Source: Actinopolyspora xinjiangensis
GTDB taxonomy: Bacteria > Actinomycetota > Actinomycetes > Mycobacteriales > Pseudonocardiaceae
Length of the DNA stretch: 64,000 bases
Assembly (NCBI RefSeq): GCF_900104475.1
Contig: NZ_FNJR01000004.1
Location: 124,001 to 188,000, forward strand
Reading direction: 5' to 3'
Shown one piece after another: positions 1 to 64,000 of this stretch (positions within the stretch are counted from its first letter, which is position 1; every line of letters starts with the position of its first letter). Both the position numbers and the translations under genes were made by a program. The notes under the pieces are model-generated. The model worked only from the letters and a program-made list of their open reading frames with translations. It did not search any database and had not been told where the DNA came from.

Positions 1-878
1 GCCAGTCGTTCGTCGACCGCGTCGGCGAGCTCGATCGAAGTGGTCACCAGCACGCTGGCGGCCAGCGTGTCGTGCTCGGCCTGACTGATCAGGTCGGTGG
101 CGACGTGCACCGGATCGGCGGTCTCGTCGGCCAGCACGGCGATCTCGGTCGGTCCGGCCTCGGCGTCGATCCCGACGATGTTGCGCAGTTGCCGCTTCGC
201 CGCCGTGACGTAGACGTTGCCGGGACCGGTGACCATGTCCACCGGCAGCAGCTCCCGCCCGTCCGTGTCCACACCACCGTAGGCCAGCAGTCCCACGGCC
301 TGCGCACCGCCGACGGCCCAGACCTCGTCAACCCCGAGCAACGCCGCGGCCGCGAGGATGGTCGGGTGCGGCCTGCCGCCGAACTCCGCCTGAGGCGGAG
401 AGCACACCACCAGTGACTCCACACCGGCCGCCTGAGCCGGAACCACGTTCATCACGACGCTGGAGGGGTAGACGGCCAGCCCGCCGGGAGCGTAGAGCCC
501 CACCCTGGAGACCGGGACCCAACGCTCGGTGACCGTGCCGCCGGGCGCGACCTCGGTGGTGACGTCGGTCCGACGCTGCTCGGCGTGCACCTTCCTGGCA
601 CGACTCACGGACTCCTCGAGGGCGGTGCGGATCGACGGGTCCAGACCACGCAGCGCCTCGTGCAGCTCCTCGTCCGGCACCCGCACCCGCTCGGGGCGAA
701 CGGAGTCGAACCGCTCGGTGTGCTCCAGGGCGGCGGCGACTCCCCGTTCGGCGATGTCCTCGAGCAGCGGCCGCACCGCGGGCAGCGCGTGCTCCACGTC
801 CATACCGGCTCGTGGCAGCCTGGTACGCAGCTCACCGACGGACGGCTCCCGACCCCGCAGGTCGATACGGCTGAGCAT
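1..878 (-). CDS. hisD: Histidinol dehydrogenase, 3' part cut by window edge
   Basis: HisD catalyses the last two steps of histidine synthesis, the NAD-dependent oxidation of L-histidinol to L-histidine, in the cytoplasm. The first 292 residues are visible of a family that usually has about 430. Recognisable parts are the GLYAPGG stretch, the [11 protein letters not shown] segment, the [11 protein letters not shown] segment and the SQAEHD motif. In that motif Q266 and H269 correspond to zinc-binding residues of the family. The ATG at 878 starts MLSRIDLRG, the usual N-terminus. The gene runs off the left edge, so the rest of the his operon presumably lies outside the window. The divergent neighbour is a secreted carboxypeptidase gene. 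Confidence 0.96.
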
Positions 879-1092
879 GGGTTTCCCTCCGCGAAACGTT
901 GCTGGTTACCAGGGTAGCCGCACGGCCGCTCGCCCCCGTCGGCAGCTCCTGATCGCCTCGCGGTCTCCCCCTCGGAGGCCGGGCGCGAGTCCGCCGAAAA
1001 GCGGCCCCGTTCTCCTACGTGAGTAGGTTGTGACCAGGAGTAACCGGAGTGAATCTCGAACGGTCAGCACATCCCTGACCGATCGGAGAGGC
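879..1092. promoter_or_regulatory. Divergent hisD / carboxypeptidase intergenic region
   Basis: This 214-bp gap separates two divergent genes, so it must hold at least two promoters. On the plus strand TAGGTT at 1024-1029 is a plausible -10 box for the carboxypeptidase, with an expected transcript start near 1036. A GGAGAGG ribosome site lies just before the ATG at 1093. I could not identify the hisD promoter elements with confidence. Confidence 0.4.
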
Positions 1093-2355
1093 ATGTACCC
1101 GTTACGACGACGAGCGGTGACGGCGTTGTCCCTCACCGCGTTGCTGTTCGTACTGCCGGTCACACAGTCGGCCACAGCCGACCAGGTGACTTCCGGTGAC
1201 GCCGAACCGGATTCGGCACGGGCCGTGTACCGCGTACCGAACACCGACTCCGCCTCGCGCACAGCGGTCAACCGCACCGGGGCCCTGGTGCTCTCGGTCG
1301 ACGAGGGCACGGCCTTCGTGTCGGCGACCCCGGAGCAGGCACGGCGGCTCCGCTCCAGGGGCATGGCCCCGCGCCGGGTAGCGGACGGACCGGCCCGGTT
1401 CCAGAACGCACCGGCACGCCCGGCCGAGTTCCCCCCGGAGGATGGCGACTACCACACCTACTCGGAAACCCTCGCCGAGATCGAGGAAGCGGCCACCGAC
1501 CACCCTGGAATCGTCGACAGCACCTCGGCGGGAAGCTCGGCGCTGGGCAGGGACATCCCGGTGGTCAAGATCAGTGACCGGGCGGACATCGACGAAGCGG
1601 AACCGGAAGTGCTGTTCACCTGCAACCAGCACGCCCGTGAACACCTCACGGCGGAGATGTGTCTGCACATCCTGCGGCGCTACACCGACGGATACGGTTC
1701 GGACCCGGAGATCACGGAGGACGTCGACAGCCGGGAGATCTGGGTCGTCCCCATGGTGAATCCGGACGGTGCGACATACGACGTGACGAGAACGGGATAC
1801 CGGGGCTGGCGCCGCAACCGGCAGGGCACTCCGGTGGACCTGAACCGCAACTGGGGTTACCAGTGGGGTTGCTGCGGGGGCTCCAGCGGGAACCCGAGCC
1901 AGCCGACCTACCGCGGCCCGGCGCCCTTCTCCGCACCCGAAACCTCCGCGGTGCGGGACTTCGTCGAATCACGCGTGGTGGGTGGAAGGCAGCGGATAAC
2001 CGCGCACATTGACTTCCACAGCTTCTCGGAGCTGGTGCTGTGGCCGTACGGCTACACCACGGCCGACACGGCGCCGGGCATGACGCGGGAGCAGTACCGG
2101 AGGTTCGCCGAACTGGGCAACGCGATGGCAGGAACCAACGGCTACACCCCGATGCAGTCCAGCGACCTCTACGTCACCGACGGAAGCGTGAACGACTGGA
2201 TGTGGGCCGAACACGGAATCTTGTCGTTCACCTTCGAGATGTATCCCGGCGGCGGCGGTTTCGACGGTTTCTACCCACCGGACGAGGTCATCCAGCGGGA
2301 GACCAGCCGCAACGACGAGGCGGTCGCCATGTTGCTGGACGAAGCGGGCAACTGA
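1093..2355 (+). CDS. Secreted zinc carboxypeptidase, M14 family
   Basis: This 420-residue protein is predicted to be exported and to remove C-terminal residues from peptides. Residues 1-30 form a signal peptide: arginines after MYPL, a hydrophobic core, then an ATA-type cleavage site. A propeptide-like region of about 100 residues follows. The catalytic domain shows the M14 zinc ligands H180 and E183 (HARE motif) and H309 (IDFHSF), with the general base E382 (FTFEMYP). Three adjacent cysteine/glycine-rich residues (GCCGG) lie mid-domain. I chose the ATG at 1093 over a GTG at 1030 because GGAGAGG precedes it and it gives a clean signal peptide. The peptide-type ABC importer nearby could take up its products, which is inference. 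Confidence 0.92.
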   Translation: MYPLRRRAVTALSLTALLFVLPVTQSATADQVTSGDAEPDSARAVYRVPNTDSASRTAVNRTGALVLSVDEGTAFVSATPEQARRLRSRGMAPRRVADGPARFQNAPARPAEFPPEDGDYHTYSETLAEIEEAATDHPGIVDSTSAGSSALGRDIPVVKISDRADIDEAEPEVLFTCNQHAREHLTAEMCLHILRRYTDGYGSDPEITEDVDSREIWVVPMVNPDGATYDVTRTGYRGWRRNRQGTPVDLNRNWGYQWGCCGGSSGNPSQPTYRGPAPFSAPETSAVRDFVESRVVGGRQRITAHIDFHSFSELVLWPYGYTTADTAPGMTREQYRRFAELGNAMAGTNGYTPMQSSDLYVTDGSVNDWMWAEHGILSFTFEMYPGGGGFDGFYPPDEVIQRETSRNDEAVAMLLDEAGN

Positions 2356-2366
2356 ACACGCCCGGT

Positions 2367-2398
2367 GGGGGTGGGGAATCACCTGCCTCCCCACCCCC
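2367..2398. terminator. Hairpin terminator between convergent genes
   Basis: A perfect 11-bp inverted repeat (GGGGGTGGGGA / TCCCCACCCCC) with a 10-nt loop lies 11 bases after the carboxypeptidase stop and just before the end of the convergent small membrane gene. No U-tract follows, as is common in high-GC actinomycetes. It could serve both strands. Confidence 0.75.
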
Positions 2399-2404
2399 GG
2401 AGCG

Positions 2405-2557
2405 TCACCCGAGCAGCAGCACCATGGCCCCCAGCACGATCCCGAGCACCACGACCACCGCGGCGGTGATCAGCAACCAACGCAGTTGCGGGTGTTCATC
2501 ACGGATCTCCGACCTGGCTCGTTCGCGCCATTGCGTGAACGTGGTCTGTTCACTCAT
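2405..2557 (-). CDS. Small single-pass membrane protein, 50 aa
   Basis: The product has an amphipathic, charged N-terminus (residues 1-26, including RERARSEIRDE) followed by one hydrophobic helix at residues 27-49 ending in LLLG. The ATG at 2557 is preceded by GGAGAG at a good distance; a longer frame exists upstream but lacks such a site. I do not recognise a family. It lies downstream of the ABC importer on the same strand, with a gap of 94 bases, so co-transcription is possible but unproven. Confidence 0.6.
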   Translation of the reverse strand: MSEQTTFTQWRERARSEIRDEHPQLRWLLITAAVVVVLGIVLGAMVLLLG

Positions 2558-2651
2558 CAGTGCTCTCCACAACCAATCGGGCGCCTCGGTCACCACGGCA
2601 CGTGGCGACCGTGCACTGGACAATCACCTCACCCTGCCACACTTCCCGGCC

Positions 2652-3293
2652 CTACCACCGGATGACGTCGTCACCGGCCCAGGCGAGCAGCAGGGGCTCG
2701 TCGTGGCTGATGGCCAGCACTCCGGTCCCCTCCTCGTTCACCAGTTCCCCGACCACCCGTACGAGCGCGGCCGTGGTTGAGGCGTCCAGCATCCCCGTCA
2801 TCTCGTCGCAGATCAGGTAGCGCGGGCGCGGCGCCACAGCCCGTGCCAGGCAGGCCCGCTGCAACTGCCCGTCACTGACCTCGTGCGGCATCCGGTCGAG
2901 CAACTCGTCGTTGAGCCCGGTGAGCTCGGCCAGCTCACCGACCCTCCGCCACGGGCGCCGTATCCCGCGCGCTCGCAGTGGCTCGGAGACGACCTGGCGC
3001 AGCGTCATGCGCGGATCCACAGCGGGGCGAGGCTGCTGGAAGACGATCCCGACCGCCGTTCGCAGCTCGGCCGGCACCGAGTACCGGGCGCCCCGGACCG
3101 GACGACCGTCCAACTCGACGGTGCCCGACCAGGGGCGTTGCAGCAACGCCAGCACGCGGGCGAGCGTGGACTTGCCGCATCCGCTCGGTCCCGCAAGCCC
3201 ACGAACCGCCCCCGGCGGCACCACGACGTCCACTCGGTCGAGCACCGCGCGGCCACGGTCGTAGCCAGCGACCACCTCCCTGGCCCTCAGCAT
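2652..3293 (-). CDS. ABC transporter ATPase, DppF/OppF-like, second ATPase of the operon
   Basis: A 213-residue nucleotide-binding subunit for a peptide/nickel-type importer. It has Walker A (GPSGCGKST), a Q-loop and Walker B (YLICDEMTG). The ABC signature reads VSDGQ instead of LSGGQ, and the Walker B region is unusual in having M after the catalytic E. It is short for OppF/DppF because it lacks the C-terminal oligopeptide-transporter extension. The ATG at 3293 overlaps the stop of the upstream ATPase (ATGCTGA), which suggests translational coupling. It probably pairs with the upstream ATPase as a heterodimer, in which one site may be less active; that is inference from the altered signature. 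Confidence 0.88.
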   Translation of the reverse strand: MLRAREVVAGYDRGRAVLDRVDVVVPPGAVRGLAGPSGCGKSTLARVLALLQRPWSGTVELDGRPVRGARYSVPAELRTAVGIVFQQPRPAVDPRMTLRQVVSEPLRARGIRRPWRRVGELAELTGLNDELLDRMPHEVSDGQLQRACLARAVAPRPRYLICDEMTGMLDASTTAALVRVVGELVNEEGTGVLAISHDEPLLLAWAGDDVIRW

Positions 3294-4264
3294 GGCGGAT
3301 GCGCCGCGACCGACCTGCTGCCGTACTCGACGAGCGCGGGGTCCCCGTTGCAGGGGGCCACGCCGGGCGTGTCCGGACAGCGCAGGCAGAACACACAGCC
3401 CCACTCCCGCTCCAGCTCGGCGAGCTCGGTGAGTGCGGGCGGGTGCCCCGGGACGGGCTGGAAGCCCGCCTCCGGCATGGCTTCCAGCAATCCTTTCGTG
3501 TAGGGGTGCCAGGGTCGGTGGAACACTTCCTCCGCCGGGCCGCTCTCCACCACCCGGCTGGCGTACATCACCGCCACGTGAGTGGCCACGCGCTTGGCGG
3601 CGGCCAAGTCATGGGTGATCAACAACACTCCTCTGTTCCGGTCGGCGAGTTCGCCGAGCAGATCCGTGACGCGGTCGACCAACGGCCGGTCCAGGCCGGT
3701 GGTCGGCTCGTCGGCGATGACCACGGAGGGATCGGCCACCAGTGCCGAGGCCACCGCGACACGTTGGGCCATACCGCCGGACAGCTCATGCGGGTAGTGC
3801 GCCAGGTCCGCCGGGGCGAGCCCGACGCGCCCGGCCAGTTCGTCCACCGAGCCGTGATCGACGCGACCGCGCAACTCGCGGAAGGTCTCGGCCAGTTGGT
3901 CGCGCGCGGTACGCACCGGGGTCAGGTGCGTCGCGGCCGACTGCGGCACCAGACCGATCCGCCTGCCCCGGACCCGGCGCGCGAGCACGTGTTCGGAGCT
4001 GGACAGCAGCTCGACCTCCTCGTCCGTGCCGGGATGCAGCCAGGCACGACCACGGATCCAGGCGTTCGAGGGCAACAACCCGAGCAGGGCCGAGGCCAGC
4101 ACGGACTTACCGCATCCGGACTCGCCCACCAGGGCCAGTACCTGCCCGGGGGACAGCCGAACCCTGGCGTCGGTGACGGCGTGCACCGGCCCGGAGCCCC
4201 GGCTCCGGCCGAGCTCGAAGCGCACCGACATGTCGTCCAGCCACAGCAGTGGTGGTTCCTGCAC
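3287..4264 (-). CDS. ABC transporter ATPase, DppD/OppD-like
   Basis: A 325-residue ATPase with Walker A at residues 47-54 (K53), signature LSGGMAQR and Walker B VVIADEPTTGLD. The C-terminus carries the oligopeptide/dipeptide-type extension with clustered cysteines (CVFCLRCPDTPG...PC). In some family members this tail binds an iron-sulfur cluster. The start is a GTG at 4264 with GGAGTGA upstream; an in-frame ATG further upstream is closed by a stop. Its end overlaps the next ATPase. A 155-bp gap separates it from the permease gene upstream, so transcription continues through a short tandem repeat. Confidence 0.92.
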   Translation of the reverse strand: MQEPPLLWLDDMSVRFELGRSRGSGPVHAVTDARVRLSPGQVLALVGESGCGKSVLASALLGLLPSNAWIRGRAWLHPGTDEEVELLSSSEHVLARRVRGRRIGLVPQSAATHLTPVRTARDQLAETFRELRGRVDHGSVDELAGRVGLAPADLAHYPHELSGGMAQRVAVASALVADPSVVIADEPTTGLDRPLVDRVTDLLGELADRNRGVLLITHDLAAAKRVATHVAVMYASRVVESGPAEEVFHRPWHPYTKGLLEAMPEAGFQPVPGHPPALTELAELEREWGCVFCLRCPDTPGVAPCNGDPALVEYGSRSVAAHPPC

Positions 4265-4338
4265 CGATGATCACTCCATCAGGATCGTCTCCTGGCGCCG
4301 GACGGTGTCGCCGGTCCGCCGGAACGGGTCGAAGGGGC

Positions 4339-4371
4339 GGGCGGGGTCCGGGCGGGGTCCGGGCGGTGTCC
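4339..4371. repeat. Three tandem 11-bp units inside the ABC operon
   Basis: Three adjacent copies of an 11-bp unit (GGGCGGGGTCC, GGGCGGGGTCC, GGGCGGTGTCC) lie in the 155-bp gap between permease and ATPase genes. The first two are identical and the third has one change. The role is unknown; it may simply be slippage in GC-rich DNA or affect expression of the downstream ATPases. Confidence 0.7.
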
Positions 4372-4419
4372 CGCACCGGCCGGACGTTCGATCGGGGAAT
4401 CGGGTCGAGCACCGGCGGC

Positions 4420-5343
4420 TCACAGCGCCAGTTCGGAACGGCGGGTGGGAACCACGCGATCGCGCCAGACAGCGGCGATGCCGGAGACCGACAGCGTGGT
4501 GGCCACGAGCAGCGCGGCTGGGAAGGCCACGATCCACCAGGCACCGAGCAGCACTCCCTCCCTGCCGTCGGAGAGGATGTTGCCGATGCTGGCCAGGTGG
4601 GGCGGCAGCCCGAGTCCGAGGAAGCTCAACGCGGTCTCGTGGAAGACCGCGTGCGGCACCAGCAGCACGGCGGACAACGCCGCTTGAGGCACGATCGCGG
4701 GAAGCAGGTGCTTGCGCAGCACCCACCAGCGTCCCGCCCCGGAGGAGACGGCCGCGTCCACGTAGGGGCGGTTGCGCAGGCCGAGGACCTCGGAACGCAC
4801 CACACGCGCGACTGTGGCCCAGTGGGTCAGACCGATGGACAGCACAACGGCGAGCACCGTCCCCTGGTAGAGCGCGACGATCACGATCCCCAGCAGCAGG
4901 TGCGGCACGGCGTTGACCGCGTCGACCACTCGCATCAACAGCCGGTCCGCCCAACCGCCGAGGGAACCCGAGACGGCCCCCACAGCGGTGCCGAGCAGCG
5001 CGGACACGGCGGTGCTGACCACGGCAACCAACAGGGAGACCCGCAGTCCCGCGAGGGAGCGGACGAACAGGTCCCTTCCCGAGGTGTCGGTACCGAACGG
5101 ATGCTCGGGACCGGGTGACAGGCGAACGGCCTGGTAGTCCACGGTGCCGGGGGCACTGGACAACGTCGGCACCAGCAGCGCCGCCAGCACGAGCAGGGCC
5201 AGCACGCTCACCGCCGCGCCGAGACGCAGCCGCGCCCGCGCGGCACCACCGGTGCCACGCGCGGTTCCGGCACGCACGCGCGCGGCGCTGCGCCAGGAGC
5301 GGTGTTCGCCAGCGGTGGTGTCGTGGGAGTCGAGCTCAACCAT
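4420..5343 (-). CDS. ABC transporter permease, DppC-like
   Basis: A 307-residue inner-membrane permease of the peptide/nickel uptake family. A hydrophilic N-terminus of about 40 residues precedes the first membrane segment (about 43-62). A large extracytoplasmic loop contains the family-typical HPFGTDTSGRDLFVR segment. The cytoplasmic EAA loop, which docks on the ATPases, is visible around DAAVSSGAGRWWVLRKHLLP. The ATG at 5343 overlaps the end of the partner permease by 8 bases, so the two are likely translationally coupled. Substrate cannot be deduced. Confidence 0.93.
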   Translation of the reverse strand: MVELDSHDTTAGEHRSWRSAARVRAGTARGTGGAARARLRLGAAVSVLALLVLAALLVPTLSSAPGTVDYQAVRLSPGPEHPFGTDTSGRDLFVRSLAGLRVSLLVAVVSTAVSALLGTAVGAVSGSLGGWADRLLMRVVDAVNAVPHLLLGIVIVALYQGTVLAVVLSIGLTHWATVARVVRSEVLGLRNRPYVDAAVSSGAGRWWVLRKHLLPAIVPQAALSAVLLVPHAVFHETALSFLGLGLPPHLASIGNILSDGREGVLLGAWWIVAFPAALLVATTLSVSGIAAVWRDRVVPTRRSELAL

Positions 5344-6346
5344 CGGCGGAGACCCTCGGATCCAGTAGTACGGCCGCCACGTCGGCCAGCAGGGAGCCGA
5401 GCAGCACGGCGGCCGTGGCCAACAGTGTCAGGACCGTCAGCAGCGGGTAGTCGGCCGCTCGCGCTGCGGTGACCACGGCGGAGGCCACCCCCGGCCAGGA
5501 GAAGACCTCCTCCACCAGAACCGCCCCGGTAACCAGCTCCGGAACACGAGCGCCGATCAGCGTCACGAACGGCAGCAGCGCCGTCGGAAGGGCGTGTCGC
5601 AGCACCACGACGCGCTCGCGCAGTCCTCTCGCCCGGGCACCGGTGACGTGGTCCTCGGTGAAGGCGGCCAGCAGTGACTGCCGGACGTGCAGCACGAGCC
5701 AGGGGCTCTGCGAAAGCCCCAGCACCGCCGCCGGAAGCACCAGGTGCTCGGCCACCTGGGCCGGACCGAGCGCGCTGCCCGCGTCGGTGAGCCCGGCCAC
5801 CGGCAACCAGCCGAGCCCGAGCGAGAACGACGCGATCGCCAGCAGCGCCACCACGAAGGGGGGAATGCCCTCCAGGGCGTGGCCGAGCGCCGTGATCAAC
5901 CGGTCGAGCCATCCTCCCTGGCGCCAGGCGGCCAGCGTGCCGACGAACAGCGAGAACACCACGGCCAGCGCCAGCCCGCAGCCCGCGAGCAGCAGCGTCC
6001 AGGGCAGGCGCTCCGCCAGTACATCGGCGACCGGTCGACGCATCGAGCGGGACACCCCGAGATCACCGGAGAGGACTCCGCCCAGCCAGTCCAGGAACCG
6101 CAGCGGCACCGGACGGTCCAGCCCCAGCTGCTGCCGTACCCGGGCCACGTCCGCCGCGGACGCGTCGAAGATCTGGACCCCGTAGTACTGGTGGATCGGA
6201 TCGAACGGCGAGGCCGCGGCGAGCAGGAACACGGCCAACGAGACGAACAGCAGCACGGGCACGGCCAGCACTATCCGACGCGCGACCAGCCCGGCCACCG
6301 CCGTCGCCCGCCCCCGACCGCCGGGAGGTGACGCTCGACCGCTCAC
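5336..6346 (-). CDS. ABC transporter permease, DppB-like
   Basis: A 336-residue permease with an N-terminal membrane segment (ARRIVLAVPVLLFVSLAVFLL) typical of DppB/OppB and an EAA loop around ARARGLRERVVVLRHALP. I placed the start at the GTG at 6346 because it overlaps the stop of the binding-protein gene as GTGA. A longer frame would overlap that gene by 37 bases. The segment DPIHQYYGVQI after the first helix fits the family. It forms the channel with the DppC-like protein. Confidence 0.92.
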   Translation of the reverse strand: MSGRASPPGGRGRATAVAGLVARRIVLAVPVLLFVSLAVFLLAAASPFDPIHQYYGVQIFDASAADVARVRQQLGLDRPVPLRFLDWLGGVLSGDLGVSRSMRRPVADVLAERLPWTLLLAGCGLALAVVFSLFVGTLAAWRQGGWLDRLITALGHALEGIPPFVVALLAIASFSLGLGWLPVAGLTDAGSALGPAQVAEHLVLPAAVLGLSQSPWLVLHVRQSLLAAFTEDHVTGARARGLRERVVVLRHALPTALLPFVTLIGARVPELVTGAVLVEEVFSWPGVASAVVTAARAADYPLLTVLTLLATAAVLLGSLLADVAAVLLDPRVSADG

Positions 6347-7932
6347 TTCTTCGGTGTCCAGTCCTCGACGTTCCACCACGGCCCCCAGGTCGTACCGTGC
6401 GTGTGCGGTTCCACGACGGGTTGGTAACCGTTCCAGACGCCGGTACGCACCACATAGCTGTGCTGGATGAACGCCAGGTAGACCAGCCCCGGGTCCTCGA
6501 CGTAGGCGCGTTGCGCCTCCTTGTAGTGCCGCGCCCGCTCGGCCTCGCCCACGGTGTTCCTCCCCGCGTCCAGCGCCGCGTCCACCCGACTGTTGCGGTA
6601 CTTGGCCGGATTCCGGTAGGTGCCGGTGCCGATCATCGAGGAGTGCAGCCCGGGATACATCTGCGGGTCGGGGTCGAGGGGGGTGCCGCCGCCCAGCACG
6701 ATCGCGTCGGTGCCGATGCGTTCGGCCGCCTCGGTGCGGTCCACTCCGGCCAGTTCGACCCGCACCCCGACCTTGCCCGCGTCCGAGGCGAAGGCCTGGG
6801 CGAACTTCTTGCGAAGGGTGTCGTCGGCGAAGTACATCACGGTGAAGCTCGCGCGAGTGCCGTTCCTGGTCCGGATGCCGTCCGAACCGCTCCGCCAGCC
6901 CCCTTCCTCCAGGATCTCGCGAGCCCGCCGCTGGTCGAACTCCAACCTCGCCTCGGGCTCGTGGAACCGCTCCATCGACGGTGGGATGGGGGTGTAGGCG
7001 GGCTCGCCGTGCCCACCGAGCAGGCTGTCGACCATCTCGGAGCGGTTCGCCGCCAGATTGAGCGCCATCCGCACAGCGGGATCACCCGTGACCGGGTGGT
7101 CTGCGGGCAGGGTGATGGCCCGGTAGTCGGCGGTGTCGTGGTGCACGGTGCGATAGGCGCCGCCGCCCACGCGTTCGGCCAGCAGGGGCGGCAGTACGGT
7201 GCCGTCGAACTCGCCTGCTTGAACCCGCTGCGCACGGGTGTTGTCGTCGGTGGCGAACACGACGGTGATCTCGCCGATCCGAGGGGTACCACCCCAGTAG
7301 TTCCGGTTCGCGCGCCAAACCATCCGCTCCCCGCGCCGCCACTCCGCGAGCCGGTAGGGACCGGTGCCGACCGGCTGGGTGTTGAGCGGGGAGCGTTCCT
7401 GCGGTATCGCTTCGGCCAGGGCGGACGCGGGAAGTATGCCCATCACCATCCGGGCGGGCCAAGCGGCGTAGGGAACGTTGAGCCGGAACCGTACGGTGTG
7501 CTCGTCCACCGCCTCGACCTCGTCGAGCATCGACAGCCCGGAACTGATCGTGGCGGCGTAGGCCGGATCGATGGCGGCGCGGTAGGTGGCGACCACGTCG
7601 CGCGCGCCGAACGGTTCGCCGTTGTGGAACTTCACCCCGCGACGCAGCCGCACCGTCCAGGTACGCGCGTCGTCCGAGGGGCGGGGTTGCTCGGCCGCCA
7701 GCGCCGGGCGCAGTCGTCCGTTGCCGTCGAAGGCGAGCAGTCCGTCGTAGAACTTGGCCGCTCCCCAGCGAGCGTAGCCCAGCAGGGGGTTGAGGCTGCT
7801 CGGCTCGTACCCGTCGGCCAGCAGCATGTTCGCGGGATCGCCCCCGCCGGTTCCGCTGGGGGCCGCGCAGGAGGTGCTCGCCACGGCGAGGGCCGCCATG
7901 GAGGAGGTGATCAGTGTACGCCGGTTCAGCAC
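6343..7932 (-). CDS. ABC transporter substrate-binding lipoprotein, SBP family 5
   Basis: A 529-residue extracytoplasmic solute-binding protein of the peptide/nickel (OppA/DppA/NikA) family. The N-terminus has a twin-arginine pair (NRRTL), a hydrophobic stretch and a candidate lipidation cysteine at C22; the residues before it are less hydrophobic than a standard lipobox. The mature part shows family segments such as LNPLLGYARWGAAKFYDGLL, WTVRLRRGVKFHNGEPF and the C-terminal HTHGTTWGP. It is the first gene of a five-gene importer operon. The TAGGGT box lies only 6 bases before the GTG start, so the transcript is probably leaderless. Likely substrates are peptides or peptide-like compounds; nickel or other ligands cannot be excluded. 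Confidence 0.92.
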   Translation of the reverse strand: MLNRRTLITSSMAALAVASTSCAAPSGTGGGDPANMLLADGYEPSSLNPLLGYARWGAAKFYDGLLAFDGNGRLRPALAAEQPRPSDDARTWTVRLRRGVKFHNGEPFGARDVVATYRAAIDPAYAATISSGLSMLDEVEAVDEHTVRFRLNVPYAAWPARMVMGILPASALAEAIPQERSPLNTQPVGTGPYRLAEWRRGERMVWRANRNYWGGTPRIGEITVVFATDDNTRAQRVQAGEFDGTVLPPLLAERVGGGAYRTVHHDTADYRAITLPADHPVTGDPAVRMALNLAANRSEMVDSLLGGHGEPAYTPIPPSMERFHEPEARLEFDQRRAREILEEGGWRSGSDGIRTRNGTRASFTVMYFADDTLRKKFAQAFASDAGKVGVRVELAGVDRTEAAERIGTDAIVLGGGTPLDPDPQMYPGLHSSMIGTGTYRNPAKYRNSRVDAALDAGRNTVGEAERARHYKEAQRAYVEDPGLVYLAFIQHSYVVRTGVWNGYQPVVEPHTHGTTWGPWWNVEDWTPKK

Positions 7933-7938
7933 GGGAGA

Positions 7939-7968
7939 ACCCTAGAAACTGCTGCAACCGAATGGCAA
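7939..7968 (-). promoter_or_regulatory. Promoter of the ABC importer operon, probably leaderless
   Basis: On the minus strand TTGCCA (7968-7963) and TAGGGT (7944-7939) are separated by 18 bases, a good sigma-70-type arrangement. The -10 box ends 6 bases before the GTG start of the binding protein, so the expected first transcribed base is the start codon itself. Confidence 0.6.
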
Positions 7969-8061
7969 CAAGATGAGACGTTGCCTACCCGGACTCACTC
8001 GTCGCGAATCCACCACTCGTGGGAGGATGAGCGCGCAGTCAGGCCATCACGGGAGGACCAA

Positions 8062-8853
8062 GTGCGCGTCGCGCTGTGTCAGATCGCGTCCACATCGGAC
8101 CCGAACGCGAATCTTGAGCTCGTGGCGGGAGGAGTACGACGCGCCGCCGAGGCCGGCGCGGAGCTCGCGGTCTTCCCGGAAGCCACCATGGCCTGTTTCG
8201 GGGTCCCGCTGGCACCACTGGCCGAACCGCTGGACGGCCCGTGGGCGGGTGAGGTGGGCAGGCTCGCCGAGGATGCCGGTATCACCGTCGTGGCGGGCAT
8301 GTTCACCCCCACCGACGACGGCCGTGTGAGCAACACGCTGCTGGTGACCGGGCCGGAAACGCGGGCGCGTTACGACAAGATCCACCTCTACGACGCGTTC
8401 GGCTTCGCCGAATCGCGCACCGTCTCCCCCGGGGAGCAGCCGCTGACCGTGCGGCTGCCGAGCGCCACCGTGGGACTGACGACCTGCTACGACGTCCGCT
8501 TCCCCGGACTGTTCACCACCCTGGCCGAACGCGGCGCCTCGGTGCTGGTGACCGCGGCTTCGTGGGGAGCGGGAACGGGCAAGCGGGAGCAGTGGGAACT
8601 GCTCACCCGCGCCAGGGCGCTGGACTCCACTTCGTGGGTACTCGCCTGCGGACAGGCCGATCCGCGCAGCATCGGGCGGGAGCCCGCGGCCAAGGCCCCC
8701 ACCGGAATCGGGTACAGCACCGTGGTCAACCCCTACGGCGTGATACACGACCAGCTCGAGGCCGAACCGGACGTACTGATCACCGACATCGAACCCGAGC
8801 GCGCCGAACGGGCCCGGGAGGAGATTCCGGTGCTGGCCAACCGGAAGTTCTGA
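8062..8853 (+). CDS. Carbon-nitrogen hydrolase (nitrilase superfamily amidase)
   Basis: A 263-residue cytoplasmic enzyme that should hydrolyse a C-N amide bond. The catalytic triad is intact: E40 (FPEA), K106 (YDKIHLYD) and C142 (TTCYDVRFP). The sequence style resembles deaminated-glutathione amidase and omega-amidase branches (KIHLYDAFG, CYDVRFP), but the exact substrate is uncertain. The GTG start at 8062 is preceded by GGGAGGA. Mycothiol-using organisms lack glutathione, so a role in repair or salvage of another small amide is more likely than NIT1-type repair; this is inference. Confidence 0.88.
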   Translation: MRVALCQIASTSDPNANLELVAGGVRRAAEAGAELAVFPEATMACFGVPLAPLAEPLDGPWAGEVGRLAEDAGITVVAGMFTPTDDGRVSNTLLVTGPETRARYDKIHLYDAFGFAESRTVSPGEQPLTVRLPSATVGLTTCYDVRFPGLFTTLAERGASVLVTAASWGAGTGKREQWELLTRARALDSTSWVLACGQADPRSIGREPAAKAPTGIGYSTVVNPYGVIHDQLEAEPDVLITDIEPERAERAREEIPVLANRKF

Positions 8854-8995
8854 ACGTCACCGGAGAGCACCAGCCGCCCCTGGCCGTCGAAGCCGGAGCG
8901 CCCCGAATCCACCGCCGTGTCCACTGTGGCGGGAGGCGGGCCGCGACGGCGAGAATCCGCGAAGGCCCCCACACCCCGACGACGAGGAGCCGATC

Positions 8996-9343
8996 ATGTC
9001 CATCCGCCGAGCCATGCCCGACATCCACTCGGAGAGCATGGCGGAGAGCAGGGACTTCTACGGTCTCATGGGTTTCGAGGAAGTCATGAACCACGGCTGG
9101 GTGATGACGCTCGCCTCCCCCACGAATCCCACGGCCCAGGTCACCTTCATGACCCACGACGAGACCGCGACTGTCGTACCGGACCTGAGCGTCGAGGTGG
9201 ACGACGTGGACGCGGTCCACACCGCGATGCTGGAAAACGGCGCGGAGATCGTCCACCCGCTGCGGAACGAGGACTGGGGAGTGCGCCGCTTCTTCGTCCG
9301 TGACCCCAACGACCGGGTGATCAACGTGCTCAGCCACCTGTGA
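8996..9343 (+). CDS. VOC superfamily protein (glyoxalase/bleomycin-resistance fold)
   Basis: A 115-residue single-domain protein. It has the typical pattern of the fold: SRDFYGLMGFEEV near the N-terminus, PDLSVEVDDVDAVHTAMLENGAEIV in the middle and RRFFVRDPNDRVINVLSH at the end. Such proteins bind a metal and act as lyases, isomerases or drug-binding proteins; the substrate here is unknown. The ATG at 8996 has GAGGAG upstream. It precedes the broken mycothiol-dependent isomerase gene, and a shared detoxification theme is possible. Confidence 0.82.
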   Translation: MSIRRAMPDIHSESMAESRDFYGLMGFEEVMNHGWVMTLASPTNPTAQVTFMTHDETATVVPDLSVEVDDVDAVHTAMLENGAEIVHPLRNEDWGVRRFFVRDPNDRVINVLSHL

Positions 9344-9464
9344 CCCGCCGTCGGGACCGCCACGTTCGAGGGAGGAGCGCTGCCGGTGACCGACGTACCG
9401 GACGAACGGATCACGCGTCGAAAACCGTTTGCGGGGCCTCCGGCGGGGCAATACCTTTCCGGCC

Positions 9465-10120
9465 GTGGATCTCTTCTCACGCTGCTGGACGGCGTTACGC
9501 ACGGCGGTCATCGACCTGTCGGACGAGGATTTCGCGATGCCGTCCGGCTGCACCGGCTGGCTGGTTCGGACCTGGCCTGCCACCTGATCATCGACGCCCA
9601 GGACGGGCTTATCACCCTGGTGACACCCGCCGAGGCCGAGCCGACCCGTGACACCGTCACCTACTGGGAAGTCACCGGAACCCCGCCGACCGGTGACGAC
9701 CCGCTCGACGCGCTGACCGTACGGCTGGCCGCCGCGTACGGGCAACCGTGGCTGTTGCGGTTCCACCTCGACGACATCGGCTCCGCCGCCGGTCGCGCGG
9801 CCGAGCTCGCCGATCCCGCCGCACGTGTGAGCACACGCGACGAGGTTCTCACCGCTGGTGACTACCTGGCGGCATACGTCGTGGAGTGGACGCTGCACCA
9901 CCTCGACCTGATCGCCCATCTCCCTCACGTGCCCGGCCCACCGCCCGAGGGGCTGGCCAGGACTCGCGAGACGCTGGAGAGTATCGCAGGAACACCGCTG
10001 CCCACCGCGCTGTCCGACACCGACGCCCTGCTGCTCGGCACGGGTCGGCGACTCCCGACCGACGCGGAGCGGGCGGAGCTGGGCGAGCTGGCCACGAGGC
10101 TGCCGTTCGTCCTGGGGTGA
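9465..10120 (+). pseudogene. Mycothiol-dependent maleylpyruvate isomerase family protein, split by a one-base deletion
   Basis: Two frames together give one protein of the MDMPI/DinB-like family. From the GTG at 9465 the first frame reads residues ending in EDFAMPSGCTGWLVR, the conserved P-C-x-GW-x-VR motif. At 9569/9570 a single base (one G) is missing. The remainder, DLACHLIIDAQDG onward to the stop at 10120, continues in the next frame and contains the metal-ligand-like WTLHHLDL segment. Restoring one G rebuilds VRDLACHL, exactly the family motif. It may be a sequencing error, a true pseudogene or, less likely, frameshift translation. A continuous frame from 9386 covers only the second part with an implausible N-terminus. 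Confidence 0.82.
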
Positions 10121-10450
10121 TCGCCCGGCCGGACGGCGCCGGTCTCCGTCCCGGCGGGACCGGAACCGACCGAGGGGAGTTCACCCCTCACGCTGGTGTC
10201 CCACACCACGAGCACCGACGGCCCGCGCGGCGTCCCGGCCACCCCGACCTCCGCTCCCGCCGGCGCACCACGTCCACAACAGCGGGTGCGCGCCGCGTCG
10301 CGGCGCAGCCGGGGTGTTCGTCGTACCGTTGGTGTCGTCCACCTCCGTCCGTCCCGCGACGTGGCGCGCACCGGCGGCCGTGGTGCTGCCGGTACTCCCG
10401 CGCGGCGGGTCCGATCCCCGAAGCAGCACCGAAGGAACCGAGGTGACCGC
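10121..10450. other. 330-bp intergenic region, no gene supported
   Basis: Open frames occur on both strands but none has a recognisable product or good start. The region presumably contains the promoter of the M20 amidohydrolase. Just before that gene is GAGGTGA at a good ribosome-site distance. Confidence 0.5.
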
Positions 10451-11728
10451 GTGAACTCCCCCGAGACCGCCACCCACCGCAGCGCCGAAAGAGTGCTCGC
10501 CGATCTGGGCGAACTACGGCCCGAGCTGCACCGGACCTACCGGACCCTGCACGCCGCTCCCGAGCTGTCGATGCGGGAGTACGAGACAGCACGGCTGATC
10601 GAGTCCCACCTGGACCGGCTCGGCATCCCCACCTTCCGGTGTGCCACGACGGGTGTGGTGGGGGTCATCGAGAACGGTCCCGGCCCGGTGGTGGCGTTCC
10701 GCGCCGACATCGACGGACTGCCCGTCGCCGAGCGAACCGGCCTCGAATACGCCTCGACGGTCTCGGGAACCCTGCCCGACGGCACCGAAACCGCCGTCAT
10801 GCACGCGTGTGGCCACGACACGCACACCGCGGCTCTGTTGACGAGTGCGACGCTGCTCGCCGGGACGCGGGACGTCTGGGCCGGCACGGTGGTGCTGGTC
10901 TTCCAGCCCGGCGAAGAGACCGCCGCCGGAGCGGCCGGGATGATCACCGACGGTCTGTGGGAGAGCGCACCTCGCCCCGAGGTGCTACTCGGCCAGCACG
11001 TGACGCCCGGATCGGCCGGTTCGGTACGGTACCGGACCGGTGTCTCCGCCTCGATCTCCGACTCCTGGCAGGTGACGATGTTCGGACGCGGGGCGCACGG
11101 CTCACAGCCGCACACCGCGATCGACCCCATCGTGCAGGTAGCCCACACCATCACCAGAATCCAGAGCATCACGGCGCGCGAGGTGGACCCGCTCGACTCG
11201 GCGGTGGTCACCGTCGGCAGGATGTCCGGCGGTACGAAGGAGAACGTCATCCCGGACTCCGCGATGTTCACCGTCAACGTACGCACGCTGGACGAGGCAC
11301 AGCGGAGCGGAGTACTCACCGCGCTGCGGCGCGTCATCGATGCCGAGGCCGCTGCCTCGGGGGCTCCCGAACCGCTGATCACCGAGTTGTCGACGTTTCC
11401 CGCCCTGGTCAACGACGAGGTCGTCACCGAACGCGCCATGGGGGCGCTGCGGCGGTTCCGGGAGAGCTGCGACGTCGAGCCCGGCCGGCTGCTCATGGGA
11501 AGCGAGGACTTCGGCCTGCTCGGCGACAGCATCGACGTGCCGTACTGCTACTGGTTCATCGGCGGTGACGACCCGGCGAAACGCGCCCGTGCCGAAGCGG
11601 ACGGAACCGCCTCGACCGAGTTCCCGTCCAACCACTCGCCGCTGTTCGCACCGGTACTGGAACCCACGCTGTCCAGGATGGTGGAGGCGGCGGTGGTCGG
11701 TATGTTGACCTTCCTGCGGACCGGGTAG
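10451..11728 (+). CDS. M20-family amidohydrolase (hippurate hydrolase / N-acyl amino acid deacylase-like)
   Basis: A 425-residue metal-dependent amidohydrolase. The di-metal motif HACGHDTHTA is at residues 118-127. Further family landmarks are FQPGEETAAGAAGMI, LGQHVTPG and the dimerisation domain region with RTLDEAQRSGVL. The C-terminus has MGSEDFG. Such enzymes release amino acids from N-acyl or N-benzoyl conjugates. I chose the GTG at 10451 because of the GAGGTGA site upstream and the normal family length. With the M14 peptidase, the importer and the nitrilase-type enzyme it makes a loose neighbourhood for peptide and amide salvage, but no operon is implied. Confidence 0.9.
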   Translation: MNSPETATHRSAERVLADLGELRPELHRTYRTLHAAPELSMREYETARLIESHLDRLGIPTFRCATTGVVGVIENGPGPVVAFRADIDGLPVAERTGLEYASTVSGTLPDGTETAVMHACGHDTHTAALLTSATLLAGTRDVWAGTVVLVFQPGEETAAGAAGMITDGLWESAPRPEVLLGQHVTPGSAGSVRYRTGVSASISDSWQVTMFGRGAHGSQPHTAIDPIVQVAHTITRIQSITAREVDPLDSAVVTVGRMSGGTKENVIPDSAMFTVNVRTLDEAQRSGVLTALRRVIDAEAAASGAPEPLITELSTFPALVNDEVVTERAMGALRRFRESCDVEPGRLLMGSEDFGLLGDSIDVPYCYWFIGGDDPAKRARAEADGTASTEFPSNHSPLFAPVLEPTLSRMVEAAVVGMLTFLRTG

Positions 11729-11925
11729 GAGCGGCTCCGCGCGGTTCCGCCGAGGACGCGCCCGGCGGAGGACACCTTCCACCGGTTCGGCTCAGGCCGC
11801 CCAGGGGCAGGACCGGAACCAGGCCGCGTCCCACGGACGCGCACGCCGCGCCGGCTCCCGGAACCGCGCGGGCGTCGACGGCCCCTTCGGGACGAGGGAC
11901 GAACCCCGACGCTTCGGACGCCGGG

Positions 11926-12813
11926 TCACATGTCCAGCCCGATGTCCAGCACCTCGGCGGAGTGGGTGAGCGCGCCGACGGCCAGATAGTGCACGCCGGT
12001 GGCGGCGTAGGTCGGTGCCACGTCGAGGGTGAGGCCCCCGGATGCCTCCAACGCGGTCCTGGGCGACCTCGCGGCGGCACGCCGAACCGCCTCGGCGCAG
12101 TCCCTCGGCGCGAAGTTGTCCAACAACACCAGGGCCGGGCTCTCCGACAGCACCTCGTCGAGCTCGGCGAGGTCGGACACCTCGACCTCCAGCTCCAGTT
12201 CGGGCGCGTGCTCCCGGCAGGATCGCAGGGCAGCGGTCACGGAGCCGGCCGCGGCCACGTGGTTGTCCTTGACCAGCATCGCGTCACCGAGGCCGAGTCG
12301 GTGGTTGCTCCCGCCACCGCAGCGCACCGCGTACTTCTGCGGCAGTCTGATGCCGGGGATGGTCTTGCGGCTGTCCCGGATCACGCAGCCCGAGCCGCGT
12401 ACCGCCGAGACCCAGGCGGCCGTCGACGTCGCGATCCCGGACAGGTGGCACAGCAGGTTCAACGCGGTCCGCTCAGCGGTGAGCAGCGCGCCCAGCGGGG
12501 CTCGCACTGCGAGTACGCACCCTCCCGCGGGGACCTCGTCACCGTCGGAGACAGCCGAGACCACCTGGTAACCGTCCGCTCCCACCACCTCGTCCAGCAC
12601 AGCCAGCACCAGCGGCAACCCGGCCACCACACCGGCTCGCCGTGCGTTGAACCCGGCGGTGGCCACCGCCTCGGCGGGTACGGTCGCCCTCGTGGTGGCG
12701 TCGGGCCCGTAACGCAGGTCCTCCGCCAACGCCGCTCGCACCAGGACCTCGCTCTCGGCGGGATCCAGCCCGGCGGTGCGCAGATTCCGGACGGTGTCCT
12801 CGGAGAGGTTCAA
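11926..12813 (-). CDS. nadC: Nicotinate-nucleotide pyrophosphorylase (quinolinate phosphoribosyltransferase)
   Basis: NadC converts quinolinate and PRPP to nicotinate mononucleotide, the third step of de novo NAD synthesis. The 295-residue protein has the family segments EDLRYGPDATT, NLLCHLSGIAT, RKTIPGIRLPQKYAV, NHRLGLGDAMLVKDNH and LDNF. The start appears to be a TTG at 12813 that overlaps the nadB stop as TTGA, with GAGGGAAG upstream, so nadC is translationally coupled to nadB. Last gene of the nadABC operon. Confidence 0.95.
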   Translation of the reverse strand: MNLSEDTVRNLRTAGLDPAESEVLVRAALAEDLRYGPDATTRATVPAEAVATAGFNARRAGVVAGLPLVLAVLDEVVGADGYQVVSAVSDGDEVPAGGCVLAVRAPLGALLTAERTALNLLCHLSGIATSTAAWVSAVRGSGCVIRDSRKTIPGIRLPQKYAVRCGGGSNHRLGLGDAMLVKDNHVAAAGSVTAALRSCREHAPELELEVEVSDLAELDEVLSESPALVLLDNFAPRDCAEAVRRAAARSPRTALEASGGLTLDVAPTYAATGVHYLAVGALTHSAEVLDIGLDM

Positions 12814-14414
12814 GCCACTTCCCTCGTTTCCTCCGGGGTGGATCGGATCAACCAGCCGGAGACGTCCAGCCGCAACGGGTTGGGCCGCCTCCACCGCAGG
12901 TCGTCAGTGGCGGGGTGGTCATAGCGCCGGTGGCAACCGCGCGACTCGGTCCGGTCCGATGCGGCGGCGAGCAGCGCGTGGGCCGTGAGTCCCAGCGCCG
13001 CGTCCTCCACGGCCTCGCGAGTCCGCAGCGGACGGACCACCGCAGCGGTGTCCAGTCCGGAGCGGGCCTCTCGCAGCCCGTCGGCGTGACGTCCGATACC
13101 GGCGTGCCTGCTCATGAGCTGTCGCAGCCAGGCGCGGTCGACCACGGCCGCCGCGGGCAGCCGTTCGGAGGTCACCGGTCCCCGGCGCAGCGCGCCGACA
13201 CGGAGGTCGCGCAGCACGGCCTCGGCGGAGCGGCTGCCGAGGACCAGACCTTCCAGCAGGCTGTTGGAGGCGAGCCTGTTGGCCCCGTGCAATCCGGTCC
13301 GTGCGACCTCGCCCGCGGCGTAGAGGCCGGTGACGCCGGTCCTGCCGTCGACGTCGCACATGATCCCGCCACAGGAGTAGTGTGCGGCGGTGGTGACCGG
13401 GATGGGGTCGACCAGCGGGTCGATCCCGGCGTCCCGGCAGGCCGCGTACACGGTCGGGAAGCGTTCGACGAAGCTCTTGCCCAAGCCGGTGGCGTCCAGG
13501 CGGACCGAGTCGGAACCGGTCTCGACGAGCCTCTCGTTGATCGCCGCCGCGACGACGTCCCGTGGAGCCAGGTCCCCCATCGGATGCCTGCCCGCCATCA
13601 CCGGCTCGCCGTGGACGTCGAGCAGCACCGCTCCCTCACCCCGGACGGCTTCGGTGATCAGCGGTCGGCTACCCCGCTCGGTCGAGGAGGTGTGCAACAC
13701 GGTCGGGTGGAACTGGACGAACTCCAGATCGGCCACGGCGGCCCCGGCACGCAGTCCGAGCGCGATGCCGTCGCCGGTCGCGACCGCGGGGTTCGTGGTG
13801 GCCCGGTAGAGCTGACCCAGCCCACCCGTGGCCAACAGGACGGCGGGTGACTGCACGAGACCGGGCCTGCCCGCGTGGTCGAGCACGAGCGCGCCTCCCA
13901 CCGCCCCCCACTCGGTGTGCGAGAGCTCGACCACGCAGTGGTTCTCCAGTACCGGGACACCCTCGGTCGTGGTTGCCTCCACCAGTGCGCGCTGCACCTC
14001 CGCGCCGGTCGCGTCACCCCCCGCGTGAATCACCCGGAAGGCGCTGTGACCGCCCTCGCGAGTGCGCGACAGGGTGCCGGCGGGGGAACCGTCGAACCGC
14101 GCTCCCGCCGCGCGCAACCGGCTCACGGCCGCCGCGCCGTCCCCGAGGATCGTGTTCACCGCGGCGGTGGAACACAGCCCGGCACCGGCTTCGAGCGTGT
14201 CCCGCACGTGCCGCCGCACGCTGTCGGAGGAATCGCGCTCCTCCTCGCGTACGACGGCGATACCGCCCTGCGCCCACTCGGTGTTGCCGACGGTGACGCT
14301 CTCCTTGCTTACCACCAGCACCCGCAGACCGAGCTCACGGGCGCGCAGCGCGGCGGTGAGCCCGGCCACGCCGGTCCCCACGACCAGCAGATCCGCACCG
14401 GCGTGCCAGGTCAT
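12810..14414 (-). CDS. nadB: L-aspartate oxidase
   Basis: NadB oxidises L-aspartate to iminoaspartate with FAD, feeding NadA. The 534-residue protein starts with the FAD-binding motif [13 protein letters not shown] near residues 9-21. It carries the HPTVLH segment, the [28 protein letters not shown] block and the [15 protein letters not shown] block of the succinate dehydrogenase/fumarate reductase superfamily. The ATG at 14414 overlaps the nadA stop as ATGA. A much longer upstream frame exists but is the shadow of nadA. Confidence 0.96.
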
Positions 14415-15487
14415 TCGCCACCACCGGGCTGGCCGATGCTGATCATCCGCTCCACGGCCGAGCGAGCCCGTCGAGCCGTTTCGGGCGCGACGCGCACCTC
14501 GTCGGCGTTGTCGGTCAGGCAGCGCAGCAGTGCGGCCGGTGTGATCATCTTCATGTACTTGCAGGAGGCACGGTCGTTGACCGCTCTGAAGTCCACCTCG
14601 GGAGCGGCCGAGCGCAACTGGTGCAGCATTCCGACCTCGGTGGCCACCAGCACCGAGGAGGCGCCGGTCCGGTGCGCCGCGTCGAGCATCCCACCGGTGG
14701 ACAGGATCTTGACCCGATCGGAGTCCACCGTTCCGTCCCCGGCCAGGTACAGCGCCGAGGTGGCACAGCCGCACTCCGGGTGGATGAACAGCTCCGCGTC
14801 CGGGTCGGCACCCGCGCGTTCGGCGAGTTCGGCTCCGTTGATGCCCGCGTGGACGTGGCACTCGCCCGCCCAGACGTGGAGATTCTCCCTGCCGGTCTCC
14901 CGCTTGACGTGCGCGCCGAGGAACTGGTCCGGGCAGAAGAGCACGGGACGGTCCTCGGGAATCGAGCGCACGACCTCGACCGCGTTCGAGGACGTGCAGC
15001 AGACATCGGTCTCGGCCTTGACCTCGGCCGTGGTGTTGACGTACGAGACGACCACCGGCTCGGGCTCACCGGCGCGCACGAAGTCCGCCTTCCAGGCGCG
15101 GAGGTCCTCGGCGGTGATCGAATCGGCCAGTGAGCAGCCGGCCCGCTCGTCCGGGATCAGCACCGTCTTGTCCGGGCTGAGGATCTTGGCGGTCTCCGCC
15201 ATGAAGTGCACACCGCAGAACACGATCGTGCTCGCGGTGCTCTCGGCGGCGATGCGGCTCAGCGCCAACGAGTCACCGGTGTGATCGGCGACGTCCTGGA
15301 TCTCGGGAAGCTGGTAGTTGTGCGCGAGCAACACGGCGTCCCGCCGCTCGGCCAATCGGCGGATCTCGGCCGCCCACGCCGCGTCGCCGGGAATCCCCGT
15401 GTAGCCGTCTTCGGTGCGCCGCAGGGCTGCGGTGTCGAGTCCGGCCGGGTTGCCGTCGCCACCGACAGTGGCTGCTGTAGCGGCCAT
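14411..15487 (-). CDS. nadA: Quinolinate synthase
   Basis: NadA condenses iminoaspartate with dihydroxyacetone phosphate to quinolinate and needs a [4Fe-4S] cluster. The 358-residue protein contains [50 protein letters not shown] and SCKYMKMIT. By analogy with the family, C91, C210 and C309 are the likely cluster ligands. The ATG at 15487 follows a strong GGAGGA site. It is the first gene of the coupled nadABC operon and diverges from the Nudix-type regulator gene; the 123-bp gap holds a candidate operator. Confidence 0.97.
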
Positions 15488-15587
15488 GTCCTCCTCCTCA
15501 CCGGCGCGGGTGGCGAGCCCACCACGCCGATCTCCCCGCAGGGCCCGGTGATCACCGGGTTGTCGAACTCCTGATTTCGCAACCAGG

Positions 15588-15610
15588 GTTTTCGTCTTAG
15601 GATCGAAAAC
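15588..15610. promoter_or_regulatory. Candidate NrtR/NdnR operator with an embedded -10 box
   Basis: A perfect 7-bp inverted repeat GTTTTCG-N9-CGAAAAC directly abuts the GTG start of the Nudix-type regulator gene. The 9-base spacer contains TAGGAT at 15598-15603, which is a good -10 box lying 7 bases before the start, so the regulator transcript is probably leaderless. A repressor on this site would block its own promoter and could also act on the divergent nadA promoter. NrtR/NdnR regulators are known to repress NAD synthesis genes; the assignment to this palindrome is inference. Confidence 0.6.
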
Positions 15611-16327
15611 GTGTCCAATACTAACACGCCGCCGGAGCACCGGGAGCGCGATACGAGCCACACCACGGGCCACGAGGTACTCGCGGGGGTCGTGCAGGTG
15701 CGACGGGGGGCGTTGAAGGCGCTGTTGTGGCAGCGAGCCAGACCTCCCCACCCGAACCGCTGGGCACTCCCGGGCGGCAGGCTCCACTCCGACGAAACGG
15801 TGGAATCCTCCATACGCAGACAACTCGCCGAAAAGGTCGACGTGCGCGAGCTCACACACGTGGAACAGCTCGCGGTGTTCAGCGACCCCGAGAGAGTGCC
15901 GGGCAACCGCGTAGTGGCCACCGCTTTCCTCGGCCTCGTCCCCTGCGACACCGATCCGGAGCTGCCGGGCGACACCGCCTGGCACCCGATCGAAGCACTG
16001 CCGGAGACGGCGTTCGACCACGAGACGATCCTGCTGACCGCCCGAGAACGTCTCCGGTCCAAGCTGTCCTACACCAACATCGGCTTCGCCCTGGCTCCGC
16101 CGAAGTTCACCGTCTCCGAACTACGCGACATCTACTCGGCCGCCCTGGGGTACCGGGTCTCGGCCACGAACCTGCAGCGGGTTCTCTCCCGGCGCGGCGC
16201 GCTGGAGGCGACCGGGGAGACCGTGGCGGCAGGCCCGTCGGGAGGCCGCCCACCGGCGCTGTTCCGGTTCACCTCGCGTGATCTGCAGATCACGGACCGG
16301 TTCGCGGTACTGCGGCCACCCGGGTGA
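15611..16327 (+). CDS. nrtR: Nudix-related transcriptional regulator of NAD synthesis (NrtR/NdnR type)
   Basis: A 238-residue protein with an N-terminal Nudix-like domain (about 20-145) and a C-terminal winged-helix domain (about 155-235, [38 protein letters not shown]). The Nudix box around residues 56-78 is degenerate: the expected REUXEEXGU reads RQLAEKVDV, so key glutamates are replaced and hydrolase activity is unlikely. That is the hallmark of NrtR regulators, which sense ADP-ribose or another NAD-related ligand. Divergence from nadABC fits the NdnR role known in corynebacteria. Start GTG at 15611, probably leaderless. Confidence 0.87.
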
Positions 16328-16483
16328 ACCGCCTCCGTCCCGGATTGCGCGCGGGACTCGGTCGTGAACGGACGGGCACCCGTGCCTTCCGGCGGAGCAC
16401 CGGTCGGTCGTCTCCGTCCCGTGGCACCGAAGGATCACGCCTTCGGTTGGTCAGCGGAGCGAGGCGACGAGTAGGTTGGGAAC

Positions 16484-17164
16484 GTGACTGAAACGCTACC
16501 GCTGTTTCCGCTGGGTACCGTACTCCTGCCCGGCGCCTCGCTCCCGCTGCGCATCTTCGAGGCACGCTACCGGCAGCTCGTGCTGGATCTGGTCAACGAA
16601 GTGGTCCCCGGCCGACGGTTCGGCGTGGTCGGAATCCGGCAGGGCTGGGAGGTCGGCGAGGACAACGTCGACGCCATGTACGAGATCGGGTGCTCCGCCC
16701 GGCTGGGCGAGGTGCAGCAGCTCCCGGAGGGACGTTACGACACCACAAGTACCGGACAGCACCGTTTCCGGCTGTTGCAACTGGACACCGAGGCGGCTCC
16801 CTACCTGATGGCCCGCGTGGAATGGCTGCCGGACAGCACTCCCCAGCAGGACTCCGACCAGCTACGGGAGAGGCTGGCGACCTCGGCCCGCGCCGCGCAC
16901 GAGCGCTACCTGGCGACCGGGCTCCAGGTGGAGGGCACCACCACCCCGGACGATGACACCGGCTTCGCCGAGCTCCCCTATTCCCTGGCCGAGAACTGCG
17001 TGCTCACCCCGGAGGACCGACAGCACCTGCTCGCCGAGACCGACCCGGTGGCGCGGATGCGCACGATCCGTTCGCTGCTCAATCGGGAGACCGAGCTCGT
17101 GCGCAGACTTCGCGCGGTACCCGCCCAACTGTCCGAATTCGCCGAACACGCGGGAACGAACTGA
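16484..17164 (+). CDS. Lon protease substrate-binding (LON-N) domain protein
   Basis: A 226-residue protein made of the N-terminal substrate-binding domain found in Lon proteases, without ATPase or protease parts. It opens with TETLPLFPLGTVLLPGASLPLRIFEARYRQLV, the characteristic start of this family, followed by a beta-barrel part and a helical C-terminus. Function of stand-alone members is not settled. TAGGTT at 16472-16477 lies 6 bases before the GTG start, and no ribosome site is visible, so the mRNA is probably leaderless. Confidence 0.88.
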   Translation: MTETLPLFPLGTVLLPGASLPLRIFEARYRQLVLDLVNEVVPGRRFGVVGIRQGWEVGEDNVDAMYEIGCSARLGEVQQLPEGRYDTTSTGQHRFRLLQLDTEAAPYLMARVEWLPDSTPQQDSDQLRERLATSARAAHERYLATGLQVEGTTTPDDDTGFAELPYSLAENCVLTPEDRQHLLAETDPVARMRTIRSLLNRETELVRRLRAVPAQLSEFAEHAGTN

Positions 17165-17227
17165 ACTCGGCTCCGATCTCGAGAGGACCCGGCGGACAAG
17201 GCGCGGTACTCGCTAGGATCACGAACC

Positions 17228-18175
17228 ATGTCGTTACCTGGCGGGCCCAACAACTGGACCGGATCGGACGGCGGCGCACCCCGCTACTACGACCCGCTCA
17301 CGGGACAGCCTGTCACCCAGGAGGGCACGCACGCCTCCGAGCACTCCCAGTACGGAACGTCGTACGGACCGCCGCGGCCGACACCGGCCCAGTACGGCGC
17401 GTCCCGGTGGGACGCCCTACCTCGGGATCCGTCGAGCTCCCCCGGGCGGAGCCGTGGTCCGACCATCGCCGTGGTCTCGACCGCCGTGGCCAGTGTGGTC
17501 ATCATCATCACCACGCTCGTGCTGGTCAACATCGGGGACGAACCAGAGGGTGGTGACGGGAGCGGTTTCGCGGCGGAGAGCTCGGCGACGTCGACGAGTT
17601 CGCGTCCGCCCGTTCCCGCCGAAGTCCGCGGCTGGCGGTCCGTACCGGTATGGGAGACCGGAGTCGCCTACGACGTGCCCTCGGACTGGACGACCTATCC
17701 CGCCGCCACCGAGACGCTGATGGCCAACGGCGCGAACGACGAAGTCACGCTGAGCGGGTACTCCATGTACATGGAGGGTTTCTGCGACCGGGCTCAGCAG
17801 TCGTTCCGCGCACTGATCGGACTGACCTCCGCGAACGAACCCGACAACGCCGAGGCGGGCAGGCGGCTGGCGGAGAAGCTCGGCACCATGCTCTGGACCA
17901 CCGGCGACGGCGTGCCGCCTCGGGTGCGGTTCGACGAACCGCGTCCGGCGACGCTCGACGACGGCAAGCTGGCTGCCACCTTCGTCAGCGCCGAGGTCGT
18001 CCCGGCCGCCGCGGAGACCTGCGGCACGGACTCCGCCTACATCGGGGTCATGGCCCTGCCTCACCGGGGAGGAACGGCGATGCTGGTGGGGGTGGCCGAC
18101 CAGCGGTTCGACCAGGCGGTGCCACCGAGCCGGATGGAGCGCTCGCTGCGTTCGCTGCGATTGTTGCCGCGGTGA
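17228..18175 (+). CDS. Single-pass membrane protein of unknown function, extracytoplasmic C-terminal domain
   Basis: A 315-residue protein with a disordered, Gly/Pro/Tyr-rich cytoplasmic N-terminus (1-76), one membrane helix at 79-101, a Ser/Thr linker, and an extracytoplasmic domain of about 185 residues. The domain begins near GWRSVPVWETGVAYDVPSDW and contains two cysteines (CDRAQQ and ETCGTDS) that could form a disulfide. Such architecture is common in actinobacterial cell-envelope proteins but I do not recognise a named family. TAGGAT at 17214-17219 is 8 bases before the ATG, so a leaderless transcript is likely. Confidence 0.75.
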   Translation: MSLPGGPNNWTGSDGGAPRYYDPLTGQPVTQEGTHASEHSQYGTSYGPPRPTPAQYGASRWDALPRDPSSSPGRSRGPTIAVVSTAVASVVIIITTLVLVNIGDEPEGGDGSGFAAESSATSTSSRPPVPAEVRGWRSVPVWETGVAYDVPSDWTTYPAATETLMANGANDEVTLSGYSMYMEGFCDRAQQSFRALIGLTSANEPDNAEAGRRLAEKLGTMLWTTGDGVPPRVRFDEPRPATLDDGKLAATFVSAEVVPAAAETCGTDSAYIGVMALPHRGGTAMLVGVADQRFDQAVPPSRMERSLRSLRLLPR

Positions 18176-18212
18176 CGCGCCACCACGGCTGTCACCGTCC
18201 CGACACGAGCTC

Positions 18213-18812
18213 TCAGCCGCGCCGCCTGCCCAGGTCGTCCAGCCCGTTCCACGAAGCGATCAGACCGTAGGTCAGGGCCACGGTCAGCGGCTGTCCGAGC
18301 AGCCCGGTCGGCGTGTCCAACCGGGGCGCCACCTCCACCAGTTCCCCGGGCCGCAGGCTCTCCGGGACCGGATACATCCCGGCCGCGAACGAGGTCCCGA
18401 GTCGCATTCCCAGCCACGCGGCCAGCAACGACCCCAGCACTGTCGCGACGAGCAGCACGGGCCCCCTGCGGCCGCGCAACTGCCAGACCGCGGCGGCGAC
18501 GAGCACACCGCAGGCCGCACTCAACAGCAGGAAAACAGCCAGCCCGTCGAACCTGTGGTAACTCTCGACCAGCACCGGCACCAACTCGCCCTCCCTGGTC
18601 ATGGTGCTCTCCCGCGGCGGGGCGAGACGGGCCCAGATCCAGCCGAGCGGAAACCCCAGCAACGCCACCAGTGACAGCACGCTCAGAGACGGCAGCAGAT
18701 CCGCCCCGATCACCACACCCGGCCGGGGTGAGCACGAGCGTTCCCACTCCGGGGAGCTCCGCTCGGTCGAGTACCGCTGCTCCTCCGGTCCTCCGACCGG
18801 TTCTTCCGACAC
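18213..18812 (-). CDS. Four-helix membrane protein, DUF2567-like
   Basis: A 199-residue integral membrane protein with about four hydrophobic segments (VLSLVALLGFPLGWIWARL, FLLLSAACGVLVAAAVWQL, VLLVATVLGSLLAAWLG and a C-terminal one). A conserved-looking region GTSFAAGMYPVPESLRPGELVE precedes the last helix. I believe it belongs to the actinobacterial DUF2567 group; function unknown. The GTG start at 18812 is chosen because GGAGGAG lies just upstream. It diverges from aftA, so an envelope role is plausible. Confidence 0.68.
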   Translation of the reverse strand: MSEEPVGGPEEQRYSTERSSPEWERSCSPRPGVVIGADLLPSLSVLSLVALLGFPLGWIWARLAPPRESTMTREGELVPVLVESYHRFDGLAVFLLLSAACGVLVAAAVWQLRGRRGPVLLVATVLGSLLAAWLGMRLGTSFAAGMYPVPESLRPGELVEVAPRLDTPTGLLGQPLTVALTYGLIASWNGLDDLGRRRG

Positions 18813-18934
18813 CGCTCCTCCTCCGGACAGACCGGTGAACCACTCCGGGCACCGACCGCTCGGGGCCACGGCAGCTCACTGTTCACCTGTCGTTATTCTG
18901 CGTAACGTCCATCATCGATTTCTCACGGCCGGGA

Positions 18935-20935
18935 GTGGCGGAGACCTTGCCAAGTTCCACGTCGATCGGAACGGACAACGCGGAGCACGGCCACACGGCC
19001 CCCGAGCCGAGGTTGTCCGCCGGTCGAGCGATCCCCGAACTGCTGCTCGGCGCGGGAATCGCCGCCGTACTCAGTGTATTGCTGCAGTTCGTCGTCGCTC
19101 AGCTGGGAATCACCGAACCGAGCGACGCCGCCGAGGCGTGGGCCGTCCTCGGTTCCACCCTGATTCTCACGCTGCTGCTGTGCCCGCTGGCACTCGGGAA
19201 ACGGATCGGAAACGGCTGGGGGCGCCTCGCTGGGGTCTGGGTGGGCCTGACCACGCTGACCACCCTGCTGCTGTCCCTGCCACTGCAGGGGACCCGTTTC
19301 TACTACGGGGGATCCTCCGTGGACAACGCGTTCCGGTTGCAGTACCTGAACCGGATGGCGGCGAACCTGGTCCCGGCCGACATGAACTACGCCGACGTCC
19401 CGCCCTACTACCCGTGGGGGTGGTTCTGGCTCGGCGGCCGGTTCGCGAACCTGATCGGTTGGGACGGTTGGGCGGCCTACAAGCCCTACGCGCTGGCGTG
19501 GATGGCCGTGGTGGTCGTGGTGGCCTTCACGCTGTGGAGCCTGGTGCTGCCGAGGGAGCACGCGCTGCTGGCGGCGCTGGTGACGATGCTGGCCGGTACC
19601 CGACACGGGCTGCTGGAGCCCTACGCCTGGCCGTCCTCGGCCTGGCTGGCGCCGATGGCGGTACTGACCTGGTACGCCCTGGCCGGGCGGGGACGCGTGC
19701 CACGCGGCGTTCTGCTCGGAGTGGGCGTCTTCGTCGGTTTCGCCGCGATGACCTACACACTGAACTTCGGATTCGCCGTGCTGGTGACCGTGGCGATGGC
19801 GGCCGTCGTGGGGGGGACACGCGTGCGGGACGGCGCCCCGCACGGCCGCACGGTCTGGGAACTGTTCCGCCGGTTGGTTCCCATCGGCGTGGTCAGCGGG
19901 TTGCTGGCTCTGGTGGTGTGGGCACCGTTCCTGCTGGCGGGCGGACTGTCCGAGCACAGCGCGGCACAGCACTACCTACCGGCGGGGAGCGCCTTCCTGC
20001 CGCTGCCGTTCACCGAGTTCTCCCCGTTCGGCGTGTTGTGCCTGTGCGGCGTGGGGTGGTTGGTGCTGCGGGCCACGAGCAGTCGTGTCGCGGCGGCGCT
20101 GCTGGTGGTGACCGCCACGGTCTACGTGTGGTTCGGTCTCTCCACGTTGGCCCTGGTCGCCGACACCACCCTGTTGTCGTTCCGCCTGCGGGTGGTCCTG
20201 GAGTGCGTCCTCGTCGTGGCCGGTGTCCTCGGGCTGGTGGAACTGATCGGGTGGCTGCGGGGCAGACTGCCGAAGTGGTACCTCCCGAGGCTGACCGCGT
20301 TCTCCGTGGTGCTGGCCCTGGCGGGGTCGCTGTCCGTGGTGCAGTACCAGCTCGACGCCGGGCTGGACTCCAAAGTGCGGGCGGCCTACGAGGACTACTA
20401 CCCCACCGGTCACAATGCCTTCGGCGCGGAGGACCCGGACGAGCCGGACGCCTGGTTGGACGAACTCGCAACCACCATCTCGGAGATGACCGGACAACGC
20501 CCGCAGCGCAACGTCGTGCTGAGCACGAACTACAGCCTGCCCTCCTTCGAGCCGTACTGGATGTTCCAGCAGGAGACACCGCACTACGCGAATCCGCTGG
20601 GCGAGTACGAACATCGGTCGACCGAGATCAGGCGGTGGTCCGATGCCGACGACAGTGCGGAACTGGCACGGATGCTGCGGCGGAGCCCTTTCCGCGCACC
20701 CGATGTCTTCGTGCTCCGGCACCATACGGACACCGAGGAGACCGCGGAACGGGACGACACGGCCGAGGACGCGAATCCTCCAGCCGGAAAGCTTTCGCTC
20801 ACGCTGAAGAGTGACGTCTTTCCCCGAAACCCGAACGTGCGGAACTACCGGGTGCTGTTCGACAGGGAACTGTTCCGGGGACCGGAGTTCACCACGCGGG
20901 AGGTCGGCCCCTACGCCGTGGTCGTCGTGAGCTGA
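18935..20935 (+). CDS. aftA: Galactan 5-O-arabinofuranosyltransferase, AftA family
   Basis: AftA adds the first arabinofuranosyl residues to the galactan chain during arabinogalactan synthesis, using decaprenyl-phosphoryl-arabinose, at the membrane. The 666-residue protein has many membrane helices over residues 30-480 and a soluble C-terminal domain of about 190 residues. The segment VDNAFRLQYLNRMAANLVPADMNY followed by ADVPPYYPWGWFWLGGR is typical of the family, with acidic residues in the first outer loop suggested as catalytic. Start is uncertain: GTG at 18935 or TTG at 18947. Its presence implies an arabinogalactan-containing wall. Confidence 0.85.
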   Translation: MAETLPSSTSIGTDNAEHGHTAPEPRLSAGRAIPELLLGAGIAAVLSVLLQFVVAQLGITEPSDAAEAWAVLGSTLILTLLLCPLALGKRIGNGWGRLAGVWVGLTTLTTLLLSLPLQGTRFYYGGSSVDNAFRLQYLNRMAANLVPADMNYADVPPYYPWGWFWLGGRFANLIGWDGWAAYKPYALAWMAVVVVVAFTLWSLVLPREHALLAALVTMLAGTRHGLLEPYAWPSSAWLAPMAVLTWYALAGRGRVPRGVLLGVGVFVGFAAMTYTLNFGFAVLVTVAMAAVVGGTRVRDGAPHGRTVWELFRRLVPIGVVSGLLALVVWAPFLLAGGLSEHSAAQHYLPAGSAFLPLPFTEFSPFGVLCLCGVGWLVLRATSSRVAAALLVVTATVYVWFGLSTLALVADTTLLSFRLRVVLECVLVVAGVLGLVELIGWLRGRLPKWYLPRLTAFSVVLALAGSLSVVQYQLDAGLDSKVRAAYEDYYPTGHNAFGAEDPDEPDAWLDELATTISEMTGQRPQRNVVLSTNYSLPSFEPYWMFQQETPHYANPLGEYEHRSTEIRRWSDADDSAELARMLRRSPFRAPDVFVLRHHTDTEETAERDDTAEDANPPAGKLSLTLKSDVFPRNPNVRNYRVLFDRELFRGPEFTTREVGPYAVVVVS

Positions 20936-21053
20936 CCGCGGGACTCCGGGACCGGGCCGGAGGGTCCGCTGTCGGCGCACCCGCAGCGAACGAGGACCCG
21001 CACGACCCGGCCCCGCGGGCGGGGCGGAGGCCTTCGCGGTCCGGGACTGCCCC

Positions 21054-22295
21054 TCAGGACAACCTGACCGGAAGCTGCTCCAGTCCCCGCATCAACGTGC
21101 TGGGTCGGTAACGCAGCTGTTCGTCCGGGACCGCCAGTTTCAGGTCCGGGAAACGCTCCACGAGCCGTCGCAGCGCGATCTCCCCCTCCAGCCGTGCCAG
21201 GGGAGCCCCCACGCAGAAATGGATGCCGTGGCCGAAAGCCAGATGGCCGCCGGTGGCGCGGTCCTGGTCGAACCGGTCCGGTTCGGCGAACTTCGCTGGA
21301 TCGCGGTTGGCCGAACCCAGTGCGACCAGCACCAATTCGTCTTCCGGGATCTCCACATCCCCGACCAGCACCGGTTCGGTGGTGTAGCGGAAGGTAGCCA
21401 GGTTCACGGGGCCGTCGAAGCGCAACGTCTCCTCGACAACCGAGGAGGCCCGCTCGGGCTCGGCGCGCAGCCTCCGGTACTGCTGGGGGTCCCGCAGCAG
21501 GGCCAGCACACCGTTGCCGATGAGGTTGACCGTGGTCTCGTGTCCGGCGACCAGCAGCAGGAACACCATACCGATCAGTTCCTCACCGCTGAGCCGGTCC
21601 GAGTCGTCACTGGTCTCGATCAACGCGGTGAGCAGGTCGTCCCGCGGATCGCGCCGCTTGTCCTCGACCAGCTCGAACAGGTACTCGCCCATCGCGACGG
21701 CGGCCCGCTCGGCGGCCTCGGGATCCTGCCCGGAGACCAGCGTGTTCGACCATCGCCGGAAATCGTCCCTGCGGTCCTCGGGAACGCCGAGCAGCTCGCA
21801 GATCACTCGGATGGGCAGTGGGAAGGCGAACGCGTCGAGCAGGTCGACACCCGCCTCGCCCACTCGTTCCGCCCCGGCGAGCTCGTCGAGCAGTTCACCG
21901 GTTATCTGCTCGATCCTGGGGCGTAGCGCTTCGATGCGGCGGGCCGTGAATGCCTTGACCACCAGCTTGCGCAGCCGGGTGTGATCGGGAGGGTCCATGT
22001 TGAGCATGTGGGCCTGAATGGATTCCGAGACCTCAGCGCGCTGGGCGCCCCGCTCGACCTCACGTTCCATTATCCGTTCCATACCCCGGTAGTCCTTGCT
22101 GAGCCTGGGGTCGGTCAGCGCCGCTCTGGCGTCTGCGTAACGGGTCACCAGCCACACCGGCATGCCGGTGACGGTGAGCACCCGCCTGGTCGGATCGGAC
22201 TCCCGCATCCGCGCGTAGCGCACGTGTGGATCCTGCAGGAACTCGTCGTCGAGCACCGATACGGAATCGTGCGGACACTGTTGGGACGAACTCAT
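21054..22295 (-). CDS. Cytochrome P450, bacterial class I (CYP107-like)
   Basis: A 413-residue soluble P450. The heme-ligand loop FGHGIHFCVGAPLAR has C361 as the iron ligand. The oxygen-activating I-helix motif is LLLVAGHETT, and the K-helix ExxR motif is EETLR. The N-terminus MSSSQQCPHDSVSVLDDEFLQDPHVRYARMR resembles the CYP107 group. No ferredoxin or reductase gene is adjacent and no biosynthetic cluster surrounds it, so redox partners must be elsewhere and the substrate is unknown. A short palindrome lies about 37 bases upstream of the start. Confidence 0.93.
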   Translation of the reverse strand: MSSSQQCPHDSVSVLDDEFLQDPHVRYARMRESDPTRRVLTVTGMPVWLVTRYADARAALTDPRLSKDYRGMERIMEREVERGAQRAEVSESIQAHMLNMDPPDHTRLRKLVVKAFTARRIEALRPRIEQITGELLDELAGAERVGEAGVDLLDAFAFPLPIRVICELLGVPEDRRDDFRRWSNTLVSGQDPEAAERAAVAMGEYLFELVEDKRRDPRDDLLTALIETSDDSDRLSGEELIGMVFLLLVAGHETTVNLIGNGVLALLRDPQQYRRLRAEPERASSVVEETLRFDGPVNLATFRYTTEPVLVGDVEIPEDELVLVALGSANRDPAKFAEPDRFDQDRATGGHLAFGHGIHFCVGAPLARLEGEIALRRLVERFPDLKLAVPDEQLRYRPSTLMRGLEQLPVRLS

Positions 22296-22331
22296 GACAG
22301 CCCTTCGCGGTAGACACCGGTCCGTCCACAG

Positions 22332-22344
22332 TTAACACCGTTAA
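22332..22344. promoter_or_regulatory. Palindrome upstream of the P450 gene
   Basis: A 13-bp inverted repeat TTAAC-ACC-GTTAA lies 37-49 bases upstream of the P450 start, in a GC-rich setting where AT-rich palindromes are uncommon. It resembles sites used by TetR or MarR-type repressors. No such regulator gene is adjacent, so the assignment is tentative. Confidence 0.35.
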
Positions 22345-22580
22345 TGGCGAGGCTGTCACTACCACCAAAGGAGCATTCCGGACGGTTTCACCAGCGAGAA
22401 CCATCGCGTTCCGACGGAATTTCGACGATTCCGACCACCGAATCGGACAACATGACTTCCTTTCGGCGAAACCGACACCCCGCGTGGAGCCCGCTCTCCG
22501 CGCCACCGCTCGTGCTCCGCACCGAACGGCGAGAACCCCGCGCCGGAGCACCAGATCCGGCACGGGGTGCGATCACGCTC

Positions 22581-25500
22581 TCAACCGACGGACTCGAAAC
22601 AACCCGCCCCGAGCAGCCCCTTGAGCTCGCCCTGCAGGCCGTTGTCGGTGTTGACGAAGAAGTCGCTGGAAAGTGCCAGCCTCGTCTCACCCCGGCTGCC
22701 CTGCAGCTTCACCTGCACAGGTACCTCACCGGAATGGGCGCGCAGCGTCCGCTTGAGCTCGTTGACCATTCCCCGATCCACCTTGGACGCGTTGAGCCGC
22801 AGCACGAAAGGGGGGCTGCTGCCAGGATCGGTCTCGGCCGCCGAGATGTCCACCGGCACCGCATCCGAGGCGAAGACGCTGATTGCCCCCTCCCGCTCGT
22901 TGATGCGCCCCTTGACCGCGATCGCGGTGTCCTCCACGAGCGTCTCGGAGAACATCTCGTAGGCCTTGGGGAAGAACAGGACCTCCACGCTGGCGTCCAT
23001 GTCCTCCATCGTCACGATGGCCCACGGCTGCCCGTTCTTGTTGATCCTGCGCTGTATGCCGGAGATCATGCCCGCGATCCGCACCTGGTCCTTGCCGTCC
23101 TTGCCCCCCGAGGGGGAACGCTCACCGCTGATCAGCTCGGCGATACCGGTGTCCTGGTAGGGGGCGAGCAGTTTCTCGGCACCGTCCAACGGGTGCGCGG
23201 AGACGTACAGCCCCAGCATCTCGCGTTCGTAGGCGAGCAACTGCTTGCGGGGCCACTCCTCCGAGGAGAACGTCAGGTGCGCCAGCGGCGAGCTCTCCGA
23301 GGCGGCGTCCTCGTCCGAGGCGGGGCCGAACAGGTCGAACTGACCGGCGGCCTGCTGCCGCTTGAGCCCCACGACCGCGTCGACGGCGGACTCGTGCTGC
23401 TCGGTCAACCCCATCCGCGTGTGCCCCAGCGAGTCGAAGGCCCCCGCCTTGATCAACGACTCCACCACGCGCTTGTTGCAGGCCACCGTCTCCGACTTGT
23501 CCAGGAAATCGCGGAAGGAAGTGTACCTGCCCTGCTCCTCGCGGACGCGGCAGATCGAGGAGACCACGTTGGTACCGACGTTACGCACGGCGCTGAGCCC
23601 GAAGCGGACGTCGGAACCGACGGCGGTGAAAGTGTCCCGCGAGTCGTTGACGTCCGGGGACAACACCCGCACCTGCATCCGGCGGCACTCCGAGAGGTAG
23701 ACCGCCATCTTGTCCTTGTTGTCGCCGTTGGCGGTCAACAGCGCCGCCATGTACTCGGCGGGGTAGTTCGCCTTCAGGTAGGCCGTCCAGTACGCCACCA
23801 GGGCGTAGCCGGCGGCGTGGGACTTGTTGAACGCGTAACCGGCGAACGGCAGCACCGTGGTCCACAGCGCGTTGATGGCCTCTTCGCTGTAACCGTTGCT
23901 GGACATGCCCGCGTGGAACCGGACGAACTCCTCGTCGAGCACCTCCTTCTTCTTCTTGCCCATGGCCCGGCGCAGGATGTCGGCTTGTCCGAGGGTGTAG
24001 TTGGCGACCCGCTGCGCGATCGCCATGATCTGCTCCTGGTAGACGATCAGGCCGTAGGTCTCGGCCAGCACGTCGCGCAGCGGCTCCTCGAGTTCCGGGT
24101 GGATGGGCTCGATCGGTTTGCGGCCGTTCTTGCGGTCGGCGTAGTCCAGATGCGCGTTGACCTCCATCGGACCGGGCCGGTACAGAGCGTTGGCCGCCAC
24201 GATGTCGGTGAACTCGGTGGGCCGCAACCGTTTGAGCAGTTCACGCATCCCACCACCCTCGAGCTGGAAGACCCCGAGGCTCTCGCCCCTGGCGAGCAGT
24301 TCGTAGGTGTTGGTGTCGTCGAGTGCCAGGGTGGACAGATCGATGTCCAACCCGTGGTTGTGGTGCACGGACTGCAGGGCGTCACCGAGGATGGTCAGGT
24401 TGGACAACCCCAGGAAGTCCATCTTGAGCAGCCCGATGGCCTCGCAACTGGGGTAGTCCCACCCGGTGATGATGGAACCGTCGTCGCGCATCCACAGCGG
24501 GACCGTGCCCATCAGCGGCTGCGAGGACAGGATCACCGCGCAGGCGTGCACCCCGGCGTTGCGGATCAGTCCCTCCAAGCCCCGGGCCGTGGAGAAGATC
24601 TGCGAGATGGACTGGTCGTTCTCGATGAGTCCGCGTACCTCGGCGGCCTCGGCGTAGCGTTCGTGCTCCGGGTCCACGATGCCCTCGAGCGGGATGTCCT
24701 TCGCCGCTATCGGTGCGGGCAGCGCCTTGGATATCTTGTCCGCGATGGCGAAACCGGGCTGGCCGTGGTGAACGCGTGCGGCGTCCTTGATGGCGGCCTT
24801 GGTCTTGATCTTACCGAAGGTGATGACCTGCGCGACCTTGTCGCGACCGTACTTGTCGATCGCGTACTGCAGCACCTCGTCGCGCCTGCGGTCGTCGAAG
24901 TCGAGGTCGATGTCGGGCGGGGAGTCCCGCTCCGGATTCAGGAAACGCTCGAAGATCAGGCCGTGCGCGATGGGATCGAGATCGGTGATGTGCAGGATGT
25001 AGGCCAGCAACGACCCCGCCGCCGAACCACGGCCCGGCCCGACGTGGATCTTCTCCGACTTGGCCCAGCGGGTGACGTCACCGACCACCAGGAAGTACGC
25101 GCAGTACCCCTTGGTGTCCAGCACGTCGATCTCGCGTTCGATCCGCTCCCGGTACTCCTCGCTGATGCCGTTCGGAAACCGGGTCGGCAGGTAGTACTCC
25201 ACCTCGGCCGCCAGGGCGTCCCGCTCCGTTCTCCCCGCCTCGACGGTCACGCGCGGCATCCGGTCGGAGTAGGTCCACACCTCCTCGTAGGAGTCCACCA
25301 ACTCGCTGACCAGGAGCGTGTTGTCCGCGGCCCCGGGAACCTCGGAGTCCCAGTACTCGCGCATCTCCTCGGAGGACTTGAGGTAGTAGCCGTCGCCGTT
25401 GAACTGGAACCGGTTCTCGTCGTTGAGGGTCTTGCCGGACTGCACGCACAACAACGCCCCGTGCGACTCGGCCTGGTCGACGGTGACGTAGTGGCTGTCG

Positions 25501-26180
25501 TTGGTGGCCAGCGGGCGAAGCCCCAACTCCTTGGCGATCTTGAGCAGGTTCTCGCGGACGGAGCGCTCGATGACCAGTCCGTGGTCCATCAGTTCGAGGA
25601 AGTAGTTCTCCGCCCCGAAGATGTCGCGGTAGTCCGAAGCCGCCTGCAGCGCCTCACGGTACTGCCCCAACCGCAACCGGGTCTGCACCTCTCCCGAAGG
25701 ACACCCGGTGGTGGCGATGATCCCCTCGGAGTACTCGGCGATCAGCTCCCGATCCATCCGGGGCTTGCGGTACTGCCCCTCGAAGGAAGCTCGGCTGGAG
25801 AGAGTGAACAGGTTGCGCAGCCCCGTGGAGTCGCGCGCGAGCATGGTCATGTGGGTGTACGCACCGGCACCGGAGACGTCACCGCCCTCACCGAACTCGT
25901 CGGTGCTGCGCTGCTTGGCCTCACCCCAGAAGACCGGTTTCTTGTGATACCGGCTCTGCGGTGCGACGTAGGCCTCGATGCCGATGATCGGTTTGATGCC
26001 GGCCTTCTTGGCCTGCTGGTAGAACTCGTCGGCACCGAACATGTTGCCGTGGTCGGTCATCGCGACGGCGGGCATCCCGAGGCGTTTCGCCTCGGAGAAC
26101 AGCGCCCCCATCTTCGCCGCGCCGTCCAACATCGAGTACTCGGTGTGCACGTGCAGGTGAACGAACGAATCGCCAGGCAC
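22581..26180 (-). CDS. dnaE: DNA polymerase III alpha subunit, DnaE1 type
   Basis: The replicative DNA polymerase catalytic subunit, 1199 residues. The N-terminal PHP domain starts with [16 protein letters not shown] with intact metal-binding histidines (H10 and H12 region), consistent with the proofreading PHP domain known in actinobacterial DnaE1. The polymerase active-site motif PDIDLDFDD gives D425 and D427 as metal ligands. [12 protein letters not shown] and [11 protein letters not shown] are palm and finger landmarks. An OB-fold ([28 protein letters not shown]) follows near residues 1020-1080. The GTG start at 26180 has GGGAGGGAG upstream. Single gene. Confidence 0.97.
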
Positions 26181-26487
26181 GGCGGATCTCCCTCCCGTGG
26201 AGCAACACGGCGCACTTCAATACTGTGACCAGCAAAGATGGTTCGCATGGTCGATTCGGATTCCGGTGCGGTCGACAGCCCCCGCGCTACGACGAAAGGT
26301 GGACCGTTACCGAGTCCCCAACCCTAATCCAGCCGTCCCCACCCACCACCGCCCCGCCCCCGGCGCGACCGTGGTCACCGCGAGCGGGTCGAAGCGCAGG
26401 ACGCGGCCCGAGCCCGGCGACGATTCCCCGGATCGGATCGACACCACGAGGACGGTGCTCGTGCCGAGGCGGGTAGCGTGACGAGAC
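26181..26487. other. 307-bp divergent intergenic region dnaE / proline-rich protein
   Basis: No gene is supported here. It should contain the dnaE promoter and that of the proline-rich protein. TAGCGT at 26474-26479, 8 bases before the GTG at 26488, is a candidate -10 for the latter. Confidence 0.45.
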
Positions 26488-27486
26488 GTGGCTGCACCAG
26501 ATCCCGTGGACGTTCGTCTGCTCAACGCCGTCGCCGAGACAGGTCGCGCCGCGATCCACGAACTCGCCGCATACCTGGGCATGGATGTGCGCGAGGTGGC
26601 AGCGCGGTTGGCCGCGCTGTCCACCAGCGGATTACCGCTCGTGGTCGGGGTCGAGTGCGACCCGAACGGGATCCGCAACGCGCTCGCCTCGGCCGGAGTC
26701 CAACCCGGCCCCCAACAGCCGCCGCCCCAACCCAGCGGCGGATACCCGGCACCGCCCCCGGGAGCGGGCGCACCACCACTTCCGCCGCAGCCACACCACT
26801 CGGGACCGCACAGCGGTGGCCACCCGGTCCACGGCGGCATGAGCGGTCCGTACCAACACCCGAACACCCCCTACCCGCCCGCCACGCCACAGGGGCCACA
26901 GCCGCCGCGGCAACCACCGGCTCAGCCGCAGGGGCCACCTCCGGTCGGCACGGCGAGTCAGCAACCGCCCACACCTCCGGGCACCTGGGGACCGCCCGCG
27001 TCCTCGGCCTGGCCCAGGAGGGACGCGGCCGGCGACCAGGCTCCCCGCCCGCCCGCTGTGCCCAAGTCGGGCAAGGTCGGCAACAAGCTGGACACGGTCG
27101 GTCCCGACGGTGAGCCGGTGAGCGTTCTGCTGGTTGAGGTGGTGGATCCCGCCGACTTCCTGTTCAGCGCCGCCGGACACACCCTCGAAGCGGGCCAGCG
27201 CGCGGTCGTGGTGCACATCGAGCTGACCAACCGTGGAACCGCGGTGTTCGACTCACCGCCGGACCAGCACCTGCTGCTGGTGGCACAGGACGGTTCGACG
27301 GTGTCGAAGTCCTCGGTCGCCCTTTCCTCGCGCCCACCGCACAGTGCCGGTGTCTCCCCGGGGGAAACCGGCGGCGGGCACACCGTGTTCGTACTTCCGG
27401 AGGAGACCGAGCTGCGAAGCGTCGAGTGGTCGCCGCGCCCCGATCCCGGTCCGCATTCGCTGGTCTGGGACATCAGTGACCTCTGA
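26488..27486 (+). CDS. Winged-helix protein with proline-rich linker and C-terminal beta domain
   Basis: A 332-residue three-part protein. Residues 1-60 look like an AsnC/Lrp-style helix-turn-helix (DVRLLNAVAETGRAAIHELAAYLGMDVREVAARLAAL). Residues about 72-195 are a disordered linker very rich in Pro, Gln and Gly. Residues about 200-332 form a predicted beta-sandwich with VVHIELTNRGTAVFDSPPDQHLLLV, reminiscent of DUF4352-type extracellular domains but here without any signal peptide or membrane helix. Some actinobacterial homologues are annotated as AsnC-family regulators; the true role is unknown. The start is probably leaderless. Confidence 0.75.
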   Translation: MAAPDPVDVRLLNAVAETGRAAIHELAAYLGMDVREVAARLAALSTSGLPLVVGVECDPNGIRNALASAGVQPGPQQPPPQPSGGYPAPPPGAGAPPLPPQPHHSGPHSGGHPVHGGMSGPYQHPNTPYPPATPQGPQPPRQPPAQPQGPPPVGTASQQPPTPPGTWGPPASSAWPRRDAAGDQAPRPPAVPKSGKVGNKLDTVGPDGEPVSVLLVEVVDPADFLFSAAGHTLEAGQRAVVVHIELTNRGTAVFDSPPDQHLLLVAQDGSTVSKSSVALSSRPPHSAGVSPGETGGGHTVFVLPEETELRSVEWSPRPDPGPHSLVWDISDL

Positions 27487-27539
27487 TTGAAGTTTTCCGA
27501 TCGGGTTATCGGAGCGCTCGCTCGGCGGAACCTCTCGCA

Positions 27540-27610
27540 CGGCTCTCGCCGCGGCCAGGCCCGACATCGAGTAGGTACTACACAACGTCGGGCCTTCCCC
27601 GCGAGAGCCG
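27540..27610. repeat. Large imperfect inverted repeat between convergent genes
   Basis: Arms at 27540-27565 and 27587-27610 are near-complementary over about 24 bp: the outer 8 bp (CGGCTCTC / GAGAGCCG) and the inner 9 bp (AGGCCCGAC / GTCGGGCCT) pair perfectly, with a 21-base loop rich in TA steps. It lies 54 bases after one gene and 171 before the end of the convergent rluD. It may be a bidirectional terminator or a structured RNA. An AT-rich patch with the palindrome CGATATATCG follows at about 27654-27663. The rest of the 294-bp gap shows no gene. Confidence 0.55.
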
Positions 27611-27780
27611 CACGGGGGGCACTCGCGGGTGGTCGGGTTGATGACGTGGCTTCCGATATATCGAAATCGAAAAAGACCCCTCCCCGTCGACAACACGACA
27701 GGAAAGCATCAGTGAGAACCGGGGCGTCCCCGCTCGCCCGCCCGAGGCGTGCCGCGCGTGAACCCGCACCTCCGGAACGG

Positions 27781-28713
27781 TCAGTGGTCCTGCTCGCGCA
27801 GTTGCTCCAAGGCCTCGCGCAGATCCGCCGGATAGTCGCTGTCGAAGGTGACCAGCCCTCCGTGGGCGGGGTGTTCGAAGGACAGCGAATAGGCGTGCAG
27901 CCACTGCCTAGTGAGACCGAGTCGCCGCGCGAGCGTCGGATCGGCACCGTAGGTGAGATCGCCGACGCACGGATGCCGTACCGCCGAGAAGTGCACCCTG
28001 ATCTGGTGGGTCCGCCCCGTCTCCAACTTCACGTCCACCAGCGAGGCCGCGCGGAAGGCCTCGACGATCTCGTAGTGCGTCACGCTGGGTTTGCCGTCGG
28101 TGACCACCGCGAACTTGTAGTCCGACTTCGGATGCCGGTCTATCGGCGCGTCGATCGTCCCCCTACTCGGATCTGGGTGCCCCTGGACCAGCGCGTGGTA
28201 GTGCTTGTCGACGGTGCGTTCCCGGAAAGCGCGTTTGAGCGTGGAGTAGGCGCGCTCGGACTTCGCCAGCACCATGACACCCGTGGTGCCCGCGTCGAGG
28301 CGGTGCACCACCCCCTGGCGTTCCGGAGGTCCGGAGACGGCGAGGCCGACCCCGGCGGCGGCCAGCCCCCCGAGCACGGTCGGACCCTCCCAGCCGGGGC
28401 TCGGGTGGACGGCCACCCCCACGGGCTTGTTGACCACCACGATGTCGTCGTCCTCGTGCACGACCGTCAGTCCCTCGACCGGCACGGCCACGATCTCGGG
28501 GGCGCCGTCCCCCTCGGGAAGCCGCACCTCGAGCCACGAGCCGGCCAGCAACCGGTCGGACTTCCCCGCCGGTGAACCGTCCAGTTCGACGTCCCCGGAG
28601 GTGGTCAGCGCGGCGACGGTACTGCGCGACAGCCCGAGCAGTTTGGCCAGCCCGGAGTCCACCCGCATGCCGTCGAGCCCGTCGGGAACGGGCAGCGTAC
28701 GCAGCTCGCTCAC
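27781..28713 (-). CDS. rluD: 23S rRNA pseudouridine synthase, RluD family
   Basis: Converts uridines to pseudouridine in large-subunit rRNA. The 310-residue protein has an N-terminal S4-like RNA-binding region ([29 protein letters not shown]) and the catalytic motif [15 protein letters not shown] with the nucleophile D140. The RTHQIRVH segment closes the active site. The GTG start at 28713 overlaps the lspA stop as GTGA, so the pair is translationally coupled; the lspA-rluD order is common in bacteria. The exact target uridines cannot be read from sequence. Confidence 0.94.
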
Positions 28714-29444
28714 GAGTCTTCCTCACCATCGTCGCGTCGTGGCCGCTCGGGCGTGTCCCCGGCCGCTTCCCCGGCGGGGTGTTCGCCCGTGGCACCGTCT
28801 CGCTCACGCCCTCGGGAGCCATCTGTCCTCTCTACCGCGGCCGCCGAGGTCCGCTTCGACCGGCGTCGATGCACGGTTCCGTCGTAGTCGTGGCCCAGCA
28901 GCGCCAGCAGCACGATCAGCACACCGCCGCAGACGATCCCGGAGTCGGCCAGGTTGAACACCGGCCAGACACTCCCGTCCGGCGCGAGCACGGACAGGAA
29001 GTCGATCACGTGTCCCCGCAGCGGTGCGGGCTCGCGGAAGATCCTGTCGACGAGGTTACCGCAGGCACCCCCCAGAACCAGGCCGATCCCGACCGCCCAG
29101 CCGGTGGAGCGGAGCTTCGGAGCGAACCAGATTATGGCTACCACGACCACGATCGCCAGCAGCGCCAGCAACCAGGTCAGACCGGTCGCGATGTTGAAGG
29201 CGGCTCCTGGATTACGCAGGAGCACCAGGTAGAGCCCCCCACCGAGCAGTTCGACCGGCTCCCGGCCTTCCAACTTCGCCACGGCCAACGACTTGGTGAA
29301 CGCGTCCAGCCCGAGCAGGGCCACGGCAATACCGAACAGCAGCACCAACAGCCTGGGGCGAGGTGGACCGCGGCGCGCGGGCTTCGAGTCGGCGTCGGAG
29401 CGTGCGGAACGTGACGGCTCGGTCGTGTGGTGCTCATCGCTCAC
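28710..29444 (-). CDS. lspA: Lipoprotein signal peptidase (signal peptidase II)
   Basis: Membrane aspartic protease that removes signal peptides from lipid-modified prolipoproteins. Four membrane helices are visible over residues about 32-185. The two catalytic aspartates are D133 (GNLVDR) and D167 (NLADSG). The protein, at 244 residues, is longer than the usual 160-200 because of a charged N-terminal tail (about 30) and a hydrophilic C-terminal tail of about 55 residues rich in Arg, Glu and Gly. GTG start at 29444. It would process lipoproteins such as the binding protein of the ABC importer. Confidence 0.95.
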
Positions 29445-29662
29445 TCCCCCATTCTCCCTGACCGTACCGGGTGAGGTTCAGCCAGCCCGGCCGCTCCCCC
29501 GGTCGGCTCGCACGGCGACCGGCCGGTTTGGTTCCACCGCGCGGCGGGAACGAGGACGGTGCACCGGGTAAGACTGGAACAGTCGGGCAGCTGACGATGT
29601 TGTCCGAACGGCAACTCCCGGTCCGTCCCAGCGGACCGGGCCGTCGGGATCGGAGCGCGCAC

Positions 29663-31096
29663 ATGAGTGACAAGGCCGACATCGGAGTGACGGGACTGGC
29701 CGTCATGGGTAGGAACCTGGCCCGCAACCTCGCCCGCAACGGGCAACGCGTCGCGGTGCACAACCGCCACCGGGAACGCACCGACGATCTGGTCGAACGG
29801 TTCGGCGGTGAGGGCGAGTTCGTCCCCACCGGCTCGCTCCGGGAACTCGTAGAGTCGCTGGAGCGCCCCCGCCGCGTGGTGATCATGGTCAAGGCGGGCC
29901 CGGCCACCGACGCAGTGATCGACGAACTCGTGCCGATGCTCGACACCGGCGACGTCCTCGTCGACGCCGGGAACGCCAACTTCACCGACACCCGGCGCCG
30001 GGAGGCGGCACTGGCCGAACGAGGAGTGCACTTCGTCGGCACCGGGGTGTCCGGCGGCGAGGAAGGAGCGCTGCACGGCCCCAGCATCATGCCGGGCGGA
30101 TCGGCGGAGGCCTACCGCGAGCTGGAGCCCGTGTTGCGCTCGATAGCGGCGAACGTCGACGGCACCCCGTGCGTCACCCACGTGGGGGCAGACGGGGCTG
30201 GGCACTTCGTCAAGATGGTGCACAACGGCATCGAGTACGCCGACATGCAGCTCATCGCGGAGACCTACGACCTGCTGCGCAAGGTGCTGGGTCGGGAGCC
30301 GGGCGAGATCGCCGAGACCTTCCGCCGGTTCAACACCGGGCGGCTGAACTCCTACCTGATCGAGATCACCGCCGAGGTGCTCGGCCATGTGGACGCCCGT
30401 ACCTCGCGTCCGTTCGTCGACGTGGTGCTGGACCAGGCCGAGCAGAAGGGCACCGGTAGGTGGACGGTGCAGAACGCCCTGGAGCTGGCCAGCCCGGTGA
30501 CCGGTATCGCCGAAGCGGTCTTCGCTCGCTCCATATCGGGGCAACCCCGGCTGCGGGAGGCCGCCGCCGATCTGCCCGGCCCCTCGGAGCAGCCCCGGAT
30601 CGACGACCCCGAAGGGTTCGTGGCCGACGTGGAACGCGCGCTCTACGCCTCGAAAATCGTGGCCTATGCCCAGGGATTCGACCAGATCCAGGCGGGTAGC
30701 GCCACCTACGGTTGGAACATCGACCTCGGCGCGGTCGCCACGATCTGGCGAGGTGGGTGCATCATCAGGGCGGAGTTCCTGGACCGCATCCGAGCGGCCT
30801 ACGACCAGAACCCCGGCCTGGCCAGTCTGCTGGCCGACGAGGACTTCCGGGCCGCACTCACCGAGGCCCAGGACTCGTGGCGGCGCGTGGTGGCCACCGC
30901 GACGGCCGCCGGGGTCCCGGTACCGGGCATCTCGACGGCGCTGGCCTACTACGACACCGTCCGCGCCCGGAGACTGCCCGCCGCGCTGATCCAGGGCCAA
31001 CGGGACTACTTCGGGGCACACACCTACCGGCGGACGGACGCCGAGGGGGTCTTCCACACCGAGTGGGCCGCCGACCGCTCCGAACACGAGGCCTGA
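29663..31096 (+). CDS. gnd: 6-phosphogluconate dehydrogenase, decarboxylating
   Basis: Oxidative pentose-phosphate enzyme converting 6-phosphogluconate to ribulose 5-phosphate with reduction of NADP. The 477-residue length is that of the long, classical form. The Rossmann motif is GVTGLAVMGRNLARNLARNG, the substrate motif GTGVSGGEEGA, and the catalytic lysine is K184 in GHFVKMVHNGIEY. The C-terminal helix region contains YDTVRARRLPAALIQGQRDYFGAHTY. The ATG at 29663 has CGGAG upstream. Single gene in a convergent position with ileS. Confidence 0.97.
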   Translation: MSDKADIGVTGLAVMGRNLARNLARNGQRVAVHNRHRERTDDLVERFGGEGEFVPTGSLRELVESLERPRRVVIMVKAGPATDAVIDELVPMLDTGDVLVDAGNANFTDTRRREAALAERGVHFVGTGVSGGEEGALHGPSIMPGGSAEAYRELEPVLRSIAANVDGTPCVTHVGADGAGHFVKMVHNGIEYADMQLIAETYDLLRKVLGREPGEIAETFRRFNTGRLNSYLIEITAEVLGHVDARTSRPFVDVVLDQAEQKGTGRWTVQNALELASPVTGIAEAVFARSISGQPRLREAAADLPGPSEQPRIDDPEGFVADVERALYASKIVAYAQGFDQIQAGSATYGWNIDLGAVATIWRGGCIIRAEFLDRIRAAYDQNPGLASLLADEDFRAALTEAQDSWRRVVATATAAGVPVPGISTALAYYDTVRARRLPAALIQGQRDYFGAHTYRRTDAEGVFHTEWAADRSEHEA

Positions 31097-31145
31097 ACCG
31101 TGGTGCGGCGGGGGACTTCCCGGTTCCCCCACCGGTGGGCTCGCG

Positions 31146-31220
31146 GGCCGGTTCCCGGGTGTCGGAGCACCACTCGGTGTTCCCGTCACCCCGGCGTCCT
31201 CGACGTGCCGGGAACCGGCC
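31146..31220. repeat. 13-bp inverted repeat in gnd/ileS convergent gap
   Basis: Perfect arms GGCCGGTTCCCGG (31146-31158) and CCGGGAACCGGCC (31208-31220) are 49 bases apart between the stops of gnd and ileS. The position suits a bidirectional terminator, though the loop is long. Confidence 0.45.
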
Positions 31221-31236
31221 ACACGCGCGGGCGCGG

Positions 31237-34200
31237 CTACGGGTTCCTGGTCACCGAGACCGTGATCTCGGTGTCGTTCTCCCCGACGGTGCCGACCAGC
31301 GCACCCTGACCGGCGGTCTCGGCCAGCACGACCTCGTCGGCCAGCGTTTCGCCCGCCACGAACGACTCGTACTCGCCCACCGCCTCGCGGACCGGCCCCG
31401 GAGCCGCGATCGTGGCCACGATCCGGTCCGAGACCACCAGCCCGGCCTCGCGCCTGGCCTGCTGCACCACCCTGACGACGTCACGCGCCATCCCCTCCGT
31501 GGCGAGGTCGGTGGTCACCTCGGTGTCGAGGACCACCAGACCGTCACCGCTGGGCAGTGCCGTAGCCGCGCCGGGATCGGTCGAAACCAGATGCTCGGAG
31601 AACTCCTCCGGGTACAGTTCCACCCCGGCGGCGAGCACGCCCCCCTCCGAAGTCCGGGTCCACTCACCCGACTTGACCGCCTTGATCGCCTTCTGCACGT
31701 CACCACCGAGCCGAGGACCGGCGATCCGGGCGTTGACCGAGATCTGGAAATGTCCGTGCGCGGCGACGTCGGAGGTCAGCTCCACGTTCTTGACGTTGAC
31801 CTCGTCCCGCACGAGCTCGACGAACGGAAGTAGCGACTCCGAGTGCGGCAGGGCCACGACCAACCGGCGCAGCGGCAGCCGAACCCGAAGCTTGTTCGAC
31901 TTGCGCAGGCCGAGCGCGGCCGAGCACACCTGGCGGACGCTGTCCATGGCCGACACCAGCTCGGTGTCGGCGGGCAGCTCCTCGGCGAGCGGCCAGTCGG
32001 CCAGATGGACCGAGCGCCGCCCGGTCAACCCGCGCCAGACGGCCTCCGCGGTCAGCGGCAACAACGGCGCGACCACCCGGCAGGTTACCTCGAGAACCGT
32101 GTGCAGCGTGTCGATGGCGTCCTTGTCCCCCGCCCAGAAACGGTCGCGGGAACGGCGGACGTACCAGTTGGTCAGCACCTCGAGGAAGTCGCGGACCGCC
32201 GCGCACGTTCCGGATAGGTCGAACACGTCCATCGAGTCACGCGCGGTCTCGACGAGTTCACGCGTCTTGGCGAGGACGTACCGATCGAGCACGTGCTCGC
32301 TGTCGGTGCGCCAGGTCCCCTCGACGTTCTCCGCGTTGGCGTACAGCGCCAGGAAGTACCAGGAGTTCCACAGCGGCAGCACCGCCTGACGGACGGAATC
32401 CCTGATCCCCTTCTCGGTGACGACGAGGTCCCCGCCGCGCAGGATCGGGCTGGACATCAGGAACCAGCGCATCGCGTCGGAGCCGTCCCGCTCGAAGACC
32501 TCGCGCACATCCGGGTAGTTGCGCTTGGACTTGGACATCTTGAGCCCGTCGTGGCCGAGCACGATCCCGTGCGCGAGCACGTGGGAGAAGGCCGGACGGT
32601 CGAACAGCGCGGTGGCCAGCACGTGGAGGGTGTAGAACCACCCCCGCGTCTGCCCGCTGTACTCCACGATGAAATCACCGGGGTAGTGGTGTTCGAACCA
32701 CTCGGCGTTCTCGAACGGGTAGTGCACCTGCGCGAAGGGCATGGCCCCCGACTCGAACCAGCAGTCGAGCACGTCGGGCACCCGGCGCATGGTGGATCTG
32801 CCGGTGGGGTCGTCCGGGTTCGGCCGGGTCAACCGGTCGATGTTCGGGCGGTGCAGATCGGTGGGGCGGACACCGAAGTCGGCCTCGAGTTCGTCCAGCG
32901 AACCGTAGACGTCCGTACGAGGGTACTCCGGGTCGTCGGAGACCCACACCGGAATGGGGGAACCCCAGTAGCGGTTCCGGGAGATGTTCCAGTCTCGCGC
33001 GTTCTCCAGCCACTTGCCGAACTGGCCGTCCCTGATGTGCTCGGGTACCCAGTCGATCTGCTGGTTTAGCTCGACCATGCGGTCCCGGAAACGGCTGACC
33101 TCGACGAACCAGGAGGAAACCGCGCGCTGGATCAGCGCGTTGTCACAACGCCAGCAGTGCGGGTAGGGGTGGTCGTAGGTCTCGTGGCGCAGCAACGAAC
33201 CCGCGGCCTTGAGATCGGCGATGATCGCCTTGTTCGCCTCGAAGACCTGCTGCCCCTCGTAGGGTGCGACCTCCGGCGTGAACCTGCCGTGTTCGTCGAC
33301 CGGGACGACCGGCTCGATGCCCGCCGCGTCGGTGACCACCTTGTCCTCCTCACCGAACGCGGGGGCGATGTGCACCAGCCCGGTACCGTCGTCGGTGGTG
33401 ACGTAATCGGCGGACAGAACGCGGTGCGCGTTCTCCCTGCCGATGAAGAAGTCGAACGGCGGCTCGTAGCGGGTACCGAGCAGCTCACTACCGCTGAAGC
33501 GGGCGACGACCCGCTCCGCGACGTCCTCGCCGAGCTCCCTGGTATAGGCGTTCAACCGGTCGGCGGCGAGAACGTAGGTGTTCTCCCCCTCAGCGGGGCG
33601 CACCAGTACGTACTCGATGTCGGGGTGGACCGCCGCGGCCAGGTTGGAGGGCAACGTCCAGGGAGTGGTGGTCCACACCAGGGCCAGAGCCCCGTCGAAC
33701 ACGGCACCCGGAGCTCGCAGCCGCAGGCCGACGGTGACGGCGGGGTCCTGCCGCTGCCGGTACACGTCGTCCATGCGCGTCTCGGTGTTGGACAGCGGCG
33801 TCTCGCAGCGCCAGCAATACCAGAGCACCCGGAAACCGCTGTAGACCAACCCCTTGTCCCAGAGGGTCCGGAAGGCCCACATGACGCTTTCCATGTAGTC
33901 GAGATCGAGCGTCTTGTAATCGTTGGAGAAATCCACCCAACGCGCCTGCCGGGTGACGTAGTCCTGCCACTCGTCGGTGTAGTGCAGCACCGAGCTACGG
34001 CAGGCCTCGTTGAACTCGGCGACCCCCATGGACTCGATCTCGGACTTGGCGCTGATGCCGAGCTGCTTCTCCGCCTCGACCTCGGCGGGCAGACCGTGGC
34101 AGTCCCACCCGAACCTGCGCTCCACGCGGTAGCCGCGCATGGTCTTGTAACGAGGCACCACGTCCTTGGCGTAGCCGGTCAGCAGGTGCCCGTAGTGCGG

Positions 34201-34431
34201 CAGGCCGTTGGCGAACGGCGGCCCGTCGTAGAACACGAACTCGTTGGACCCGTTGGTGCCCGACTCACGGTTGACGACGCTGGCGCGGAAGGTGCCGTCG
34301 CGCTCCCAGTAGTCCAGAACCTCGTGCTCGATGGCGGGAAAGGACGGCTGCGCGGCCACGTCGTCGGCGGATCGCGCCGCTTCGGGACCCTCGGAACTCG
34401 CACCGTTGAACGGTACTTTCGGATAAGCCAT
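31237..34431 (-). CDS. ileS: Isoleucyl-tRNA synthetase
   Basis: Charges tRNA-Ile; 1064 residues. The class I signatures are intact: PHYGHLLTG at 78-86 (HIGH-like, H79 and H82) and KMSKS at 631-635. The editing domain includes the [11 protein letters not shown] segment, and the anticodon-binding domain carries RRSRDRFW. The size and C-terminal domain resemble the eukaryotic-like IleS form found in several actinobacteria; that form is often less sensitive to mupirocin, which is inference here. ATG start at 34431 with GAGGAGC upstream. Expression is likely set by the T-box leader directly upstream. Confidence 0.97.
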
Positions 34432-34440
34432 CGCGGATGC

Positions 34441-34720
34441 GCTCCTCGCGAGTGTGTCGTGTGGTTACGCCGCGCGAGCATCGGTCGAGGATGCTCGAGC
34501 GGGGACGACACAGCGAGCTCCTCAGGGACGACGAGCACTCGCCTACCGCGGTACCACCCCGCTTGCCACGTGGCCGAGCAGCGCGGCACGTGACCTCTCG
34601 TTGAAGGCTGTGACGGGCCCACCCGTCCGGTTCTACTGAGGCGGAACACCGCGCGGTGCTCGCGGTGTCGACGCCCGTTCTTCCGGAGGCTCCCCGGTGA
34701 TGGCCGGATCAACGCCACTG
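34441..34720 (-). ncRNA. T-box riboswitch (isoleucine), translational type
   Basis: On the minus strand, GGGGTGGTACCGCG at 34560-34547 is the conserved T-box sequence that pairs with the tRNA acceptor end. Upstream, a short stem CCGG-CCATCA-CCGG carries ATC at 34701-34699 in its loop, an isoleucine codon that would read the tRNA-Ile anticodon. The minimal stem I is typical of the ultrashort actinobacterial ileS T-boxes. Downstream, nested stems pair 34505-34512 with 34453-34460 and 34490-34497 with 34475-34482, just before the ribosome site GAGGAGC (34447-34441). No U-tract terminator is seen, so control of translation is expected. A TATGCT box at 34731-34726 is a likely -10. Confidence 0.9.
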
Positions 34721-34877
34721 CCGCCAGCATAGCGGGTGGACGCCAGTCGATCACTTCCGGGCACGATGTCGTTCATCGGGCCCACCCTCGCGGGGACACC
34801 TCACCGCACGGGGCCACCGCTCCGAGCCCCGGCCCGTAGTCCAGAAGCAGGTCTTCCCCTTCCGGGCCCGGTAACGA

Positions 34878-35435
34878 TCACGATTCGTGTGAACGCGCCA
34901 GCCGAGCCACCGAGCTGTCCGGCGCGCAGACCGCGCAGGGCGTAAAACCGAGCTCACGCGCCTCGGCGACGGGCAACGGCAGGGTCTCGCGGTCACCGAC
35001 CCAGGAGCAGTCGTCGAGGTGATAGCGCGGACGCTCGTCGATCACGAAGACCACGGTCTCCGCTTCGGAGACCAACAGCACGTCCGCGGCGTCGGTCCGC
35101 TGCTCGGCGGGCTCGGTGTCCGGATCGGGCTCCGCGCCCCGCTGGGAAGACCCCTCGGAGCCACCCTCCGAGGAGGAGGTTTCGGACTCGCCGACCGACG
35201 CCGCCTCCTCCTCAACGGGCGGGGCGGCGTCGGCCACACCCGCGGTGCCGTGCGCCGAGTGCCGCGGTGCCGACCGGAACCTCCGTCGGTCCCGGACACG
35301 GGCCCAGAACAACATCACCGCCGCCACCGCGCACAGCAGCACCGAGAGCCACGCCCACTGGGCCGCACCCGTGGCCACCGCGAAGACCAACACACCGGCG
35401 GCCACGAGCAGCAGAAGCAGCACTGTCAACAGCAC
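34878..35435 (-). CDS. Membrane protein with Ada-like cysteine motif, unknown function
   Basis: A 185-residue protein with two membrane helices near the N-terminus (about 2-20 and 26-45), an acidic Ser/Glu-rich linker (about 70-118), and a small C-terminal domain. That domain reads RYHLDDCSW...ELGFTPCAVCAPD, giving H139, C143, C167 and C170. This spacing resembles the zinc-binding module of Ada and related proteins (YHxxxC then GxxPCxxC). No methyltransferase part is present. The gene sits between ileS and wag31 on the same strand. Function unknown; a cytoplasmic metal-binding or nucleic-acid-binding module tethered to the membrane is possible. Confidence 0.75.
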   Translation of the reverse strand: MLLTVLLLLLVAAGVLVFAVATGAAQWAWLSVLLCAVAAVMLFWARVRDRRRFRSAPRHSAHGTAGVADAAPPVEEEAASVGESETSSSEGGSEGSSQRGAEPDPDTEPAEQRTDAADVLLVSEAETVVFVIDERPRYHLDDCSWVGDRETLPLPVAEARELGFTPCAVCAPDSSVARLARSHES

Positions 35436-35529
35436 GTAGCCTCACGCTTTCAGGTAGATCCGGAAGACTGTACGTCTCGGATCAACGAGTCGGGTGACAC
35501 GTCGAAACGCATCCCCGGGTTCCGAGGCC

Positions 35530-36399
35530 TCAGCCCGCTTCCGCGGCACGCGTCCCGAAGTTGTAACCGCCGCTCTGCTGCCCCGAGGAGGACGACCTGG
35601 TGTTGCTGACGTTCTCGGCCGGTGCTGCGGAACCGCGGTCCTGGAGTTCGCGCAGCTGCGACTCCAGGTACGACTGCAGCCGGGAGCGGTACTCCCGCTC
35701 GAAGGTGCGCAGCGCTTCGATCTTCTTCTCGAGTGCGTTCTTCTCCTGGGTGATGTTGCCCATCACTTCCGCGTGCTTGTGCTGAGCATCGCGTTCCAGA
35801 CTCGCCGCCTTCTCCCGAGCCTGACGTTCCAACGTCTCGGCCCTGCTGCGCGCGTCGTTGAGCATCGTCTCGGCACGGCTGCGCGCGTCGTTGACCATGC
35901 TGTCGGCCTTCGTCCGAGCGTCCGAGAGCAACTGCTCGGACTTGGTACGCGCCTCGGAGAGCATCCCGTCGGACTCGGTCTTGGCCTCACCGGTCAGCCG
36001 GTCGGCCATCTCCTGGGCCAGGCCGAGCACCTTGGCCGCCTGCACGTGCTGGTCACCGCCGGGGGAGGTCTGCTCCGAGGCAGCCGTGGGCGGGGGAACG
36101 GGTTGCAGTCTGCGCGGCTCCTCGGAAGCGCCCGAGGAACTCGACTGACCGGCGGCGACGCCCGCCTCGGCCGGGGCGGGCTGGTTCCTCGCCTCGTCGA
36201 GGTCGGACTGGGCCGACTGCAGTTGGGTCTCCAACTGCTCGACCTGGTTCCGCAAGTCGCCGTTCTCCTCCACGAGCCGCGCGAGCTCGGCCTCGACGAG
36301 GTCGAGGAAAGCATCAACCTCGTCCTCGTTGTAGCCCCGCTTTCCGATGGGAGGTTTGCTGAACGCCACGTTGTGGACGTCGGCGGGGGTCAAACCCAC
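35530..36399 (-). CDS. wag31: Cell-pole and septum organiser DivIVA/Wag31
   Basis: Coiled-coil protein that marks cell poles and directs polar wall growth in actinobacteria. The 289-residue protein starts with the conserved membrane-binding segment [38 protein letters not shown] first coiled coil runs to about residue 70, then a Ser/Pro-rich linker (about 72-118), then a long coiled coil (about 120-255) with a repeated pattern [30 protein letters not shown] start at 36399 with GAGGTGA upstream. Last gene of the division-gene run. In mycobacteria Wag31 is phosphorylated by Ser/Thr kinases; site conservation was not assessed. Confidence 0.95.
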
Positions 36400-36445
36400 A
36401 AGATCACCTCACGCACTCCTCGGCTGCGAGTCACCGGGTTCCCCG

Positions 36446-36730
36446 TTACCCGGGTTGAACCAGTCGCATCAAGATGTACACGACCAGCAGCAGCACCATA
36501 ATGGACAAGTCCAGCCCGACGTTGCCGATTCGGACCGTCGGGATCACCCGACGCAGCAATCGTACGGGTGGGTCGGTCACTGTGTAGATGGTCTCCAGCG
36601 CGATCGCAACCCCGCCACTGGGTCTCCAGTCGCGGGCGAACGCACGAACGAGCTCCACCACGATACGCGCTATGAGCAGCAGCCAGAAGAAGAACAGCAG
36701 ATAGTAAAGAACGATCAGGGCCGGTTCCAC
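36446..36730 (-). CDS. YggT family membrane protein
   Basis: A 94-residue protein with two hydrophobic segments (ALIVLYYLLFFFWLLLIARIVVEL and LDLSIMVLLLVVYILMRLV). Between them is the family loop AFARDWRP...YTVTDPPVRLLRRVIPTVRIG. The TDPPVRLLRR segment is diagnostic. YggT proteins occur next to sepF and divIVA in many Gram-positives and are needed for normal envelope or osmotic behaviour in some; the biochemical role is not known. GTG start at 36730, 19 bases after the sepF stop. Confidence 0.93.
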   Translation of the reverse strand: MEPALIVLYYLLFFFWLLLIARIVVELVRAFARDWRPSGGVAIALETIYTVTDPPVRLLRRVIPTVRIGNVGLDLSIMVLLLVVYILMRLVQPG

Positions 36731-36749
36731 GACTCAACTCTGCCACCAC

Positions 36750-37364
36750 TCACCCGTAATTGAAAAAGGCCCCCTCGGCGAGGCGCCGTTTGTCCTCGGC
36801 AGCCACGTCGACGTTGGGGGGCGAGAGCAGGAACACACGGTTGGTGACCTTCTCGATGGAGCCGCGCATGGCGAACGCCAACCCCGCGGCGAAGTCCACC
36901 AGCCGCTTGGCGTCAGCTTCATCCATCTCAGTGAGGTTCATGATCACCGGTGTGCCGTCGCGGTACTGCTCCCCGATGGTCCGCGCCTCGCTGTAGCTGC
37001 GCGGATGCAGGGTTGTGATCTTACTCAAGCTGTAGTGACTGCCCGTGTCGGTCACCGCACGCAGCCGCGGAGTCTGTTCCAGGTTCGGATCCACCGCCAA
37101 CGAACCGCGGACCGGACTCTCGGAGCCCCATTGCCTCCGAGGGCGCGTGACGCGGGAGCGTGGCTCACTGTCATGGTCATCCTCTTGATCCTCGTCCTGG
37201 GCACCACGGGTCCCCCCGTGCCGGCGCGGTCCGACGGCCCTGTCCTCCGACGCGTCGTACTCACCGTAGTCCGACGCGTACCCGTCGGGCGCCTCGTCGT
37301 ACTCGTCGACTTCTTCGGCCGGGACCATGCCGAAGTACGCCTTAAGCTTGTGTAGCTTACTCAT
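36750..37364 (-). CDS. sepF: Cell division protein SepF
   Basis: SepF is a membrane anchor and bundler of FtsZ, essential in actinobacteria, which lack FtsA and ZipA. The 204-residue protein starts with SKLHKLKAYFGMVPAEEVDEYDE, the amphipathic membrane-binding helix plus acidic linker. A disordered charged linker follows (about 25-110), then the core domain with DGTPVIMNLTEMDEADAKRLVDFAAGLAFAMRGSIEKVTNRVFLLSPPNV, which dimerises and binds the FtsZ tail. The ATG at 37364 is preferred over an in-frame TTG two codons earlier. It lies downstream of ftsZ, pgeF and yggS. Confidence 0.96.
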   Translation of the reverse strand: MSKLHKLKAYFGMVPAEEVDEYDEAPDGYASDYGEYDASEDRAVGPRRHGGTRGAQDEDQEDDHDSEPRSRVTRPRRQWGSESPVRGSLAVDPNLEQTPRLRAVTDTGSHYSLSKITTLHPRSYSEARTIGEQYRDGTPVIMNLTEMDEADAKRLVDFAAGLAFAMRGSIEKVTNRVFLLSPPNVDVAAEDKRRLAEGAFFNYG

Positions 37365-37425
37365 CGGCAAGCCCCTTCCTCCGCGAAAGGTACAGCGACG
37401 GCAGGCCTTCGACCCGTTTGGCGGC

Positions 37426-38172
37426 TCATCGTGAGACTAACGGGCGACCACCGAGCAACGACGTTCCGACACGCACCCGGGTCGAGCCGTGGGCTATCGC
37501 GCTCTCCAGGTCCCCACTCATTCCTGCCGACACCTCCCGAGCTTCCGGGAAGTCCCGGCGAAGCCGCTCGGAAATCCCCGAAAGGGTGGCGAACGCCACA
37601 TCCGGATCCTCGCCCAACGGAGCGACAGCCATAACTCCGCAGAGCCGAATCTCACACATTCGTGCCATCTTTTCCGCTAGTTCGGGGACTTCCCCTGGCG
37701 AACACCCACCCCGATCCGTACGCTGATCAAGATTCACCTGCAGGAGCACGTCCAGCGGAGCGGAGCGCTCCCCGGCTTCCAGGGCGTTGTCCACCGCACG
37801 TCGCAACGCCTCGATCAGACGATCACTGTCCACCGACTCCACCACATCGGCCCACCGGGCCACCGAGCGAGCCTTGTTGCGTTGCAGCTGACCGACCATA
37901 TGCCAACGCACGCCAGCGCCGGGGCGCAACCGTTGGAACTCGGCCACCTTCGGCCTCGCCTCCTGCTCCCGGTTCTCCGCGAGATCGGTCACGCCGAGAT
38001 CCGCGAGCAACGCCGCGTCCGATGCGGGGAAGGTCTTCGTCACCGCCGACAACGCCACCTCGTCAGGGGACCTACCCGCGTTCGCACAGGCCCGGTCCAC
38101 GCGTTCCCGCACCCGGACCAACGACTCGGCGAGCTGCGCCCGACGGGAACGGTCGGTCTCTTCCTCGTTCAC
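37426..38172 (-). CDS. Pyridoxal-phosphate homeostasis protein, YggS/PLPBP family
   Basis: A 248-residue single-domain PLP-binding protein with a TIM-barrel fold and no known catalytic activity; it controls free PLP and amino-acid balance. The PLP lysine is K46 in LSAVTKTFPAS. Other landmarks are LAENREQEARPK, WHMVGQLQRNKA, LLQVNLDQRTDRGGC and the phosphate-binding end SAGMSGDLESAIAHGSTRVRVG. The GTG start at 38172 overlaps the pgeF stop as GTGA, with GGAGGAG upstream. Confidence 0.95.
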   Translation of the reverse strand: MNEEETDRSRRAQLAESLVRVRERVDRACANAGRSPDEVALSAVTKTFPASDAALLADLGVTDLAENREQEARPKVAEFQRLRPGAGVRWHMVGQLQRNKARSVARWADVVESVDSDRLIEALRRAVDNALEAGERSAPLDVLLQVNLDQRTDRGGCSPGEVPELAEKMARMCEIRLCGVMAVAPLGEDPDVAFATLSGISERLRRDFPEAREVSAGMSGDLESAIAHGSTRVRVGTSLLGGRPLVSR

Positions 38173-38888
38173 TGCTGCTCCTCCGGTTCGGACCAGACCA
38201 CCGCCGCGATCCTGCCCGTGCGCCCCGAGTCCCGCCGGTGGCTGAACAGCTCGGGGGCCTCGATGGTGCAGCGCGGGTCCTGCCCGATCCGCGCGACGCC
38301 GGCGGCGGCCAGTTGTTCCCACAGCCCGGCCCGCAGGTCCAGCGCGGGAGTGCCGCCACGTGTTCTCGCGGCGCTGCCGGGCAGGTCCCGCTCCACCTCG
38401 TCACGCATCTCGGCGGGGACCTCGTAGCACTCACCACAGGCGGCGGGCCCCAGTAAGGCCTCCACTCGATCCAGCCTCGCTCCGACCTCGACCATCCGCC
38501 GCAGGGCGCTGACCAACACGCCGACACGCGCCCCCACTCTCCCGGCGTGCACCGCACCCACGACACCGCTGACCGGGTCGCCGAGCAGCACCGGCACGCA
38601 GTCCGCGGTCAACACGACCAACGGAAGCTTCGGAACGGCGGTCACCAACGCGTCGGTGCCCTCCAGGGGCTCCGCACGGGGGCCGTCCACCACGGCGGCC
38701 GTCCTGCCGTGGATCTGCTCCATCCACACGAAACGCCGTTCCTCGATGCCGATCCCGGCGGCGAGCTTCGCCTGGTTCGCGGCCAGGTGCTCCGGATCGT
38801 CGCCGACACGTCCGCCCAGATTGAACGAGTCGAACGGGGGTCTCGAGTAACCACCTTCACGAGTCGTGACAACACGACGGATCCGCAC
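38169..38888 (-). CDS. pgeF: Peptidoglycan editing factor / multicopper-type purine phosphorylase-like, PgeF (YfiH)
   Basis: Member of the YfiH/YlmD family, which in E. coli corrects misincorporated residues in muropeptides and in other species acts on purine nucleosides. Landmarks are RIRRVVTTREGGYSRPPFDSFNLG, WMEQIHGRT, LTADCVPVLL, VHAGRVG and CGECYEVP. The HAG histidine and the ADC cysteine expected for metal binding are present; the usual HAGWRG reads HAGRVG. I chose the GTG at 38888 because GGAGGG lies 6 bases upstream and homologues start at this point; GTG at 38951 or ATG at 38918 would give longer forms without a ribosome site. It sits between ftsZ and yggS. Confidence 0.88.
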   Translation of the reverse strand: MRIRRVVTTREGGYSRPPFDSFNLGGRVGDDPEHLAANQAKLAAGIGIEERRFVWMEQIHGRTAAVVDGPRAEPLEGTDALVTAVPKLPLVVLTADCVPVLLGDPVSGVVGAVHAGRVGARVGVLVSALRRMVEVGARLDRVEALLGPAACGECYEVPAEMRDEVERDLPGSAARTRGGTPALDLRAGLWEQLAAAGVARIGQDPRCTIEAPELFSHRRDSGRTGRIAAVVWSEPEEQQ

Positions 38889-38993
38889 GATGCGCCCTCC
38901 CGCGAGTGCTTCGAACATGCCACGGCGCGTCCGGTTCGACAACGCCCGCACCGCGCATTGTCCCGCACTCCCGAACGAGAGGACGGGTCAGTC

Positions 38994-40493
38994 TCACCTG
39001 CGCATGAACGGCGGGATGTCCACCTCGTCGTCGTTGTCGTCGTCGTTGTGGTTCTTGGAACGCCCCAGCAGGGAACCACCGAACCCACTTCCGGTTCCCG
39101 GATAACCACCCGTCGGCCTGCCGGGCACCGTGCCGGTCTGCTGCTCGCCCCCGATCGCCGAACCGTCGGTACCGAGGGGACCGCCCACACCCTGCTGCGG
39201 TTGCCGTGGTTCCCCCGTCTCCTGGCTCGAAGGGGCTCCGGGAGGCGGGGAGCTCGCCTCCCTAGCGGCTGAGCTCGTACCCGATGCCGCGCCGAGCACA
39301 CCACCGCTCTCCGAGTCGGGTCGCGGGCGGGAGGAGTCCTGCCTGATCGGCGTGGTCTCAGAGGCGTCCTCCGGCGATCCGGCCGAGTGGGTCGTCGAAG
39401 CCGGTGCGCTCTCCTTCGCATCCTGGGCTTGCCGGTTCACGGGCTCGGATTGGCCGTCGACGACCTGCCCCGCCGTGACCGGGGCGTCGGGGTCCTGCTC
39501 CTCGGTGGAGCCGACCTTGTTGGGATCCAACTTCTTGTGCGTGGGCGCCCCCGCGTCGAAACCGGCCGCGATCACGGTGACCCGAACCTCGTCACCGAGC
39601 GAGTCGTCGATGACCGTACCGAAGATGATGTTGGCCTCGGGGTGGGCGGACTCCTGCACCAGCGAAGCGGACTCGTTGATCTCGAACAGTCCGAGGTCCG
39701 AACCGCCGGCTATGGCGAGCAGCACACCGTGCGCGCCCTCCATGGAGGCTTCCAGCAGCGGTGAGTTGATCGCCTTCTGCGCCGCTTCCACCGCTCTGCC
39801 CTCCCCCCGGGCGGAACCGATGCCCATCAGAGCGCTGCCCGCTCCGGACATGACGCTCTTGACGTCGGCGAAGTCGAGGTTGATCAGACCGGGGGTGGTG
39901 ATCAGGTCGGTGATGCCCTGCACACCGGAAAGCAGCACCTCGTCCGCCGAGCGGAAGGCGTCCATCAGGCTCACGCCGATGTCGCCGAGCTGCAACAGCC
40001 GGTCGTTGGGAATGACGATCAGCGTGTCGCACTCGTCACGCAGATCCTTTATCCCCTGCTCGGCCTGGTTGGCCCGGCGTTTGCCCTCGAAGGAGAACGG
40101 CCGGGTGACGACACCGATGGTCAGTGCGCCGAGTTTACGGGCGACCGAAGCGATCACCGGGGCACCACCGGTACCGGTGCCACCGCCCTCACCGGCGGTG
40201 ACGAACACCATGTCCGCGCCCTTGAGCACCTCTTCGATCTCGTCCTTGTGGTCGTCGGCCGCCTGGTAGCCGACATCGGGAGCGGCACCCGCTCCCAAAC
40301 CGCGCGTCAGCTCACGGCCGATGTCGAGCTTGACGTCGGCATCCGACATCAGGAGGGCCTGCGCGTCGGTGTTCACCGCGATGAACTCGACGCCCTTGAG
40401 CCCGACCTCGATCATCCGATTCACGGCGTTTACACCGCCGCCACCGATGCCGACGACTTTAATCACCGCTAGGTAGTTGTGCGGGGGCGTCAT
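38994..40493 (-). CDS. ftsZ: Cell division GTPase FtsZ
   Basis: Tubulin-like GTPase that forms the division ring. The 499-residue protein begins [23 protein letters not shown], nearly invariant in actinobacteria. The tubulin signature GGGTGTG is at 103-109, and the synergy loop and T7 region read [13 protein letters not shown]. The C-terminal linker (about 320-485) is long and Ser/Pro/Gly-rich, with an acidic Asn/Asp run just before the conserved tail [12 protein letters not shown] that binds SepF and FtsW. Of two adjacent ATGs the second (40493) has better spacing to AGGAAGG. A 559-bp gap and an opposite-strand gene separate it from ftsQ. Confidence 0.97.
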
Positions 40494-41052
40494 CGTCATC
40501 CGCCTTCCTGGTCGTGGCTGAAGCGCTCGCTGTGGGTGGACCGTGACAGGTCCCCGGTCGCGGACGCCTGTCGGCGCCCGATGTGGTGTGCGGCTACGTG
40601 GCTGGCTCGCCGTCAACCCGCAGTGATCGGACGTTATGCACCGCGGACCGCGGGAGTCCAGCAGCCACGCCGATTACCGCCGGACGTGTGTCAACCGACA
40701 CCACCGGTCGCCACCACGGCTGTCCGCACAACGCTCGAAAAGTTCCGTGCCCCACACCACGAAACACCGAGTGCGCCCGACCGGCCGCGGTATCGCGATC
40801 ACAGTCCACACCGTACCGCGAACCGGTCCACGAGTCGTGGTGTCCACGTCGGCCGATCCAGTACTCACACGGGACTTCGAACGGTGGACGGCTTCACACG
40901 ATATTGTGTGACGCCCGCCGGTGGGAACCGGGGCCCGTCGATCGACTCGCTCCCGGTGCCAGAAGGTGGGGAAGGCGCCGGCGGCGAAGCCCGACCGTGG
41001 ATCACGTACGGGGCGACTCCCGGTGAGTAGCAGGAAAGCACGACGAGAGGCG
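40494..41052. promoter_or_regulatory. 559-bp divergent region between ftsZ and a methyltransferase gene
   Basis: No gene is supported. Since ftsZ here cannot simply be read from ftsQ without crossing an opposite gene, ftsZ promoters should lie in this region. TTGACA-like boxes occur on the minus strand at 40694-40689 and 40616-40611, but no convincing -10 is spaced correctly. An 18-bp palindrome TCACAC-GATATT-GTGTGA lies at 40894-40911, and TATTGT inside it could be a -10 for the methyltransferase. Confidence 0.45.
40894..40911. promoter_or_regulatory. 18-bp palindrome in the ftsZ upstream region
   Basis: Perfect 6-bp arms TCACAC and GTGTGA flank GATATT. It is one of few AT-containing palindromes in the region, so it could be an operator for the methyltransferase gene 142 bases downstream, for ftsZ 401 bases away, or for both. 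Confidence 0.4.
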
Positions 41053-41730
41053 ATGGGGCGAGTGTCCGTCGAACGAGTGGCCACCGTGGATTCGCCACGC
41101 GGCGAGATCGTACTGCTGCGGCGCGCCGACGGCGCACTCGAACTGCGGGTCAACGGAGTGTTCGTGATGGACACCGCGCACACCGACAGTGAGCGCCGAC
41201 TCGCCCGGACGGCGCTGAACGCGCTGAAAACCTCGAAGGGCGGAACGCGCGTTCTGATCGGGGGACTCGGTCTCGGATTCACGCTGCACGAAGTGCTCGC
41301 CGAACCACTCGTGGGTGAGGTCACGGTGGCGGAACTGGAACCGGCGGTCATCGACTGGTACCGGAGCGGCCTGGTTCCGGAACTCGCCGATGACCCCCAC
41401 GACAGGAGGGTCCGACTGCGCGCCGCGGACGTCACCGAGGTGCTGGCCGAGCACGCGAACGGCTCATTGGACCTGGTGCTGCTCGACGTGGACAACGGTC
41501 CCGGTTATCTCGTGCACACCGACAACGTGACGGTCTACGAACGGGACTTCCTGACCACCTGCCACAGCAGACTCGCGGCGGGAGGAGTGGCGGCGATCTG
41601 GTCCGCGGCGCGCTCCGCCGAGTTGGAGGCGACCATGCGGGCTGTGTTCGAAACGGTCCGGCGGAGCACGGTTCCGGTAACGCTGGGGACGTTGAAGACC
41701 GAGTACCACCTCTATCTGGGAATCCGCTGA
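41053..41730 (+). CDS. Spermidine synthase-like SAM-dependent methyltransferase, inserted between ftsZ and ftsQ
   Basis: A 225-residue Rossmann-fold protein. Motif I is VLIGGLGLGFTLHEVL (glycines 70-75), motif II the acidic end VTVAELEPAVIDWY with E95, and motif IV LDLVLLDVDNGPGYLVH. It resembles the spermidine/spermine synthase branch, but the N-terminal beta domain is short, so the aminopropyl-transfer role is doubtful. It is transcribed opposite to the division genes on both sides. I chose the ATG at 41053 (GAGAGG upstream); a GTG at 41026 is an alternative. Substrate unknown. Its position splits the ftsQ-ftsZ pair. Confidence 0.82.
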   Translation: MGRVSVERVATVDSPRGEIVLLRRADGALELRVNGVFVMDTAHTDSERRLARTALNALKTSKGGTRVLIGGLGLGFTLHEVLAEPLVGEVTVAELEPAVIDWYRSGLVPELADDPHDRRVRLRAADVTEVLAEHANGSLDLVLLDVDNGPGYLVHTDNVTVYERDFLTTCHSRLAAGGVAAIWSAARSAELEATMRAVFETVRRSTVPVTLGTLKTEYHLYLGIR

Positions 41731-41832
41731 CAGGGCTTTCCTGCTCCGATCGTCGGGTTCCCCGTCGGCACCCATCACCGCTCGTCCCCGTCGGCGGTGT
41801 CCCGCGCTTCGTGCTCGGAGAGTGCCGAACCC

Positions 41833-42588
41833 TCACGAAACGGTCGCCAACTCCGGGCTGGTGACGTCGTAGACCTCCCCCTGCTGCGAGAGCAGCACGG
41901 GCAGGATCGCCGCCTTGCGGTCCGACTCGTTCCTGCCGCCCCACTCCACGGTGCGTCCCTCCGTCAACGACATGCGCACCCGGGGGGCGCCCCGCGAGAC
42001 ATCGACCCGCACGGTCCGGACCTGGCCCAGCGTCCGATCGTCCAGCGCCGTGACGGCGGTGATGGCCGCCGCGCGCCCCTGCCGCTCCCGTCCTTCGGAG
42101 GTGATCCGGAGTTCGGGAAGTTCGCTCGGCCGGTGGTCCACCGCCGCGTAATCGACCCCCTCGTCATCGACCAGCCGGAAGCCGTCCGGGGTGTCGGTGA
42201 ACAGCACAGGCCGTCGCTCCACGAGCTCGATGACCACCGTGGAGGGCAACGAGAAGCGGAGGTCGGCCGAATCGACCCTGGAGATCCCGTTCAGCCGCCG
42301 CAACACCCCGGAACGGTCCACCCGGACCATCGGGGTTCCCCGCTCGATCGCGGCCACCTGCCGCACCCGCTCCTGGTCGAGCTCCCTGGTCCCCTCGACC
42401 CGCACGGAACGCACCCCCAGCACCGGAGTGAAGAAGACCACCACCGCGCCGATGGTCACCAGGGCGAGCGAGACCAGAACCACCCAGCCGAACAGTCCCG
42501 AGCCGGCGGATCTCGGCTCCCTCCCGGAACGCCGCCGAGCTCGTGAGGCGGCCCGATCAGGCTCCCGTCTCGCCTCGGAATCCGCCAT
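41833..42588 (-). CDS. ftsQ: Cell division protein FtsQ
   Basis: Bitopic divisome protein that links FtsB/FtsL with other components. The 251-residue protein has a basic cytoplasmic N-terminus (1-30, many Arg), one membrane helix at 32-54, the POTRA domain (about 57-125: LGVRSVRVEGTRELDQERV...RVDRSGVLRRLNGI) and the FtsQ beta domain with VELVERRPVLFTD. ATG start at 42588 with GGAG upstream. It is separated from murC by 191 bases containing a perfect hairpin, so it may be transcribed from its own promoter or by read-through. Confidence 0.94.
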   Translation of the reverse strand: MADSEARREPDRAASRARRRSGREPRSAGSGLFGWVVLVSLALVTIGAVVVFFTPVLGVRSVRVEGTRELDQERVRQVAAIERGTPMVRVDRSGVLRRLNGISRVDSADLRFSLPSTVVIELVERRPVLFTDTPDGFRLVDDEGVDYAAVDHRPSELPELRITSEGRERQGRAAAITAVTALDDRTLGQVRTVRVDVSRGAPRVRMSLTEGRTVEWGGRNESDRKAAILPVLLSQQGEVYDVTSPELATVS

Positions 42589-42690
42589 CACCACTCCACG
42601 ATGTCCGTCTCGCCGCCTGCAGCTGCCAATCCACCGAGGGAAGGGGACGACCGCCGACAACGTCCCGTTCCCCTCCACTCGGACTCCAGG

Positions 42691-42723
42691 ACACGTCCGG
42701 GTGGAGGGGCCACCCGGACGTGT
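42691..42723. terminator. Perfect 14-bp hairpin between murC and ftsQ
   Basis: Arms ACACGTCCGGGTGG (42691-42704) and CCACCCGGACGTGT (42710-42723) are exactly complementary with a 5-base loop. It lies 57 bases after the murC stop and 103 bases before the ftsQ start, inside what is otherwise one co-directional cluster. No U-tract follows on the transcribed strand. It may attenuate or process the mRNA so that ftsQ output differs from the mur genes. Confidence 0.75.
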
Positions 42724-42779
42724 GAGTGACGGTGGCCGGGTGAATCACCGAAGCCGTCAATCACCCGAGTCCGGGCTTA

Positions 42780-44273
42780 TCAGCTCTCGGAGGAGCTCGG
42801 GGAACGAGCCCCGTCCCGGCTGTCGATCTCGGTCAGGATCTCCGGTCCCAGCATCGTGACATCACCCGCGCCCATGGTCAGCACGATGTCACCGGGACGT
42901 GCCAGTCCGGCCAGTCGTGGCGCCACCTCGGTGATGGAGGGCTCGTAGTGCACCCGGTCCGCGGACAACGGCACCGCATCGGCGATCAGTTGACCGGACA
43001 CACCGGGTTGCGGCTGCTCCCTGGCGCCGTAGACGTCGAGCACCACCACTTCGTCCGCCTCGGCCAACGCCGCGCCGAACTCCTCGGCGAAGGCCGCGGT
43101 GCGCGAGAACAGGTGCGGCTGGAAAGCGACGACGATCCTGCCGGAATCCACCTCGGTACGCGCGGCACGCAGCTGTGCCCGGACCTCGGTGGGGTGGTGC
43201 GCGTAGTCGTCGTAGACCCGCACGCCGTCGGCCCTGCCCTTGAACTCGAAACGCCGCCGAACACCGCCGAAGGCCGCCAGTCCGTCCAGCAGCTCCGCCG
43301 GGTCGGCCCCCAGCTCGATCCCCGCCAGTAGGGCGGCTACCGCGTTCGCGGCCATGTGCTCGCCGGGAACCGAGACGTACAGCTCCAGGGGATCGCTCTC
43401 CCCCAGCCGCAGCCGTACCGCCCCGCCACCGTGCCGCGGCTCGTAGGAGACGACGCGGGCGTCTTCGGTTCCCTCGACGGCGGTGCCGTAACGCCGCACC
43501 CGAACCCCGGAACGCTCGGCCCGGTCGGCCAACGCGGCCGCACCGGGGTCGTCTGTTCCCGCGATGAGCACACCACCGGGTTCGATCCGCTCCACGAACC
43601 TCTCGAACACCTCGACGTAGGCGTCGGTGGTTCCGTGGTGGTCGAGATGATCCGGCTCGACGTTGGTCACCACGGCCACCGAGGGGGAGAACACCAGGAA
43701 CGAGCCGTCGCTCTCGTCGGCCTCCGCGACGAACAGCCCGCCCTCACCGTGGTGAGCGTTGGCGCCGGACTCGTTGAGGTCACCGCCGATGGCGAACGAC
43801 GGATCGAGTCTGCAGTGCTGCAACGCCACCGTGAGCATGGAGGTGGTGGAGGTCTTGCCGTGCGTGCCGGTGACACACGCGACACGGTGATCCCGCATCA
43901 GCGCGGCCAACGCCTCGGCACGGCCGAGCACCGGGACGCCGCGTCGCCGCGCTTCGGCCAACTCCGGGTTCTCGGTCTCGATGGCCGTGGAGATCACCAC
44001 CGCGCTCGGGCCGGACTCGAGTTGGTCCAGGTTCGGCTCCTCATGTCCGACCGCGACAGCGGCTCCCTGCGTGCGCAGCGCGAGCACGGTCCTGGAGTCG
44101 CGGGCGTCCGAACCCGAGACCTGCCGCCCTCTGGCCAACAGGATACGGGCGATGCCGCTCATCCCCGCACCACCGATACCGATCAGATGCACCCGGGACA
44201 GCAGATCGTGGGTGGTGGCGGGAGAGTCCGGAGAGGTCCCCCGCGACTGCCTGCCATCCTCATCGCCGTTCAC
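42780..44273 (-). CDS. murC: UDP-N-acetylmuramate-L-alanine ligase
   Basis: Adds the first amino acid, usually L-Ala, to UDP-MurNAc using ATP. The 497-residue protein has an N-terminal Rossmann region with [18 protein letters not shown], the ATP motif GTHGKTST at 136-143, and the central-domain motifs [10 protein letters not shown] and EPDHLDHHG. The C-terminal domain includes [13 protein letters not shown] start at 44273 overlaps the murG stop as GTGA. Confidence 0.96.
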
Positions 44274-45439
44274 GCCCCGGCCACCTCCAGCGTAGTCTTG
44301 GCCAGCACTCGGTCCGCCTCACGATGTCCGGTCTCCAGCGTCGCGCGGCTCATTCGTGCCAGCATGTCGGAATCGCCTGCCAACGGCAGTATCTCATCGA
44401 TGACGCGCTGGGGCGTCAGCTCCGAGTCCGGAACCAGCCTCGCCCCGCCCGCGGCGACCACCGGCTGGGCGTTGAGCGCCTGCTCACCGTTGCCGTGGGG
44501 CAGCGGGACGAACACCGCCGGAAGTCCCACAGCGGAGACCTCGGCCACCGTCATGGCACCGGAACGGCAGACCACCAGGTCGGCGGCCGCGTAGGCCAGA
44601 TCCATCCGCTCCAGGTACGGCACCGGCACGTAGGGCGGCGCTCCCGGGAGCTCACGTACCGCGACCGTGTTCTTCGGGCCGTGTGCGTGCAGCACGCCGA
44701 TCCCGGCCCTGCCCAGTTCGTCGGAGGCGCCAGAGAAAGCGGTGTTCAGCGTTCGTGCTCCCTGAGAGCCGCCGAAGACCAGCACCGTCGGCGCGTCGGG
44801 GCGCAGTCCGTAGTGCGCGCGCGCCTGGGCGCGCAGGGAGGAGCGGTCCAGCATGGTGATCGACTCCCGCAGCGGTATGCCGATGGTCCGGGCACCGGGT
44901 AAGCCGCTGTCGGGGACGGCCGCCAGAACCTCCTTCGCGAAGCGGGCTCCCACCTTGTTGGACAGTCCGGCTCGCGCGTTCGCCTCGTGAACGATGATCG
45001 GTACGCGGCCACGTGCTCCCAGGTAAGCGGAGAGGGAGACGTAACCGCCGAAGCCGACGACCACGTCGGCCCCCACCCGCTCCAGCACCTCGCGAGTACG
45101 ACGCACCGAATCGCGGACCTTCGAGGGCATTCGGAGCAGCTCGGGGCTGGCCTTGCGGGGCATCGGCACCGGCGGCACCAGTTCCAGCGGATAGCCCCTG
45201 GCCGGCACGATCTCGGTCTCCAGTCCGCGCTCCGTGCCCAGGGCCACCACGCTGGCGTCCGGTCGGAGCCTGCGTACTGCGTCGGCGAGGGCCATGGCGG
45301 GTTCGATGTGTCCGGCCGTTCCCCCACCCGCCACGACGATCGTCGGTCCACGGCGGCTCGGTGAACCGGTGCCGGCCGCGCCCGCGGGGAAGGGTGCGGC
45401 GGCCCGACCGCTCGGATCACCCGGTTGCTGCGTGTTCAA
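44270..45439 (-). CDS. murG: UDP-GlcNAc:lipid I N-acetylglucosaminyltransferase
   Basis: MurG converts lipid I to lipid II on the inner face of the membrane. The protein carries the N-terminal glycine motif [19 protein letters not shown], the second glycine-rich loop [40 protein letters not shown], and the GT-B C-terminal motif [27 protein letters not shown]. The most likely start is TTG at 45439, preceded by GAGGAGGAAC; it gives 389 residues with about 35 extra Pro/Ala-rich N-terminal residues. An ATG at 45463 is an alternative without a clear ribosome site. A 174-base gap follows ftsW. Confidence 0.93.
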
Positions 45440-45613
45440 GAAGTTCCTCCTCGATGTTCGCATCGCGCCCCGCACGTCCGGGCGGCGATACGCGGTGTTG
45501 GTGGTTCCCGGTCCGGTAACCGCGCCCTCCGGACCCGTTCCACATGAGCCTGCCATCCCGGCGGACGAACGCATCGCCCAGTGGTGGCCACTCCTCGTCA
45601 CGGGCTCGTCGGA

Positions 45614-47026
45614 TCATCTCGACGACCCGGTACGACGTCGCTGACGGGGCGCCGGTTGCTTCCGACCCGCCGTACCAGCGGAGCGACTCCGCTTACCGGA
45701 CGGTTTGGTGGCGGGAGCGGTGCGCCGGTTCGCCGTTCCGGAGGGGCGACGTGTGGCCGGCGGGCGATACGGCGCCGGGGTGGGCAACCGCAGCAGTCTG
45801 CCCACCTTGCCTGGCCCGAGTGAGCGCAGTGCCGCGATGGCCTCGGGCTCGTGCCTGGCGAAGTTCGCCAACAGCCCGAACACGATCATGGTGGTCACCA
45901 CCGAGCTCCCCCCCGAGGAGATCAGCGGCAACGGCAGGCCGGTGACCGGCAACAGCCCCACCACGTAACCGATGTTGATGGCGGCCTGGCCGACCACCCA
46001 GGTGGTGAGCGTGGCGGCGACCAGTTTGATCCACGGATCGGTGTTGCGAGCGGCGATCCGCATTCCCACGTAGGCGACGGTACCGAACAGCAGCAGCACG
46101 GCGGCGCAGCCCACGAACCCCAGTTCTTCCCCGAGCACGGCGAAGATGAAGTCGTTGTCGGCTTCCGGCAGGTACTTCCACTTGGACCAGCCCTGGCCGA
46201 TGCCCTCTCCGAACAGCCCTCCGTCAGCCAACGCCAACCGGGCCTGAGTGGCCTGGAAGCTGTCGGTTCCCCCTCCGCTGTCCGAGCTGAAGAACGAGGT
46301 CACCCGGTTTATCTGGTACTGGAAGAGGAACACCAGCGTCAGCATGCCGGTGACGGCGCCGAGCACCAGGGCGCTGAACAACCGCAGCGGAGCCCCCGCG
46401 AACCACAGCAGTGCGAGCAGCACGATGCCGAGAGTGACCGTGGAACCGAAGTCGGGCTGCAGCATCACCAGGGCGAACATCAGCAGCGCGGCCGGCAGCA
46501 CCGGCACCAGCAGATGGCGGTACTGGCCGAGCAGCGCTCGTTTGGTCACGAGCACGTGGGCCCCCCAGAGCGCGAGTGCGATCTTGGCGGGCTCCACCGG
46601 CTGGAACGAGACGGGCCCCAACACGAACCAACTCTGCGCCCCGTTGCTTCGGAAGCCCAGTCTGGTCAGCACCAGCACCAACAGGACCAGGCACACCAGC
46701 AGGAACACGTGACTGAACCGGCGCAGCATCCACACCGGCGTGCGCATCGCCACGTAGCAGCACACCGCCCCGAAAAGACAGTGCAGCAGGTGTTTCAGGA
46801 AAACACTGTAGGAGGAACCGGCCTCGCTGAAGGACTCCACGCTGGAGGCGGAGAGCACCATCACCAGGCCGACGGCGGTCAGCAGCCCGAAAACCGCGAG
46901 TAACAGGTGGAACGAGGCCAGCGGTCTGGTCAGCCAGGCGGTCAGTGCCGAACTGACTCCGCGCAGCGCCTCCGCGATCCCCTGTGTGCCTCGTCCACGA
47001 GCACCGCTCGTGCTCCGGGCTGCCAC
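45614..47026 (-). CDS. ftsW: Septal peptidoglycan polymerase FtsW (SEDS family)
   Basis: SEDS-family glycosyltransferase that polymerises lipid II at the septum together with FtsI. About ten membrane helices are visible. Landmarks are PVSFQPVEPAKIALALWGAHVL, MLQPDFGSTV, YLPEADNDFIFAVLGEELGFVG and GLPLPLISSGGSSVVTTMIVFGLLAN. The long Arg/Pro/Thr-rich C-terminal tail (about 70 residues) is characteristic of actinobacterial FtsW, which in mycobacteria contacts FtsZ. I chose the GTG at 47026 with GGTGAGG upstream, 7 bases after the murD stop; the product has 470 residues. Confidence 0.95.
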   Translation of the reverse strand: MAARSTSGARGRGTQGIAEALRGVSSALTAWLTRPLASFHLLLAVFGLLTAVGLVMVLSASSVESFSEAGSSYSVFLKHLLHCLFGAVCCYVAMRTPVWMLRRFSHVFLLVCLVLLVLVLTRLGFRSNGAQSWFVLGPVSFQPVEPAKIALALWGAHVLVTKRALLGQYRHLLVPVLPAALLMFALVMLQPDFGSTVTLGIVLLALLWFAGAPLRLFSALVLGAVTGMLTLVFLFQYQINRVTSFFSSDSGGGTDSFQATQARLALADGGLFGEGIGQGWSKWKYLPEADNDFIFAVLGEELGFVGCAAVLLLFGTVAYVGMRIAARNTDPWIKLVAATLTTWVVGQAAINIGYVVGLLPVTGLPLPLISSGGSSVVTTMIVFGLLANFARHEPEAIAALRSLGPGKVGRLLRLPTPAPYRPPATRRPSGTANRRTAPATKPSGKRSRSAGTAGRKQPAPRQRRRTGSSR

Positions 47027-47033
47027 AGCTGCC

Positions 47034-48464
47034 TCACCCCCTGGGACGTTCGGCGGACCCGCTCGCCGGTTCCGCCAGCACAGCACGTACCGCCGCCGTG
47101 AACTCCCGCCCGCGATGGGCGTAGTCGGTGTACATGTCCATGGAGGCCGCGGCGGGTGCCAGCACCACGGCCGTCCCCGATGTCGCGTACGCCCTCGCCA
47201 GCCGCACCGCCTCCGACATGGCGGCCACCCGCTGGGGCGGGATGCCGACCACCGGGACTTCCGGGGCGTACCGCCGCAGCGCCTCGGCTATCGGCCGCTG
47301 ATCGCTGCCGATCAACACCGCGGCACGGAGCCTCGGGGCGTGCTGCCTGACCAGTTCGTCGACCTCGGCCCCTTTCAGCAGTCCACCAGCGATCCATACC
47401 ACGTCTCGGTGGGCACCCAGTGCCGCCGAGGCGGCGTGCGGGTTGGTCGCCTTGGAGTCGTCGACGTAGACCACGCCCTCGGCCTCCGCGACCACGTCGG
47501 AACGATGCTCCCCCGGCGAGAACTCCCGTAGCCCCCGGGCGCACGCCTCCTCCGGGACGCCGCACGACCTGGCGAGCGCGCAGGCCGCCAGTGCGTTGGC
47601 GAGATTGTGCTCGCCCACCTGCCGAACGTCGCTCACCCCGGCCAGGGACACCGGTGCGGCGTCCCCCGCGGGAACGTGGCCGTTCCGGTCGAACGCGCGG
47701 TCGAGCAGCTCACCGTCGCGCACACCGAGTTGTCCGACGACGGGGTCACCCGAGGTGACCGCGACCTGCCTCGCTTGGGAGTGTTCGGCCGCGAGTTCGA
47801 CGGAGGCGGCGTTGTCCGCGTTGTGGACCGACACCGAGTTACCCCGGTAGACCTTGCCCTTGGCGGCGCCGTAGGCGTGCAGCGAGCCGTGCCAGTCGAG
47901 GTGGTCGTCGGCGAGGTTGAGAATCACACCGGTGTCCGGTGAGAGCGTGTTCGACCAGTGCAGCTGGAAGCTCGACAGTTCCACCGCCAGCACTCGGTGG
48001 CCGGCACGTACCGCGTCAACGGCGGGAAGCCCCACATTGCCGCAGGCGACCGCGTCGATCCCAGCGGCCCGCAGTACCGACTCCAGCATTCCGACGGTGG
48101 TGGTCTTGCCGTTCGTCCCCGTCACCGCCAGCCAGCGGGCCGGACGGGTGGAGGCCCGGTCGATCCGCCAGGCGAGCTCGATCTCACCGATGACCTCCGT
48201 GCCCGCGGCTGCCGCCGCAGTCAGCAACGGTGAGTCGGGACGCCAGCCCGGGCTGGTCACCACGAGATCGGTTTCGGCGGGCGGCTCGGTGAGCGAGGGT
48301 ACGAGTTCGGCGCCCCGGGCGCGCAGTTCGGACAGCTCGGCCAATCGCCGCTCGGAGGCATCCGTGACGGTGACGGCGGCTCCCCGTTCCAGCAACGCCT
48401 CCGCCGCGGACCTGCCGGAAACCCCCGCGCCGGCCACCAGAACCCGCTTTCCCACCTTGCTCAT
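47034..48464 (-). CDS. murD: UDP-N-acetylmuramoylalanine-D-glutamate ligase
   Basis: Adds D-Glu to UDP-MurNAc-L-Ala. The 476-residue protein shows the N-terminal Rossmann motif VLVAGAGVSGRSAAEALL, the ATP motif GTNGKTTT at 116-123, the central LADDHLDWHGS segment and the C-terminal VYVDDSKATNPHAASAAL. The tail has APAAASMDMYTDYAHRGREF, typical for MurD. ATG start at 48464 with GTGAGG upstream. A 126-base gap separates it from mraY. Confidence 0.96.
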   Translation of the reverse strand: MSKVGKRVLVAGAGVSGRSAAEALLERGAAVTVTDASERRLAELSELRARGAELVPSLTEPPAETDLVVTSPGWRPDSPLLTAAAAAGTEVIGEIELAWRIDRASTRPARWLAVTGTNGKTTTVGMLESVLRAAGIDAVACGNVGLPAVDAVRAGHRVLAVELSSFQLHWSNTLSPDTGVILNLADDHLDWHGSLHAYGAAKGKVYRGNSVSVHNADNAASVELAAEHSQARQVAVTSGDPVVGQLGVRDGELLDRAFDRNGHVPAGDAAPVSLAGVSDVRQVGEHNLANALAACALARSCGVPEEACARGLREFSPGEHRSDVVAEAEGVVYVDDSKATNPHAASAALGAHRDVVWIAGGLLKGAEVDELVRQHAPRLRAAVLIGSDQRPIAEALRRYAPEVPVVGIPPQRVAAMSEAVRLARAYATSGTAVVLAPAAASMDMYTDYAHRGREFTAAVRAVLAEPASGSAERPRG

Positions 48465-48590
48465 GACCTCACCAAAGACCCACTCGGATTGCCACGTAGT
48501 TCACCGCGCCGCCACAGCGGTGGCCGTGGCGGCCTTCCGATGTCCCGCGTACGGGGGCCGGAGTCACGGCTCCGGAGCACGGCCCGGCCA

Positions 48591-49667
48591 TCAGTTAGGC
48601 ACCAGTGCCAACCAGTCGGCGTAGAACAGTCCGACACCGAACAGGCAGCTGATCGCGGCCAGTATCCAGAACCGGATGATAACCGTGGTCTCCGCCCATC
48701 CCGCGAGTTCGAAGTGGTGGTGGAACGGTGCCATGCGGAACAGCCTGCGGCGGGAGGTACGGAACACCACGATCTGCAGCACCACGGAGAGGGCCTCCAC
48801 CACGAACAGACCGCCGATGACGATCATCAGCAGCTCGGTCCGGGTGGTCATGGACAGTCCGGCCACCAGGCCGCCGATCGCCAGCGAACCGGTGTCTCCC
48901 ATGAAGATCTTGGCAGGGGCCGCGTTCCACCACAAAAAGCCGACGCAGGCCCCCATCGCCGCGGCCGCCACCACCGCGACGTCGAGGGGATCACGCACCT
49001 GGTAGCAGGCCGGCCCCGCGTCTTCCAGCAGGGCGCAGGAGTTGCGGAACTGCCAGAACCCGATCAACACGTAACTGGCCAGCACCATCGCCGCCGTTCC
49101 CCCCGCGAGACCGTCCATCCCGTCGGTGAAGTTCACCGCGTTGGACCACCCGCTGATGGCGATGTAGGCGAAGATGATGAAACCGATGACCCCGAACGAG
49201 ACCACGCTGATGTCACGGATGAACGACAGGTGCGCCGATGCGGGCGTGATGCCGTTGCGGTCCTTGAACTGCAGGGCCAGAATCGCGAACAGTACCGAAC
49301 CCAGCATCTGGCCCACCAGTTTGGCCGTCTTGTTGAGACCGAGGTTGCGGCGTTTGCGGATCTTGATGAAGTCGTCCAGGAAGCCGACGATGCCGAGCAC
49401 CGTGGTCAGCCCCAGCACCAGCAGGGCCGTCACGCTGGGGAGGGTCTCGGAAACCGTGAGGTGGGTGGCCAGGTAACCGGCCCACATGGCGACGAGGATC
49501 GCCATCCCGCCCATGGTGGGGGTTCCTCGCTTCGCCGAATGGGACTTCTGCACCTCCTCGCGGATCTCCTGACCGAAGCCCTGCTTGGAGAAGACCCGGA
49601 TGAGGTACGGGGTGAAGAGGATGGAGACGACCAACCCCACGGCGGCCGCGATCAGGATGTGCTTCAC
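48591..49667 (-). CDS. mraY: Phospho-N-acetylmuramoyl-pentapeptide transferase
   Basis: Integral membrane enzyme that transfers phospho-MurNAc-pentapeptide to undecaprenyl phosphate, making lipid I. The 358-residue protein has about ten helices. Landmarks are [32 protein letters not shown] (catalytic aspartates), [27 protein letters not shown] and [15 protein letters not shown]. The GTG start at 49667 overlaps the murF stop as GTGA. Confidence 0.97.
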
Positions 49668-51172
49668 GCCGTACCACCGTCCCGTCCGGTGGCGTCCTCG
49701 GCCGAGTCCGGCTCCGCGGAGCGCGTGAGCTCCTCGGCGACGCGCCACAGCGCGGCCGCGTTGGACGCCTTGACCAGCACCACGTCATCCGCCCGCAGTT
49801 CCTCGCGCAGCAGCGCGAGAGCGGAGTCCACATCGGGCACCAGGACCGATTCCTCGCCCCAGGAGCCCTCCAGCGCGGCACCCTGGTGCATGGCGCGTGC
49901 CTGGTCACCCACCACCACGAGACGGTCGATGTTCAGCCGCACGGCCAAGCGGCCTATCTCGTCGTGCGCCTCGACGCTCTCGTCCCCCAGCTCTCCGATG
50001 GCGCCGAGCACCGCCCAACCCCTGCCGGGCCTGTCGTGGGTCATGGCGGCGAGCGCCTTCAACCCGGCACGCACCGACTCGGGGTTGGCGTTGTAGGAAT
50101 CGTTGACCACGGTCACCCCTCCGGGGGTGGTGGTGACCTCCATCCGCTTGCCGGACAGCTGCTCGACTCCGCCGAGCCACTCGGCGACGTCCTCGGTGGT
50201 GGCACCGAGTTCGAACGCCACGGCGGCGGCCGCGAGTGCGTTGCCGACGTGGTGCTCGCCGTGCAGCGGCAGCCGCACGGGGGCGTGCCCACCAGGGGTG
50301 ACCAGTGTGAAGCGCGGGCGGGCCAGTTCGTCCACCTCGACGTCCTCGGCGCGAACCTCCGCGTTGGGGTGTTGCCCGAAGCGAACCACCCGTGCCTCGG
50401 TGCGCTCGGACATGGCGGCGACGACGGGGTCGTCGGCGTTGAGTATCGCCACACCTCCCGCCGCGGCGCTCGGCAGCGCTTCGACGAGCTCGCCCTTGGC
50501 CCTGGCCACCGCTTCCCTGGAACCGAACTCACCGAGGTGGGCACTGCCGACGTTGAGCACCGCCCCGACACGGGGCGGCGCCGACTCGCACAGCTCGGCG
50601 ATGTGTCCCGTCCCGCGAGCGGAGAGCTCCAGCACCAGGTGCCTGGTCAGCTCGTCGGCACGCAGGACGGTCCACGGATGACCGAGCTCGTTGTTGAACG
50701 AACCGGGTGGGGCCACGGTGGGCCCCATCCTTTCGAGCAGCTGTGCGATCAGGTCCTTGGTGGAGGTCTTGCCCGAGGAACCGGTCACTCCCACGACCGT
50801 CAGCCCTTCGAGCTTGTCGACGACCGAACGGGCGAGCCGGGCCATGGCCACCAGCACGGCGGCTCCGGAGCCGTCCGAGTCGGCGGCCAACGCCATCGCA
50901 CGGGACCGCTCCGTCGCCTCGATCGGAGGAACGATCACCGCCGGAGCGTCCACCTCCCTCGCTGCCAACACCGCGACGGCGCCGTCGGCGACCGCCTGCT
51001 CCGCGAACCGGTGACCATCGACCTGCTCGCCCGGCATCGCCACGAACAGCCCACCGGGTCGTATCTTCCTGGAATCGAACTCGACGGCCGCGGTGACGAC
51101 CTCGCTACCGTCGGCGCGGTGCAGTCTGCCGCCGACCGCCCCAGCTACCTCGTCGAGGCTGAGCCGGATCAC
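49664..51172 (-). CDS. murF: UDP-MurNAc-tripeptide D-alanyl-D-alanine ligase
   Basis: Adds the D-Ala-D-Ala dipeptide, finishing the UDP-MurNAc pentapeptide. The 502-residue protein has the ATP motif [19 protein letters not shown] near residues 128-146, the central-domain segment [23 protein letters not shown] and the C-terminal [16 protein letters not shown] with [13 protein letters not shown]. The GTG start at 51172 overlaps the murE stop as GTGA, so murE, murF and mraY are translationally coupled. Confidence 0.96.
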
Positions 51173-52905
51173 CTTGCCTCCTCGTTACTTCCCCGCTGGT
51201 TGTCGGGGGTTCGACCAGTGGGGACGGTTTCCGTTCGTTGCGGACTCCCGAGTCGTCCACGCAGTGCCGCGGCCACTTCGTCACGGTCGGAGAAGGGGTG
51301 AACCACACCGGCCACTTCCTGACCGGTCTCGTGTCCCTTTCCCGCGACCACCACGACGTCACCGCTCCCGGCTCGCCGTATCGCCTCCGCTATGGCCGCA
51401 CGCCGGTCACCGATCTCGTAGGACTCGGCGCGTTCGGAAGGCGGGACCCGCGTGGCCCCCTCCAACACGGCGGCGCGGATCCGGGCGGGGTCCTCACCGC
51501 GCGGGTTGTCATCGGTCACTATCAAAACGTCTGCCCGACGCGCGGCCGTGGCGCCCATTACGGGACGTTTGGCCGTGTCCCTGTCACCACCGCAACCGAG
51601 TACGACGAGCACCTTCCCGGCCGCCTGGGCACGTGCCGCCTCCAGAACCGCACCGACGGCGCCCGGTTTGTGAGAGTAGTCGACCACCGCCGTGAAGTCC
51701 TGCCCCAGCGCCACCCGTTCCATCCGTCCCGGAACATCGACCTCTCCGAGTCCACGGGCGATGTCGGCGCACTCCACGCCGACGGCGCGCGACATCGCGA
51801 CGGCCAGCAGGGCGTTGGCGACGTTGAAGGCACCGGGAAGTCGCAGTTCGACTTCGGTGCGGACACCCTCCGGCCCCGCCGCGGTGAAGCGCTGCGCACC
51901 GGTAGGGCTGGTGAGCACGTCGGTGGCCGTCCAGTCGGCGGTTCCCTCGGTGGCCACCGTGACGGTGCCGGAGCCGACCAGCCGCCTTCCCCACTCGGTG
52001 TCGGTGCACACCACTTCCCGGGCGCAACGGCCGTCGAACAGCATCGCCTTGGCGGCGAAGTAGTCCTCCATGTCCCGGTGGAAGTCCAGGTGCTCGCTGG
52101 AGAGGTTGGTGAAGCCTCCCACCGCGAAGCGGACTCCGGACACCCTGCCCAGCACGAGCGCGTGACTGGAGACCTCCATGACCACGTGGGTGACTCCCCG
52201 CTCGACCATCACCGCCAGCAGCGCCTGCAGGTCGGGAGCTTCGGGGGTGGTGAACGCGCTCTCCAGTCGAGAGCCCGCCACCCGCGTCTCGACAGTCCCG
52301 ATCAGGCCGGTTACGAGCCCCGCCGAGCGCAGCGCCGAATCGAGCAGGTAGCTGGTGGTGGTCTTGCCGGAGGTGCCGGTCACTCCGAGCACCGACAGCC
52401 TGTCGGAGGGATGGCCGTAGATCTCGGCCGCGAGCTCACCCAGCACACCGCGCGGGTCCGGGTGCACCAGCAGCGCGACCTCACCGCGTGCCACGGCCGG
52501 GTGTTCGAGCAGCGAGGGGTGAGCCGCCCCCGTTTCGTCCGTGAGAACGGCGACGGCCCCCGCGTCCAGGGCGGTGGCGGAATGCTCGGCGCCGTGAGTT
52601 CTCGCGCCGCGCAACGCGGCGAAGAGATCACCCGGCCGGACGTGCTGAGCACGCAGTGTCACACCGGTGATGTCGAGGTGAGCGCGGGAGTCGGCGAGGC
52701 GAACGAGACGGGCACCGATCGACTGGGCCAGCTCCTCGATCCGCACCGGCTCGACGGACGAGGGACGCGGCGGAGAACTCGCAACCGGGGAAGGCACGGC
52801 GGAAAGGTTACCGGTACCGCTCGCCGGAGCAGCTTTACGGTAGGCAGGTGCGTCGCGAAGCGGGCTCGCCTGCTCGAACGTTTTCCACCCGTTCGAGTGA
52901 GACAC
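51169..52905 (-). CDS. murE: UDP-MurNAc-L-Ala-D-Glu-meso-diaminopimelate ligase
   Basis: Adds the third amino acid of the stem peptide. The ATP motif GTSGKTTT is at 177-184. DNPR at 466-469 is the motif that recognises meso-diaminopimelate rather than lysine, so the wall should be DAP-type. The central SSEHLDFHRDMEDYFAAKAMLF and C-terminal VVVAGKGHETGQ segments also fit. The GTG at 52905 gives 578 residues with about 50 non-conserved N-terminal residues; the conserved part starts near VRIEELAQSIGARL, so a shorter start is possible. Confidence 0.96.
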   Translation of the reverse strand: MSHSNGWKTFEQASPLRDAPAYRKAAPASGTGNLSAVPSPVASSPPRPSSVEPVRIEELAQSIGARLVRLADSRAHLDITGVTLRAQHVRPGDLFAALRGARTHGAEHSATALDAGAVAVLTDETGAAHPSLLEHPAVARGEVALLVHPDPRGVLGELAAEIYGHPSDRLSVLGVTGTSGKTTTSYLLDSALRSAGLVTGLIGTVETRVAGSRLESAFTTPEAPDLQALLAVMVERGVTHVVMEVSSHALVLGRVSGVRFAVGGFTNLSSEHLDFHRDMEDYFAAKAMLFDGRCAREVVCTDTEWGRRLVGSGTVTVATEGTADWTATDVLTSPTGAQRFTAAGPEGVRTEVELRLPGAFNVANALLAVAMSRAVGVECADIARGLGEVDVPGRMERVALGQDFTAVVDYSHKPGAVGAVLEAARAQAAGKVLVVLGCGGDRDTAKRPVMGATAARRADVLIVTDDNPRGEDPARIRAAVLEGATRVPPSERAESYEIGDRRAAIAEAIRRAGSGDVVVVAGKGHETGQEVAGVVHPFSDRDEVAAALRGRLGSPQRTETVPTGRTPDNQRGSNEEAR

Positions 52906-53058
52906 TGCTCATCACACGAACGGCGGTTCCGCCCGGGAAGGAACGGGCTCCGAGGAGGACGGAGCAGCCGAGTCGGCCGGGCACTCCGACAGGCGGCCAC
53001 CTCACCACTACCGCACCGCCACGGCTTCCCGTCACCACTCGCGAGGAACGCGGCCGGG

Positions 53059-55020
53059 CTATCTCACCCGCAGCGTCATCTCGGGGGCCCGCTCGGAGGA
53101 CAGCGGGATGTCGTAACGACGTGTCAGGTCAGCGGCGACGTCGTGGAACAACGGGGCGGCGGTCAGCTGCCCACCGTCGGGATCGTCGATCATGATTCCG
53201 ATCACGTACCGCGGACTGTCGGCCGGAACCATCCCCGCGAAGGTCGCCCAGTGCTGGGAATTGCTGTAACAACCGCAGGAGGGGTCGGGTTGCTGTGCGG
53301 TGCCGGTCTTGCCCGAGACCTGGTAGCCGGCCAGCGCGGCCTGCGGAGCGGTGCCGCGCTGGCCCTCCTCGTCCTGCACGACGGCGCGCAGCATGTTCTT
53401 GACCGTGTCCGCGGTGCTCTCACTGACCACGCGAACTCCCTCCGGGCGGGGAGCCTCGTGGACCTCACCGTCCGGGCCGGTGGTGGACTCGACCACCCGG
53501 GGCGGAATCCGCACCCCGTCGTTGGCGATGGCCTGGTACATCCCGGCCATCTGCAGCACTGTCATGGACAGTCCCTGACCGATGGGCAGGTTGGCGAACC
53601 TGGTGTCCGACCACTGGTTGGAGGGAGGCACCACTCCGGAACTCTCCCCGGGCAGGGCGATGCCGGTCCTGCTGCCCAGTCCGAACTTGTCCACCAACTC
53701 GGCGAAACGCTCCTTGCCCAGTCGTTTCGCCGTCATCAGGGTTCCGACGTTGGACGACTTGGCGAGCACCCCCGTGAACGTGAGCGGCACGGTGCCGTGC
53801 TCCCAGGCGTCGTTGACCACCGCCCCGCCCATCTCGATGCTGGACGGCACGCGCAGCACGGTGTCGGGTTCCACGATCCCGTGCTCGATGGCCCCGGCGG
53901 CCGTGATGATCTTGTTCACCGAGCCGGGCTCGTACGGTGTGGTGATGGCGGGATTGCTCAGATGCCGGGAGGCACGGTTGCCCTCCGAGGGGCCGGCCGA
54001 GGGCGAGGAGTTGGCCAGCGCGCGAACCTTGCCGGTCCGTGCGTCCAACACCACCGCGCTACCGCCTTCGGCGCCGACCTCCTCGACGTAGGAGTCCAGT
54101 TTCCGGTCGAGCACGAACTGCAGGTCCGAGTCGATGGTCAGCCGCACGTCCGAACCCGACCGCGCGGGCCGAATGGTGCGCTTGGTTCCGGGAATGACCA
54201 GGCCGGTGCTGCCGAGCGCGGTGTGGGAGAACCTGAGGCCGTCCTCACCGGAGAGCGTGTCGTTCAGCGAGCTCTCCAGACCGACGTTTCCCAGGATCTT
54301 GTTCTCACCCTTGCGCCAGGAGGCCGAGCCGACGATCCCGGCCCCCACGTCTCCGGAGGGATACTGGCGCACGGCCCGGTACTCGGAGCCGATCCTGTTG
54401 TACTTGTCGTGGATCTGGCGAGCCTTGGCGGGCTCGATCAACGGACCGAAGTACAGGAACTGCTCGTCGGAGAACAGCGCCTCCAGGGTTTCCCGCTCGC
54501 TGACCTGCCCGTTGGTCACCTCGTCGATGTAGGCCGCGATCCGGCGCTTCTTCACCGCGGCGGTCGGCAGATCGGGATTGTTCTTTCTGGCTTTGCGCTG
54601 CTGCTCGTCGAACAGCGCGGGATTGGCGAAGAGCTGGCGGGACTCGCTGCTGAACGCCAACACCCTGCCGTTGCGGTCCAGTATGGAGCCCCGCTGGGCG
54701 GGAATCCTGGTCTTGGTCAACAGCTGGTCGTCGGCCTGCTCGGACAGTGCGCTGGCCTCGAACCCCTGCACCACGACCAGCTTGACCCCGGCGGCCACCA
54801 GCGCGAGCACCAGCACCATCCGACCGAGGCCGAACCGCCGCCTGCTGGCGGCCAGCCCCGACCGGGTGCGCCACGAACCGCGCTTCCGGGCACCACCGCC
54901 CGCCGAGCCGCGAGCGAGTCCGGCACCACCCCGGGAGGTGGTGGTCTCGCGCCCCTTCGTCCGGCGCGGCTGATCGCCACGTGGGCGGGAGCTGCCGCGT
55001 TGCCTGCCACGAGAAGCCAT
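53059..55020 (-). CDS. ftsI: Septal transpeptidase FtsI / PBP3 (class B PBP)
   Basis: Cross-links septal peptidoglycan and works with FtsW. The 653-residue protein has a basic cytoplasmic N-terminus (1-66, many Arg and Gly), a membrane anchor at 67-85, the PBP dimerisation domain starting with RIPAQRGSILDRNGRVLA, and the transpeptidase domain. Active-site motifs are SVNK with the acylated serine S367 and K370, SSN in AKSSNVGT, and KTG in SGKTGTAQQ. A CGC cysteine pair after the KTG motif (PDPSCGCYS) is unusual-looking. ATG start at 55020, 6 bases after the FtsL-like stop. Confidence 0.96.
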   Translation of the reverse strand: MASRGRQRGSSRPRGDQPRRTKGRETTTSRGGAGLARGSAGGGARKRGSWRTRSGLAASRRRFGLGRMVLVLALVAAGVKLVVVQGFEASALSEQADDQLLTKTRIPAQRGSILDRNGRVLAFSSESRQLFANPALFDEQQRKARKNNPDLPTAAVKKRRIAAYIDEVTNGQVSERETLEALFSDEQFLYFGPLIEPAKARQIHDKYNRIGSEYRAVRQYPSGDVGAGIVGSASWRKGENKILGNVGLESSLNDTLSGEDGLRFSHTALGSTGLVIPGTKRTIRPARSGSDVRLTIDSDLQFVLDRKLDSYVEEVGAEGGSAVVLDARTGKVRALANSSPSAGPSEGNRASRHLSNPAITTPYEPGSVNKIITAAGAIEHGIVEPDTVLRVPSSIEMGGAVVNDAWEHGTVPLTFTGVLAKSSNVGTLMTAKRLGKERFAELVDKFGLGSRTGIALPGESSGVVPPSNQWSDTRFANLPIGQGLSMTVLQMAGMYQAIANDGVRIPPRVVESTTGPDGEVHEAPRPEGVRVVSESTADTVKNMLRAVVQDEEGQRGTAPQAALAGYQVSGKTGTAQQPDPSCGCYSNSQHWATFAGMVPADSPRYVIGIMIDDPDGGQLTAAPLFHDVAADLTRRYDIPLSSERAPEMTLRVR

Positions 55021-55026
55021 GTTCAG

Positions 55027-55806
55027 TCACCCCACCGAGGGTTCGTTCGACTCGGGTCGGTCGGGATCGGCCGAGGACTCGCTCCCGTGCTCCGGCGGGG
55101 GCTGGTTCGACCGCTGCTCCTGCCCATTCCCGCCGTTCTCGCCCTCCGGAGGGCCGGTGTCGCGCTCGTCGGGAGGCGCTTCCGCCGGTCGCGGCTCACC
55201 GACCACTCGTACCGAGCCGTCCGGCTGCGGCACCAGACGAGCCACCTCGGAGACCGGAACCATGTTCATCTCCACGGCCCGGCGACGTATCTCGGGGATC
55301 GAGCTCATCCTGCTGACCGACCGCAGCAGGTCTTCCTTGCGCTCGGACAACGCCTGGACCCGCTGCTTGGACTCCTGCATGCGGTAGGAGTTGCCCACCG
55401 CGGCGATGGAAAGCCACAGCGTGGCCACTATTCCCGTCACGAGCACGACGACCACCGTGCCCACGAAGGGGACCCGGGAGGTGGCGATCGTGTTCGTCAG
55501 CGCCCGGAAGGCCTCCCTGCCGGAACGCAGCGCCCCGGAACCGAGCAGGACCTCACGCGCGGATGGTTCCCGCGACCTCGCGTCGACACCACGTCCCTTC
55601 GACCGCTTCGCCTCACCGGACGACGGTGCCCCCTCCGAGGAACGACGACCGCGCTCGCGCTTGCGCTCGTAGGCACGTTCCCCGGAGGAGGAACGCACCC
55701 GGCGGTTCGTGCGGGTGTTCGCCCCGGCCTGAGGGCGCCCGTCGGCACGCTGCCGCTTCCTGCCGCTGTTCTCGGACCGGTCACTACCGGTCGCGGATGC
55801 CGTCAT
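55027..55806 (-). CDS. FtsL-like bitopic division protein
   Basis: A 259-residue protein in the usual ftsL position between rsmH and ftsI. The long N-terminus (1-110) is strongly basic and disordered. One membrane helix lies at about 113-135. An extracytoplasmic coiled coil follows (about 142-168, YRMQESKQRVQALSERKEDLLRSV), then MSSIPEIRRRAVEMNMVPVSEVARLV, and an acidic Pro/Glu-rich tail. The fold and position match FtsL, which bridges FtsQ, FtsB and FtsW/FtsI; sequence conservation in this family is low. The ATG at 55806 overlaps the rsmH stop as ATGA. Confidence 0.82.
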   Translation of the reverse strand: MTASATGSDRSENSGRKRQRADGRPQAGANTRTNRRVRSSSGERAYERKRERGRRSSEGAPSSGEAKRSKGRGVDARSREPSAREVLLGSGALRSGREAFRALTNTIATSRVPFVGTVVVVLVTGIVATLWLSIAAVGNSYRMQESKQRVQALSERKEDLLRSVSRMSSIPEIRRRAVEMNMVPVSEVARLVPQPDGSVRVVGEPRPAEAPPDERDTGPPEGENGGNGQEQRSNQPPPEHGSESSADPDRPESNEPSVG

Positions 55807-56825
55807 CGCCTCTCCTCGATCCGTTCGGCCGCGCGTAGTCGCACCGAACTCGCCCTCGGATTGGCCGCAGCCTCCGACTCGTCGGCGAACTCGGCACCAC
55901 GAGTGAGCAGCCGCAGCTGTGGTCCATGCCCCGGCAACTCGACCGGCAGATCGACCGGGGTCCGTGACTTCGACCGCTCGGAGAACGTGCGCTTGACCGT
56001 CCGGTCCTCCAACGAGTGGTAGGACAGCACCACGGCACGGCCACCTGGGTTCAGCGCGTCGATCGCCTGGGGAAGGGCCCTGCGCAGCACCTCGAGCTCC
56101 CCGTTGACCTCGATGCGCAGTGCCTGGAACGTGCGCTTTGCGGGGTGGCCACCGGTCCTTCTGCTCGCGGCGGGAACGCTGTCGTAGATCAGCCGCACCA
56201 ACCGCTCGCTGGTCACGAACGGCTCCCGGTCACGCGCTCGCACGATTTCCGAAGCGATTCTGGCGGCGAACTTCTCCTCACCGTACTCGCGGAGAATCCG
56301 GATCAACTCGGCTCGCGAGTAGGTGTTGAGCACATCAGCGGCGGTTCTCCCTCCGGTGCTGTCCATACGCATGTCCAGCGGTGCGTCCCTGGCGTAGGAG
56401 AATCCCCGTTCGGACTCGTCGAGCTGCAACGAGGACACCCCGAGATCGAACAACGCGCCGTCGATCCCGGTCACGCCCTGTTCATCGAGGATCTCGTCGA
56501 GCTGATCGTCCACGCCGTGCACCAACCGCACACGTCCCTCGAAATCCGCCAGGCGTCGCCGAGCCAGCCGGAGCGCTTCCGGATCCCGGTCCACCCCGAT
56601 GACGGTCACGTCGGGGAAAGCACGCAACAGCGCCTCGGCGTGCCCTCCCATGCCGAGGGTGGCGTCGAGGACCGTGGCACGCCGATCGCGCAGCGCGGGC
56701 TCGAACAACTCCACGGTCCGTTCCAACAGAACCGGGAGATGCCGCTGCCGTGCCGTTTCCGGATCGGACTTCCCCGCGGCCGAGTCCCACTCGGGTTCGG
56801 CGGTGGGGTCCGGGTTCTCTGGCAC
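55803..56825 (-). CDS. rsmH: 16S rRNA (cytosine-1402-N4)-methyltransferase
   Basis: RsmH (MraW) methylates C1402 of 16S rRNA in the decoding centre. The 340-residue protein has HLPVLLERTVELF, the SAM motif LDATLGMGGHAEALL, VIGVDRDPEAL, the DGALFDLGVSSLQLDESERGFSY signature, and the C-terminal GGRAVVLSYHSLEDRTVKR with a PRASSVRLRAAERI tail. The start is a GTG at 56825 with AAGGGAAGG upstream. The same frame stays open for about 700 bases more but that part has no RsmH similarity. It is the first gene of the wall/division cluster here. Confidence 0.96.
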   Translation of the reverse strand: MPENPDPTAEPEWDSAAGKSDPETARQRHLPVLLERTVELFEPALRDRRATVLDATLGMGGHAEALLRAFPDVTVIGVDRDPEALRLARRRLADFEGRVRLVHGVDDQLDEILDEQGVTGIDGALFDLGVSSLQLDESERGFSYARDAPLDMRMDSTGGRTAADVLNTYSRAELIRILREYGEEKFAARIASEIVRARDREPFVTSERLVRLIYDSVPAASRRTGGHPAKRTFQALRIEVNGELEVLRRALPQAIDALNPGGRAVVLSYHSLEDRTVKRTFSERSKSRTPVDLPVELPGHGPQLRLLTRGAEFADESEAAANPRASSVRLRAAERIEERR

Positions 56826-57761
56826 GCTGGCCTTCCCTTCCTGTTCGAATCGAGTCGTGCCGTGGACAACGGCGATTCCGAGAGCCCTCAACCAGCCGGA
56901 CGGCGCGGCCGGTCCGAGCGCGGCGAGCCCTCCCCCTGGGATGTGACGGAAGCGGTGCGCGGCGAACCCCGACGAGATGGCGCGCCGAGCGGCGTCGGCT
57001 CCCGAGCGAAGGAACTCTCCCGGCCCCGGGCTCAGCGCACCGGAGTCCGGTCGGCCGGAGACGTCGCGAGCTCTCGGAGAGCTCGGCGCTCCCCTTCCCC
57101 GGCGTGCACCGCGCCGCGTCGGGGCTCGGGGCCGTCTCCCACCCGAAGGGACGCCGAGTCGTATCGCGAGGGCTGTCCGAGTCGGACGGACACCGATGAC
57201 CTTCGTCTCCGGGACCGTGACCGGTGAAACCCATAGGAAAACCACCCCCTGCCGACGAGGACCGGGGGCGATACGGTCAGCTCCCCCGGAAAACCACCCC
57301 TGGCGAGATCGCTCCCGCGAGGCCGTCCGCGCGAATCCGCCACCCCGCGTGTCCGATTCCGCCGACACGGCGACACCGAACTCCCCACTCGGGCTCACAT
57401 TACCCCACCGCCTTTCGACGTCAACCGGAAACGCCGGGACCGCGTGGGGCCCGCAGAAACCGTTCGACGTGATCTCCCCGAACCGGAGCGGGACGAGCAC
57501 GGCCGGACTCCGCGCGGAGCTCCGCCGCGGGATCATTCATCTCGGTGGTGGATATCGCCACGACAAGGGACCACGAAGGAGCGAAAGAACGCCGCCGACG
57601 AGACGTGCACACACACTCGCCACTCACGTCGAGTTTGAGAGACTTCCCGCGAATCGGGTGACAGTAGGCGAAGCTCCACGGAGAGCCAGCCGGGACGACT
57701 GGTTCACCCGTGACAGCACGTCCGGCTGTGACGTCCGGGCGGGACGGTATCTGGAGGTTGC
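56826..57761. other. 936-bp region upstream of rsmH and moxR; no mraZ
   Basis: In many bacteria mraZ precedes rsmH, but no MraZ-like protein is encoded here on either strand. The left two thirds would be a long rsmH leader. Two near-identical copies of a 15-16-bp direct repeat (GGAAAACCACCCCCTG at 57236-57251 and GGAAAACCACCCCTG at 57288-57302) lie in it. The promoter for rsmH is at 57397-57424. The right end should hold the moxR promoter, which I could not define; CTGGAGG precedes its start. Confidence 0.55.
57397..57424 (-). promoter_or_regulatory. Promoter for the division/cell-wall cluster
   Basis: On the minus strand TTGACG (57424-57419) and TAATGT (57402-57397) are 16 bases apart, the best sigma-70-type promoter in the region. 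The expected start near 57390 gives a leader of about 565 bases before rsmH. GTGGGG occurs in the spacer next to the -10 box and again 20 bases downstream, two helical turns apart, which recalls the repeated boxes bound by MraZ; this last point is speculative because no mraZ is seen. Confidence 0.55.
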
Positions 57762-58817
57762 GTGACGCCCGAGACCAACTCCGCGAACAGCGCCGCGTCC
57801 ACCACGGTCGGCGACGGGACGGCGGGCGGGGGCACGACGACCGCGTTGGACGACATCCCGATCCAGTGGATGCACGACACCCTGCGGCGCGTCAGCACCA
57901 ACGTGGAAAGCGTGCTGGTCGGCAAACCCGAGGTGGTCCGCCTGGCCATGGTGACCCTGCTGGCGCGAGGACACCTGCTCGTCGAGGACGTTCCCGGGGT
58001 CGGCAAGACCTCGTTGGCCAAGGCGCTCGCCCGTTCGGTCGACTGTACCGCCAGCCGGATCCAGTTCACCCCCGACCTGCTGCCCAGCGACGTGACGGGG
58101 GTGTCGATCTACAACCGCGGCCGCGAGGCGTTCGAATTCCGGGAAGGACCGGTGTTCGCCAACATCGTGGTCGGCGACGAGATCAACCGGGCATCCCCGA
58201 AAACCCAGTCGGCACTGCTGGAGTGCATGGAGGAGAACCAGGTCACCGTGGACGGGCACAGCTACGACCTGGAAACCCCCTTCATGGTCATCGCCACCCA
58301 GAACCCGGTGGAGCTGGAGGGGACCTACGCTCTGCCAGAGGCGCAACGGGACCGGTTCACCTGCAAGATCTCCATCGGCTACCCAGATCCGGCGGCGGAG
58401 TTGGCCATGGTCGACGAACACGCCGGGACCGAGCCGCTGGAGGAGCTGGAACCGGTCACCGACGCGGCCGAGGTGGCGGAACTGCTGGCCGCGGTGCGGC
58501 GGATCCACATCGCCACCGAGGTGCGTCGCTACGCGATCGACCTCGTTGCCGGAACGCGCGACCTGTCCGAGCTGCGGCTGGGGGCGTCACCGCGAGCCAC
58601 TCTGCAACTGGTCCGGGCGGCGAGGGCGCAGGCGGCCATGACGGGGAGGGAGTTCGTCGTCCCCGACGACGTACAGGCGGTGGCAGTGCCGGTTCTGGCG
58701 CACCGGCTGGTGCTCAGTGGCGAGGCCAGGGCCGCGAGGCGAAGCGGGGCCGATCTCGTCGAGCGATTGCTGGAACGAGTTCCGGTGCCGGACGGTACCG
58801 ACCGACCTCGGCGGTGA
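57762..58817 (+). CDS. MoxR-family AAA+ ATPase
   Basis: A 351-residue AAA+ ATPase of the MoxR group, thought to act as chaperone for assembly or activation of partner complexes. Walker A is VEDVPGVGKTSLAKAL with K82, Walker B VVGDEINRA with D139 and E140, and sensor 1 lies in MVIATQNPVE. A C-terminal lid domain follows. GTG start at 57762 with CTGGAGG upstream. The stop overlaps the start of the DUF58 gene as GTGA. MoxR, DUF58 and transglutaminase genes commonly travel together; the joint function is not well defined. Confidence 0.94.
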   Translation: MTPETNSANSAASTTVGDGTAGGGTTTALDDIPIQWMHDTLRRVSTNVESVLVGKPEVVRLAMVTLLARGHLLVEDVPGVGKTSLAKALARSVDCTASRIQFTPDLLPSDVTGVSIYNRGREAFEFREGPVFANIVVGDEINRASPKTQSALLECMEENQVTVDGHSYDLETPFMVIATQNPVELEGTYALPEAQRDRFTCKISIGYPDPAAELAMVDEHAGTEPLEELEPVTDAAEVAELLAAVRRIHIATEVRRYAIDLVAGTRDLSELRLGASPRATLQLVRAARAQAAMTGREFVVPDDVQAVAVPVLAHRLVLSGEARAARRSGADLVERLLERVPVPDGTDRPRR

Positions 58818-60082
58818 CCGTGTTCTCCGGCCTGAGCATCCGCGGCCGCTGTCTGCTGGCCGCTGCCGTGGCGTCGGCGGTCTGCGCGCTCGTGCTCGAC
58901 GAGCGGGACCTGCTCCGCGTGGCCGCTTTCCTCGCGGCGCTGCCGCTGTTCGCCTCCGCCGTCTCGGCACGGGGTGGAAGCGGGTTGACCGCTCACCGGG
59001 AGCTGGAGCCGCGACGGGTCGAGGTGGGTGCGACGGCTACCGTACGACTGCGGTTGACCTCCCGTTCCGGAACACCGCTCGGTGAGATGCGGCTGACGGA
59101 CGATGTCCCGGCCACGCTGGGGGGCGACGCTCGTCGTGCGCTCCACAGCCCGACACGCCGGAAGGGGGCCTTCGTGGAGTACCAGGTCCACGCCGAGCTG
59201 CGAGGGGTGCACCACATCGGACCGCTGCGTTGCCGCGCCGCGGACCCCTTCGGGCTCTCGTCCTTTTCCCGGGAACTGCTCCCCACCACCCGGTTCACGG
59301 TCGTACCCCGGGTATTCGAACTGAGCGGTCTGCCGAACGGGTTCGGCTCCGGGGCGGGGGAAACGGGCTCCGGAAACGCGAGAGCGGGCGAGGGAGCCGA
59401 TGACAGCACCGTCAGGGAGTACCGTCAGGGCGACGACATCAGAAGAGTGCACTGGAAGACCACCGCCCGTCGCGACGAGTTGATGGTCCGAACCGAGGAA
59501 CGCCCGGAGCGGGGCGGCACCACCGTCCTGCTCGACCAGCGGGCCGCGGCCCATCGCGGCACGGGCAAGCACTCCAGTCTGGAGTGGGCGATCTCCGCCT
59601 CGGCCAGCATCTGCTCGCACCTGCGCCGGAACGGCCTTCGGCCACGTCTGGTCGGCGCGGGTGGAGCCCCCGTACCCGAGGACGGACGGACTCATCCCCA
59701 CCTCTCCGGTGAGGCGGGGGAGAACCTTCTGCTGGAGGCACTCGCGGCGTTGCAGCCCTCGGCGCGGCGGGAGCTCACCGACGGTGCGGATCCGGCGGAG
59801 GGCCAGAACCTCGTAGCGGTGCTCGGACGAACCACCCTGACGGGAGCCAACGAGCTGGCCTCGCTGCGTCCCGCCGGAGCTCGCAGTCTGGCGCTGCTGC
59901 TGAACACGGAGAGGTGGAACACCGACGGGCGCGGTGACGAGCAGGCGGCCGTGGCGCGGCGCCTGCGGGACAGGGGGTGGACCGTCGTCACGGTCGACGG
60001 ACCGGTTACTCCGGTAGCGCGGGCATGGGAGAGTCTTTGCGGGCAGAGTACGAGACCGGACGTCCTCTGGACCGAACGATGA
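58814..60082 (+). CDS. DUF58 membrane-associated protein
   Basis: A 422-residue protein with two N-terminal hydrophobic segments (about 10-50), a beta-rich region with VGATATVRLRLTSRSG, and the DUF58 core REYRQGDDIRRVHWKTTARRDELMVRTEERP followed by a vWA-like half with VLLDQRA. Family members are partners of MoxR ATPases. The GTG at 58814 overlaps the moxR stop; a longer frame from upstream is a shadow. Its own stop overlaps the transglutaminase start as ATGA, so all three genes are coupled. Confidence 0.92.
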   Translation: MTVFSGLSIRGRCLLAAAVASAVCALVLDERDLLRVAAFLAALPLFASAVSARGGSGLTAHRELEPRRVEVGATATVRLRLTSRSGTPLGEMRLTDDVPATLGGDARRALHSPTRRKGAFVEYQVHAELRGVHHIGPLRCRAADPFGLSSFSRELLPTTRFTVVPRVFELSGLPNGFGSGAGETGSGNARAGEGADDSTVREYRQGDDIRRVHWKTTARRDELMVRTEERPERGGTTVLLDQRAAAHRGTGKHSSLEWAISASASICSHLRRNGLRPRLVGAGGAPVPEDGRTHPHLSGEAGENLLLEALAALQPSARRELTDGADPAEGQNLVAVLGRTTLTGANELASLRPAGARSLALLLNTERWNTDGRGDEQAAVARRLRDRGWTVVTVDGPVTPVARAWESLCGQSTRPDVLWTER

Positions 60083-62316
60083 ACCGGACCGGAAGCGACC
60101 GCCACCTCACCGGGCTACTGGCGCTGTCGGCCGTGCTGCTGACCTCGACCGCATTCTCGGCCGTGCTGGCCGACTGGCGCTGGTTCCCACCCGCCGCCAT
60201 GACGGCGGTGGTCGTCTCCTGCACGGGAATCGCGACCCGCATGAAGCGTGATTCCTGGTGGAGCGCTCCGCTGCAGCTAGCCGCGCTCGTGTTCATGCTC
60301 ACGGCGCTGTTCGGCGGGAGCGGATTCCTCGGGCTGATCCCCACGCCCGCCACGTTCGCAGAACTCGCACACCTGCTCGGGGACGCGATCGAAGTGGTTC
60401 GTACCGGAATACCACCGGTCCCCGCCGAAACCGCCATCAGTTGTCTGATCTGCCTGGGAATCGGCGTGGTCACGCTCCTGGTGGATCGCATCGCCGTCAC
60501 CGGCCGCGCACCGGCGGTGGCCGGACTGGTACTGCTGTGCGTGTTCGCGGTCCCCGCCTCCCTGGCGGACCGGATGCTGCCGTGGTGGACCTTCCTGGGA
60601 AGTGCCGCCGGATTCACCGCCATGCTCTCGGCCGGGAGCGGCTTCCGCCTCACAGCGGATAGCCGGTGGTCGTCGGTGAGGCGGTTCTCCGAACCCGTCG
60701 CCGTCACCTCCGTGGCCTGTGTGGTGGCGCTGTTGACGGGAACGGTCTTCACCGGCGTCGGAACCCAGGGCAGGCTCCCGGGCTCCGACCCGGACCAGGC
60801 AGCCCCGGACACCGGTGAGATCGGTTTGCGGCCGTTCACCTCGCTGCGCGGGCAACTCGACCGGGACGAGCCCGTGGAACTGTTCCGGATCGAGGGTTTG
60901 CCCCGGGAAACCTACCTGCGCGCGATGACGCTGAGCCGGTTCGACCCCGAGCGCGGATGGCGACTGGGCAGCCTGCCCGAAGGGATTCCGGCGCGGGAAC
61001 GTCTGCCACTGCCGCCTGGAACGAAACAGCGGTCCTCATCGCCCACCCATCGCGTCGAGATCGAACCGGTCGGTTACCGCGACGCCTGGTTGCCGGTGTT
61101 CGGAGTACCACGTCGGGTACTCGGGATCGGGGATGCCTGGCGCTACGACCCCGCTTCCGGAATGATCTTCACCCGCAGGACCGATGACACCGACAGCTAC
61201 ACCGAACTGGCCGCTTTCCCGGACCCGAGTAGGGAGAAGCTGCGCGCCTCCTCGGGAGACTCCCCCGTCGACCAGGTCTACCTCGAAACCAGCGGTGCCG
61301 GTGAACGGGTGCGCGAACTGGCACGCCGGATAACCGCGAACGCGGAGAACCGGTTCGACCGGGCCGTCGCGCTGAACGACTACTTCACCGACCCCGCCAA
61401 CGGTTTCACCTACGACCTGAGCACCGCCCCCGCCTCCTCGCACGACGCCCTCGAGGACTTCCTGTTCCGGGGCAAGCGCGGTTACTGCGAGCAGTTCGCC
61501 TCCGCCATGGCGGTGCTGCTGCGTGAGGTGGGCATCCCCTCCCGGGTCGCCGTCGGTTTCACCTCGGGACGCGACGAGGGCGACGAACGCGTGATCACCA
61601 CCGAGGACGCGCACGCGTGGGTGGAGGCCCACTTCCCCGGCCACGGGTGGATAACCTTCGACCCCACTCCGCTGCGGGAGGGGCGGGGTTCTGTACCGCC
61701 TTATCTCGCCCCCTCCCGGCAGCGGGAGGAGGGCGAGCGGTCCTCGGCTCCCACGGGCGAGCCGACGACCCCCTCCGCCACCCCCGACAGCGACGAGGAG
61801 AAGCAGGACACCTCCCGGACCGCTTCGGAGGAGCCCGGCCATTCCGGTGTGCCGGTCGGCGCACTGCTGACGGGCGGTACGGCACTGCTGCTGGGGACGG
61901 TGCTCACCGCTCCCGCCGCCATGCGAACCCTGCGCCGCCGAAGGCGGTGGAGTCTGGCCTCCTCGGGTGGGATCGGGGCCGCGGGCAACGCCTGGCGGGA
62001 ACTGCTCGACGAGTCGATCGACCGGGGAGACGTGTCACCCCCACCCGGAGAGACTCCCCGGCGCACCGCCGAGCGGGTGATCGAGTCGTACGGGGTGCCC
62101 CCGGAGGCCGCCGAAGCCTGGCACGAGCTGGCGAGTGCGGTGGATCGGGAAAGGTACGGCCCGCCGGGCGGTCGGGAGACCGGATCGCGACGAGAAGCGC
62201 TGCACAGGGCGGTCAGCGGTCTGCGAGCTGTCAGACCACTCGATTTCCGGGAACGGCTGTTGCCGAGGTCGACGAGGGTGTCGAGCACACGGCGGCGCCC
62301 CCCGGCGCGTCGGTGA
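60079..62316 (+). CDS. Membrane transglutaminase-like cysteine protein, TgpA type
   Basis: A 745-residue protein with about six membrane helices in residues 10-240, a large extracytoplasmic transglutaminase-like domain and a final helix near 590-615 followed by a cytoplasmic tail. The catalytic triad is C470 (RGYCEQFASAM), H512 (DAHAWVEA) and D528 (TFDPTP). A Ser/Thr/Glu-rich linker sits between the domain and the last helix. The ATG at 60079 overlaps the DUF58 stop. Likely acts on envelope proteins or peptides outside the membrane, with MoxR and DUF58 inside; substrate unknown. Confidence 0.92.
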   Translation: MNRTGSDRHLTGLLALSAVLLTSTAFSAVLADWRWFPPAAMTAVVVSCTGIATRMKRDSWWSAPLQLAALVFMLTALFGGSGFLGLIPTPATFAELAHLLGDAIEVVRTGIPPVPAETAISCLICLGIGVVTLLVDRIAVTGRAPAVAGLVLLCVFAVPASLADRMLPWWTFLGSAAGFTAMLSAGSGFRLTADSRWSSVRRFSEPVAVTSVACVVALLTGTVFTGVGTQGRLPGSDPDQAAPDTGEIGLRPFTSLRGQLDRDEPVELFRIEGLPRETYLRAMTLSRFDPERGWRLGSLPEGIPARERLPLPPGTKQRSSSPTHRVEIEPVGYRDAWLPVFGVPRRVLGIGDAWRYDPASGMIFTRRTDDTDSYTELAAFPDPSREKLRASSGDSPVDQVYLETSGAGERVRELARRITANAENRFDRAVALNDYFTDPANGFTYDLSTAPASSHDALEDFLFRGKRGYCEQFASAMAVLLREVGIPSRVAVGFTSGRDEGDERVITTEDAHAWVEAHFPGHGWITFDPTPLREGRGSVPPYLAPSRQREEGERSSAPTGEPTTPSATPDSDEEKQDTSRTASEEPGHSGVPVGALLTGGTALLLGTVLTAPAAMRTLRRRRRWSLASSGGIGAAGNAWRELLDESIDRGDVSPPPGETPRRTAERVIESYGVPPEAAEAWHELASAVDRERYGPPGGRETGSRREALHRAVSGLRAVRPLDFRERLLPRSTRVSSTRRRPPARR

Positions 62317-62375
62317 CCCGCCGGGGCGCGAAGACCCCGCGGTCGTGGACCCGCGCGCCCTGCCGAAAACGGAAA

Positions 62376-62402
62376 CGCCCGGATCACGCGGTGATCCGGG
62401 CG
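62376..62402. terminator. Hairpin terminator between convergent genes
   Basis: A perfect 12-bp stem (CGCCCGGATCAC / GTGATCCGGGCG) with a 3-base loop lies 59 bases after the transglutaminase stop and 52 bases before the end of the convergent DUF3040 gene. It can work in both directions. Confidence 0.8.
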
Positions 62403-62454
62403 CACCACCCCTTACCTCGGGCCGACGGAAGCCGTCCCGAGTCGCGGGTGGATA

Positions 62455-62865
62455 CTACCTTTCGAAGCGCTTCCGGAAGCGATCCTCCATGCGCTGCGTC
62501 AGGGAGTTCCGCTCCCCGCCCTTGCGTTTCGCACCGGACGAACCACCACCGCCGTCACCCGACTGCGACTCCGGGTCCTCCGCACTACCGCGCATCGCGA
62601 ACAGAATGATCACTGCTCCGCCGAACATCACGAGGAAGCCGACCACGCTCACAATGGGTATACCGGCTGCCGTGACCGGAATAACCACGCCGAGCACCAG
62701 TAGGATCAACCCCAACACGAACACGGCGGCGCCCTGGAGACGACGCCGTCTGGAGGGTCGATGCAACCGCCCTCCACGCACGTTGGAGGCGAACTTGGGA
62801 TCCTCGGCGTAGAGCGCGCGCTCGATCTGGTCGAGCATTCGCTGCTCGTGCTCGGAGAGTGGCAT
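62455..62865 (-). CDS. DUF3040 membrane protein
   Basis: A 136-residue actinobacterial protein with the typical N-terminus PLSEHEQRMLDQIERALYAEDPKFASNVR, a basic stretch RPSRRRRLQ, and two membrane helices at about 44-64 and 69-91. The C-terminus is Gly/Ser-rich and basic. The family is conserved next to the division cluster in many actinobacteria, but its function is unknown. ATG start at 62865 with GGAGGAG upstream. Confidence 0.92.
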   Translation of the reverse strand: MPLSEHEQRMLDQIERALYAEDPKFASNVRGGRLHRPSRRRRLQGAAVFVLGLILLVLGVVIPVTAAGIPIVSVVGFLVMFGGAVIILFAMRGSAEDPESQSGDGGGGSSGAKRKGGERNSLTQRMEDRFRKRFER

Positions 62866-63047
62866 GGCTCCTCCTCCGGCACACTAGTCCGTGTCACCGA
62901 AGCCCCATTCACTTCGTTTCACGAAGCTCCGGTGAACGCTTTTTGGGGGCGTCACAATCGAGGATACGGCCCCAGCGACGAGACGACTACCCGGTCCCAC
63001 CCCCGCGGTCGCAATAATCCCCCAACATCATCCTGTAGGGGTATTCC

Positions 63048-63794
63048 TCACTGCACCGTGTGATCGGCGGGCACCCGAGCCAACGCGTGCAGCCTGGTGG
63101 CCACATCCCGCAGCGGAGGGTGTGCCGCAGCCACCAGCTCCAGTTCCCGCAGCGCATCCCCGTTGGCGGAAGAACCCTCCAGCAACGAGCCGGGAACGAG
63201 GTCGGAGATCACGCCCTGCCCCTGGAGCAGCTCGACGTCCAAGCCGGCCTCGCCGAGCACACCGCGTAGCGAATCGGTGTCGAAACGACGCCGCACGGTT
63301 TCCCCCGCACGCCGGTCCAGCCGACCGTCCGGCGCGTTGAACAACCGCAACGCCTCGGACACCCGCCCGGTGAGCGCCCGGGCCAGCACGGCCGCGTACC
63401 TGTTGGCGACCAGCACCGAGACCGACCCGCCGGGAGCGACCGCGGCCCCGAGCCCCCGAACCGAATCGGAGACGTCGTCGACGTACTCCAGCAGACCGTG
63501 CCCCAGGACGAGGTCGGCCCCTCCTTCCGGCCCGACTCCACGCAGCGCGTCGGTGTCGCCTTGCACCGCGACCACCCGCTCGCTCACTCCCGCCTCGTCC
63601 GCCCTCCGGCGCAGGGCCGCCAGTGCGTTCGGGCTGGGGTCCACCACGGTGACCGAACATCCCGACACCGCCAGCGGTACCGCCCAGACACCACTGCCAC
63701 CCCCGATGTCCAGGACCTCGGGAACACCGCCACGACGGCGGCGTGCGTCGATCAACTCGGTTTCCAGCACCCGGTGCACGGCGTCGGACTTCAT
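63048..63794 (-). CDS. SAM-dependent methyltransferase (class I)
   Basis: A 248-residue Rossmann-fold methyltransferase. Motif I is EVLDIGGGSGVWAVPLA (D29 to G35), the acidic residue after strand 2 is in VTVVDPSPNALAAL, and motif IV is ADLVLGHGLLEYVDD. Substrate unknown; such a gene is often found beside DUF3040 in actinobacteria. TAGGCT at 63806-63801 on the minus strand is 6 bases before the ATG and no ribosome site is visible, so the mRNA is likely leaderless. Confidence 0.88.
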   Translation of the reverse strand: MKSDAVHRVLETELIDARRRRGGVPEVLDIGGGSGVWAVPLAVSGCSVTVVDPSPNALAALRRRADEAGVSERVVAVQGDTDALRGVGPEGGADLVLGHGLLEYVDDVSDSVRGLGAAVAPGGSVSVLVANRYAAVLARALTGRVSEALRLFNAPDGRLDRRAGETVRRRFDTDSLRGVLGEAGLDVELLQGQGVISDLVPGSLLEGSSANGDALRELELVAAAHPPLRDVATRLHALARVPADHTVQ

Positions 63795-63892
63795 GGGGGC
63801 AGCCTAATCTCGCCATTCGGCACGACGACATCCGACCGGTCGGCCACGGAACAGCTCACCCGTCCGACTCGCGTGATCCGTAGGCTACGGGC
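63795..63892. promoter_or_regulatory. Compact divergent promoter pair, methyltransferase / ParA-like gene
   Basis: The 98-bp gap has a TAGGCT box at each end, each exactly 6 bases from the start codon of its gene (63806-63801 on the minus strand and 63881-63886 on the plus strand). Both transcripts would be leaderless and could share regulation. Confidence 0.55.
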
Positions 63893-64000
63893 GTGCACAC
63901 GGTGGCGGTACTGAGTCTCAAAGGTGGCGTGGGTAAGACAACAGTGGTGCTGGGCCTGGCCTCGGCGGCCATGCGCAAGGGCGCACGCACCCTCGTGGTG
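63893..64000 (+). CDS. ParA/MinD-type ATPase, N-terminal fragment
   Basis: Only the first 36 codons are visible. They read as a deviant Walker A ATPase: TVAVLSLKGGVGKTTVVLGLASAAMRKG, with K10 as signature lysine and K15 as the P-loop lysine. Such proteins position chromosomes, plasmids or protein complexes on the membrane or nucleoid. The start is GTG at 63893. The gene continues beyond the right edge. Which subgroup it belongs to cannot be told from this fragment. Confidence 0.85.
   Translation, partial: MHTVAVLSLKGGVGKTTVVLGLASAAMRKGARTLVV

Follow-up and report, generated by a model that had tools for sequence, protein, structure and literature searches.

The question raised by this locus is how a single palindrome, set against the start of a regulator gene, could govern both that gene and the nadABC genes that diverge from it across a gap of 123 bp. 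Our comparison suggests an operator packed between opposing promoters, one of them hidden in the first codons of the repressor gene. The window (the whole stretch of DNA analysed, 64,000 nucleotides from Actinopolyspora xinjiangensis) carries profile matches to nadA, nadB and nadC on the minus strand, with the nadA start at 15487, so that the divergence from the regulator stated in the initial annotation holds. The genes concerned are:

11926-12894, minus strand: ORF containing nadC, quinolinate phosphoribosyltransferase (TIGR00078, 1.4e-83)
12810-14861, minus strand: ORF containing nadB, L-aspartate oxidase, match from residue 149 (NF005867, 1.8e-200; TIGR00551, 3.1e-154)
14411-15487, minus strand: nadA, quinolinate synthase, 358 aa (NCBIfam NF006878, 1.7e-107; TIGR00550, 2e-86; Pfam NadA, 2.7e-107)
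15611-16327, plus strand: nrtR, 238 aa, GTG start, predicted leaderless with an mRNA start near 15611 (Pfam NUDIX, 1.6e-12; NrtR_WHD, 3.6e-10; PDB relatives 5bs6 and 3gz5)

Downstream of nrtR, at 16484-17164 on the plus strand, lies a gene for a free-standing LON substrate-binding domain protein (Pfam, 8e-36).

The regulator has the architecture of the NrtR family, in agreement with the type first assigned to it: an N-terminal Nudix domain (PF00293, 48.1 bits against a cut-off of 21.1; residues 24-135) is followed by the NrtR winged helix (PF21906, NrtR_WHD, 40.3 bits against a cut-off of 27). With the NCBIfam equivalog model NF050029 (ADPR responsive repressor) it scored 87.3 bits against a cut-off of 400; this model probably describes a narrower group, and for that reason only its equivalog label was withheld. 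The relatives found by sequence in the structure database are AraR (5bs6, 5e-24) and a Nudix family protein (3gz5, 6e-17), the latter being the NrtR of Shewanella. The Nudix box had been described as having lost its catalytic glutamates, which is true of two of the three: REUXEE, whose glutamates we take to be the metal-binding ones of Nudix enzymes, reads RQLAEK, with Q71 and K75 in place of glutamates and E74 retained. The pattern is clade-wide, with Q, K and E in 89, 91 and 88 of 92 orthologues, respectively.

DNA binding by MsNrtR, the Mycobacterium smegmatis regulator, is reported to need D167, T169, N170, R173, K179 and R196 (PMC6800001). When the residue numbering was transferred via the M. 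peregrinum protein, T169, N170, R173 and R196 were found to be kept as T186, N187, R190 and R213, while D167 and K179 are S184 and G196 here, at two positions that vary among the 92 orthologues. The acetylated lysine K134 of MsNrtR would be K151 here if the M. smegmatis and M. peregrinum proteins are equally long. Since the published MsNrtR numbering agrees with a start that lies 9 codons further in than the leaderless one of the Mycolicibacterium peregrinum locus (L151), the nrtR start in use for M. smegmatis may be too far downstream, again assuming that the two proteins do not differ in length. A second NrtR-family protein of the A. xinjiangensis genome (L121:2845-3678, G000:C32) is 35% identical to that of the window and matches NrtR_WHD at 1.2e-15; its gene adjoins a transporter-like ORF, read by eye, at 1376-2659.

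The palindrome itself is an exact 7-9-7 inverted repeat of 23 bp, GTTTTCG-TCTTAGGAT-CGAAAAC, at 15588-15610. As had been noticed initially, it ends at the base before the GTG of the 238-aa ORF (15611-16327), and the proposed -10 box TAGGAT is indeed in its spacer, of which it forms the final six bases (15598-15603). Among 4000 first-order random copies of the 123-bp gap, a perfect 7-9-7 repeat arose in 1.2%, and any 7-bp arm with a spacer of 3-15 in 11%; the palindrome alone is moderately unlikely by chance, and it is conservation across orthologs that decides. Gao et al. 2019 (PMC6800001) describe a 23-bp palindrome, GTTTTCGA-N7-TCGAAAAC, between nrtR and nadABC of Mycobacterium. Because the same motif is thus published for the same gap, the palindrome of the window is very probably an NrtR operator, although its arm lacks the eighth base pair of the MsNrtR operator (T, not A, at position 8). 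The elements recognised around it are:

15588-15610, no strand: very probable NrtR operator, 23-bp palindrome GTTTTCG-N9-CGAAAAC (exact match, conservation, published Mycobacterium motif)
15598-15603, plus strand: predicted nrtR -10, TAGGAT, in the operator spacer (87/117 sites combine TANNNT with a start at +0/+1)
15604-15610, plus strand: right half-site CGAAAAC, which doubles as the nrtR -10 to +1 stretch (sequence, ortholog sites)
15618-15623, minus strand: predicted nadA -10, TAGTAT (117/117 sites against 1/117 in the mirror control; wobble test)
15624-15626, minus strand: TGT, extended part of the nadA -10 (TGN in 115/117)
15488-15610, minus strand: predicted nadA 5' leader, 123 nt, with the operator as its first 23 nt (from the -10; fold z -3.1; genus-level alignment)

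The regulator was matched in all 150 genomes of the family (weakly in G011 and G061) and in 107 of 121 genomes of the order, leaving 14 without a match; the weaker matches in the order (~45% identity or below) are probably paralogues. We analysed 123 upstream regions, from 90 of the 150 family genomes and from 33 genomes of other families, which were picked by score and by hand and are not a random sample. The exact palindrome is present in 115 of them and a palindrome with at most one mismatch in 117; six regions (L110, L111, L112, L118, L128 and L139) have none at that level and are left out of all promoter counts. nadA diverges at each of the 117 palindrome loci, which gives the layout of the M. 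smegmatis-type system, a divergent nrtR/nadA pair with a GTTTTCG(A)-N-(T)CGAAAAC palindrome between the two genes. The initial annotation had made its proposal depend on conservation of the palindrome before orthologous nrtR-nadA pairs, and with 117 of 123 regions the proposal stands. The base adjoining the palindrome on the left (15587) is G in 85% of the 117 loci (1.3 bits), and the right side has no matching C; as this G is conserved without a partner, one further base may belong to the operator or to the region in which the nadA transcript starts.

A wider regulon was considered and rejected. The exact palindrome is unique in the 5.04-Mb genome of A. xinjiangensis, where no other site with one mismatch was found, and when exact sites were sought in 246 genomes of the class, 25 of the 26 positive genomes had a single one. 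A local switch is therefore likelier.

On the regulator side, 87 of the 117 sites combine a TANNNT at the end of the spacer with an in-frame start 0-1 nt past the palindrome, eight have a start at +0/+1 without a strict TANNNT, 22 have neither element, and a spacer TANNNT without a start at +0/+1 is found in none (Fisher 2e-17 over the 117 sites, kinship ignored). With one genome per genus, the counts for both elements, start only, neither and -10 only are 32, 0, 11 and 0 of 43 (2e-10). The -10 is thus never seen without the start, which bears out the earlier claim that the palindrome overlaps a leaderless promoter of the regulator. That nrtR is leaderless and starts at the GTG is well supported by this comparison; in M. 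smegmatis, 24% of transcripts are leaderless (PMC6448022). In three of the loci with a start and no strict TANNNT (L061, L069 and L102), a forward TAGTAT accompanies an alternative start at +21/22. We call the 95 loci with a start codon at +0/+1 canonical and the other 22 non-canonical. In 19 of the 22, another forward TANNNT stands 6-8 nt before an in-frame start, and in 13 of those 19 it is at offset 8-13 and overlaps the nadA -10, as in GATAGTATC; L046, L049 and L060 contain no leaderless candidate. The candidate -10 elements that lie at least 30 nt downstream in L091, L099, L109, L115, L132 and L138 may be due to chance.

On the other strand, the window has TGT-TAGTAT at 15626-15618, within nrtR codons 3-5. 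When reverse-strand TANNNT was searched at gaps of 5-11 nt, it was found 6-11 nt past the right arm in 117/117 sites, at a gap of 7 in 86 of them and in the form TGN-TANNNT in 115. The mirror control, to the left of the palindrome at matching gaps, gave a TANNNT in 1/117, and the background frequency of ANNNTA was 3 in 8892 positions (offsets 14-89). All 95 canonical loci, which had not been preselected for the element, have T as the last base of nrtR codon 4, against 257 of 3135 (8%) in codons 8-40, and codon 4 encodes 11 different amino acids in these loci. Since the codon ends in T whatever its amino acid, the constraint acts on the DNA. We infer that TGT-TAGTAT is the core promoter of nadA, with a start near 15610 that would adjoin the nrtR start at 15611. 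In the window each -10 is 7 nt from the junction 15610/15611, and the two elements lie 14 bp apart without overlap. A purine at +1 and C at -1 are preferred at M. smegmatis starts (PMC6448022), and the predicted C at -1 and G at +1 match these preferences at both starts.

The predicted nadA leader of the window folds unusually well (z -3.1). Its predicted length is 116-124 nt in the window and in five loci of the same genus (L012-L016), and the hairpins are kept within the genus. A riboswitch was considered here. A two-sided change is seen in 1 of 42 leader pairs of the six same-genus sequences, the distance from the right end of the palindrome to the nadA start (placed by a Shine-Dalgarno rule) ranges from 29 to 254 nt in 107 loci, and an Rfam search of the leader gave no match except one miRNA match far under the cut-off. 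Given the little covariation and the variable leader length, no riboswitch is claimed.

Six genomes of the class outside the order carry the exact palindrome. Four of these loci (L261, L262, L263 and L265) have adjoining nadA and nrtR genes and a reverse TANNNT at a gap of 7-10, while L264 and L266 have no nadA or nrtR within ~2 kb and no reverse TANNNT. A second set comprised 120 named loci, among the matches listed, chosen for a palindrome followed by RTG, which favours the canonical type; it partly overlaps the genomes of the first set and includes Mycobacterium, Nocardia, Rhodococcus, Saccharopolyspora and Kutzneria. Among these listed matches, 96 sites are linked to nrtR, 88 of them with a spacer -10 and 93 with a reverse -10 (at gap 7 in 89), the linked loci L165, L167 and L257 having no reverse -10 at gaps 5-11; the other 28 sites are unlinked, and 10 have a reverse TANNNT. 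The first 80 loci among the matches listed account for 19 unlinked sites, of which L147, L158, L165 and L174 look like nrtR anyway and the remaining 15 include two with a reverse TANNNT, one site read both ways (L175); the other 40 of the listed matches gave 10 unlinked sites, five with a reverse TANNNT. Part of the unlinked sites are nrtR loci overlooked by the link rule. In L165 (Mycobacterium sp. ST-F2), exact palindromes at 2723-2748 and 3996-4021 lie on the same strand, ~1.3 kb apart, with start codons after each, an arrangement that looks like a duplication of nrtR, with a stop in the first 30 codons of one copy. In L195 (Pantoea sp. Mb-10), three tandem copies 178 bp apart (1520-1901, minus strand) match the palindrome; there is no nrtR match at that locus and the matches are probably due to chance.

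One genome, G222, separates the two genes. Its nrtR lies ~1.8 kb from nadA, and the operator, with a reverse TACGAT at gap 7, remains beside nadA (L267, G222:C24:164000-168900, palindrome at 1641-1663); the stretch upstream of its nrtR holds no site better than 4 mismatches. As operator and reverse -10 have stayed with nadA while nrtR is ~1.8 kb off, autorepression through the operator has probably been lost in G222. Neither gene was matched within ~2 kb of a second exact palindrome in this genome (L268). Taken together, these comparisons lead us to conclude that the operator would belong first of all to nadA.

The joint best explanation of these observations is, in our view, one NrtR operator placed between and across two back-to-back promoters, those of nrtR and nadABC, to which we give a probability of roughly 80%. 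The nrtR -10 would lie in the operator spacer, and its transcript would begin, without a leader, at the GTG after the palindrome. nadABC would be transcribed on the opposite strand from the extended -10 TGT-TAGTAT in nrtR codons 3-5, and the first transcribed base would be the outermost of the right half-site or its neighbour, which would put the operator at roughly +1 to +23 of nadA. A dimer of NrtR bound there would cover the nrtR -10 and start together with the first 23 transcribed bases of nadA and, because the operator spans both promoters, would shut out polymerase at both at once. A ligand would free NrtR from the operator, ADP-ribose in M. smegmatis, and once the repressor is gone the two promoters should be mutually exclusive, with just 14 bp between their -10 elements. 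For A. xinjiangensis, what the comparison shows is the sequence elements and how well they are conserved; binding and repression are carried over from the M. smegmatis orthologue, and where the transcripts start, which element serves as the nadA promoter, what the ligand is and whether the promoters exclude each other are predictions.

The operator might instead act on nrtR only, with nadA transcribed from a promoter of its own nearer the ATG and touched indirectly. The 123-bp gap has room for such a promoter, and purine-rich GGAGGAGGA stands just upstream of the nadA start as in a normal leadered gene, but the proposal is unlikely, given that the operator of G222 stays with nadA and not with nrtR, that the reverse -10 is found to the right of the palindrome in 117/117 sites against 1/117 on the left, and that the distance from palindrome to nadA start varies so widely (29 to 254 nt, 107 loci). 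In addition, none of the 59 bases to the left of the palindrome, beyond the adjoining G, exceeds 0.6 bit, and nadABC rises 2-6 fold in M. smegmatis without NrtR (PMC6800001). That the reverse TANNNT is kept for the protein needs of nrtR codons 3-5 is hardly credible: in the 95 canonical loci the elements do form part of the nrtR reading frame, but this is contradicted by a codon 4 that ends in T in 95/95 while encoding 11 amino acids, by the persistence of the element in 22/22 loci without a +0/+1 start (where an upstream start would keep the frame in some) and by its presence in G222 away from nrtR.

It has also to be considered that nrtR is leadered and starts at an internal GTG, the one at 15611 being incidental. 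In-frame GTGs exist at +81 and +87, and the residue numbering of MsNrtR would suit a start that is 9 codons downstream of the one predicted for M. peregrinum. We hold an internal start to be improbable: +81 (residue 28) falls within the Nudix match (residues 24-135), start codon and -10 shift together across genomes, and leaderless transcripts make up 24% of those of M. smegmatis (PMC6448022).

Comparison with known systems sets off what is particular to this one. Symmetric bidirectional promoters of bacteria, reportedly described by Warman and colleagues in 2021, are alike in that opposite -10 elements stand close together, and in 13 of the 22 non-canonical loci a forward -10 even overlaps that of nadA, whereas the -10 elements of the window type are 14 bp apart and do not overlap, and the predicted starts adjoin. 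NdnR of Corynebacterium glutamicum is by description likewise an NrtR-family repressor of de novo NAD synthesis genes; going by the title of Teramoto et al. 2012, its gene reportedly belongs to an ndnR operon. According to a citation in PMC6800001, NAD improves the DNA binding of NdnR, in contrast to MsNrtR, which ADP-ribose releases. NrtR of Shewanella oneidensis (3gz5/3gz6) and AraR of Bacteroides (5bs6), which governs arabinose use (PMC4666351), are by sequence match also regulators with a Nudix domain and a winged helix.

The closest likeness is to the MsNrtR system as given in PMC6800001, with the same 23-bp motif, the same divergent genes and an orthologous regulator whose Nudix box is also degenerate. 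MsNrtR (MSMEG_3198) binds by gel shift with a KD of about 1.5 uM, has no detectable hydrolase or ADP-ribose pyrophosphatase activity and is freed from DNA by ADP-ribose at a dose printed as 50 mM, which we judge to be far above cell levels. In M. smegmatis, nrtR autorepression amounts to 8-10 fold and nadABC is up 2-6 fold in the mutant (PMC6800001). The autorepression and control of divergent nadABC first predicted for the window fit these data, which were obtained for the same motif in M. smegmatis and not here; that the autorepression should be tight finds no support in a KD of about 1.5 uM. The operator is therefore already published, which the initial annotation had missed, as it had the probable site of the nadA promoter, and what is new is the predicted interlocked anatomy of the promoters, drawn from comparison. 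The words 'leaderless' and 'transcription start' do not occur in the main text of PMC6800001, so that the start sites and the nadA -10 are seemingly undescribed there. No account of the interlocked promoters was met in the literature searched; parts of one may be given in Rodionov 2008, Teramoto 2012 and Warman 2021.

The comparison also bears on how this anatomy could have arisen. A symmetric spacer would pair C9 of the palindrome with a G at position 15. This G is present in 16 of the 30 sites that lack the spacer -10 and in 2 of the 87 that have it (kinship ignored), from which hosting the nrtR -10 seems to cost the operator symmetry. Four outgroup loci have a forward TANNNT at offset 11-14 with the nrtR start 6-8 nt later, and as all four show it, an nrtR -10 placed outside the operator may represent the earlier arrangement; the direction of the shift is inferred from these four loci. 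We think it fairly likely that across the actinomycetes one NrtR dimer controls two exclusive, near start-to-start promoters, that the nadA promoter constrains the wobbles of nrtR codons 3-5, and that the nrtR start and -10 moved together by ~20-26 bp, from overlap with the nadA -10 into the operator, at the expense of its symmetry. In loci that keep both starts in frame, the shift amounts to seven codons.

Such an anatomy would explain how one site silences both the regulator and its target, and it places the two predicted transcript starts with an uncertainty of one or two bases. It would also be a case in which part of a regulator's coding sequence is constrained by the promoter of a neighbour. 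Tagging nrtR near its start, or altering a codon there synonymously, would then likely harm nadA expression, and the reading of nrtR mutants and fusions would be affected by such likely damage to nadA.
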